64,000 nucleotides of DNA from assembly GCA_020746105.1 (NCBI GenBank), contig CM036618.1:115513308-115577307 (forward strand). Direction: 5' to 3'. The translations under genes and the position numbers were made by a program. The stretch comes from Trogon surrucura. Lineage: Eukaryota > Chordata > Aves > Trogoniformes > Trogonidae. Below are positions 1 through 64,000 of the stretch, piece by piece; position 1 is the first letter of the stretch; each line of letters opens with the position of its first letter. Below the pieces are notes generated by a model that saw only the letters and a list, made by a program, of their open reading frames with translations, did not search any database and was not told the origin of the DNA.

Positions 1-2112
1 AAACAATATTATGGTCTTGTGACTAACATGGGAAAAAAAAATGCTGACATATTTGTCGTCTCTCAAGCAGAAAGCAAAAACCAGGACTTGCCCTTTAAGC
101 CCTGGGAGAATGTCTTTTGTTGTTGTTGTTGTTTTTTACAAATTCCCCCTGTCAAATGCTTATGGGGTGAAATTCCTGCTTGGGTGAATAGTTGTTCTCA
201 TTAACACTGGCTTTCAGGAAGCTCAAAAAACCCATCTAGTGGGGAGGGAGTTAGAAGGGAGGTAACTGTGCAAGGGCCCTTGGCTCTCTGCAGACTGAAG
301 GAAGCAGTTGTGCTCATTGTGGATTTGTTTCGTCAGCCTCCAAATGTTATGGAATGCATAAACGCGTGGCAGAGCCAGCCAAGGGCAGGGGCTACCACAT
401 TTTTTTTTTGAGAGGAGCAGAAATGGCTTGAGCAGAGCACTGTGGGCTGGTGTGGTGCTCAGTTCTCCGGCTCATCCCTGAGGGGCTCCTGAGCCCACAG
501 ACAGACAACCTGAAGCACAAGAGCAAAGTGCTGGCTGCGGAGTGGAGCTCTGATTTTTCAGAAAACAAGTCTCTGAGTTTTTTGGCCCCTGACAGGCTAA
601 ATATGAAATGACCGCAAATAACCCATCAGTTTAACAACTCCTGCAGGATAAAGGCAAGGGAGTCCTGTATTTCTGTGTCAGCAGGGCCACCTGCAGGCCT
701 CTTCTCTACCACGAGCTTAAAAGCCACTTTGAAAACTTCCAAAAAGTTGCTCTGTTTGATTCCTAAACCACTGGTTCTTGCCTGAGCCAAGGCTGCCGGA
801 GCTGGGACGTGAAGAAATTCCTCAACTACCACAAAGCTCATAAAAAACCATTAACTTCGGCAGTTCCAGCCTGCCAGGACGGCTCATGCTCTCCATGGTC
901 TGTTTGATATCAGCTGGGTTCTGTCCTTAGATGACACAGAGCAGAGCTGCCTGTGATACCAAGGGATCCCGGCGCAATTTTTAGGCTGACAGGAGGGAAA
1001 GGGTCTTGCGCACAGTTCTGCCGAATGAATGCAAGCACAGGAGCAGCTTGGGAATCATCTCACGCCACCGCCCCGTGGCACAGACATGCTGCTGGCACCG
1101 AGGCATGTTTCACATCCATTTCTATAGCTTTCTGATGACTGCCAAGAGAAACTGTTTCCCTCAGAGAGGCTCTGATTTCCTTCCCCTTGCCTGCTGATCC
1201 TCCTCGGCTGCTGCATTCGCTCGGCCGCATGATGTTCAGCCAGCTTAAGGAGCTGGCCTCTGCCAGCCGCAGCAGCCTGCCAGATGTTTTTGGACGCCAC
1301 TGGGCAGCTGTTTTGCAGCTGGTGGTCAGCGGGGAGCAGCAGCAGCAGCAGCAGCACTTTCTCAGATGAAGTAGTCTGGGAAACAGCAGGGAATTTGCAG
1401 GGAAAGACTTGGTTTTTTTAACCAGGGAAAGAGGCCTGTGCCACAGAGCGTGCCGCCTCCTGCCATGTTACCTGGCAAGGAAACACACCCTTAAAACTGG
1501 AAATATTATTGGCCCAATGCAAAAACCACAGACAGAAAATATCTGCCCTAAGATCTACTTTCTGTGGCAGTGTGCTTGAATGATCAAGCCAGGAGCTTTG
1601 TGGCTGAAAGTGGTCAGAGATGTTCCATTGAGGCCTCACGGGTGCCAGGGCTCACAGGGCTGCCCAGCATGAGCTCTGGGCACCCTTGGCTGGCAGGAAA
1701 GATGGATGCAAACCTACTCTCGCTGAGCCGACCACAATGAAGGCCAGGGGACAAAATCTAGGCTACTACCAGTGCGTAAAATGCACCCCCTTGTCTTGTG
1801 AGATCGCTTTCCTGCCTCTTTTCTGGCTCAGGCTGCTGGTCCTGCTGCTGTTGACAAGCAAAGGGCTACAGTGGCACTAGGTTTGAACGGGAAATGCTGC
1901 TCAGCCCCTTTTCAGATCCCATCCGGCTCTCACAGGCAGGGCTATTATTCTCTGTAAATAACTCGGGGCTGCATTTCCTCTGGGCCTGTGAAAGTAAAGC
2001 CAAGCCGATCTACAAAGGGATAACTCTCAATAAATCCCCAGGTTTCCCTCCTGCTGCCGGGACGTGCTGCTGTCTACCCCAGCCCAGGTTTTTCTTCCTT
2101 CCCTCTCTCCAG
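1..2112 (+). other. MERTK: MERTK intron, left edge of window
   Basis: This is intronic sequence upstream of the first MERTK exon in the window. I found no stretch resembling the earlier immunoglobulin or fibronectin exons. It contains a short TTG trinucleotide run near 118-134 and a CAG run near 1334-1355. Several open frames of 60-120 codons cross it, but none has family resemblance or splice support. It ends in a good polypyrimidine tract and AG just before 2113. Confidence 0.7.
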
Positions 2113-7920
<5,808 letters not shown>

Positions 7921-7978
7921 AAAAAAAAGGGGAGCCTGCGGCGAAACAGAGTGTAAAAGGACAGAGAGGATATATTTT

Positions 7979-7984
7979 AATAAA
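7979..7984 (+). terminator. MERTK: MERTK poly(A) signal AATAAA
   Basis: A canonical AATAAA lies 59 bases past the MERTK stop codon and is followed by T-rich sequence. It implies a 3' UTR of only about 80 bases, unusually short for a receptor kinase. A longer alternative 3' UTR cannot be excluded. Confidence 0.6.
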
Positions 7985-8489
7985 TAGTCCGTTTTATTTC
8001 TTCTTCCCGGAGCTGTTTCCTGGGCTGAAGTCAAGGGAGGGTCGTAATTAAACGCGCTGAGATTTTTTTTCTATATTGGGAGACTTTTGGTATTTGAAGG
8101 TGCAGCCTCTGACCCCCCACCCCCGGGCTAACAGAGCGTGTCTGGGGTGGGTGGTGCCGAGGGGTGGCGGAACAGGGTGGGCACAGGCGACCTCTCCAGC
8201 ATGGGGTTGGCTTCCCACTACTCAGCGCCAAACCCCTGCACCAGCTTCCCTCCACACACACTTTTTCACCATTTCTTGTGGCTTTTGGGGGATGGGCAGG
8301 AGACTGGAAGGGGGGGATCCCGGGAGGGACGAAGCCACCCTGCCGTGGCTCGGCCTTTCTCCTTTTTGGGAGGGTGGTGGTGGTGGGGGATTTCTGCTTT
8401 TCCCACAGCAGAGGCTGCTCTACAGCGACCGGCCGCCGGATGGAGCCGGGACCCCGCGCACCACCCGGCCGCTCCTCGCCTCTTCTGCG

Positions 8490-8620
8490 GGGGTGCGGGA
8501 TGGGAAAGGGGGTGCAGAACTTGGGAAGGGCTGCAGGGATGGGCAAACAGGTGTAGGGATGGAGAAGGGGTGCAGGGATGGGGAAGGAGGAGCCGGGATG
8601 GGAAGAAGAAGACGGGATAG
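8490..8620 (+). repeat. G-rich minisatellite upstream of FBLN7
   Basis: Imperfect tandem units built around tgcagggatggggaag recur about six times, with lengths of roughly 16-22 bases. The plus strand is strongly G-rich, so this may fold into G-quadruplex-like structures. It lies about 300 bases before the FBLN7 start codon, inside the likely promoter. Confidence 0.6.
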
Positions 8621-8917
8621 GAAGTGGCAGCAGCATCCCCCCCTGGAAAAAAAACCGGCGCGGAGGGTTTCCCGCAGTCCCGAAGCGGCGGTGCGGTAAA
8701 AACCGGGATGGGGGAGGTGGGGCGAGCGGGAAACGGGCCCCGTTTCCCCGGGGCGTGGAAGCGCCGCGTCTCAACTCCACGAGGGGAGCGTGGCCACTCG
8801 TGGGGCGGGGGCGGCGGGGGAGGGAGAGCTCCTTCGTAGCCGGGGCGGGGAGAGGAGCCTGCCGGAGCCCGGCAGAGCCCTTCCTCGGCGGTCCAGAGCC
8901 CCGCCGGCCGCCGGACC

Positions 8918-11900
8918 ATGCCCGGAGCTCGGTGCCGCCTCCCGGTGCTGCTGCTGCTGCCGCCGATGCTGCTGCTTCTGCTCCCGGCGGCTCCGGCGCC
9001 CCAGGTGAGAGCAGGGGTACGGGGAAAAGAAGGGGGGAACCCCTCGGGAAGGTTTGGGTTTTTTTTCCCGAAGATGAGGAAAGATCTCCCCTCCTTCCCT
9101 CTCCTCTCACAACGCCGCTGGCTGCTCGCCTGCCCAGCCCGGCTGTGCAGACCCACTCCTGGCCCCAGCAAACAGGTGGGAAAGTTCCGGGGAGGAGAAG
9201 CTTAAAAAGAGCCTGGTTTGTGTGTCGAGCTCTTTTTTTTTTTTTTTCTTCCCCTTTTTACCCCGCACCTGAAGTCAGAGAATCCTCCCGGTTTCATGGA
9301 AGAGAGGGGGTTTTGCTACGGTTCAGCATCCTGCAAGGAACTCCCGCCGGTTCTCAAAGTTAAAAGCAGCCCTAACAAAGAGCTGCTTATTAAAGCCGGC
9401 CACACGCGGGCATCTATTTGCTTTTGCTTCACTCCCTCTCGACGCGGGGCACCCCAAAGCTACGGGCAAACACCAGCTCATCCCCACCAGCAGCCCCTCA
9501 AAAGTGCACCGAGCGAAGCAGAGGACGGCATGCCGCTCAGGCTGGCTTTTATTTCTTCTTTGTAAAACCCTCATCAGCTTTTTGGAAACGAGAATAACCT
9601 CACCCCTGCAGGGCAGGGAAAAAAGTCCCTGAGCAGGTGGGCTCTGCTCGCTTTGCCTCCAGCCCGTGTTTCTCGTGCTCTCTCCCTGTGAATCTCTGAG
9701 CTCCAAAACTGCCTCAGCTTTGCTCAGCCCTTGCTCTTTTTCTTTGGTTTTCAGTGAAATTATTCGGGAAACCTATAATAACGATGCCCATGGTCTTCTG
9801 CATGAGTCAGTCCCGTGGTAGCAATCGGTTTGCAGGCAGGAGTCCCACCAGCGTTCCTGGCCCCGGCAGAACTCACAAGACAGCTGTTTTCCTCTTATTT
9901 TGTAATGTGGAAGTGGGATAGGGCTCTAGCTCCAGCAGGATGAAACATGAGTTATGGCATCTCTCCCAGGACCAACAAAGTGATTACAGCCCTGCTCGTG
10001 GCGCTGCATTACCCATTTCAATGGAGGAGAGCATGCCTGAGCTAAGCATCTGGGTAAATGGTGGGGGGAAAAAACATAAAATTGGTATCTTGGCGCACTT
10101 TTGATGCTGAAGAGCTCCTGCACGAGCATCCCCTCTGCTGACAGCCGGCGCAGGCTGTGTGCAGAGGGTTGGATCCTGAGTGGGGACCAGAGCAACGTGT
10201 GTCACCCTGGCACATGCTGAGCAGCCCCCCGGTCCCCGCAGAGCTGCCTCAGCAGGCAGCAGCTCCTGGCTGCCATCCGGCAGATGCAGCAGCTGCTGAA
10301 AGGGCAGGAGACGCGCTTCGCCGAGGGTCTGCGCCTGATGAAGAGCCGGCTCAGCGCCCTGCATGCCTCCCTGTCCAAAGCCACCTCCGAGACACTGGCC
10401 CGTGAGTAACTGGGTGAACTGTTGTTGGGGTAGAGCTGGAAAGATAAAGCGATGCTTCCCCCTCACTGCCATTATCCTGCAGCCTCCTGCCCCGCCCTGC
10501 AAGCCCCTACAGATGGAAAGAAGTTTGGCACCAAATATTTGGTGGAACATGAGGTTCACTTCGCCTGCAACCCAGGTTTTCAGCTCCTGGGCTCCAGCAC
10601 GAGGACATGCCAGGCCAACGGCAGCTGGAGTGGGCAGGAGCCCCAGTGTGCAGGTACAGCTCTGCAGGGGGCATCAGCAAAAGCGGGGTGTAATCTGGGT
10701 TTGGTTTAAGCATGGGGTGGGATTGGGGTCCCCTGAATGGGGAGCTGTGGTGACTGCTCCCTGAGTCTCAGCCAGCCAACAGCCCATGGGCCTCAAGTGA
10801 AGACGGAAATGATGGATGGAGTCTTGCCTGAAGCTTGATGGGAGAGGTGAGGGGAAAAGGCATTGATGCTCCTATGGTCCTTTGCCTCTTGTGTGTGGGG
10901 GAAAGGGAAAGGGAAAGGGAGGAGGAAAAAGGAAAGAAGAGAGGTAAAAAGAAGTAAAATAAGGAAGTAAAATAAAATTATGCGCTTATTTTGCAGAGAT
11001 CAGCGAGTGCTCAAGCAGCCCCTGCCAAAACGGTGGGACGTGCCTGGAGGGGCTGAACCAGTACAAGTGCCTCTGTCCCCAGCAGTGGACTGGAGCCACC
11101 TGCCAGTACCAGGCGCAGACAGGTGCGTGACCTCCGCACACATCACCCTCTGGGTGTTTCTCAGTACCTCGCCTCATTTCAAACCTGGTGTGGGGGTGTG
11201 GGTGTGGGGGTGTGTCCCCCCTCTTGCAGCTCCCCCAGCCTGGAGTGTGACGGACGACCCAGCATTCAGCCGCCAGCCCCGCTGTGCCCAGATCGACCGG
11301 ACCCAGCACTGCAGCTGCGAGCCCGGCTTCCACATGAGCGGGACGGCCGCCAACGGCCTCTGCCAGGGTGAGCCTGTGGTGACAAACTGCCCTGGGGTGG
11401 GGTGGGCTGGGCAGAACTTGAGGCCAGGTGGGCTGTTGGTATCTCTATCAACAGTTTGGACTAGTGGATGGAGCGGATCGCACCAAGCTGGGCAGGAGAG
11501 TTGATCTTCTGGAGGATAGGAAGGTTCTAGAGGGATGTGGACAGGCTGGATTGATGGGCTGAGGTCAGTTGTATGAGGCTGAACAAGGCCAAGTGCTGGG
11601 TCCTGCCCTCGGGTCACAACAACCCCACACGATGCTACAGACTTGAGGAAGCAGCAGGGTCACCATCCCTGGAGGGGTTTAAAAGCCGTGTAGATATGAT
11701 GCTGGGGGACCTGGCAGCGCTGCATTAACAGCTGGACTCGATGATCTTAAAGGTCTTTTCCAATCCAAACGTCTCTCCGCAGACCTCAACGAGTGCGAGG
11801 TGTACAAGCGGGAGGGGGGTCCCCGGCTGTGTGCCCATGCCTGCGTCAATCTCCCTGGCTCCTACCGCTGTGCCTGCCCTGCTGGCTATGTCCTCCTGGG

Positions 11901-13555
11901 CAACGGCAAGAGCTGCGAAGGTAAGGCAGGAGAAGGGTCTGGAAACCTTTTTAACTTCGGCCCCCACCCTTTTTTTTTTTTCTTGTTTGCAAGGATTTCC
12001 GCATGCAAAAAAATCTGATGGGTTTGCAGAGAGAAGTTAGAGGCAGAGGGTGAGGGGAAACAATGGAGGCAAACATATTGCCGAAAAAGAGTGCGGGAGC
12101 CTCACTGCCGTGGTGGAGGTGTCCTGTATGAAGGATGTCCCAGAGAAAAAAATACAAATAGTGTCAAAAAAAGGAAGAATTAGAGGGTGAGGGGTCAGCT
12201 CGGAGGCTGGTGGGGTGTGGGTGGAGAGCAAAGCAAATGGGTGGCCAGAATCGCTCCTGTGAAAATCTTCCCTGGAAATTTTTTTTTTTTTTTTTGTGCT
12301 GTAAGGTGTTGATTAGAGCAGTTCGTGGTGAGAAAAATCATGCATTCACTTTTTCTCCCCAATTCCTGCATTGTTGATAGCATCTTGCTAATGCTCCCAG
12401 CAAATTTCCAGCATCCAAAGCTCCCGGTTTTATATCTTAAAGGTTACTTCAGTGTTTAGCAAACAAAAAGAGATGGTGTTTCCAAATAACTTAAGGAAAG
12501 TTTGGAAAATAAGCTGCCCTCCTGCTGTGAGAACACAGCCGTTAACCCCTGCTGGCCCAGGGCAGGGTGATTTAGGTGTTTCCAGCCACCGTCCCAAACT
12601 TTTTTGATTGTATTTGACATTTGACCCGTTTCAAGCCTTATATATTAGGGGGCTGGTTAGCTCATTCGGTTAGAGCGTGGTGCTGATAACACCAAGGTCG
12701 CGGGTTCGATCCCCGTTCAGTCCCCATGTGTTGCCTGATCTAGTAGAGAGGCGTCCCTGCCCATGACAGGGAGGTTGGATTAAATGATCTCTAAGGTCCT
12801 TTCCAGCCTAGGCCATTCTATGATTCTATAATTTTCCTCCCAAAGGAACCCCAGGGCAGGCTCCTTTGGGGTCTCAGCGAGTGTGACCCCTCTTGTTTCG
12901 CAGACATTGACGAGTGCGCCCTGTCACAGGATAACTGCATGAGGGGGACAACCTGTATCAACACCGGGGGGGGCTTCCAGTGCGTGAGCCCCCAGTGCCC
13001 CCCGCCCGCTGGCAACATCACCTATGTCAAAACATCCACCTTGTAAGTGTGTCCAGGTGCAAAAACTCCCCCTGCTTAATTTTTTTTTTTTTTGAGGGGG
13101 AGTTGCTGGCTCCCAAAACCACCGTGGCGGGCAGGACATGGAGCCCGCGTGGCTGAAAACTTCCCCATTTTTCCCTTCCCAGCCAGTGTGAACGCAACCC
13201 ATGCCCGATGGAGAGCCGGTCTTGCCACCAAGCGCCCAAAAGCATCTCCTTCCACTACCTTCCCTTGCCTTCCAACCTGCTGACGCCCACCCCGCTCTTC
13301 CGCATGGCCACGGCAGTGGCACCTGGCCGGCCAGGACCTGACAGCCTCCGTTTCGGCATCGTGGGGGGCAACAACCGCGGGCATTTCGTGATGCAGCGTT
13401 CCGACCGGCAAACCGGGGAGCTCATCCTTGTGCAGAGCCTCGAGGGTCCCCAAACCATCCAAGTGGATGTGGACATGTCTGAATACCTGGATCGCGTCTT
13501 CCAGGCCAAGCACGTGTCCAAAATCACTGTTTTCGTTTCTGCCTACGAGTTTTAG
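8918..13555 (+). CDS. FBLN7: FBLN7, fibulin-7, secreted matrix protein
   Basis: Fibulin-7 is a secreted extracellular-matrix adhesion protein. Eight coding exons join in frame to 443 residues, close to the roughly 440 of mammals: 8918-9004, 10242-10401, 10483-10653, 10997-11122, 11230-11367, 11783-11920, 12904-13042 and 13183-13555. Domains in order are a leucine-rich signal peptide (about 1-29), a short coiled coil containing QQLLKGQETRF, a Sushi/CCP module (about 83-139), an EGF-like module (SECSSSPCQNGGTC), two calcium-binding EGF modules starting DLNEC and DIDEC, and the fibulin-type C-terminal module ending in VSAYEF. The ATG at 8918 is chosen because it opens the signal peptide, whose exon splices in phase to the coiled coil. 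Cysteine spacing is intact. The exon at 11783 follows a CR1 remnant directly, and a tRNA-CR1 SINE lies just before the exon at 12904. Confidence 0.95.
11470..11770 (+). mobile_element. CR1 LINE 3' fragment abutting an FBLN7 exon
   Basis: The text around ggcaggagagttgatcttct, then caaggccaagtgctgggtcc, and finally ggactcgatgatcttaaagg matches the 3' end of avian CR1 in sense orientation, with an internal deletion. It stops about 12 bases before the AG of the FBLN7 exon at 11783. The probable branch-point zone of that intron is therefore LINE-derived. The left boundary is approximate. Confidence 0.75.
12648..12832 (+). mobile_element. tRNA-Ile/CR1 composite SINE (TguSINE1-like)
   Basis: The first 79 bases look like a tRNA-Ile. 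There is an A-box-like TTAGCTCATTCGG, an anticodon arm with loop CTGATAA (anticodon GAT), and a B box GGTTCGATCCC. It is followed directly by a CR1-type 3' tail containing catgacagggaggttgga and tctctaaggtcctttccagc, ending in the octamer-like repeat ATTCTATGATTCTAT. This head-and-tail layout is that of TguSINE1, known from finches. The acceptor stem does not pair well at standard tRNA length, so it is not a working tRNA gene. It sits about 70 bases before the FBLN7 exon at 12904. Confidence 0.8.
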
Positions 13556-14375
13556 GGGAGGAAGCAGTTGGGTGATGGTCCCTGCTTGACACGGTGCTGA
13601 AGCCGCTCTGCAACTGATCATCCTCCCCTCTGCATTAAGGTTATTCTGCCCAGGCAGCTTTTACACCCTGGGGAGAAAAAGAAATAAGAAAAAAAATATA
13701 GAAAATGAGGTGCGAAAGAAGTGAGGTGCAGGGCTTACGTGCTTGCCGGGGAGCAGGGGCATCGTCCTCACCCAGAGGACGATGTCCCACAGCCTCAGCG
13801 CAGAAGACAGTGGATAGAAACCATGGCCCTTGTTTCCTTTTTAATTCTGGGTTGGTTTTTTTGTAATATTTTTTTTTAAGGAAATAAGTTAAGCTGGTGC
13901 ATGCAGGAGGAGGGAAGTTCATAGCGGCTGCCACTCTCCTCCCCGCTGGCTCGGGTTTATGCTTGCACCAACCCCAGCCCCCTAAAAACTCCCCTTCGAA
14001 TGTCGAGAAAACTCCCAGCAGCCCAGCGGGGAGGGGGCTTCCTCCAGTGCCTTGGTCCCTCAGGATTGATTAAGACCAGAAAAATCCCCAAAAATCCATC
14101 CCTGCGACAGCTGGCCGGCTCTGGGCACCCTCCCTGGCCAGCAGGATGTCGCTCTGGCCGCGTTGAGGGAGCTCGAGGTGTGAATATTTTGGGGTTTTTT
14201 TTGATCAGCCTTGTACCCGTTGCTTGGTGCAGCACTTCTGCATGTTAACCACATATACACCCTGACCCCCCCCGCCTCCCGCAACGTTACTGCATGTTTC
14301 TCCATTACGCTGATTTTAGTACAATTAAAGGATGATGTAAGGCTCTGAGCAGAATAAAGTACCCGGCGCACAGCG
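13556..14375 (+). other. FBLN7: FBLN7 3' UTR with AATAAA at 14353-14358
   Basis: The FBLN7 stop codon is TAG at 13553-13555. Non-coding sequence follows, up to a canonical AATAAA at 14353-14358, giving a 3' UTR of about 0.8 kb. No other coding feature is seen in the interval. Confidence 0.6.
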
Positions 14376-17300
14376 GGGGCGATATGCTCACCCAGGGGGA
14401 GCTTCAGGTCCTCCAGGTGAGAACCTGTCTCACTTATTTTTATTTTTCTGCCTTCTGTTGCTTGGAAGAGGATGGCTGGTAGAAGGGTGGCTCATCCCTG
14501 AGCATCCTTCCACCCTGAGCATCTTCCAGAGACCTCAAGGAAGTGGAGCCTGCTGCCCTCCCCCCCAAAAAACCAGGCAGCGGGTCAGAGTCCCACTGGA
14601 GGGGGCTGAGGAGCACCCACTAAAATCCTTCCCACCTCACGCAATGGGGGAACAGACTTTATGAGACCCATCTGTGCTGCAGGTTTGGGTGGATGGAGCT
14701 CCCAGGTTTTTAAATTTCTTTTTGGAGGGGGGTGTTACAGCTTCTCTGTGGGAGCTCGGGAGGGGGGGCAGGACCTCTCTCCCCACCGAACAAGGAGGGA
14801 CATTCAGCACCATCTCCTTGCGGTTGCAGGATGGAGGATGTTTGGGTTGGCGAGCGCCAGGGCCAGGCCGGGAAATGCGTCCCAGGAGGGAAATGAAAAC
14901 CCGACAGGCTCACTCCTCTATCTTGAAAAAAAAAAAACACCTCAAAAAACCACCCAAACAACAAGAAAATTTCTTTTTTTTTTTTTTTTTTTTCCTGGAA
15001 GCATAGCTGCTTTCAAAGCCTGGGGGGTGGTGGAGCTGCAGGAGGACCATGAGGGGAGGAGATTTTTTTTCATTTTTGGGACCACCTCGCCCCGTGCCTG
15101 CACCCCAGGATGCAGCAAAGGTTTTTCCTCAGAGCTCCCCAGCCAAGCAGCAGTGTTCTGTCCAGGAAAGTGAGCACTTAGCCTCATGAACCCGGCCTGG
15201 CGTGTGGTTTAAATTAACGCCTTCGCTAAGAGAGCAGCGCCGCGGAGGCGGCTGGCCGTGTCCTCGGATGCCACAGAAGAAGACAGGGAAAAGGAGCTGA
15301 GCTGAAACGAGAAGGAATATTTTATTTTTTAAATTTTTTTTCCACCATCTCTCCTGGCTGCAGATCTCGCTTTCAGCCCCAGAAACGTTTAAGGTCGGCT
15401 CTCCAGTGCCTGGACTGGACTGCAAACCTCTGGCTGACGTTTGAACTGACTAAAGGAGATTTTTACTATTTTATTATTTTTTTTATATATACCCAGAGCA
15501 GCCGCTCCAGCACCTTGCAGTCTCCCCGAGGCTGGAATGTGCAGAGGAAGGCTCTTCTGGCCCAGGTGAATACAACTTCTCTTTAGGATAATAATATTCT
15601 GGAGCTCAAAAAATAGCTGGTTTGTCTCTGCTCCCCTTCTGCTGGCTCCAGAGCTGCTCTGTGTGCCCCGGGGAGGGCTTGGCTGCCTTGCCAGAGCCCC
15701 AAAGTTGCAGTTTCTCAACCCAAAAATGCTGGAGACCTGGCACCGAGCTGGCCTCAGTGAGGTGCCGGGTGAGAAATATCACACCTTTGAATTTCCGAAT
15801 GATAATTCTCTCTTTAACAAGCAAGAGAACACCAGCTTATTGTCAACAGTGGGTTAAAAATGTGAATTTTTATTACCTTTTTGTGCACACGCACATGAAA
15901 ACACTTATTAATCCCATTACGGGCTTTAACAAAGAGCCGAACCATGACTTTTTTTATTTGTTATGGTTGCTAGGGATGTCGCTACGCTCTCCACAGATCC
16001 TAGTGGGATACCCAGGAACGCATCCTGGGGAACATGTTTAGCTGCTACTGCCAAATTTAGTTAGATTTTGGGATTAAAAAAAAAAAAAAAGCCACTCAAG
16101 AGCTTCTCAGAAGCCTGTCTTTTCCCCGACAACACAAACCCTGCTATTTGAACAAATGGCTGCTCCTGTCGACAGGTTTTTGTTTGAAATGGGATTTTTG
16201 CACCTACAAGGAAAGGGAAAGATAGGTTTTCATCCTGAATTTTAAATCCTCTTTTTAATTTTTTTTTTTCACTCCGTTGCCTGGGGAGATGGAGCTGAGC
16301 CCTGTGGGCACTGACTTCTGGGATGCTGATCGGACTAATTAGTCTTAATTAATGGCCCCTCCCCAGCTTCACCTGAGGTCACCACCCACAGCCTTCCCAC
16401 AGTTTCAGTCCCAGGGTGCTGGGCTGCAACCTGGAGGTTTTCCTGACTTGGTTTTGGGTGATTATCCAAATGGGAACCGATGTGGGTGTTCTCTTCTTTT
16501 TTTAAATATATTTTTCTAGGATTGCTGGCACTGGAAAAAGAGTCACGTGTCCCTGCGAGCCAGGGAGACCAGCCCGTAAAGGAAAATAGAGTTGATGTCA
16601 CTTACTTGAGGATTTTTTTTTTCCCCAGAGAGCTTTGACAAAGTCCTGCAAAAGATAACATTAGATGAAACATCATAAAAAAAGGGCGGAGAACAACAAA
16701 CAAGTGTCTCTGGGGAACGATGAAGTGCTGAGAGTCAGCAGAAGGATGGTGGAAGTAAAAAAAGGCAGAAATGAAAGGTCAGTTCTCAGTTCGAGCAGGT
16801 GGGACATCTCCACTGTCGTCGTAAACAGCCACATAAAAGTTAGTGGAAGGAGTGACCATGAGGTGATGGTGCTTTATGTGATTTATTTGAATTGGATGGG
16901 GCCCATCCCGAGGTGAAGGTGCCAAGCTCAGAGAACGTGGTACTGCAGAAGAGGATGAAATTCACTGAAAAAAAAAAAAGGAAAAAAAAAAAAAAAGATG
17001 GTGAGAGCGTTACTTCACTGCCAGAACGTGGGCGTGATCCATCCGAAGGCACAGGCCAGGCCTGTCCTGGCCACTGCACCCGTTCAAATTAAATTGTCAA
17101 CGCAAATAGTGCAAATTTTGGGGATGTGTTTGTATTTTTTTTTCCATTAGATCTTCAGTGATGCTCTTCAGCGTTTTGTCCCACGGCTCCGAGGAAGGAT
17201 TTCTGAGCGCGTTTTGCATTTCCTCCCTCTGGAATGAAACAAAGGTCCCTCAGCAAGAGGCTGAGGAGTGGGGTCCTGCCCCTTCTCCCTCACTTCCACA

Positions 17301-17500
17301 CAGGCTAAGGCCACGGTCTCCTCTTTTAACACTGGTTTCTCCCCCCTCCCCCGGCCCCATAAGCCCCTTCTCTAATTAATTACCGTTAATTAATTACCCT
17401 TATCCCCGCGAAAGCACGGGATTTCCCCTCCTACAAAACGCTTCCCACCCTTTAACCTCGGCGGGGTGGGCGTGACGGGTTTTATGACCTGTGTGGGGGT
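14376..17500. other. intergenic FBLN7-ZC3H6
   Basis: This gap holds AT-rich homopolymers, simple sequence and one probable CR1 remnant (see 16540-16960). I find no spliced gene. Human 2q13 carries ZC3H8 between FBLN7 and ZC3H6, but I see no third set of CCCH finger exons here on either strand. Confidence 0.55.
16540..16960 (+). mobile_element. probable decayed CR1 ORF2 remnant
   Basis: A stretch reading tagagttgatgtcacttact followed by agctttgacaaagtcctgc resembles the CR1 reverse-transcriptase region that encodes an LDFSKAFD-like motif. Further on, gtgaccatgaggtgatggtg also recalls CR1 ORF2. Poly(A) insertions interrupt it and no frame survives. This is the least certain repeat call in the window. 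Confidence 0.4.
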
Positions 17501-17559
17501 GGGAAGCGCTTTTTTTTTTTTTTTTTTAATATATATTTTTAAATTAAAACCGGCTGCTT

Positions 17560-18214
17560 TTAATTAGGAATGTCAACCTGCGAACATAGTTACCGGTCGG
17601 CTCCATTGCGGCGGTGCGCGCGCCGGAGCGATGCCGGTTCTCGAATCTCGCGAGGAGCGGCCCGGAAGCGCCGCGCGGGGGCAGCGCTGCTGGAGGGGGC
17701 TGAACACACCCGACACGTTCCGCCACCACGGCGGCCGCCATGACGGGCGGCGGCGCGCGCACGTGACGCCAGCCCGCACGCGGCGCGGCGGGACGCGCCC
17801 CCCCCCCCTCTCCCTCCTCCTCCTCCTCCTCCTCCTCCTCCCCTGCCTCCGGCGCGCACACGTCCGGGAGGGGCGGGGGGGCGGAGCCGGCCGCTCTCGC
17901 CGGACGTCACCGCCGGCGTGACTGTCTCCGTCGCCGCCGCCCAATAGGCGACGCGGTCGGCGCGGTGACGGGCCGGCGCGCCAGCCAATGGTGGCGAAGG
18001 GGCGGTGGCGGCGGGAGGGAGGGGAAGGAGGAGGAGCGCGAGACGGGCTCGGCGGCGGCGGCGGCGCAGGAGCGCGGGGCGACGCCATCGCGGCCCCGGC
18101 GGTCTCTGGAAGACGCGGTGGTGCGGGCGGCGGGACGGACGGACGGCCGGCCGGCTGGACGGCGGGCCCGCGGCCCCTGAGCGGGGGGGGCAAAGCGCCG
18201 GGGGCGTCGCTGCT

Positions 18215-18247
<33 letters not shown>

Positions 18248-18762
18248 CATCGTCCTCTTCCTCCTCGCCGCCGCCGCCCGCCGCCGCCATTTTGTGAGAG
18301 TGCCTCGAGCGGGCGCCATGTTTGTAAGGAAGAATTAGGGCAGCCATCTCCGGCCACCAGCACCTCCCTTCCCCCGTGTGTGTGTCCTCTCGTTCTCCTG
18401 TGCCCCGGGCCTGCTCCTGCGAGCCGCCTCCGCCGCCTTCCGCCGCCTCCTTCCTCCTCCCGCCCGCGCGGGGCGGCCGGGCTCAGCCTGTGCAGCCTCG
18501 CCCCGGTGCACTCTCGCAGTGCCCCGTTAAGTGTCTCACTAAGTAACCGTGAGTGAAACCTTCATCATCTTCTCCTTCACTCGAGGGGGACACCCGAACC
18601 CTCCTCCTCCTCCTCCTCCTCACCGAGCCGCCCCCCAGAGCGGGCCGTGCGCGCCGCCGCCGCCACCTCCTCCTCCCTCCGCACCACGGGCAGCGGCAGT
18701 GTCCTGCCTTCCTCCACCTCCCTCCTCCTCCTCCTCACCACCACCACACCACAGCCAGCACA
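17560..18762 (+). promoter_or_regulatory. ZC3H6: ZC3H6 CpG-island promoter and 5' UTR
   Basis: About 1.2 kb of extreme CpG and GC richness precedes the ZC3H6 start codon. Two CCAAT boxes lie at 17941-17945 and 17985-17989. YY1-like elements follow: CCGCCATTTTG near 18285-18297, and gcgccatgttt near 18315. Two CCAAT boxes before a YY1 motif suggest a housekeeping promoter starting transcription roughly between 18020 and 18350. CCT/CTC trinucleotide runs fill the 5' UTR. Exact start sites cannot be seen from sequence. Confidence 0.65.
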
Positions 18763-21700
18763 ATGGCCTTTGAAAGCCTGTTCTCCAAACCCCCAAACCC
18801 AGTTCTTGACCCAAACATGCCCGACTCTGACAGGCAACATGCAGGGGACGAAAGGTCGAGTAACATTCTTCTCTCTCTCTCTTCTCTCTCTGCTTCTCAT
18901 AACGGTGATACTTTAGTGATGATGATGATGATGCTGATGATGATGATGCTGTGTCTTAAAATGTTTTTGTCGGGGCAGGTCACCTTCAGGCTTGGGAAGA
19001 ACCGGGGTGGGAAGGTTGTTGTTGCTGGGGGGGATGTAAGAAATGCAAGGAGGGGAGGTGTTGGGGGGGTGTCACTGAATTAGAAGTGCATTGTTAGGAG
19101 AGGGTTTTTTAAAAATATTTTTGTTTTTCTGGAATGCATGCGTTTTTACATCTTCATTTATTTATTCTGGCCGGGAAGGGGGACGGTTTTCCATTTCTTT
19201 CCATAAATTGCACTTTTCCACAGCGGTCTGTTGAATGTCACCATTGTTCTTTTTTCTCCCTTGCTAGTGAGGTAGGAAAGGGTGCTTTGAGTTGTGTTGC
19301 TTTTATTTTTTAAGATTTTTTTTTTTGGTCAGTTTTGGTTTATGCAAGAATCTCTCCCCAGATCCATATTTAATGTCATTTTGTTGCCAGATTACACCTT
19401 ACACATTTAACTGGATTTTTTTTTTTTTTTCTTATGCAGATTAAGGTCTGACTGACGTTATCTTTGCCACCTCTCAGTCCCCATGCGCAGAAAACCAGAG
19501 TCCTGTTCCTGGTGAAAGGACCTCTGTTCCTCCCTCCCTCCCCTTTCTCTCCTGCAGCTGCTGGAAATTCAAATCCTTTCTCCAGGCAGCCCTGACCTCC
19601 CTAACTAGTTCCAAAAATACTCCGCCAGGGTGACTGTGTTGCCTGCAGCTACGGAGTCCTTGTCTACATTTACTCAGAGCATTCGTGACACAACTGCAGG
19701 AGTTAAAAGTGCTGGTTTTCCACAACTGGGCTTCAGTCTCTCATCCCCACCCAGCTCCACAAGCGTGCTCGATGCTTGCTTTAGAGGGCTGAAAAACAGT
19801 TGGAGGAAACAAGAAGAGAAAAGGGAGAGAAACAGTCGCCGATTGTGTGTGTTACAAAGCGGGAAGGGCCCCAACAAGCTGACCTGACCAGTCTGAAAAT
19901 AATCATGCTGTGGTTTAGAGTGAGCAGGTTTGAGGCAGCCCCCGGACCTGCCAGTTCTCCTTTGCACCTTCCTGCTTTTTGAAACGGTGTTAGTTGTGTC
20001 GTGCTGGATGTGCCCCCCCCCCCCCAAAAAGAGTGAACCAGTAATCCTCTGGGATTGCTGGAGGGAGGGCAGAGCTAACTGTTAAAACTCTGCAGAGGGT
20101 TTTTTTTTTAGAGTTCCTAGGGTTAGTAAGTTTTGCCATTTCAGGGCTTGAAAAGGCTTCGTGGTTTTTCAAGTCCTCCTTGAGGATGTGCCTGAGTTAG
20201 CCACTGCTTTGCTGGAAGCATTTTTTTTCCTAACTCGGAGTTGCTCATGAGGTGTCGACAAGCAGAGTTCCTCTAAACCAGACGTTCTCACCAGTTGCTA
20301 CCCTGGTAAATTATGAAATGGAATAAATAAGTGCTGCCTCATAGCCTAATGTGCTTTTAACACAGGTTAATTTCTATTGTTGCCTTGTAACGTTTTAATT
20401 TTGTAAGAGCAATGAACACCTTTGCCTGTTAAATAATAACTTTCTTGTAAACAAGGCTTCTACGAAACTTCTGTTCCCCTCTGAGCTGAGACCTGTGTAG
20501 TTAAAGTCTGTTCTTGATACACCTGGTTTAAAAAAAAAAGCAACAAAATCCCGACAAACCCAAACATAAGCTTTTGGTTAGGTTAGATGTGCAAATGTAA
20601 CATTGTAAACTGCGTTGGTAGCTCAGTAGCGCTGGTTTTCTGTAGGTACAGCCCATAACAGGAAGCTGCTGAAATCATTTCAACGTTTTGGATTGATCTG
20701 CCCGGCCTAAATGAGGAACATTTCTATTAGCAATTAGTTAGCTTGGTTTGGGACTGATCTGTAGATTTCTTTTTAAAGAAGTTGGTCAGTGGTTTTGAGC
20801 GGTAGAGAAGAGTGGAAAAGAAAAACCCCTCATCCGTCCATTACTTTGAATATTCCAAGTTGGAATATTGTTTTTAATCCAGAGTCTTTGTTTTCTTGGT
20901 TTGTAGGTGGGGCACCTGATTAAGAGAGGCAGGCTTCTCATTCTTTAAATATTTCTAGTTAACTCCTTGTGGAGACTTCGGTGAGGTATTGCAGCCTTCC
21001 TGTACACAGAGACCTCAAGGTGTGGTTTTGAAGTTTTATTACTGGTTGCTTGTTACGTAGAGAATCTTGGGCAGGGCAAGAAAGATTTGCAATCACCAGG
21101 AACTTTAGAAAATAACTCGGAATCTGTTTATTTTTAAAATCTATGACATTGGGTCAGTGCTGATACTTTCTGTTGGCTCTCCGTGCTTTGCTGTCATTGA
21201 ATCTCTAGACTTGGTGCTTTCTTGCACCATTTTTTGCTCTAAAAAGAGCCGTGACCGAACAATGGGTTCTAACCCATCTGAGGTGCTAACTCTCAGATCA
21301 CAGAGTAGTCTTACAGAGTCAAGTGTGCAAGTGTGAGTGTCAGGCCCTTTTTTATGTCCTTGTGATACAATAGAGGAGGTTTTCTATGTTGAAGGTAGCG
21401 AGATTGGATTTTCCCAGTTCCCTTTTCCACCCTCCTTTCTGTGTGCTCTGATTCACACCCTGCTGCTCCAACAGGTCCGGCTGGTTCTCCCAGAGACCTG
21501 CTCTGCTCGCTCACACCCAGTTGTGGCCAGCACGAGTAACAGCAAATTGAAAGTTGTGTTATATACAAATACAATATGTGTCATCCAGACCTCCTGTAAT
21601 CCTTGGTGCCGTTGTCCCAGTCTGCTCTCCCAGTCTCCCTCGCCACAAGGCTTCCATCCCTCTTTAGCCAACAACTTAAATGCATTGCTTTTCCTCTCCC

Positions 21701-24700
21701 TGGTGCTTTATTGCCCTCCTCGTGTGCGAGTTTTGGTTTGAAAATGTTTAAAGCTGTTTTGAGTTTGGTTTTTTTCAGTAATAGTTAATCACCAAAGGAT
21801 ATGGTCGCCTTCAAGTTTGTGGTCACTGGCTGCAGCCGCCTTGTAGCGATTTACTGTTTTGGAGGGTGATTTCAAAACTTGCTCTGACGTTAGGAAATTG
21901 GGAAGGGAAGAGATAATCAGTCCCAAACTGACTCTGTGGGTGAACGAGCCTTGCTTGCCGTTTGCAGGGATGGCAAAACTGCAGCTGGCTCACCTAACTT
22001 GTTACTCCTCATCCTCCCGAGGAGGAGGAAGGGTCCTCTGTGAATTTATGTCATTTCTTCTACAGTAATAAGCCCCAGAGGCTGGAGATGGTGAGGCAGC
22101 AGGGTGAGAAGGTGGACTTTCCAAAAAATTGCTCCTTTGCCTCTGCTGCAAAAAAAACAATCCACCAAACCAACCGTAGTGGTCTGGTCTGTAATTTTTC
22201 AGGCTGCAATTTCACTGCCTGGACATAGATTAAAATAGCTTGGTGTTTGTGGAGTGAACGTGCTCTTTGTAATTGTATAAACCCAAAATCTTGTCTCTTC
22301 TAGAACTGATGGCAGAAAAAAAAGAGGTTAAGGTTTAACAGTGCACTCGCTTTAGGAATAAATAGATTTTATTTTCTTTTTGGATGGTAATATTCAGTTA
22401 TCACCAAAAATTAGTAGCTTCTTAAAAAAGAATTCATTACTTAGTGTGTCAGAGATGTGCTTATGTAGGAAGTTCGCATTCATGCTGCTGTGTCCTTTCA
22501 CTGGGTGTATGAGAAGGGAGATGCTTGCAACCTTTAATTTTTATCTACTAAATACTTTTTTTCTAGTCTTGGTGATGCTTTTGGAAAGCCTTGGCTCTTA
22601 GTCTTTTCTTTATTCTAATGAATAAAGTCAAAAGCGTCGTGTTGTAAACCAAAATGGAATGGTTTTTAAATGAGACCTTTCCTCAGCTGTGAATCAAATG
22701 GACTTAACAGAAAACAACCTTTGATGACAGAGAATCACGTTGTGGTTGTACGAGATTGTTCCCGTCGGTTGTTAGAATGTACAGAAATTCGGTTCTCTCT
22801 GCAAACACACCAAATGCTTCTGTGAGGAAGACAGGGAAAAACAGTCCCAAAGGCAAAACTCTTCTATTTTTCTTAAAGTATTTCAGAGCTGCTGTGTGCT
22901 GAGAAAACGCCTTGCTTTTGTATATTGGACTTAAGGAGCTTGAGTTGTAAATCTGCTTTGAACATAACAAAATTTTTTTTAAAAATGACTCAAACCAAGG
23001 CCAACAAAGGTAAATTACAGCCGAGTTTGAATGTTAAAAGTTAAACTGTAAAGGCTAGAGGAACGGTGAGCTGTTTTCTGCGTGGATTTCTGTTTTCCCT
23101 AGCCAAATACTTACATAACTGCTCTTTCAGTGGTTTCCCCAGACTCATTCTTCCTGCAAGATAATTTGGCTTCGAAGCATTTTGGAGGCGCTCTAGAAAT
23201 ATGCTTGGGACGGCGGAAACGCTTTCCGGGTTGGTTTTCGCATCTCCATTGCCACTCCGAGTATCTGGAGATCGTGAAAGCAACCAAAGCCTCGGACCCG
23301 TTTCCTAGAAAATCATCTGCTGGGTTTTTTTCCAGACCACATGTGGATGTTGACTTGCATGACTCATAGGGGAAAAAAAAAAAAGGAGATGGCCTTGGGT
23401 CCCATCACCGAAAGCCCTGCCCAAAGCTGTGTGCTATAGCCAATATGTTTAGGAAGTGAAGTTCCACTTGGGGTAGGTGTTGCACCCACTTTCTAGCACC
23501 TTGCTCCGGTTTGGAAGTTAAATTGGGGGAGAAGAGCTTAGAAAATGAAAGATAATCTCTGCCCAATCACTTCCTTTAAACTTTTCTCTGAAGAACAACC
23601 AAAGTAGTATCCACCTTTTTTCTTCTTTTTTACATTCTTGGAAAATTCTAGGATGTTGTTGTAGGAATTTGGCATTAGAGGGCTTGTGTAGTCTCACCTT
23701 CGAAATGCAATCCCGAGGATGGCATTAGTGAGATTGTTTGACCTGGAACGTTATTCGAGTCCTGCGTACATCCCAGAGGTGCAAACATACGACGGCGGTT
23801 CCCAAAGGAACCATTCAATACCTTATTTCCCAAAGAGCATTTTCAGGAAGCATTTTACTTAAAGAAGGTGTTTTAATTGAGCAGACATCCTTGAGAGGCC
23901 GAGTTTCAGCTCATCTAGTCAAAATCTGGGAGACTTTTTTTCCTAATAGCTGCAGGTGTTCTGTTAATACTCGCGTTCGGGTTTCATTAGGTACACGCTT
24001 TATTAATCACGTAGCTCCTGGAAAGATGTGACAAATGCTTCCTTGGGATATTGTGTGATGTGCTTCAGAATTTGTCAGGGAATGCTGGAGATAACGGAGA
24101 CCGCGCTGTTTGAAATCAAGATTTATTTAGTGCTTGGGATACGGATTCCGAGCGTCCTTTATTTCAAGCGTGGGAATCCCTTGGTCCCACCTAGAGATGT
24201 GAATGAAAGGTTTGGGGTGGTTTTTTTTTTTTAATACAGTTTTCTGCACAGAGTGAGGCTTTCCTACACCATAGGATTGAAAATTCAGGACTGAGTTTTC
24301 ATAAAGTTCCCCCGAAGGCTGAATTCTTGAAGCGGTGGTGATAACGTGGAAATCATTTTGTGCAGCCAATTATAAATGCTCAAAAGCATTAAATTCTGCC
24401 ACAACCAAAACCTGGCAAATACTGAAGCGGTGAAGGGGAGCTGAGGTTGCTGAAAGAGGGAGGAGAAGCCGGTTAGCTGGTGTTTTGTCAAAATGTTTCT
24501 TTCTTGGCAAAGTATTTTCAGAGTTGCTGCCATTTGGATCAGTAGACAAAACTTTGAGTCTTATGTAATCATAGATACTTTTTTCCCCCTACCGATGGAG
24601 GTAAACACAAACCTTTCTGGTATTAATCGACAAGCACTTCAAGTGTTACGTTTTCTGGGTTTTATTTTTATTTTTTTAAGTCATCCTTTGGTGTTAGAGC

Positions 24701-27700
24701 TGTAATTCCAGGAGCTGCTGTGTTCAAGGAAACGTATTTATGTGGCTGGGTATACATTGAAGCAGTTTTTTCTCTAGGTTGGAGGAAACTATGTTAGAAG
24801 AGAAGTCTTTTGTTCTGAGAAGGGAGAAAATAGATAGTTTTTAAACTTTTTAATTTTGTGTTGCAATTCAAGGCCATTTAATAATTTGAATTCTAGTTTT
24901 CTTTAAAAGAAAATTCTAAACCCCTCATAGGTCTTGGGGTGTTAATGTATGGAAAAGTAATATTCACGTGTGTAGAAATGGAAAGAATTACTGGGTGTGC
25001 CTGTTACTGTTGGATAGGTGAGATGGATAATAATGTGTAATTTTGTTGCGTTGATGTTTTTCCTCCTGCAGAGAGGATGGCGAGCTAGAAGACGGTGAAA
25101 TAGATGATGCGGCCTATGAAGATGTGAAAGAGCACGGTACAAAAGGTGATGACAAACAGAAAAATGAGAAAGGACATAGAAAATCACGGAAGAAACGCAA
25201 AAAAGAGAAAGAAAAGAAAAAGTCAAAAAGGAGAAGACGGGATAAGCATAAGGTTAGGAAATGCAAACCAAAGTGCCGGAGGGGCTTATTTGAATCCCAG
25301 ATTCAGACAAGAATTCGGGGAGTTGGGAGAAGAAACCTAAAACGGTTTTATTGCTATTTAAGCAGTCTTTGGAATCTGCAAGTGCAGATTCCTGTTGTGC
25401 TGATGCATTTGAGTATTAAAGAATTTGATTAAGTAGACTTCCGACACGTGGAAGCATATATTCACACGTGTCAGTGTGAGTTTATTGGGGGTGAGAGGCA
25501 ATAAATGATTAAATAATGTGACCATAGCACATTTCAAAGTATAGTTTGCAAACTTATTAGCTTTGCCCAAATGCTTTTTTCTAAACTTGGTTTTCTTCTG
25601 TTTATATGAGCATTTTACTCTTTGCCAGTGTCAGTGGTTGTGGTAGTTCTGACATGAAAAGCCAAAGTATTAAACCGCTTCTTAAATAAAATAATTTTAA
25701 TTAAACTGACCACTGACAGCAGTTATGGTAGCTGAACCGTAAGAGAGTGAGAGTTTTTTAAGGTAAGAGGCAAAACGTAAATTTACAATTTCACTTTTTG
25801 TGCTAATTACTGTCTTTATGGAAGGAAGAAATTTCATGTGGTTTAAGTGAATTCTTCAGTGAATTCATGGAGAGAATGTGCCTAATGTATAATTGACTTA
25901 AATAAATGCAAGAGATTCATAAAATTTGAACCTAGAAAATGAAACCTGATGGTAATTCTGTAAATCACAGAAATACGGTGTTCTCGTGAGGTTGCCCCTC
26001 TGAATTTTCTACAAGACAACACACCTAAATAAAATACTTGTAGCGCAGTGATGCTGAGAGTGGCTCATCGAGTGTGTTCTCTCTAGCTTCCCCCAGAAGC
26101 TGAGGTTTATGAGGGAGGGAAAAAAATACTTTTTACTAAGTTCATACACACCAGGCCACTTTGAAAGGGATTGCATCATGCTCGAGAGTACCGTTTTCTT
26201 CTTTTTTTTTTTTCCAGCACAACTCCCCTTCCAGCGATGACAGCTCTGACTACAGCCATGACTCTGATATCGAGCGTACAGAAAGGCCACATAAAAAGAG
26301 CAGCAGCTCCTCGTACAGAGATTATGATTCTTCATTCAGTCAGGTAGGTGGTTTTTTTCCGTGTCTTTATTTAAGCGTCGTTTAAAACAAGGGAAATGTA
26401 AATGACATGAGAAATCTCTAAGCCAGCCTCGTTTATTAACTGAAGATCCCGTCGGCAGAAATGGGAGAAGGGACGGTGCTAGGGTTGATGATACGCAGTA
26501 TTTCATCCTGACTGGCAGAGACGAGGCAGGTTGTGTCATCTGCCTCCAAGATTGTCAGGATATGGCGATCCTGAATGGAAGAGATTTATCTTCATCGCAG
26601 TTTGTCTGAGCAGCGCTTAGAACACTTAGATCTGCGTACATTAAAATGCACTGAAAAGTTTTCTGGAGTACAGATGCTATTCTTTTTTTGGTCCTTTTTC
26701 CTGTTTTGATGCATTCAGAATCCAAAGTGCTAATTCCTACTAAATAACTGGTAGTCACTGTTTATTGTTAATGCTCAGTAGACAGTGAAATGGCGAAAAC
26801 AGTTGGATTTGTTAGTGCGGTTCGGAGGGGTGTTTTCTGAAATGCTGCTTCTGAATGGCACGATCCCTTTCCTACAGCATGGACACGTATCAGGAAATTA
26901 CATGAGTTCCCAGAAAATGCAGCATAAAAAAAATGTCAAAAGTAAGGAGTATGATGACTACAGCCATTACAGCGATGAAAACTTTGGTAATTATAACGAG
27001 GAAGAAAAAGACGAAGATTTTGCTGACCAGCTGAAACAGTACAGGCAAGCTAAAGAGACCTCCAGCGCCGATTTAGGACCTCCATTCCCCAAAGAACCGG
27101 TGAAAAAACAGGGGATGAAGGGGATCCAGAAAGGTAAGATCATTTGAATCAATAAGTTTAGTGACAGATGGTGGAGGAAGTTGTGTCTTGTGTTGTTTCG
27201 GGACGTTTTCCTCCTGAGCTGAGCAAAGAAAACTGCCAGTGGTGGCTTTCAGCAAGTGAGAACATTGCTTATCAGGAAGGATTAATATATCAGTATGCAG
27301 TTATATGTTATGGAATCACGGAATGGTTAAAGTTGGAAGGGACCTTGAAGATCATCTAGTTCAACCCCCTTGCTGTGGGCAGGGACACCTCTCTCCCACT
27401 AAGACTGGGTTGCTGAAAGCCCCATCCAGCCTGGCTATGGATGGGTATATTGAAGAAAAAGATTGAGCGTTGGGTAATATGTGCGTGGTAAACAAGCAAA
27501 TAAAGCTCGATTAAAAAGCCAACATCTTTGTTGTGCAGCTGCTTGAGAAAGAAATGGTAGGGCCGTAAAGTGGCTTCCTGGTGGTAGTTCATGAAAACTT
27601 GATTCAGGCCAAAAAAAAATTCCACTTAAGTACCCAGAAATTTTGATAGAGGCTTGAACACCTCTGTCGGTCTACCCTGCAAGGATGGTAGCTCCCTTTT

Positions 27701-30700
27701 ATTTTTCCTTTCGCAAAATTTCCTCGTGTTCAAAGCTGGTGGAGGAAGCAGTGCTGTGAAGCAGCGCATTCCTGAGAGAGTCCTGCTGCCCTTATTTCCT
27801 GCCTGGCTTACATAAGCCGGGTTACGCAAACGGTCTCGTTCGCACCTTCCCTCCCGTGTCTGCTGCGGTGCGATTTGTTGAGCCCGTGTATGTCCCTGGC
27901 CTCAGTATTTGGACTCTCCCCTGTCACATTTCTGCCTGTTGCCCAAAGGGAGTAAGCTGCCTTTTCTGTTTACTACGATCTCATCACATTCTCTTTTGGT
28001 TCGCAATAAGATCGGCAAAAGATTGGGAAAATCTGACTGGTTTTCTTTGGTTTTCAATCAGTGAGAAAGCAGATATTCCGTCTTGGTGGTTTTAGTGCAA
28101 ACCACGGCTGCTGGCCGGGTAATTACTATCTCGAGGCTTCCACATAGTTGCCGTTAAACATTTTTGCATTCAGAGCTGTTCTGTTGTATTTCTTAGGTTA
28201 TGATCTCATGTCTCCTGCCCATCATGACAAAAATTTGCGCACCCACCTGGGCGCCAGTTGTACCAGTTAGTTCCACTTCCAGAAAGCGTCCAAACAGCAC
28301 CGAATAATTCGAGTATTTGGGCTGGTTAGAAGTAGCACATCCAGACTTCTCAGTTGGGAGACGCTGCTTTGAACAAGATTAATTTTATATTAGTTTTGCC
28401 AGTCTGCTATTGATTCTCTTTTCAAAAGAATGGGGGGGGTTGCACAGAATGACAATCGACTGACACGGCTGGACTTGCCAACTTGCAATTCAAGGGAGCG
28501 TTTAGGAATTCAGGCCGCGAAAATGTAGATATTTCATTTGTTAGATTGGTCTGTGTTTGACGTCGCGGGATAAACCGTTTTTCTTTCCTCCCTGAGGACC
28601 CTGCTATTTTTCAGGCATTTCTCAACGGGGTAATAATTATAACATCGGCCGAGGGCGTGGAATGCAGAAGAAATTGAAGCGTAAAGATCGCGGAAGGGGG
28701 AGAGGGGGCAATAAAGGATCCGATGGCTTTCACGAGGTATGTGGAATTAAAAGTTGGATTCCTGACGTACTCGTTTCAAATGACAGGATGCTTTACTTTT
28801 ATTGAAAAGTATTTAAAAATACATAGCTGTCAGCTTTTTTTCCCTTATCTAGAAAATTACCAGGGTTTTCCACTACTCGATATACAAAGTATAATCAATA
28901 ACCTGATAAGTAATTTGGTTTTTGACTGAATCGTGCTTCCTCTCTTGGTTTGCCTCTTGTTATAAGCAAAAAGGTTATTTTTTTTCCTAATGGGAGAGGA
29001 AAAGAAACTGGGCAATCCGGAGGAGCATACAGAGGGGAAGGATTGGCAAGGTGTTGTCAGAAGACGATGGTCTGGATGCTGACCAACTGTTCTACGTGAC
29101 TAAACTGTATTAAAGGAGCTAAGGAAAAGCCACGTGTATTTACCTTTACTTTGAGCTGTGGGTCTAATCATCTTAAGAACTCAAATCATGGTGTAGTTAA
29201 TCCCATTTTGGGTTAACCAAGTATGTTCTTGCTATTTTTGCTACCATGTTTAATAGCAGGCATCAATGGGGTGTTTGTTTTTCTTTCTTCCAGGACGGCA
29301 AACCCATGAAGAAGTGGGTTAACATGAGTCAGGAGTTCATAAATCAGCACACAGTGGAACACAAAGGCAAACAAATTTGTAAATATTTCCTCGAAGGGAG
29401 GTGTATTAAGGTAACGATGCACTTTGGCTTGAGGAAGGGGAGGAGACACTGTTGGTTTTTTTCTTAATTTCGGCCACTGCAAAGAAAACTTGGTGCTGAA
29501 ACGCAGTGGTTTGATTTCTGATGTTTTGAGGATTTGTAGATAAATGCTGACAGAAGTACTCAGGGAAAAATATCCCCTTCTGTCACACATTTTGAATTGT
29601 AACAAATTCTATTCAAGTGACTGTATTTGCTGTTAGATCATACAGCGCGAACATCTGCGATGGTATCGTAGATTGACAACGTATATATGTAAATATGCAT
29701 CAAATCTTCGAAGCATGGAATCTGGCAAGGATTTCTGAATGTGTCAGATTATTGCTCTTGTATGTGATACTGCTGATTTTGAAACGTTGAAGGAATTACT
29801 TAATTCTGGTCAATTATATCTCTCTAAAGTAAAAAGTAGGGTTGTAGTAATAGTTCCCCCCACCAAAGAATCGTCTTCCTTCAGGCAGCAAGTGGAAGGC
29901 GGCAGAGAGAAGAGAATGCTATTCAGAGCAGTCAGCTGTCAAGCAAAAGCCCTAGCAAGACAGTCTTTTATTACGTAAAACCAAAATAAACTCAAATCGC
30001 TGTCGCTTCATTTTGAAGCTTGTGCTGCTGTGGAGTTGAACCCTCTGATGTCAGACTAGTTCAGTCAGTTACAAAACCCACTTAAGAAAACCCACGTGCT
30101 TCTCGAATCAGTGAGTGCACCCTTTATATTTGGTTCCTCTGGGTATTTAGAGGTAGAACGTTTTCTTCTTTTGCAAATGGTCAAAGTGAAGGTGATATAT
30201 ATATGTGTGTATGTATATGTGTACTTTTTTTCGCAAAATGGGAGGGAATTGAAAACAATGCGTTTGTTGCTGCCTTTATGTGTTTTAAGAGTGCCATGCT
30301 CAGTAAGATGAGTATTTGCTGCCACCTTGAGTTTTAAAACAAGTGGCTGGAAGAGCACTTGGTGTCTTTTTCATGGGAATAGGTACAAAAAATAAATAGA
30401 AACAAACCTCTAGCAAAGTAATGCTAATGTATAGCTTGATATGGCTGATATCAACCTGATACTCTTTGCACTTTTTTCCTGACATGAGAGAGTTATAACA
30501 CTTTGCTCGTTGGACTTCTAAGTTCTCCCGCACACCCTTAGAATGTTATCATAATTTTGATCAAGCACTTAGTTATTTATGTGGAAATAATTTCAGTGAA
30601 GTATTTGTTTAAGTGCCTTTTTAAGGTGAATTGTTAGGTGGAGACAGAGAAGAGAGCAGCTTGTTTTCTGTGACAGCTGCAGATACTCTTCATATCCAGA

Positions 30701-33700
30701 TTCAGAAACTGTTTCTCTGTGTCACAGGTTTTTTTTTTTAGGGATTTGTTTAGAATGCAGTTATGTGGGAGTAAAGGTGAAAAGTTTAAATTCAGCTAAG
30801 GAGGATGCTTTTCTTCAAACAGGAAAATGGAATTACCCAGCATTTCAGACTGATAATGTTTTGTCTTCTTTGCTTGTTCACAGGGAGAGCAGTGTAAATT
30901 TGATCATGATGCGGAGATTGAAAAGAAGAAGGAAATCTGCAAGTTTTACATACAGGGTTACTGCACCAAAGGAGAGAACTGCATTTATTTGCACAATATC
31001 CTTTTAAAAAAAAACAAAACCAGCTTGAATTAAACTGGAAGTTTGTATTTACTCTTAATTGATGTAAGAGATTTTTAAGCATAGCTATTTCTTGTCTTAA
31101 GAGACCATACCAAAGACTGTGTAGAGTTACCCCAAGAGGGTTATTTTTCTGCTCAAGCAGTTAGAAGGAGAAAACATGTACAAAATTACTGGTTTGTTTT
31201 CAGTTTTGAGGGGTTTTATTTTGTTAAAAGGTAAATCCCTTTAAAGGTAGATGCATTTGTCCATGTACCCCGATTTCTTCTTGTTTGTTGTAAAGGACTT
31301 GTGTTTTATCCCCAAAAATCTTTTTAATCGTGATTTTAGAATCAAGTCCAAATTAACGTTAGGGCTGCAGTAACAATTATTAGTAGAACCTTAATTGGAA
31401 CTAGGAGGCGAACTGGTTATGAGCTTTGAAAATTTTTAACACATTGCTTTGGAAAGTTTGAAGTATTGGAGAAAAATAGAAAGACAGTTGACAGCCTAAT
31501 TTCATAAACTTGCCAGACGGTGTAACCTAGAAATCAGCCTGTGTTAGGAATCCTTAACCCATCGCTTACATGAATTCCCTTGCAAGTTCTACCACACAGG
31601 AGCAAAGTGCTATCAAGGAGATAAGTGCAAGTTTTCTCACGCTCCCCTGACTGCAGAAACGAAGGAGCTGCTGGACAAGGTGAGCAGTCTGTAAACCACA
31701 AGGTTTTGGTGCTAAAAAGAACAGCGGGGTGTTGGCTGGAGAAGCCCACAGGGTTCTCAGGGAGTGCGCTGCTGAACTCGAATGATGGTTCATGAAATCC
31801 TGACCTTCGTTTTCAGTAGGATGTCAGCATACAGTAGTATTGCAGCAAGTATTTATATTTAAGCAGAAGGTTCAAGGCTAGATTAAATTGCATATACTGC
31901 AAAATTTACATTTTTTTGCTCCATTGCCTTGTTCTAGGTTTTGAATAACGAGGAGGAGCCACAAAACGAAGATGAGAAAGAACTGGAGGAGCTCAGAAAG
32001 CGCGGCATAGTTCCTCTCCCTAAGCCACCGCCAGGTGTTGGGCTTCTGCCAACCCCGCCAGAGCAGTACCCCTTCTCGGAGTCTGACATCGAAAATTACC
32101 AAGATCCGTCAGGGGATTATAAGAAAATCCCATCTCTCTTTGAAATAGTTGTGAAGCCCACTGTGGATTTAGCGCACAAAATTGGAAAAAAGTAGGTTTC
32201 GGAATTCTGTGTCGAGCTCTCCTTAAAGCGATGGAGCTGCGTAAATATTTAATCAATTCTCTTTGCTTCTGTCAGCAGTGTGTACTTCTGTGTGTATTGC
32301 TGAGTTAATGATCTGTCACATATTGGCTATCCTAATTATTTACTTACAGAATGCTCTCCATGGAAGAGAACTTAGGGAGCCTTCACTTTCCAGAAAGCCA
32401 CTCCGTTGGCTTTTGGGTTGGCTTTACACCTGCCTTGCCTGTCTCAGTTTGCAGGTTTATGAGTGGACTTTATTGCCTTCTACAATCTTTTTATAGTTTT
32501 AGCTTTTTCCTCACCGAAGCCAGTGGCCACCCTTGATGGGGACTGTTGGCCTTGGGATATTTGATGCTCTTGGTTTCAGCAAATCTCAGGTTCTTCTTGT
32601 GCTAAGACGGGAGAAATGTTCTACTTTCAGACTGTGACTGTATATATATACAGTTACTTCCTGAAAATTATTTTATATATATAAATTATTTTTTATATAT
32701 ATATATATATATAGTTACTCCCTGAAAATTATTTCACGTTTTCTGAATTTTATCCTTCTTAAGAACAAATAAGTACAAGTGGATACATGTAAGGGGGAGG
32801 AGGAGATGGCTGACAGAGGCTGCTGTTCTTTGTAGGCGCAAAATGTGATCCGCTCGTTTTCTTTTCTCTACAGGCCACCGACCTTCTACAACAGCGGCTC
32901 GCCGCCCAGACCGCCGTTTCAGGGCAACGACCCGCATTCTCAGCATATGTATAACCCGGGTTCGAGCCCAGGGCCAGGCCCCGGCATGTCCCAAGGACAC
33001 AATGGGCCACCGATGCACCCTGGTTCACCCGGCCATCACCCGTGCGGAGGCCCTCAAGGCCCGGGGATGCCACAGAGTCCTCCCATGCAGGGTGTTCCGC
33101 CAGGTTTTCTGGGCCCTCAGAACCAGGGCGGGATGCCAATGCAAGGACAGCAAGGTGGACCACCCCTCACACCGCCGGGTCTCGGCGGATCTTACAACAC
33201 TCCGGGAGTTCAAGGACACATGGTGAACATGCCAAGAGAGAATCATTGTCCTCCGGGGCCGCAGTACCAGCAGATGCCTGGCGAGAGGCAGCCCAACATG
33301 AATTACGAGCCGATTCAGAACCCAGCCGATTTCTATGACAATTATTATTCTCATCAAGCTGTACATAACTTCCAGACAGCTAACAACTCCGGCGGTAAGG
33401 ATGTTTTAAAATTGTGGTTCCTTGTGGTGTCAAAAACCGTCGTGGCTCCAGAGCCGAGCAGCTGAAAGAGTTTTGGGGAGAAGCCTGGAATGTCTTCAGT
33501 GTATAGGTTTTTTTCAGCGTGGTCTTTCTAGTCGTGTCGTAGAAGCCGCATCAGTTTTGCTTGATTGTGTTTTATGTTTTGCCTTCTCTGCCGCAAAAGA
33601 TTAACCACCGCGTAATTTGTCTGTACCACAGATGGGACGTGGCATGGCGAATTTACAGATCACCAGGCTCACCTCATGGCTCAGGAGTCGCACCAAGGCG

Positions 33701-36172
33701 GGAGCGAGTCGGACTGCATGGGCAGCCACATGGGCCATAAACCAGCCCTCAACGTCCCCGATTTCCTTCCGGCCATGCAGAAGGCCCTCTACGCAAGGCT
33801 TAGTCAAAAACATCAAAGAGATGGAGACTCCATGAGCAGCCAGGGTCAGAGGGCGATGAGCAAAGACGAAGGTAAAATAATTTTGCCAGAGTTCTTCCTG
33901 TTCTTAGCAACCACGTTAGCCCAGAGCAATCTGTCGACCTGGGTTTTAATCGCGTTACCGTTCGCAGTTATTGTGAACGTGCAGGTACCAGCTCAAACAA
34001 TGTTTGCAGCTGAATACACGTGCTTTCCTTCCCAGGTTGTTCCAGGATTTTAGTTTAGGCTTAGTTGCTGCATTTCACTTCCAGGTGGAAGGACCCGTGG
34101 ATAACTGGCACTGAGGAAATGCGTGTTATTTTGCATTTAATTAGATGCCGGGGATGATGGTGGCTTTGGTCTTTGTTCCTTATTTCCTTATTTCTTCGCA
34201 TCATGAATCTTGACCTCTCCCCAAGACCTTGTGATCTGGGATATAGGAAGGCAGCAAATACCACGTTTGTAATTTATCTGCTTTAAAAACTACTGGAAAG
34301 TGTGTTACTACTTTTTGTCCTACCATCCCGCAACAAAGGTCGTTTTCATCAAGATTCAGATTTTAAATACTTTTTACTAGTATTTGTAGAAGTAATTGTT
34401 TGAAAGCAGATTAGTTTCCCAGGTTAATATTGACAGAGAGGTATGTGGAGAGTTTGGGAGTACCTCAACTGGCCACAGGGTTTTTTATGTCAATTCTTCA
34501 CTGCAGTTGATTTTTAGTCACTTCACATTACAGTTGTTTTAATATAGGGAGTAACAACATAGTATCAGGTTTTTTTCCATTTGATTTTACTGCGAAGCTA
34601 CCCTTTATGTGAGCAAATGCATTGTATTCCTTGGTCATTGTATTCGCTTGAGTGATTTTTTAATTTTTATTTTTAGACGACAATGTCAACTGGTATTCCA
34701 GTAGTGAAGAGGAAGAGGGGAGCAGTGTTAAATCGATCCTGAAAACCTTAAAGAAACAAAGCGAAAACTTTAGGAACCGGCAGCAGCATTCCGCGGAGCA
34801 GCACATGCTCGGAATTCCGACCGACCCGAGGCTGGCCAAAGAAAAAGGTGCAGGGCCCCAGGCTACTGACCCAAGGCTTCGAGCCTCGCCCAGGTCCAAC
34901 CCCAGGAAGCCTTTGGAGTCGTCCTCCATGGACCCGCGGCTCACGCGGGACCCAAGGGTGCACAAGGTGAGTGAGGGCGCCCATGCCAGCTCGTCCCTCG
35001 GAGGAGTCAAGCTGGATTTACACCATGGTGTCAAAGTCAAGCAGAAAGGGCTGGACGATGACGAAGAGGACTCGGAAAGGGAGCTGCGAGAGCGAGCTTT
35101 CCTGATCCCCTTGGAGCCTTTGCCTGGCGTGACGTTACGGGATCCCCGGTCTCAGCTCCGGCAGTTCAGCCACATAAAAATGGACGTCACCTTGATGAAA
35201 CCCAACTTTGCGAAACACATCGTGTGGGCACCCGAAGACTTGCTCCCCATCCCTTTGCCTAAGCCCGACCCTGTCTCTTCCATCAATTTACCTCTTCCCC
35301 CTCTCATTGCTGACCAGAGACTTAACAAACTGCGCAATTTGAAAAATGACCCCCACCCGAACGCGCTGCCGGCTGACCCACGGCTCGCCGCCAAGGCCAA
35401 AACCAGCTTGACGGGCAGGAGTGGCTATTTGGACCCATCAACGGATTCACACGCCAGCAGCTCAACCAAATTGGGAGACCCTCGTTTGCAAAAAAATGTC
35501 GATCCCCGGCTCCACAGACTGTCGAGTGCCGAGACACATCACGGAGTCGTGAAGGATTCGCACCCGTCCAAGTTTGACCCCCGTCTCGCCCGATCCACTG
35601 CCGGCACGTCGCAGCCCACGGAAGCCACGGCTCCTAAAACCGACGCAGATGCTCTGCCTCCCTACGCGCCCAAATTATCCTCGAGCGGCGTCAGGCTGGG
35701 AAGCCCTGGCTCAATCCTGAGCGGGATTAGCTTGTATGATCCGAGAGATCACGGGTCATCGTCGTCGGACCCGGCTCCGGCCGGTTCGGGCGAGAACGGC
35801 GAGAACCAGAAAAAAAGCATTTTGAAAAACTCTGCTAAAAACGAAGCCAGCCTCTCCGAAGAGACGTCGCTGCAGAAAGCCGCCTTGACTACAGAAAAAA
35901 CTATGGAGGGATCATTGGAAGCTGCATCAGATAAAGCGAACAGCACCAGTAAATCTCAGGCGAAACACTCCAGCGCTGCACCTGCGGTGCATAATCTTCC
36001 TATCCAGGCTTTATCAGGATTAATCAGGCCGCAGTACAGCGACCCGCGGCAGGTCAGGCAGCCCGGGCAGGTCGCTCAGCCGCAGGAGAGCGATCCAAAT
36101 GGCGAATCGGATGATAAGTCCTTAAAAGATGTTTTCAAGACTTTTGATCCAACCGCTTCGCCATTTTGTTAG
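18763..36172 (+). CDS. ZC3H6: ZC3H6, CCCH zinc-finger protein
   Basis: ZC3H6 is a nuclear CCCH-finger protein related to ZC3H4 and Drosophila Su(sable), a family linked to control of unproductive transcripts. Twelve coding exons join in frame to 1208 residues: 18763-18854, 25072-25252, 26218-26343, 26878-27133, 28615-28736, 29294-29410, 30884-30995, 31570-31679, 31938-32191, 32874-33394, 33632-33871 and 34677-36172. Order: acidic start ([11 protein letters not shown]), lysine/arginine-rich block, serine-rich region, GRGRG segment, three fingers (CX7CX5CX3H at 288-306 and 317-335, CX8CX5CX3H at 340-359), then [16 protein letters not shown], a proline/glycine region and many DPRL repeats, ending FDPTASPFC. 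Two in-frame starts are possible. The ATG at 18763 has the better context, while the ATG at 18817 gives [10 protein letters not shown], matching the mammalian start. The intron splitting fingers 2 and 3 has AT-AC ends. The identification is firm. Confidence 0.95.
18855..25071 (+). other. ZC3H6: ZC3H6 intron 1
   Basis: This 6.2 kb intron is AT-rich. Near its 5' end are a CT dinucleotide tract (about 18869-18897) and a GAT trinucleotide tract (about 18918-18947). I recognise no exon or well-preserved transposon in the rest. The donor after ...GACGAAAG is GTCGAG, a weak match to consensus. Confidence 0.6.
27311..27442 (-). mobile_element. CR1 LINE 3' end, antisense, in ZC3H6 intron
   Basis: The segment containing agttggaagggaccttgaag, then atcatctagttcaaccccct and ccccatccagcctggc, is the antisense of the CR1 3' region. 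It is fairly well preserved and lies in the intron between the exons at 26878-27133 and 28615-28736. No coding capacity remains. Confidence 0.8.
30996..31569 (+). other. ZC3H6: AT-AC (U12-type) intron in ZC3H6
   Basis: The intron begins ATATCCTTTT directly after ...TTG CAC A and ends TTAC before ATGAATTC. A TCCTTAAC branch motif, near-identical to the U12 consensus, ends about 20 bases before the acceptor. Joining at these sites restores [11 protein letters not shown], as expected for the family. GT-AG sites that keep the frame are absent at both ends. The intron is 574 bases long and separates the second and third CCCH fingers. Confidence 0.88.
32640..32735 (+). repeat. TA dinucleotide repeats with duplicated flank
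   Basis: Two or three runs of alternating T and A are separated by copies of gttact-ccctgaaaattatt. This looks like a small tandem duplication around an AT microsatellite, inside the ZC3H6 intron before the exon at 32874. A shorter TA/TG run lies near 30195-30225. Confidence 0.7.
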
Positions 36173-37150
36173 CGATTGATTTGAAGTCCTTTTTACCGTT
36201 GTGAATATTGCAGTTCTCTGCTGTTTTGTAACTGGTTTACCTCTTTTGCTTTATTTATTTTTAAATTATAATTATCAACACTTTTCAGCTGCTAATCTCT
36301 GAACCACACGCAGTTATACAGTACGCTATAGTGTTTGCGAAGCTGTGGTATTTTCTATATAATACTTTTCCAGTTTCAGGGAGACTAATAATTGACATGT
36401 AGAGAAGAAAACAACGAACGAGAAACAAACCCCACATATTATGTTAGAGCTGAGAAAAGCACTTTCATTGTAAATAAGTCATTAAGGAAGTCCAAGGAGC
36501 TGTATATGTGCAAGCTGTCTCTTTCATAAATGACATTTAGATATGATTGCCACATTTGTATGATTGTATAGACCCAAGCAATATTATAATATGATGTACA
36601 TTACTGTGAGAGACACTGTTTGATGACACATCAAGCCACACCTCCGAACTGATTGCAAAACCTGCAGGAACGATTTTGAGAAAACGTTGACCCTCCTTTT
36701 GGGATGAGCTGATGTAAGACATTGACAGTTGGACTTTGGTTTCTTTTTGTGGGTTTTTTTTCATGCAGTCGATATCCTTAGTGTAAGAGAGACCTATATC
36801 GCATATTAAGGATTAAAAAATGTCATATCTTTTGAAAAGTATTTTATTCTATGCTGTATATAGAAGAAATTGTGAAGTACATAACTAGAAGAAAGTTACT
36901 GTTAAAAGTGGAGAATACCTAAGTTGTCTAATACAGAAAAGGTTTTTATTTAATTTTTTCACGCATACACGATTCCAATTAGTGCTCTGAGTTACATTGT
37001 GGTGTTCATGTATTTCAATGTATTTTTGTATTCAGCCGCTTAATTTGTATTTGCTTTTTTTGTATTGATGTAACTGCAGTACTTGTATTCATGGTGTCTT
37101 TATGACATTTTTAACAAAAAAATTAAAAAGGGTACAGTTAAAGTCTGGTG
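36173..37150 (+). other. ZC3H6: ZC3H6 3' UTR with ATTAAA at 37122-37127
   Basis: The 3' UTR is about 1 kb, AT-rich, and ends at ATTAAA followed by a GT-rich stretch (tgactgtgatgttgg). An AATAAA at 37494-37499 could serve as a longer alternative end. Confidence 0.6.
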
Positions 37151-38305
37151 ATGACTGTGATGTTGGCAGCTACTTCAGCCTCGGGGAAGGACGAAGGCAA
37201 CTGAGACCGGCTCTAGTGTAGGCGCCGCTTTACAGTCTGAGGGCTCTGAGGTTTTTTAAACTAACCTCCTACTGAATCCACATGGAGCCCGCTCACTGTG
37301 TGGCTCCCCCAGCTCCTCCTGCCGTGCTTGTTGGCATCACCTGGAGGAACGTTGTTGCACTTGTGTCTTTAATTTCAGAAGATGTTGCATGCCAAGAGCA
37401 CGGCTTGTCCCCGAAGCCTCTTCTTGTTTTGCCTTTTGGGTTGCTTTTTTATATTGAGGAAATGTAGTCGCACCTAAACTAGCTGCATTTACAAATAAAA
37501 ATTTGCCATCTGCTCAACTGCCGTCTGGTTCCCACCCGCTTGGAATGTTTCTTTGCATTGAATCTCTTCCTCGGTGGTGAATCTCTTCCTCTTTTGTTCT
37601 GGAAACGCTTGCGGCTGGGGCGGTGTGGTTTTTGTTGCAGACTCCAAAGTTTTGGGTTCTTGTGCCTTTGAGACAAGCAGGCAAGAATGAAGTGTGTTTC
37701 ACATCGGTGAGCAGAGCTTGGATGAACCGAGGGAAGCTGCTGAGCTCCACCTGTGTGCCAAACGCGGCAGAGGAGGCATCGCCAATAATGCTTTCAATTT
37801 GCCTTCCTCATTTCCCAGAGTATAAATCGCATTGAGTCGGTGATGTTTTGAACCACGCTCACTCGAAATAATTGGAAACTAGGTTACAGACATGAAACTT
37901 GGTTGTTATTTTGGAATTGTCTCTAAGTCCTGCATAATTACTTCTTTTTATTTCTTCATCCACTCTGACAGGTTTGGTTGTTCAGGAACTTCACAAAGAA
38001 AACAAGCCAGCGGGGAAAAACAGAAATAGCTTGGGAATAGCACAGCTCTAACCTGAGGTTACAACTTGTTGCAGCGTGGTGATGGTGGTGTCGCTGAATT
38101 GGTTTCTCTGTTGTGGTGTTTTTGAAAGTGCTGGAATAGGAAGAGTCAAAGGAAAAGCTTTGGTACCAAGAGCAAAATGACAGGCCTCACAGCTGAGGTA
38201 ACTGAAGGATCTCGGGTGGTTTGATGATGGTGATGGACCCCTTTTGGAGTTGTAGGGGCATGCAGAGTGGTGGCTTCTCCTGATTTTGGAGACCCACTGC
38301 CACTT
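37151..38305. other. intergenic between convergent ZC3H6 and vinculin-like gene
   Basis: About 1.1 kb separates the probable 3' ends of the two convergent genes. I recognise no exon, RNA gene or clear transposon here. Confidence 0.5.
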
Positions 38306-38325
38306 CGGTGTCTTTAATACAATTC

Positions 38326-38331
38326 TTTATT
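38326..38331 (-). terminator. poly(A) signal of vinculin-like gene
   Basis: TTTATT on the plus strand reads AATAAA on the minus strand, about 580 bases past the TAG stop codon at 38913-38911. It gives the minus-strand gene a 3' UTR of about 0.6 kb. Confidence 0.55.
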
Positions 38332-38910
38332 TTCAGAAAAGAAGGTGTACAAAGCAGGGAGGAAATGGGATTTGGAAGGGGCCAGCTCCTTGCAGCCGTG
38401 TCTCAGTGGGTAACCGCCTCCTTCCTTCCTTCTTCCAGATCCTGGCCTGAGCAACAATTCCCACCGCTGCTGGAAACTCGTCCCCTGAGGCTGTGAAACA
38501 CGTGGGGAGCAGCATGAGCTGTGAGGTGGGTGATCTTCAGCATTCAGCGTTTTACTCTGGGTACAGGAGAGTTCCTGGGGATGAGAGAGATTTGGGGAGA
38601 AAAGTCTTGTTTCTCAGCAGGATTTGCAAGGGCAACCGGTAAGACAAAATGCTCCCCAGATGTGAAAGAGTAAATATGAAAAGAGTAAAATGTTTGTCAG
38701 TTCTCTGGGCTGCAGAAAATCCTGAGCTTTGCTAGGTCACCACCTGCTGGTTGCTGCCCCGCGATAAAAATACTTGTACGGAGATTTCTGGCCTCCTTAG
38801 CTAGCCTGTTTTAATTTTTTTCTTCCATACTGAAGAGACTCCAATCCTTCATATTGTGAAGTAAATAATTGTATTCTTGCAAAATGGAGAGTATTTAAAT
38901 ATACTCCGCT

Positions 38911-41900
38911 CTAGCAGAAATCCCTTCCTGTTTCTATGTCCATCCATCTGTCCCTAATTTTATGTCCTTTAATATGTTTTGGATGCTTGGGGGTATTCCT
39001 GGTCTGAGGTGATAGTTCTTGCATCAGTGTGGGTTCAGTTTTTGCCCGAGTCTTCCGGAGCCCTAGTTCATCCCTGTCTGAGTTTAAAGACTCCTTGGCT
39101 CTGTGCCACCACAGGTTTTTTCTCCACCTCATGCAAAAAGCAGTTATTTCTTCTTCTTCGGAGTTGGGTGGAGGCTGTCGCAAACCCTGGTAGGGGGGAA
39201 AAAAAAAGAAAATATTTCCATGCTTTAATATGTTGTTGGACAAGGGGAGAGTCCGGTTGGATTTGTGCTCGTTTCCCAAGTGCTTTCAGAGAAAATCTGC
39301 TCTCACTAACTATTTACAGTTGGGTCAATCAGCTGTCATTTCCAGCTGCAAGGGAAGCTCTTGGGAGTTTTGATCAAAGCTTACCTCGAGATCTCTAACG
39401 AGATGCTGCTGCTTAACTTACTTTGACACATGCTGCCTCAGCTGCCTTCAGAACATGTGAAACTGCTTGAACTAAGTTCCATGCATTGCTCACGAGCAGC
39501 TCAGAAGAGGACTTGCTCTCCCCGGTGACTGCTTTGACCCTGCAAACACATTTTAAAGGGTTTTACTGGAAGAGTGTCGGGCAGTGAGTGGAGAGGGAGC
39601 TCCCTGAACTGTAACTCAAAGGGCTACAGCCAGATCCAACAAGGACGTCTGGAGACCAGTGAGCACGTCTCTTTGAGCCACTGCCAGCCTCAGGAGAGAT
39701 GTCCTTGACCTCAACGACTCACCTGGCCACGATGGTGAGCTGGCTGCTGATGGTGTGGGTGAGCTCCACGGCGCGCAGCAGCTCGGCGGAGCACCTCGCG
39801 TCGAGGCAGTGCTTGGCGACGACACAGCCGAATTTTGTGAACACCTGCACATCGGAAGCGATTTGCCTCGCGCAGGCGACGAGCTGCTCCTTGCTCTAAA
39901 CCAAAATAGAAAGAAATGTGTTTTGGAGGGTGAGAGGAAAGAATAAAAAAAAAAATAAAATCAATTCTCTTGCAAGGCAGGAGAGGGGTCCAGGACGTAT
40001 TCTGAAATGAGGGAAGGACTGGATGCCAAGTTCATATCTCATCAGGAGGAACTATTTTTTAGTGCTTTGCATAAATATAGCTAGTGCACTTTTAGAAGAG
40101 CAGGGTAGTGTAGGGGTTTCAGTGCGGACTGGGCTTTGACCGTGCTCTTGAGGCAAAAATGTGCTGGGGCAGGAGAGGTTGAAACGCTCTGTACCGTGAT
40201 GGGGCCCTTCTTCCTCAGGAACTGGGTCATGTGCAGCATCCTGGTCGCCATGTCCTTGGTGAGCTGGGATATCTTGCTGGGACCACCCTGCCATGTGTCA
40301 CCAGCTTCTCTCTCATGCTTTGCAGGGCCACTGACAAGATTGATGCCGAGAAGACTGCTCTGGTGCTGTCAAGACAAGAACTGAAGAGATTCAAACTCCG
40401 GAGCGTGCAGGCGCACCAATGCTGAGAAATGTCTGCCAACGTGTTTCTTGAAGCGGTTTTGGGTGAGTGAAGGAGACGGGAGAGCTGCCCACCACCTCGC
40501 TCTGACCTTCCCAACCAGCCCTTCTCCCCTCTGCTTTCACCCATGGTGGGATTATCAATTCTCAGTGCCCTGTGCTATCATTTCTTGGAGCTATCATCTC
40601 CAAACAGGTGGGAGCTGTCATGCGAGTTGAAAGCGCTGGTGGTTTAGAAGCGCGATTAAATGCTGTAAAGCGCTCTGCTGAGGGATCGGGGTCGCGTCAC
40701 TGCAAAGCCTTTGCCACCTCCTGACACCCGACAGTGGTTGTGGTAGTGGAGTTGCTAGGAGTCCTGTGGGGAGGGGAGCTGAGCAGAGGCAGGTAGTGTT
40801 TCAGGGGAGGGAGAGCAGCACAGCCCCCATGCTCTTCAGAAACAGCCTTTTGGAAGTGAGTTTATTCATGCAAGAGCATGTGTCAGATCAGGTATCTGGA
40901 ACTCAGCAGAATGGGGTGGCCAGCAACCTGATTTTACCATGAAGGTGGCCACAGGGTCAGACTATTTGACCTCCAGAGGTCCCTCCCAGCATCACTTATC
41001 TTAAGGCTCTGTGGCGTGGGTACCAGAACTGACCAACAGCCCTGACCGTCACCCTGCAAAAAGTGTTGATGGGGTTGAAATAAAGGTATTGTACCATTTC
41101 ATGTGCCTCCCCGACAGCTCCACTTGCTTGTCTGCTCCTGCTCGGGCAAGATTCTGCTGACGGGGTGTGAGCATCAAGCTCTCGGGCTGGGAAAATCCTG
41201 TCCATGCTGCCACGTTGTCTTGGAGAGCCCTGGTCCCCCACGTTCTGCAAGCATTGTGTGATGAGCTGCAGAAGGTGCCCGCTGATGCCCTGGACAGCCC
41301 GAAGCTGCATGAGGAGGTAGTGTGCTTTTGCTGACCAGTACCAGACAATACTGTCCAGGTGGAGGTGCCCTTCATCCCCACGGCTCTGGAAAAGCTGCCT
41401 GGCACCGTCCACCGCGTTGGACGTGAGGACCAGGAGGTGGTCTGCCACAGAGAGCAGGTTTGTCTGTGACTGCAGCTGAGCGCTGGCCTCCAAAACCTCT
41501 TGGAGAGTGGTTTTGACCCACTGAACATTGGCCATCAGGCGACTTGCCTTCTCTTCAAAGGCCTGTCTGCTCCTCTCCCCATCCTCTAGAGAGAGCAGGG
41601 ACAGGGCTGGTCCCACAACGTCTCGGATGACCTGCAGGTGGTCGGTATTGATCTCCTCCAGGTGGAGCAATAATGCCTTGGCCCTGAGGGCCAAGTCTCT
41701 CTGCAGGAGCTCAAAACGAATGTACAAGCTGGCATTTGGCAGCGGGGAGACCGTGAGGGTCTTGGAGGCATCCAGCAGTGCTTCCATTAACACCTTCACC
41801 TCCTCCCTGAGCACTAGGATTTCGCTGCAACCATGGGCTTTAGGGCAGGACAAGTAAGAGAGCCAGGCGGCCTCCTCCAGCCTCAGGGAGTTCTCGGATA

Positions 41901-44900
41901 CAGCAGCCAAGAGGCTCTGAGGGCAAAGCTTGTTCTTCACGGCACACCTCAGCTCCTTGAGGAACAGGACGTCCCTGCCTATGAATCGATCCAGAGCGCC
42001 CAGCAGGACCCGTGTGCTGATGGCCCACTGGAGACACCGCAGCTCCAGGCTGGCCCTTCCCACCCCACAGGAGCTTTCGAAGGACACTACTTTCTTGAGT
42101 AACACTTTGGTGTTTGCCTGAGCACGTGAAAACTTGGCTTGCACCTGCAGAAAGCTCTCCCAGGTATCAGGGGAAATGAGATTTCCTTTACTAGGGGCCA
42201 TCCTTGCAATGTCTCCTGCTAACTGAACTGCTCCTGCTAAACTCGTCATGGTCTCGTCCAAAGCCTGTTTGCCTCTCAGAAAGTTAGCCGACAAGATGAA
42301 GCCAAATACTTGCCGAGACAGACCGTACCAAGCACCTGACACAGCCAGCAGGCACTCCTTGGTCTCGCAGATCCTTCTGGAGAGCATGAGCGCCATTTGG
42401 AGCAGCCTGCTTGGAGGATGAAGCTGCCTCGGGGCCATTTCCCTGGCCAGGCTAATAACGCGGGGTGTCAGGAGCGCGATCTCCTCATGCTGCCCCAGCA
42501 TCTCTGTGTGGGGAGGCTCGGTGACGGGCAGCGTTTCCTTTGCCATGTCGATGCAGCTGTTGGAAAGTTCGAGCAAAGCAGAGCAAGCGGCGTCGACAGC
42601 TGCCGAGTCATGGCCTCGTGTCGCTGCCAGGAGTGCCATAATGACAGGGTGAATATTGCCTTTCCTTGGAATGACATCTGACTGTAAGTCACCTCGTTGG
42701 GAAGATGGATAGCTTAAAATGTCTGCTTGCACTGCAGCCTCTGCCATAGTGGTTTTTAGCTCAGCGTGTGATGGGCTGAGCTCAAGCCTCTTTGCAATAT
42801 CAGTGCTTCGCACTTGTTCCCGGAGAGGGCTGAGGATATCCGGGTGGTTGGACCCGTCCAGCCCATCTTGGACATGGTGAGCAGCATCCATGAGGCAGCT
42901 CACTGCCTTTGAGAAGACATCCCTAATTTGGGGGCAGGAGAGTCTCTCCGGATAAAGGGCTATGACCGCTTTCAGCTCAAGGATAGAGTTGGCCAGTTGC
43001 TCAACCCAAACCAGCAAGCCGTTCCTGAAAATGGGGTCTGTGGCTCCATCCACATACCTGGTGGTAGCTCCAACCACCCACCGAGCCCAGGTGGTGAGGT
43101 GAGTCGCGTACCGAGAGAGGCTCTTGGGTTCCTGATTTTCCAGGGCTGCCTCGCAGCGTTCCCTGTGCTTGGCCATTTCCCGGAGAGACACCTTGAGGAG
43201 TTCATGCACGCTCACCGTCTCCTCAAAACACCTCAAGAGGCTTTCTGTCATTCCAGCCCACATGTGATACCAGGACTGCAGTTGCTCAGCGGCCCTCGCC
43301 TGGGCTGTATTCCTGCTCATTTCCGTGAGCAGTGGAGGGAGGCTGCCAAGGACTCTCTTCAGATCCTCTACCCGCTCCCCAATTTCTCTAGCGGTTTGGG
43401 TTTTGGTGCACCTGAACAGAACAAAGTCTGCCACCCGAAGCATTTGCTGGACGTATGTGAAGAAGGTGGCAGTGACAGGCCGAAGCTTCTTTAAAAATCC
43501 TCCTTGTCCTGCTGTGCCAGCAAGGCTAAGGGCATCTTTGATTAACTGCCTTGGGGGCTCCGTACCCTCAAAGAAAGTGTTGAGGGTTTGACACAGAGTA
43601 GCTGTGAGCACCAGCTGGTCAAGATTCTCCACCTCCTCTCTCATGGTGTGACACTCCTTCTCCAGGCTGCTTTCTCCCCCGCTTTGCCCTGGCCGGCTTA
43701 GGTGGCTGCAGATGCTCTTCCTCAACTGCAGCAGAACCCAGCAATGTTTTATCAGGCCCAGCTTCATATCTTGGCTGGATGAGTCTGCTAGAAGCATACA
43801 GCAGAAAACAACCACTTCCACATGAGCACTCAACTCGCCGTCAGAGAGGAGCAATGGGTCTGGGCGAGAGAGGAGAGCCAGCAGCTTGCTCACGTGCTGG
43901 GAGAAAGTCCCGTGTCTGTCCCACGGCTCCTCACTGCCTGGATTGTTGATGAGCAGGGAAATGAGCTCTTTGATGGTCCTCTCCATCAGCTGGAAAGAAT
44001 GATCTTTGGAGAGGTTGATTTGCTGATCCCAGGAGTGGTTAAAATCGCTGTGCTTGGCTGCGTGGAGCAAAGGAACGCATTTTTGTAGGAGCTGCAGAGT
44101 TTGGGCCAAGCTCTTCCGTCGAGGACGATCTCCAAGTTCCTCGAGGCACTTCACTGTCAGATTGCTCAGCAGAAGCAAGGCCTCGGAAAAGGTCCGGAAA
44201 GCAGTCAGCAGTCCTGGCATGTCCCCCACATCTCGCAGCATGCTCAGGCACTCCAAAAGCCAGCTGGCAGCGTGGATTATCCTCCGAGCCCCAGCAGCAT
44301 CTTCGATCTGAAGGATCTAACCGGAAAAAAAAGCAAGAAGCACTGGTTCAGAGTGGTGAAGGCTCAAGAATCCCTGCTCACTCTTTCACCCCTTGTGCAC
44401 CCAAGGCTCCAGCCAGAGCTTTCTCCCCAGCCCCTCTCCTGGTGGAGAGCTGCTCCTGTCTGTCCTATGGCTGCACCCACACCCAGCGTTACCTTCGCTG
44501 TCTCTGTTAAGACCTCCTTTGCCGCTGCAGCCAGCTCCTCCCTGTGTCTCGAGTTCTCCGGCCATGCCTGGAGCTTGCGGGCCGCCAGCAGCACACACCT
44601 CCCTGCCAGGATGAGGGACTCGGCTGTGGGGTGTGTCTGCTCCTTCAACACCTCGTCGCCAGACTCCTCAGCCAACCTGGAAGAGAAACCGCTGGGCTCA
44701 GCTCCTCAGGTTTCAAAACCTTTCCTCCTCACGTTCCCTCCTCTCTGGCGGCGCAGGAGCACCGAGTGGGAGAGGAAGGGACCTTCCTCCTCCTTCCCAG
44801 CCCCCAAATCTGCCCTGGGGAGACAGGGAGCAAACTTACCTTCTTGCGACAGACACGAGCTCTTCTGTGGCTTTGGCTAATCTTTCCGCGTTCTCCCCTA

Positions 44901-45045
44901 AATGGAGGAAGGCCGGACGAATCCCACCTTCCTGCTCCAGGGCGAGGGTTAGGTGGCAGAGCTGCGCGGCCATGGGGCAGAGGATCCCTTGGATGGCTTT
45001 GTTTTCTGTCAGCAACCCGAGCTCGCAGAGGTAAAAAGGCTCCAT
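38911..45045 (-). CDS. vinculin/alpha-catenin superfamily protein, unassigned paralogue
   Basis: Seven exons on the minus strand join in frame to 1449 residues: 45045-44840, 44676-44493, 44316-41095, 40365-40195, 39895-39723, 39539-39422 and 39186-38911. Family evidence is strongest at the ends. Residues about 18-70 (IQGILCPMAAQLCHLT, then an acidic turn) align with vinculin's first helices. The last four exons align with the vinculin tail: KHEREAGDTW, then LTKDMATRMLHMTQF, KKGPIT, LVACARQIASDVQ, VAKHCLD, ISSQLTIVARVKAV, SNAWNLVQAV and FCMRWRKNLWW. Family members link adhesion complexes to actin, so a cytoplasmic adhesion role is inferred. It is longer than vinculin (about 1066-1134) or alpha-catenin (about 900), with a basic C-terminal extension after the tryptophans. 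About three quarters lies in one exon. The donor at 41095/41094 (ATG|GTACAA) is weak, so this junction is the least sure. I cannot name a mammalian orthologue. Confidence 0.82.
40870..41000 (+). mobile_element. possible old CR1 3' fragment
   Basis: The text gactatttgacctccagagg, then tccctcccagcatcact, recalls the end of CR1 in sense orientation. It lies in the intron between the large exon and the 40365-40195 exon of the minus-strand vinculin-like gene. It is strongly diverged. Confidence 0.45.
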
Positions 45046-45300
45046 CGTGTCCTGCCGGGAAAAGGGGAACAAAGCCTGGGATTAATCTGGTGTCTTTTGC
45101 GGCGCCTCTCCTCGGTTTTACCGGCGACCTCTGGAGTTGGGCCGGGATGCAGCGGCGGTCGCCATGGAAACGCTAAGAGCGGCGTCGCATGGCTGTGACG
45201 TCATCGCGAGGCGCCGGCCGCGGCGCACAATGGGAGTTGTAGTCCGAATTGGGAATGGGTGTGGGGCGGAACTGGAACACCTTTTCTGTCCTTTCTCCTC
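45046..45300 (-). promoter_or_regulatory. promoter of vinculin-like gene with CRE and ZNF143-type site
   Basis: A full palindromic CRE (TGACGTCA) lies at 45196-45203. Next to it, at 45224-45245, the minus strand reads ACTACAACTCCCATTGTGC, a close match to the ZNF143/THAP11 element (ACTACAAYTCCCARMATGC type). CpG content rises locally. This is an actively built promoter just before the start codon at 45045 and supports that start. Whether it also fires to the right is not visible. Confidence 0.7.
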
Positions 45301-45908
45301 ACTTTCTCCTGTACCTTTAAAACCGAATATCCAATGGGAATGACGGCCCTGAGCTCCAGCTCAACGTCCTGCCTCAGAGTTGAAGTAATTCTGTGGAAAC
45401 TCAGTAGCGTAAAGAAAAGGAGAATTAAAACTGCAGGAGGAAAAAAAAAAAAGACCTTCAGGTTGGGATAAATTCACTTTTTCTTGTTGCAGTGGGTAAG
45501 TGCTTTGGCCGTGGAGTGGTAGGGATCGATGATAAGACCTAAGCAGTAGCAGCACGTGCTGCTTGTGAATGTCCCTTGAATAAACAGCAGGTGCTGGACC
45601 CTGCTCCCGTACCCTCCTGTTTTAACCTCTCCCATCCCAGCCCTTGGCCTCTCACACGGTCCTCACTGTGCTGTGAAGGTGCTGGAGCCGACCGACTCCG
45701 GCCGTCCCCGCGGGTGCGGGGGGATCCGGGATTTTAAAGGACCTGCAGAAGGAGGTGGGAGAGCTCTGAAGGCCTCCGTGTCGCCACACTCCCACGTGGG
45801 ATTGGGCGTCCCACTTCCGAAACACCGCAGAGCTGGAGGGGAAGCCCTGCCGGGTGAGCCGGCAGTGTGGGACTGCCCTCCCCTCAGTGGGGTGGTGGGA
45901 TGTGGCAT

Positions 45909-46310
45909 AATCGTGTAACGGGTGTCACCGTGCAACGGGCGTCGTCGTGCAACACACATGGCGCAACACGCGTTCTCGTATGACACCCATCATTGCGCAG
46001 TGGCTGCCGTTGTGCAACGTGCATTGTGCAGTGTGCATCGTTGTGCAACGGGTGTCACCGTGTAATGCAACGGGTGTCATCGTGCAATGTCTGTTGTGCA
46101 ACAGGCATCATCGTGCAACGGGTGTCGCCGTGTAACGGGTGTCATTGCGTAACAGGTGTCGTGCAATGGGTGTCACTGTAATGGGCGTCGTTGTGTAACG
46201 GGTGTCGTTGCGTAAAGAGCGTCGTGTAGTGGGTGTCACTGTGTTCATGGGTGTCACTGTGTAATGAGTGTCGTGTAACGGGTGTCACTGTGTAACGGGT
46301 GTCACCGGCC
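45909..46310 (+). repeat. 17-base minisatellite upstream of NAPB
   Basis: About twenty imperfect copies of a unit near GGGTGTCACCGTGTAAC run head to tail for 400 bases and end about 220 bases before the NAPB start codon. Copies vary mainly at the CAC/CGT/CAT step and by small deletions. The array is CpG-bearing. No protein is supported. Confidence 0.85.
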
Positions 46311-46529
46311 CACGGGGCCTCGCTGCGCGCGCCTCCACACCACCACGACACGCGCCACTCGCCCACGCCCCGCCCATCCCCGCCGCCACGTGACCCGCGC
46401 CCCGCCCATCCCCGGCGGCTCGTGCCCCCTCCCCCACCGCTTCCTTGCGCGCGCCCGCCCGCCGGTGCGGAGGAGGAGGAAGAGGAGGCGGAAGAAGGAG
46501 AAGGAGGAGGAAGAGGAGGTGCCGGCGCG
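46311..46529 (+). promoter_or_regulatory. NAPB: NAPB CpG-rich promoter and purine-rich 5' UTR
   Basis: Between the minisatellite and the NAPB ATG lies a CpG-rich stretch with repeated cgccc boxes (Sp/KLF-like). A GA-rich run at about 46468-46520 (gaggaggaagaggaggcgga and similar) probably forms the 5' UTR. Confidence 0.55.
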
Positions 46530-49500
46530 ATGGATGGCGCGGGGAAGGAGCGGGAGGCCGTGCAGCTGATGGCGGAGGCCGAGAAGCGGGTGAAGGGCTC
46601 CCACTCCTTCCTGCGGGGGCTCTTCGGGTGAGCGGGGGGGGGCTGCAAAAAAGTGTCGGGGGGGTATTTGCAAGAAATAAGGGGGATAATCCGCTCAGTC
46701 TCGGGAGCACCCTCACCCCGCGGAGGATGGGGGGGGGGGGGGGGCTTACGGGGGATTTTTTTTCACCTCGCACCCCCAGAAAATGGCAGAGCTCCCTTTT
46801 TACCGGGTATTTCTTTAAAAAAAAAATAAATATTCCTAGGGCTGCGAGAGCCACACTTGCAAGGTTTGGGTTTTTTTTTTTTTTTAAAAAAAAAAAAACC
46901 CAAATCAGCAATTTGGGCCACCTCAGGGCTTTTATTATTATTATTATTTTTATTTTGCGGAGCGATGCTTCCGCAGAGGCCGTCATGTTTCTAAACAGCC
47001 TGTGGGAAAAAAAAAAAAAAAAAATCTGGTGCCTGCGGCTCCTCCAAGCAGAAGTTTTAAAAATAAATTCCTCCCCGGCCTCCTCCTCGGGCGGATTAAT
47101 CGGGCAGGGAGCGCTCCAGGGGCGTAATCCGGCCGGCGGAATTGCTGAAAATCCGTGGAATGAACAGGCCAGAGGGGAAATTTCTCATTTTCTCGGGCTA
47201 AAAATAGACACGAGAAAAAAAAAAAACCACACGCTTCTAAAATGGAAGATGATGGATGGGGGGAACTTTCCTCCCAGGAAAAAAGGGATACCCAGGCTGC
47301 TGAGTGTGTTATCGCCAGCCAGGCTTTATCCTGAAGAGTTCTGTTAGCTGGTACGAGCACTTTTATTTATTTTATACATTTTTTTTTTTTTTGGAGGTTA
47401 AAAGGCTGAAAACCGCCCGGATTTGGCTTCGGTTTGCACAAAAGGCAGCTTTCAAGGGCGAGGAGCCGTCCGAAAAAAACCTGCCTGTGCTTAGAAGTGA
47501 AATGTGGTCGTCTGCCAGGAGAAGGAAAAAAAATGAATAAAATGCCAATAATGAGCGAGCGGGAGCGTGTGCTGCAGAGGGCAGCACCGAGCTAGTTAAG
47601 GAGTAAGTCGTTGAAGAAATCCGCATTTTGGTAACCAAAACATATTTAGAAAAATTCATCCTCGAGGTGCGTTGCTAAACCCCTCAACTGGGCTTGTGCT
47701 GAGCCATTCTCCCCTAGCGAGTTCTCTGGCATCTCTGAATTCTTGATTTGCTCGCAGCCGTCTGTCACCTGTTCGTTTGCTTTTTGCAGATGTTTTTACT
47801 GAGTGCTCATAAAAAAAAATTACAAACCAACTGTTCCTGCCCCCAAAGAAGGAAGGACTGAGGAGCAGATTTGGGCTTGTTCTGAGCTCCAAACACTTCA
47901 AGAAACCTGCAGTTGTTTCAGAAGCGGGCTGTTTGGGTTTTTTTGTCTTTCAGGGGCAACACCCGGGTGGAGGAAGCCTGCGAGATGTACACCAGGGCTG
48001 CCAACATGTTCAAGATTGCCAAAAACTGGAGCGGTGAGTACTCCAATTTATTTATGTATGTATGTATTTATTTATTCAAAGAAGACGCCCCAGCATCTTA
48101 CCAGTTTGACATCCTGGGCTTGTTTCCATGCAGACGATCCCTATGGTGATGCGATTCCTCCGGCCCTATGGCGGTTTAAGTCCTGGGACAGTTTAAATCT
48201 TGAGGTGGTTAAAATCTTGAGATGGTTTAAATCTCGAGCTCACCGTGCCCTTCCCTCTCCCCGCAGCCGCAGGGAACGCGTTCTGCCAGGCGGCCAAGCT
48301 ACACATGCAGCTCCAGAGCAAACACGACTCAGCCACCAGCTTTGTGGATGCCGGGAACGCCTACAAAAAAGCTGACCCACAAGGTAAGGGGAGAGAAATC
48401 CCAGAATTTTCCTCACCAAGCTGCTTAAGCAGCATGGGAAAGTGGCTTCTTCTTTTCTTCCCCCCCCCCCCCCCCCTGTTTTAGCTTGACTTTGGAGAAA
48501 TTCTCGCTTCTTAAGGAATGGTTTTAAGTCAGGTCTTGGGTTGGGATGGCAGGAGAATCCCTGCTTTTAGCCCCATTCCTGGGGGTTTTCCCCCGCTAGG
48601 GCAGAGGAGAGGTGGAAAGAAAAGAGCCTGGCCTTTGATGACCTGAGGGTAAAGGATCTGGATTCTTTAAAAATGGCCCTATAATTGTAAAACACCCAAG
48701 TTTCTGGAAAATGCAGCCCCTGCATGTTTACAGGGTGGCTATTTTCACTCAGTTGGAGGCTGCAGCCTGACAAACTCAGGGTGCGGGTCGTTCTGTGTTT
48801 TGCCGTCCTGATTTTTTTCCCTTTCAGTGTGGGATTTATTTCCCTCCCGGTGGGACGGGGATGGCGAATCGTGCATTGGGATTAGGTGTCATGCCTGTAG
48901 GCCTCAGAGGCTGAAAACCTTACATCTGTGCTTGTGAATGTGTGAGCAGGGATTTGGGAAGCTGGTGTGTGGTTTGATGATGGGTAATGGGTCCCGAGAT
49001 CCAGTTTTTTGGGGGTGTAGGTTTCAGGCTGATGTGCTGGGCTGACTTTCTCATTTTTCCTGACCACACACGCTGCAGAGGCCATCAACTGCTTAAATGC
49101 AGCTATCGATATCTACACCGACATGGTAAGAAGCTGCGACGGCAGCTCGGGGAGCGAGATGCGGCTTGGTTCAATGCCAGGCCGGGCACAGGGAGCCCCC
49201 ACCTCACCTCCATCCTCCTCCTCCTTCCTCTAGGGGCGATTCACTATCGCTGCCAAGCACCACATCACCATCGCCGAGATCTACGAGGCCGAGCTGGTGG
49301 ACATTGAGAAGGTATGAAACCCATGCTTGGAGTTCGGGGCACTTCTAACGAGCTTCCAAAAATTTTCTTTTTTTTCCCCAAACTTTTTTTTTTTTTTTGC
49401 AAATGCTGACCAGAAACTCTTTTATTTCTTTCCCCAGGCGATTGCACACTATGAGCAGGCTGCGGATTATTACAAGGGCGAGGAGTCCAACAGGCAAGTG

Positions 49501-52500
49501 GTCTTTTACGTACAGGCACTGCTTGGAGGTATCAGGGCATGGGATTGTTTTTTGTTTCCTTTTATTTATTGAATTTAACACTGTAATCGGTTGCAGCTCA
49601 GCCAATAAGTGTCTGCTGAAGGTGGCTGCCTACGCCGCGCAGCTGGAGCAGTACCAGAAGGCAATAGAGATCTACGAGCAGGTGACGGGGCGGGGGGCGA
49701 AAATGGTTTTGCCAGCTCCTAATCTCATTTATTTTGGGGCTGGGGATGCCTCTCGGCTTTTAAGGGTTGCCTTAACTTGCCAGAGGCCTTTTTTTTCCCC
49801 TAAATTTTATTGCTTTTAGAGAAAGCCTGGGGGGAGGAAATCTAGAATTACCCTTTACAAATACATTTAACAAATACATTTAAATGACATCTCTATCATT
49901 TTGATTCGCAGATGCCGCACATCATTTTAATCGTCCATCCTGTTTTAAGTTAATTTCTCAGTGATGCATTTTGTCTTTTTTTTCTTTCCTTGCTCTAACC
50001 ACCCCTTCTGGTGCCCAGGTGGGGACAAACACGATGGATAACCCTCTGCTCAAGTACAGCGCGAAAGAGTATTTCTTCAAAGCTGCTCTGTGCCACTTCA
50101 TCGTGGACGAGCTCAACGCGAAGGTCAGTGGGCTCGAGACGCTTCCCCCGAACTTTCTGCATTTCTCTTAATCTCCTGGCCCTCTCTGCAAGGTTTTAGG
50201 ACTGGATGGCCAAAAAAAAAAAAAAAAAAAAGAAAGAGCACAAACATTCCTTTTTGCACGAAACAAACATTTGGGGTTTTCTTCATTTTCAGCTTGCGCT
50301 CGAGAAATACGAAGAAATGTTCCCGGCGTTCACAGATTCGCGAGAGTGCAAGCTATTGAAAGTGAGTAAAGCCAGCAGGAAGAGAAATTGCGCTTGGAAA
50401 CGCATGTGATTATTATTAATTTTTTTTTTCCCCTAACTTTTAACGGCATTTTCCTAGAAACTGCTGGAAGCACATGAGGAGCAGAATAGTGAGGCGTACA
50501 CCGAGGCGGTGAGTGCTTGCACATTTGCTATGTGCTGGGTGTGTTTTTAGATAGATTTTTGATTGGAATTCCGTTGTTTGGTTTTTTAATTTTAATTGTG
50601 GTGTAGTTTTTCTTTTCCTCTTCTCTCCTTCCTCTTCCCTTTTCCCTTTTTTCCTTTTTTTCCCATCCCTCGTCCCTCGTCTCCGCTCCTCTTTCCCTTT
50701 TCCCTCTTCCCTCGTCTCCACTCCTCTTTCCCTTTTCCCTCTTCCCTCTTCCCTCTGCCTCCCTGTTTCAATCCCCCCTCCCCTTTCCTCTCCTCCTCTT
50801 CCTCTTTCAATTTTTCCTTTTCCCTTTCCTCTCATGTTCACTTCCTTTTCACGTTCGTCACCATTCCTCTTCCCCCTCTTTCCCCTTTCCTCTCATCTCC
50901 ACTCCTCTTCCCCTTTCCCTCTTTCCCTTTTCTTTTCCCCTTTTTCCTTTTCCCTTCCCTCTTGACTTCCCATTTCTTTCCTCTCATCTCCACTCCTCTA
51001 TCCCTTTTCCCTCCTCCCTTTTCCCTTCACTTCCTTTCCCCTCCTCTTCCCTATTCCCTTTTTTCCCTTTTTCATGTTACTTTCCCTTTTCCCCTCCCCT
51101 CCCCTTTTTTCTTTTTCTTTTCCTTTTCTCCTTTCTCCTCCTTCCCCCCCTCTTCCCTTCCTACTTCCCTCCTCTCCCCTCCTTTTCCCACTTCCCCTTC
51201 CCTCCCTTCCCCCTTCTCTTCCTACTTCCCTCCCCTCCCTTTCCCCTTCCCTCTCTAACCACTTCACTTCCTCCTCCCCTCCCCTAACTTCCCTTTCCCT
51301 CCCCTTCCCCTCTCACTTTCCTCTCCATCCTTCCCCATCAAACTTTATCTCTGTGTATCCGTGTGTACATGAGTGTCTCCGAATGTATCAGTGTGTATCC
51401 TACTGTATCCAAACTTATCCGACTGTATCCGTGTGTATCCGAATGTGCATCCGTACTTATCCGAATGTGTCTTGGTGTATCCTAGCGCATGTGTGCTTCT
51501 GAACATATCCGAGTGTATCCATGTGTATTTGATTGTATCCATGTGTATCCGACTGTATTAGTGTGTATCCATATCTGACTGTATCCGAATGTATCCGACT
51601 GTATTCTGAACATCTGTCTGTATCTGAACTTATCCGTATGTATCTGAATGTATCCAATTACCTCTGTGTGTATCCGAGTGTATCTGACTGTATCCGTGTG
51701 CATCCAAGGGTATCCGTTTGTATCCAACTGTGTTAGTGTGTATCTGCTTTCCAACTTATCTGAGTGTATCCTAACATATCCGTGTGTATTCGAACGTATC
51801 CAACTGTATCTGAGTGTATCCGACTCTATCCTTGTGCATCCGAATGTATCTGTGTTGATCAGAATGTGTTGGAAGGGGAAATGGAAAAGGAAAAAAGAAG
51901 GGAGAAGGTGAAAAAGGAAGAAAAGGGAAAAGCAATGGAGACGAGGGAAAGGAAAGGTAAAAAGGGAAAGGGAAAAGGAAAGGGAATAGGAAAAATGGAA
52001 AAGGGAATAGGGAAGAGGAGGGGAAGGGAACAGAAGAGAAGAGAAAAGGGAAGGGAAAAGGGAGGAGAGGAGAGGAAAAATGGAAAAGGGAAAAGGGGGG
52101 AAAGGCGTGGAGATCAGGAAAGGGAAAAGGGAGGAGAGGAGTGGGAAAAGGGAAATGGGAAAGAGGAGTGGAGACAAGTGGAAAGGGAAAAGAGGGAAAA
52201 GGAGTGGAGATAAGAGGAAAGAGAAAAGGGAGGAGAGGAGAGAGAAAAGGGAAATGGAGAATGGGACACAGCAGTGGAGGAGTGGAAAGGAAAGGAAAAG
52301 AGAAGGGGGAAAAGGAGTGGAGATGAGATGAAAAGAAAGGGAAAAGGGAGGGGAGGAGAGGGAAGAGAGAAGAGGGTAGAAAAGACTAGAAAAGAGAAAG
52401 TAAAAAAATAGAAAAGGAGAGACTAGAAGTGAAACTAAGAGAAAAGAAAATAGAAAATAATTCAATAAAAATTAAAATAATAGTAAAGAAAGAAAAAATA

Positions 52501-53390
52501 TTGAAAACAGAAGAGAACATAAAAGAATAGAAGAGCAGAGCAAAGAAAAAGGATAAATAATAGAAAGGGAAAGGGAAAAGGAAGGGAAGGGGAAGGGGAA
52601 AAGAAAATAATAGAGAAAATAGGAAAAAGAAAAAAAGAAAAGAATGAAAATGAAGAGAATATAGGACAATAATATATAGAAAAGAGAATAGAAAAAAGAA
52701 TGGAATAGAAGGTAAAGAAGAATAGAAGATAAATGAAAAGGAGAAAATAATAGGATTAGAAAAGAATAAAAATAGAAAAGAGTATTATAGAAGAGAATAG
52801 GAAAAAAGAACTAGAAATGAAGAGAAAATAGAAAATACAAAAGAGAAAATTAAGAAAGACTAGAATACAGAATAGAAAAAATAGAGACTATAAGAGAAAA
52901 TAAAAGTAATACAAGAAGAGAGGAGGGGAGGATGAGAAAAGAGAATGGAAAAAAGTGAAAAGAGAATATAAAATAGAAAAAGGAAAAGAATATGAAATAG
53001 TAGAAGAGAATAGTAAAGACATAAAAAATAGAAGAAAATATAAAAAATAGAAGAGCAGAGGAAAAAAATAGGAAAGAATATGAAATAAAAAAGAATAGGA
53101 AAAAAGATGAAAAATGTAAGAGAAAAAAGAAAAGGAGAGGGGAGGGGAGAAGACTCTATTCTCTCTTCTGTTCTACTCTGGGAAGAACAGGTTTAAAAGG
53201 CACCGGCAGCAGCCTTGTTTGCTCTCTAACGCGCCAGTTGTGTTTTGTGTTTGTTTCATGGGTTCTTCCCTCCCTCTTCTCCCAGGTTAAAGAGTTTGAC
53301 TCCGTGTCGCGGCTGGACCAGTGGCTCACCACCATGCTGCTGCGCATCAAGAAGTCGATCCAAGGGGAAGGGGATGGGGACTTGAAGTGA
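46530..53390 (+). CDS. NAPB: NAPB, beta-SNAP
   Basis: Beta-SNAP is the NSF adaptor that binds assembled SNARE bundles so NSF can take them apart after vesicle fusion. It is mainly neuronal. Eleven exons join in frame to 296 residues: 46530-46627, 47954-48033, 48267-48383, 49079-49125, 49234-49311, 49438-49493, 49597-49681, 50019-50123, 50293-50361, 50458-50508 and 53286-53390. The chain starts [20 protein letters not shown], continues through the TPR-like helical repeats ([55 protein letters not shown]), and ends [18 protein letters not shown] plus an acidic tail. This is beta rather than alpha: alpha-SNAP differs at the N-terminus and at SQSFF-type positions. The first ATG is used. The intron after 49493 has a GC donor. 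The last intron (50509-53285) is filled by low-complexity arrays. GZF1 lies next door, as in human 20p11. Confidence 0.95.
46628..47953 (+). other. NAPB: NAPB intron 1, homopolymer-rich
   Basis: This intron carries a run of 16 G at 46729-46744 and several A or T runs of 10 or more. No exon or transposon is recognised. Confidence 0.6.
49494..49596 (+). other. NAPB: GC-AG intron in NAPB
   Basis: The exon ends GAG TCC AAC AG and the intron starts GCAAGT. The next exon starts CTCAGCCAATAAG, giving the conserved ESNSSANK. Using the GT three bases further on would break the reading frame. The donor otherwise matches consensus at every position (AG|GCAAGT), as expected of GC-AG introns. Confidence 0.85.
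50598..51345 (+). repeat. pyrimidine-rich array (left arm)
   Basis: Nearly pure C/T on the plus strand. Longer units recur in the first part, for example around tctccactcctctttccc at 50715-50732, joined by cttttccctcttccctc. The end of the block decays into shorter CCT/CCCTTT units. Confidence 0.9.
51346..51872 (+). repeat. TATCCG decamer tandem array
   Basis: About fifty imperfect 10-base units of types TATCCGTGTG, TATCCGAATG and TATCCGACTG follow one another with few length changes. The array lies between the pyrimidine and purine blocks. Because 10 is not a multiple of 3, it cycles through all frames and leaves open frames on both strands, which are artefacts. Confidence 0.9.
51873..53150 (+). 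repeat. purine-rich array (right arm)
   Basis: Nearly pure A/G on the plus strand. Its first 500 bases contain units such as gggaaagaggagtggaga at 52157-52174, the exact reverse complement of the left-arm unit at 50715-50732. From about 52380 it decays into AGAAAATAGAA-type sequence. Confidence 0.9.
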
Positions 53391-54890
53391 CCCTGTGGGG
53401 CCCATGGCAGCTGCCTCCCTCCCCCGCTTGCCCCACAGCCGAGGGCCGCGGCGGGACGCGCCCCGCCATCCCCAGCTTCATTTTGTCGCTTACGAGCCCC
53501 CGTGCCGTGCGTGTTCTCTTTATTGGCATCACCACTCTGTGTCGCGACGCCATGGGGAGACGGGGAGCGATGCTCGGGGTGGAGTGGGGTGTGCTCAGAG
53601 CTTGGGTTTTTATTTCCATGGCGCTGGTGAAAGGCTTCATAACCCTCACGTACCTGGCGATGGCCTCGTGCTGGCAGTGTTACACACCCGGGGCTGCTGA
53701 GGCCGGGGTCGGTCGTCAGGAGTAGACCCAGTCCCCCGTGTCTTTTGGTTCTCGGATATGACTGTAAAACATGAAGTTCTTCTCTCTTTCCTCAGATCTG
53801 TTTTCCTACTTACTTTCTTCCGTGGTGCATCATCCCAGTCCTCCCTCCTGCCCCGAGACAACTTCGCCCAAGTCATAATCTATTTTTCTAAATTTAACCC
53901 CTACGATGGTCTGTTTTTCTAAATTTAACCCCCACGATGGGTCATCGGTTGTTTCAGTAGTTCTGACCTCTCTGCGGTTGCTGAAGCCACCTTGCACCTG
54001 CGATGGGCAATGGCATTGGACAGGGGCTTGACGTTACATGGCAACCTCCTTCAGCTGTCTGGGGTATCTGATCTCTTGGCAAAAACCAGAAAACTGCTCC
54101 CAGTCCACACCAAATTATTATTATATTTTTGTTTTCCTGACCGATCTCCCCGGTCACTTATTTCCCAAGGACTGTTGTGTGCAGACCTGGCAAGGTGAGC
54201 GTGTTGACAAAGCCCGGGCGACGCTCGATCTTCTCAGTCGCTTCGTTTTCTTCCCTTCTGAGCCATGCTTTTAAGGCTCCTGCTCACCGCCTGCCTCCGT
54301 CCGCTTTTGCTTTGACCGCCACGTGTCGCGTCCATCCTTCCCATGACCTCGGCAAAGAAACGCTTCCAACTCCATCGAGCCTCTGGGTCCTGCAGTGGAA
54401 GGATGGAGTTGGAACTGTTTGTATTTAATTTCCCCGTTTCCTCAGCAAGGGCAAGCACGGGCCAGGAGGGTGACGTTCCCCAGCGTCGCATGGAACCGAG
54501 TATTTCACGCTTTTTAAATGTGGTTTGTTTTTTTTTTTAATTTATTTTTTGTTGTTGTTCCCTTTTCCAGTTGTCAGTATTAGGCCCAGCTGTGACGAGA
54601 TGCCAGCGGGCCAGAAGATCGTCCCCATGGGGTCGCGTGGTCTGTCCCCTGTGCTCTTGGAGTAACATCATCAAACACCAAACGTTAGTTCTGTACCAGT
54701 AGGCTCCAGCATGTCCTTCGGTGTGTCAGTGGTCAAATTGTGAGTCGGACCATGACGATCCGCCACTCCTCTGCTGTGTTTCCCCCCCTCCCAATACACA
54801 AACTATGAAAACTTATTAACGGAACGGCCTTAGCAAGAATATAATGTTTTGTGTGAATCTGTATATTAATAAAGTGAAAATCACAAAGGT
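53391..54890 (+). other. NAPB: NAPB 3' UTR with AATAAA at 54868-54873
   Basis: About 1.5 kb of non-coding sequence follows the TGA at 53388-53390. A canonical AATAAA and a GT-rich downstream element (cagtgagtgttttttc) mark the probable 3' end. No other gene is seen here. Confidence 0.7.
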
Positions 54891-55084
54891 CGCTAGCAGT
54901 GAGTGTTTTTTCCCAGGAAACACGGGGTCTGATCGTCACCTTTCACATTTTTTCGGGCATTATTTCCTAACACCCAGCTCAAGGTAAGCTCCGGGAACCC
55001 CAGGAGAGCTCCTGAGGAGGCACCGACGGCTTCAGCCTCGTGCTAGAACCATGCTGGTAGAGAAGCGATGGGCGTGGTCATGGA

Positions 55085-56471
55085 GCCTTAAGATTTCAAT
55101 ATTTTAATAAGAACAGTTCATACGAGTAAACTCAACTTCTGTATGTTTGCAGGAGTACAAAAGTTTCCCCAGCAACAGGTACTAACGCTTAGGCTTTAAA
55201 TATGTCTAACAAACTCTTTACATTGGTCACTGGGAATATACTGAGCTTCAACAGGAACTCGGGGCTTGAATAAATATTTCAAATATAAGCTCTTGGAAAA
55301 TGTTCTCTTTAAAAAAGAAACAACCAACAACAAAAATTCCCTTTCTATAGATTAAGTTATGATTCCACGGTAACACACTGGACATCCCTTTTAGGGTTCA
55401 ACTAGCTCTCTGCCACAATTTGGGTATCCTTATTGCTTCGCCAAGCCCGAAGCTTTAGAAGGGGCCCTGACAAGGCTCAATCGTGCTCACCCTTAGGCTA
55501 ACACTGTCTTTTGGAAAGCTTTTTCTCATGGCTGCAGCTAAGAAAGCTGCTGTGGAAACACTACACTAAAATAGAAACGGAAAAGCAAAACGGAGAAAGG
55601 AATGAGAAAAGCTGCAGTTTTTTACACTCCTGTCCTGAGTTGGAAGTGTTAACCTAAGTACTGGCGAGCTGCAGCCGATTCAAAGCTGCTCCCAAACCCA
55701 AGAGTCATCCCAGGCTTCTCTGCCAGTGCCAATGATCTCAATGGGTCCTTCCCTGGGCAGGGAAATCCCCTGAAGGACCCCAGCGAGGGCAAGTAAAACA
55801 AAAATTCACAGCAACGTCAAAATAAAAGCACTCCCCGCACTGAGGAGCTTCCCTGTTTTGTGTCCAGAGAATCAAAACTCCCGGAATGAAACTCCGGCTC
55901 TTCCTTGCTCCCACTCCCAAAGAGTGAGCTGGCTCACTGCTTGGATCTTTGGCAAAAGCAGAGATAAACCAACATCTCCTGAAAAGCGGTTTAGTGAAAC
56001 TCCCATCATGTCCAAATTCCCACAAAGGGAAAAATGCAGCCGATTGCACTAAGCTACAAGGCTGAAAAACGCAACAGCGCCTCTCTTGATTGTATGTGTG
56101 TCACCAAAAATCAAAACTCGCACCTTCTTTTACGACCTGTCTGACCGTAGGTACTTACTTCCAACCGCAGGCCAGCTAGAGCAAACGAGCTCAACCACAC
56201 CCTTTAATTCATAAGGAATAAACCTCCCCGGAGTTCTGCCTTCTCCGCCACTCCCCCCCAGCACGGCATTACTCCATCACGAGCCAGAGCAGCACACGGC
56301 TGAAGTGGGGAATGCCTGGTTTTGAGGAAATTCTGGAAATCTGGCACATGTCTTTCACACCCAGCTCCGCTTCCTTGTCACAGCTTCTCCCAGTTCCCTC
56401 CGCAGGTTACCGGGAAAGTCTAAAGTACTGTACAAAGGGTGCAGGTGAAACCGGATTTGTAAATAACTGAG
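55085..56471 (-). other. GZF1: GZF1 3' UTR with ATTAAA at 55108-55103
   Basis: On the minus strand about 1.4 kb of non-coding sequence follows the GZF1 stop codon, up to ATTAAA. Its end is about 200 bases from the NAPB 3' end, so the two genes converge tail to tail. Confidence 0.5.
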
Positions 56472-60730
<4,259 letters not shown>

Positions 60731-60741
60731 CTTTCTTCTCC

Positions 60742-62583
60742 CTAAGAAAAACTGAGAACATGTCGTGTTATTTGCACAGAAGCCGATAGAGCTCGCAAGG
60801 TTTCAGCAGCCAAAAGTCACGGCCGGGCTTTTCAGGGCGCTTCCACTTCAGATTTAAGCACTTAAGGTGCTTGAGCTTGAGAGCCTGGACTTTCAAAGGA
60901 GCATTGTGAAAAGCCTGGCTAGAAGGGCAAATTTCAAAAACCGTCAAGCAGTTGTATTTAAAACCACTGAGAACTCTCTGAAGTCAATTTGAGTTCAAAT
61001 CTCAACCATAATTTTACCTGAAGCACTAGAGGCTATTAGAACCTGTAATAGGGACAAAGTAAACAGAGGAGGATCAAAGAAATGCTCTTGTTAAGGCCCT
61101 TGGAATTAAGAAATTATTCTCCCTCCTAATCAGGCAATAAGTGAAAGGCAGGATTAAGTAAAAGTTAACTGCGGTCCTAAACAAACACTTCCTTACACAG
61201 GCTATTAAACGAGGCCCAGGTAAAATTCCTGCAATCATATTCTCAAACTGTAAACCTAAGAAATCATAAAGCTTCCCCAAAGCATTTTATTTTTTTAAAG
61301 AGATTCATCACTCAGGATGGACTTGCAGCCTCTAAAACGGCCATTTCGCAGCCTCGATGCTACACAAAGTAAAAAGCCACAGGGACCCCTTTGAATCTTC
61401 AGCTCAATAAACTTTTAATCCTATGATATAAATAGTTGCATTCTAATAAACACTTAAAAACCCCACCGTTATTGAGTCACATTTGTTACCCCTAAACTGA
61501 ATGGCCCGGGGAAAGGACAGAGAATCCCAGCTCAGAGCCCAACAAGCATCTCAAAACATTTTCCACTTTTGGAAGCTGACTCTGGTGCTACATTTGCCTT
61601 TTGATAGAAATTTTACACAAAGGAGAATGACACCATTTGACTCCTGGCTCTCATAAATAAGCACAATAGACAACATTCAAACTTTGCTTCCCTTTCTCCA
61701 TAACCTCTCCAAGCTATTTTTCCTCCCGGTTACACAACACGCTTCCACTCCAAGTATTCTGAGGATGAATTAAGCAGAGACTCAATGCTTTATCCAAAAT
61801 AACGATATCAAAACACAGCTTTTGTTTCCTCCCAGTGTGACTATTTTCGAACTACTTATGCTACTCCACAGCTATCCATCTATTTTCCATGTCAAAAGCT
61901 GTGGGTGCATGTAGACAACAGCGATCCCCAGCATGGAAGAACTCAAACCACAAGCTTCCCCCCCGTGAAGGAGCTCATAACCGACACGTTAACGGACATG
62001 TCGAGACAGTTCCTTTTTTTTTTTTTTTTTCTTCCTTAAGGCTGCAAAATGGAAACCTGGTTTTTCCTCACAGCCGCTGTGAAAACACGTCCCTCGCTTT
62101 CATCGCCAGCCTTCCGCTGGTTCGCTTGGCTCTGAGGAGGAGCAGCAACCCAACGCCCACGGTGAGGTACTCCCGGGGCAAGTCCTACCGAGCATCGGCC
62201 TGGCAGAACACCTTCAATGCAAGCACAGCTACATTCGTCTTTAAAAAAAAATTAAAAAAAATAATAAAAAAAAAAAAAGAGGCAAGATCTGAAGATCTGC
62301 AAACCGGGCTGGCAGAGCCGAGCTCACAGAACGGCCCTGACTGGAAAAAGACCTTTCAGCCCATAGAGCCCAACCGTGACCCCAGCACCGACTCCTCCCC
62401 GGCTAAAGCGGCTCCCTCAGCGCCGTGCCCACGCGGCTCTCAAGTACCTCCAGGGACGAGGAGCCCGCCGGGGCCCCGGGCAGCGCGCTCCAACGCCCCA
62501 GAGCCCTTTCCGTGAGGAAACCCTTCCCGAAACAACGGCAATGCCCGCCCGCCCCACCCCCCCCCCTCCTCCCCGCGCTCACC
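60742..62583 (-). other. GZF1: GZF1 first intron
   Basis: This interval of about 1.8 kb runs from a probable non-coding first exon (donor CCCG|GTGAGC near 62584) to the BTB exon acceptor. It holds A/T homopolymers (62009-62030, 62240-62279) and a CR1 remnant near its 5' end. No coding exon is recognised. Confidence 0.55.
62312..62545 (-). mobile_element. CR1 LINE remnant, antisense, in GZF1 5' region
   Basis: Segments such as cccatagagcccaaccgtga, then ccccagcaccgactcc, cctccagggacgaggagccc and ccctttccgtgaggaaaccc follow the order of the CR1 antisense 3' region (cleavage of a CR1 3' part). Many positions have become G or C. The element lies at the edge of the GZF1 CpG-rich promoter. Confidence 0.75.
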
Positions 62584-62700
62584 GGGCGGCGGCCGGAAGC
62601 AGTTACCCGCGGAGGTTAAGGCCCGCCCCTTCCACAGGCGGGAAGTGACGCCATCCTGGCGCGACGGGACGGCACGCGCTGCGCTGCTAGGCAACGCGGC
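62584..62700 (-). promoter_or_regulatory. GZF1: GZF1 promoter and likely non-coding exon 1
   Basis: A CpG-rich block holds an ETS-type CCGGAAG (near 62593) and a GTTGCCTAGCAGC sequence on the minus strand (about 62698-62686) that is one base from an RFX X-box. The minus-strand donor CCCG|GTGAGC near 62584 would end exon 1. No start site can be read directly. Confidence 0.5.
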
Positions 62701-62758
62701 CCAGGGCGTGTGAACGGGTTCCCAACGACCGAATAAACCGGTGCGTTACGTGCGCGTC

Positions 62759-62764
62759 TTTATT
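62759..62764 (-). terminator. poly(A) signal of GZF1-like gene
   Basis: The minus strand reads CAATAAAG here, 233 bases past the TAA stop of the GZF1-like gene. It lies only about 60-100 bases upstream of the GZF1 promoter block. Confidence 0.6.
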
Positions 62765-62996
62765 GAAAAAAAAACAAAATCAAAACAACAGAACCCCGAA
62801 GGATTTACAGCGACAGCCCGCGTGTATATACACATACACACATATATACAACAACTCCCTTTTTCTGAGATAACTGAGCCCATGGCGAGGCGGCTTTAGG
62901 CAACGGGCGACTTCCTCAGGAGGCGAAGCTCGGCGTGGGACGGCAGGCGGCACACCTTCCGCTCTCCCCACAGCGACGTCCTCTCGTTTGTAAAGT

Positions 62997-63867
62997 TTAC
63001 CTCGGTCGACCGACCAAATTCCCGGCGCGGAATGTGGAGTCTTCACCCGCGCAAGCTCCTGAAAATGTCTCTATTTTGGACCAGTTATGGTCCTTTTTGG
63101 CCGTAAGATCTATTAAGAAACTTCTCCAGTGAGCATTCCGGTCGTGAATCTGGAGGAGGGGGGGGGGGAAAGTGAGGGGAAACCGGTTAAAATAATTACA
63201 CCTGGTTTTCTTTTTATCCTAACGATAAATTGAATAACTGAAGATTTAACCCACTGCAAAATCAAACCGCAAAAGCTGAACTCTGAAGCATAAGAACAAG
63301 TCTGTTTTGCCAACTCTGCGCTCATTTTCTGGCTCTGCTGTTAGGGAACGTTTCCAAAATTTCAGCATACAGGCAAACTTTACCTTAAAAACTTGTAATT
63401 GGGCAAAAAACCCCCTTATGTTGTGTCAGCAGTGGGAGCTGCCAGTGGAAAATTCAGAAATAAAGTCTTTTAAAAGCCATCTGTAGGTCAATCAATCCCC
63501 TGACCCCAGTATTCGCTCTTCCACGTTTTTTTGGTTCCTTTGTCTTTCTCTGCCAGTCAGTCTGCTTGAACCACGACAACCCAGTATTCGCTCTTCCACG
63601 ATTTTTTTAATAAAGGACAGAACTTGAGCAGCAACGCAAACCCTAATTAAGCCGAGAAACTTCTTTTGGTAGTTAATTACCACGCGGGCGCCCGAGAGGG
63701 CCAGCGTACCGAGGCGTGTCTGCGCAAGGTGGACATGTCCGTGAAGGTCCTCTCACAAGCTCGGCACTTGTAGGGCTTCTCCCCGGTGTGAATGCGCTGG
63801 TGACGCCGGAGAGCGCCCTGTTGGGTGAACGTTTTCCCGCACTGCTCGCAGAAATACGGACGGGTCT
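62997..63867 (-). CDS. GZF1-like zinc-finger gene, last two coding exons (partial)
   Basis: Two minus-strand exons, 63867-63710 and 63149-62997, join in phase. The first, starting [14 protein letters not shown], encodes two C2H2 fingers and ends STLRRHAS. The second starts [20 protein letters not shown] and ends 50 residues later at TAA. The layout copies GZF1: the finger exon is also exactly 158 bases, ends in the same phase at RRH(T/A)S, and the next exon starts IHD(K/R)N, a W, then SFL. I infer a tandem paralogue, with the remainder lying right of the window. The C-terminus is much shorter than in GZF1 (50 against 118 residues) and unrelated beyond the first 15 residues. The donor is TCG|GTACGC. 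A function as a DNA-binding regulator is inferred from the fingers only. A BTB domain cannot be confirmed here. Confidence 0.8.
63150..63709 (-). other. intron of GZF1-like gene
   Basis: This short intron contains a duplicated segment, cccagtattcgctcttccac, at about 63505-63524 and again at about 63581-63600. This is a direct repeat of about 20 bases spaced 76 bases apart. No further exon is seen. Confidence 0.6.
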
Positions 63868-64000
63868 CTGGAAAACAAAAAAAAAACACACCCCATAAAG
63901 CCTCGCCGGGAAGCATAGGGTTAGAAGGCAGGTTCTATCAGGCCCCGACTTCAGCGAAGAGTAGAGAATTTTTAACAGGTCAAGTGATCATGCATCATGT
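63868..64000 (-). other. upstream intron of GZF1-like gene, right edge
   Basis: Sequence past the acceptor at 63868 is intronic and runs off the window. No exon is recognised in these last bases. Confidence 0.5.

Follow-up and report, generated by a model that had tools for sequence, protein, structure and literature searches.

The DNA analysed here, called the window below, is a stretch of 64,000 nucleotides of a bird genome (contig C2, 115513308-115577307; the genome surveyed comprises 1,165,559,148 bases in 164 contigs). On its minus strand, from 45045 to 38911, exon joining yields a predicted gene of seven coding exons which encodes 1449 residues and has its sole stop codon at the end. 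The initial annotation had proposed a minus-strand gene of about this size, and its coordinates, strand, length and quoted motifs were all reproduced. The gene lies among neighbours that are putatively ZC3H6 and NAPB.

Several other features of the window were recorded. Between the start of the 1449-residue gene and the NAPB-like gene, which is arranged head to head with it, there is a CpG-rich minisatellite with a 17-nt unit (45904-46314, about GTGTAACGGGTGTCACT). Downstream of the first exon of the NAPB-like gene comes nearly pure pyrimidine sequence (~50.6-51.3 kb), then a 10-nt minisatellite, GTGTATCCGA, at 51353-51850, and finally ~1.2 kb of nearly pure purines; between 50600 and 53200 the pyrimidine and purine sides pair as imperfect inverted repeats. 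A strong CpG island at 17300-18900, with an observed/expected ratio of up to 1.38, is perhaps the promoter of the ZC3H6-like gene or of its neighbour, and a tRNA gene on the plus strand (12651-12723) is the only match in the window to Rfam at the gathering threshold.

Gene model and flanking elements

Table 1. Predicted gene, its flanking elements and the five standard paralogues in the same genome (positions are those of the window unless a contig is named)
Feature	Location	Strand	Residues	Content and support
ZNF143-like motif ACTACAANTCCCA	45231..45243	-		single match in the window, both strands searched
Full CRE palindrome TGACGTCA	45196..45203			sole copy in the window
Possible 70-nt 5' UTR intron	45052..45121	-		donor 5.2, acceptor 10.6
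Coding exon 1	44840..45045	-	1-68	first helix of vinculin D1 head; donor 12.6; D1 alignment to VCL
Coding exon 2	44493..44676	-	69-130	D1 head; acceptor 9.8, donor 7.2; alignment
Coding exon 3	41095..44316	-	131-1204	remainder of D1, middle (M/D4-like), extra segment, most of linker
Extra segment	41227..42786	-	641-1160	without detected homologue; nearly all helix in a low-confidence model
Linker start	41095..41226	-	from 1161	S/R/P-rich, without a PPPP run
Coding exon 4	40195..40365	-	1205-1261	last part of linker, first part of actin-binding tail; acceptor 8.4, donor 2.0
Coding exon 5	39723..39895	-	1262-1318 and two bases of 1319	tail; acceptor 8.7, donor 12.4
Coding exon 6	39422..39539	-	to 1358	tail; acceptor 4.3, donor 9.2
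Coding exon 7	38911..39186	-	1359-1449 and stop	end of tail; acceptor 11.5, composition
Candidate poly(A) signal (AATAAA or ATTAAA)	38326..38331	-		position alone
VCL	C8, 23.416-23.476 Mb			exons read around PF01044 matches
CTNNA3	C8, 34.71-35.01 Mb			exons read around PF01044 matches
CTNNA2	C7			exons read around PF01044 matches
CTNNA1	C17			exons read around PF01044 matches
CTNNAL1	C6, 67.145-67.235 Mb			exons read around PF01044 matches

The gene model is dominated by exon 3, a single frame of 3222 nt with 1074 codons and no stop, whereas in 200 dinucleotide-preserving shuffles of this exon, with all three frames read, the maximum was 362 codons. Its two other sense frames contain 44 and 30 stops, and its GC content at codon positions 1/2/3 is coding-like (0.60, 0.43, 0.64). 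The start codon at 45045-45043 has A at -3 and G at +4. At the other end of the gene, exon 7 encodes the end of the tail, CMRWRKNLWW, and then ~60 more residues; the last stretch (1373-1449) carries 18 K+R against 10 D+E.

Splice sites were scored among all such sites of the window. Exons 3 and 4 are followed by weak donors (2.1 and 2.0, in the top 24-25% of GTs), while the remaining four of six lie within the top 2.6%; five of the six acceptors are also in the top 2.6%, that of exon 6 standing at 11.6%. The join of exons 4 and 5 is supported, since the residues flanking it continue in alignment with the alpha-catenins free of gaps once the residue of the split codon is counted; VCL is two residues shorter just ahead of this position. 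The join of exons 3 and 4 and the 5' boundary of exon 4 fall in the unaligned linker, so the boundary is provisional. A start of exon 4 at 40317, which gives a protein of 1433 residues, was rejected, its acceptor scoring -1.6 versus 8.4 at 40365. The Pfam and PDB-sequence searches given below used this 1433-residue model, which is short of 16 linker residues.

The gene start is spanned by a CpG-rich stretch (44801-45500), within which lies the motif ACTACAANTCCCA, presumably of ZNF143 type. This site and the CRE, both upstream of the start codon, begin 47 bases apart. Beyond the stop codon, further candidate poly(A) signals start at 38815, 38318 and 37952.

Family membership and architecture

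By eye, the initial annotation had assigned the joined protein to the vinculin family, and the profile search bears this out: the 1433-residue model matches Pfam Vinculin (PF01044) with 202 bits (E 2.3e-59) against a cut-off of 38.1, the part of exon 3 at 42790-44316 by itself reaches 63.8 bits, and two stretches of the gene exceed the cut-off in a six-frame search of the genome. The whole-genome search with PF01044 gave 54 matches, around which exons of VCL, CTNNA1-3 and CTNNAL1 were read, names which we assign provisionally. All five are found at other loci of the same genome, so that the gene studied here is an additional paralogue, separate from each of them as had been proposed, and is not the VCL of this genome. 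The resulting count of six superfamily genes is a lower bound because the best 53 of 61 candidates were scored. The paralogue proteins used for comparison are partial: VCL is without its D2 exons, each CTNNA without at least one exon and CTNNAL1 without several.

Among PDB sequences the best-matching stretches delimit the architecture. VCL is matched (1.5e-35) in three stretches which correspond to D1, the D4-like part and the tail, with residues 15-267, 462-636 and 1180-1342 (1433-residue numbering) falling on VCL 6-263, 681-856 and 949-1115. CTNNA1 is also matched (3.5e-27), its best stretch placing residues 55-591 colinearly on 47-583 of alpha-E-catenin. The ~220 head residues that vinculin has between D1 and the D4-like stretch are missing. 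The predicted head is therefore the compact run of bundles of an alpha-catenin, and the ends of the protein are vinculin-like.

In place of the polyproline linker that vinculin has, the D4-like stretch is followed by ~520 extra residues and then, before the tail, by a linker of ~70 residues rich in S, R and P. There is no PPPP anywhere in the 1449 residues, and hence no polyproline linker of the VCL kind, while the VCL of this genome has proline runs in one exon. The early remark that the protein is longer than its relatives and that its central part is strongly diverged comes down to one feature, for the added length and the diverged middle are this same segment. Wrongly joined exons do not account for the segment, since it shares one uninterrupted exon with the homologous middle. 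Three cuts of it found no family in Pfam up to E 10 and no match among PDB sequences; compared with the family members of this genome, the best phmmer E was 0.031 and the hhalign probability 0.3%. We saw no sign of a duplicated head within it, and a genome search with the segment alone returned a single copy, namely itself. In a fold search, 0 of 94 matches reached E <= 0.001, which says little as the mean pLDDT of the model was 39.2.

For residues 131-649, the single-sequence AlphaFold model (mean pLDDT 50.3) gave 238 Foldseek matches at E <= 10, and all 11 of those at E <= 0.001 were family chains, of alpha-catenin and vinculin; in a second look at this same model with VIA-align, designed helical bundles tie with vinculin. 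Such fold retrieval agrees with the family assignment, yet it is not independent of the sequence. Taken together, the predicted protein is a member of the superfamily, is identical with none of the named members and has a different architecture.

Tree placement, introns and origin

The relationship to the five standard genes was analysed in a tree of six rows and 611 columns, with a single VCL row and with residues 641-1225 of the new protein left out. The initial annotation had supposed a gene lying outside VCL, CTNNA and CTNNAL1. For the latter two this stood, because AU tests rejected a grouping with CTNNAL1 (p 0.011 under the mixture model and 0.0005 under LG+G4) as well as with CTNNA1-3 (p 0.017 and 0.0004). 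With regard to VCL it did not stand in the same way: the 1449-residue protein is on the VCL side and pairs with the single VCL row at a support of 100/99, the bootstrap of this tree not having settled. Separate trees of D1, middle and tail gave the same split, with supports of 95/95, 96/94 and 97/95 under LG+G4 and of 80/83, 86/65 and 99/98 under the mixture model. The new protein has by far the longest branch (1.81 versus 0.97 for VCL under LG+G4), which is saturated and under the mixture model reaches its upper bound; the letter composition of the protein is odd as well. The placement is nevertheless unlike long-branch attraction, since there is no pull towards CTNNAL1, the other long branch.

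In raw identity, the protein is ~24% identical to VCL overall, and VCL is clearly ahead solely in the first half of D1 (26%) and in the tail. The second half of D1 is 20% identical to VCL versus 21% to CTNNAL1, and the two parts of the middle are 19% and 20% identical to VCL, the first versus 20% to CTNNA3. The tail is the best-kept part, with 36% identity to VCL (49/137) and 42/144 to CTNNA1.

None of the six introns coincides with a defined intron of VCL, CTNNA1-3 or CTNNAL1. For this comparison, 35 paralogue junctions were listed (12 in VCL, seven in each of CTNNA1-3 and two in CTNNAL1) and compared by position, with further exon ends judged by eye in the alignment; at least three of the junctions bridge missed exons, namely NAPP/DLKA and ISDP/LTDE in VCL and LTKT/AKMT in CTNNA3. 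The nearest paralogue intron in D1 is three columns off and in another phase. VCL and CTNNA1-3 have an intron in common at LTPQ/VVSA which is missing from exon 3 of the sixth gene, and this implies the loss of one or more old introns. Nothing in the pattern as a whole points to a sister gene having been duplicated recently.

How such a gene arose may be explained in several ways. One explanation, which we regard as quite possible if short of probable, is a fast-evolving copy of VCL made within vertebrates, by retroposition or by genome duplication, which lost the old introns, gained others later and would fall inside the VCL clade. The pairing with VCL as a whole and in all three parts, even at its lowest supports, the loss of the shared LTPQ/VVSA intron and the longest branch of the tree all speak for it. 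On the other hand, the identity to VCL is very low for a protein that changes slowly, a duplicate from genome doubling would be expected to retain its intron positions, and six introns gained after a vertebrate retroposition would be unusual.

A second explanation, towards which we incline somewhat less, is an ancient fourth clade kept in some vertebrates and possibly kin to an alpha-catenin-like clade of early animals. The lack of any defined intron in common, the very low identity and the architecture of its own would agree with such an age, and an uncharacterised alpha-catenin-like clade including ctenophore proteins is on record in the excerpt of PMC13245172, which cites Miller et al. 2013. 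Both that clade and the present gene would lie outside the three named clades; the 1449-residue protein, however, is on the VCL side and not on the alpha-catenin side. Nor did contig collections contain relatives: there were none among the prokaryotic contigs (genome_contigs, 20 pattern matches) or the viral ones (viral_contigs), a null result which, these being prokaryotic and viral, says nothing about other birds. More specifically, and about as likely, such a fourth clade may have been present before the vertebrates, been kept in sauropsids and been lost in mammals, with a giant actin-binding tension adaptor carrying an extra helical rod as its product; it might then have been overlooked because the cataloguing of the family in adhesion biology has drawn chiefly on mammals, flies and worms.

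Two further explanations fare much worse. It is very improbable that the gene is a pseudogene or an unexpressed relic with an open frame: the weak donors after exons 3 and 4, the odd composition and the long branch could be read that way, but all seven exons are open, exon 3 far beyond the shuffled expectation, and the CpG-rich start carries the CRE and ZNF143-like motifs. The idea that the eye was mistaken and the gene is just VCL, an alpha-catenin or alpha-catulin draws on the family resemblance and can be dismissed almost entirely, because all five standard genes lie separately on C6, C7, C8 and C17 and the AU tests reject the CTNNA and CTNNAL1 groupings; given these gene assignments, this identity is refuted in this genome.

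Predicted function and place in the family

Our preferred reading is that the gene, distinct from all five standard ones, is probably a sixth vinculin-superfamily member which belongs on the vinculin side of the vinculin/alpha-catenin split, with a tension-bearing actin linker as its presumed product. The tail keeps the vinculin residues I997, V1001 and K1002 as I1316, V1320 and K1321. Ile1316, encoded in exon 5, corresponds to alpha-catenin I792 and Val1320, in exon 6, to V796, so that a C-terminal F-actin-binding domain with its I/V pair is recognised by sequence alone. As described in excerpts of PMC7588230 and PMC6269467, I792 and V796 of alpha-catenin contact actin and their mutation has effects; for vinculin, I997 and V1001 are likewise reported as an actin contact in the excerpt of PMC5384775, according to which vinculin does not need this surface in order to localise to focal adhesions. 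Of other tail positions, R1060 and K1061 of vinculin are occupied by K and N in the 1449-residue protein, which also shares with vinculin an RW near the end of the tail and with the alpha-catenins a KGP motif.

In vinculin, the T12 residues hold the head to the tail. Numbered as D974, K975, R976 and R978 in the excerpt of PMC5384775, two of these four are kept in the alignment, D and R staying and K and R being replaced by A and S. With two of four changed and the polyproline linker missing, autoinhibition would be expected to be weaker than in vinculin and partners of the proline-rich type to be absent. In the head, a change of vinculin A50 to I blocks talin binding according to the excerpt of PMC7039207; this position is A in the 1449-residue protein and also in CTNNA1, and it is compatible with binding of the talin type and no more.

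Under the preferred reading, the 1449-residue protein would serve as a long, tension-bearing adhesion linker of vinculin type that binds actin. Its D1 head would dock on a helical vinculin-binding-site peptide of the talin, alpha-actinin or alpha-catenin class, the extra segment would add helices and thereby lengthen the lever, and the tail would bind F-actin via Ile1316 and Val1320.

Compared with known members, the closest is vinculin, the tree partner, which has the same D1 with its first helix, the D4-like stretch and the actin-binding tail, and from which the protein differs in identity, in clamp residues, in introns, in the missing head residues and in the linker region between head and tail. 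The alpha-catenins share the colinear head, and grouping with them is rejected. Alpha-catulin, likewise a lone paralogue of the superfamily, lacks a 110-residue region of alpha-catenin according to the excerpt of PMC9569426, whereas the present protein carries ~520 extra residues. In the CTNNAL1 of this genome, as read by eye in the exon VHDDDKPLLLLEAEKLISMCKQLQITAKASVQGKSATFTK, the V1001 position is A, unlike the V of the 1449-residue protein, and the next lysine is S, which hints at actin binding weaker than in the sister proteins.

The family is given as vinculin, alpha-catenins and alpha-catulin in the excerpt of PMC9569426, and the same three clades, with chicken or finch sampled, were recovered in the excerpt of PMC3141441. 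Among the open-licence papers searched, none was recognised as describing such a vinculin paralogue from birds or reptiles. The sixth gene may well already have a machine-made LOC entry in the vertebrate sequence databases.

Vinculin anchors sites of cell adhesion to the actin skeleton. The chick embryo and the vinculin of chicken gizzard are classic material of the adhesion field. A further paralogue of other length would be a force-bearing actin linker of birds that stands outside the work based on mammals, and it would allow a test of how far the head and the tail of this family can be separated and still work.
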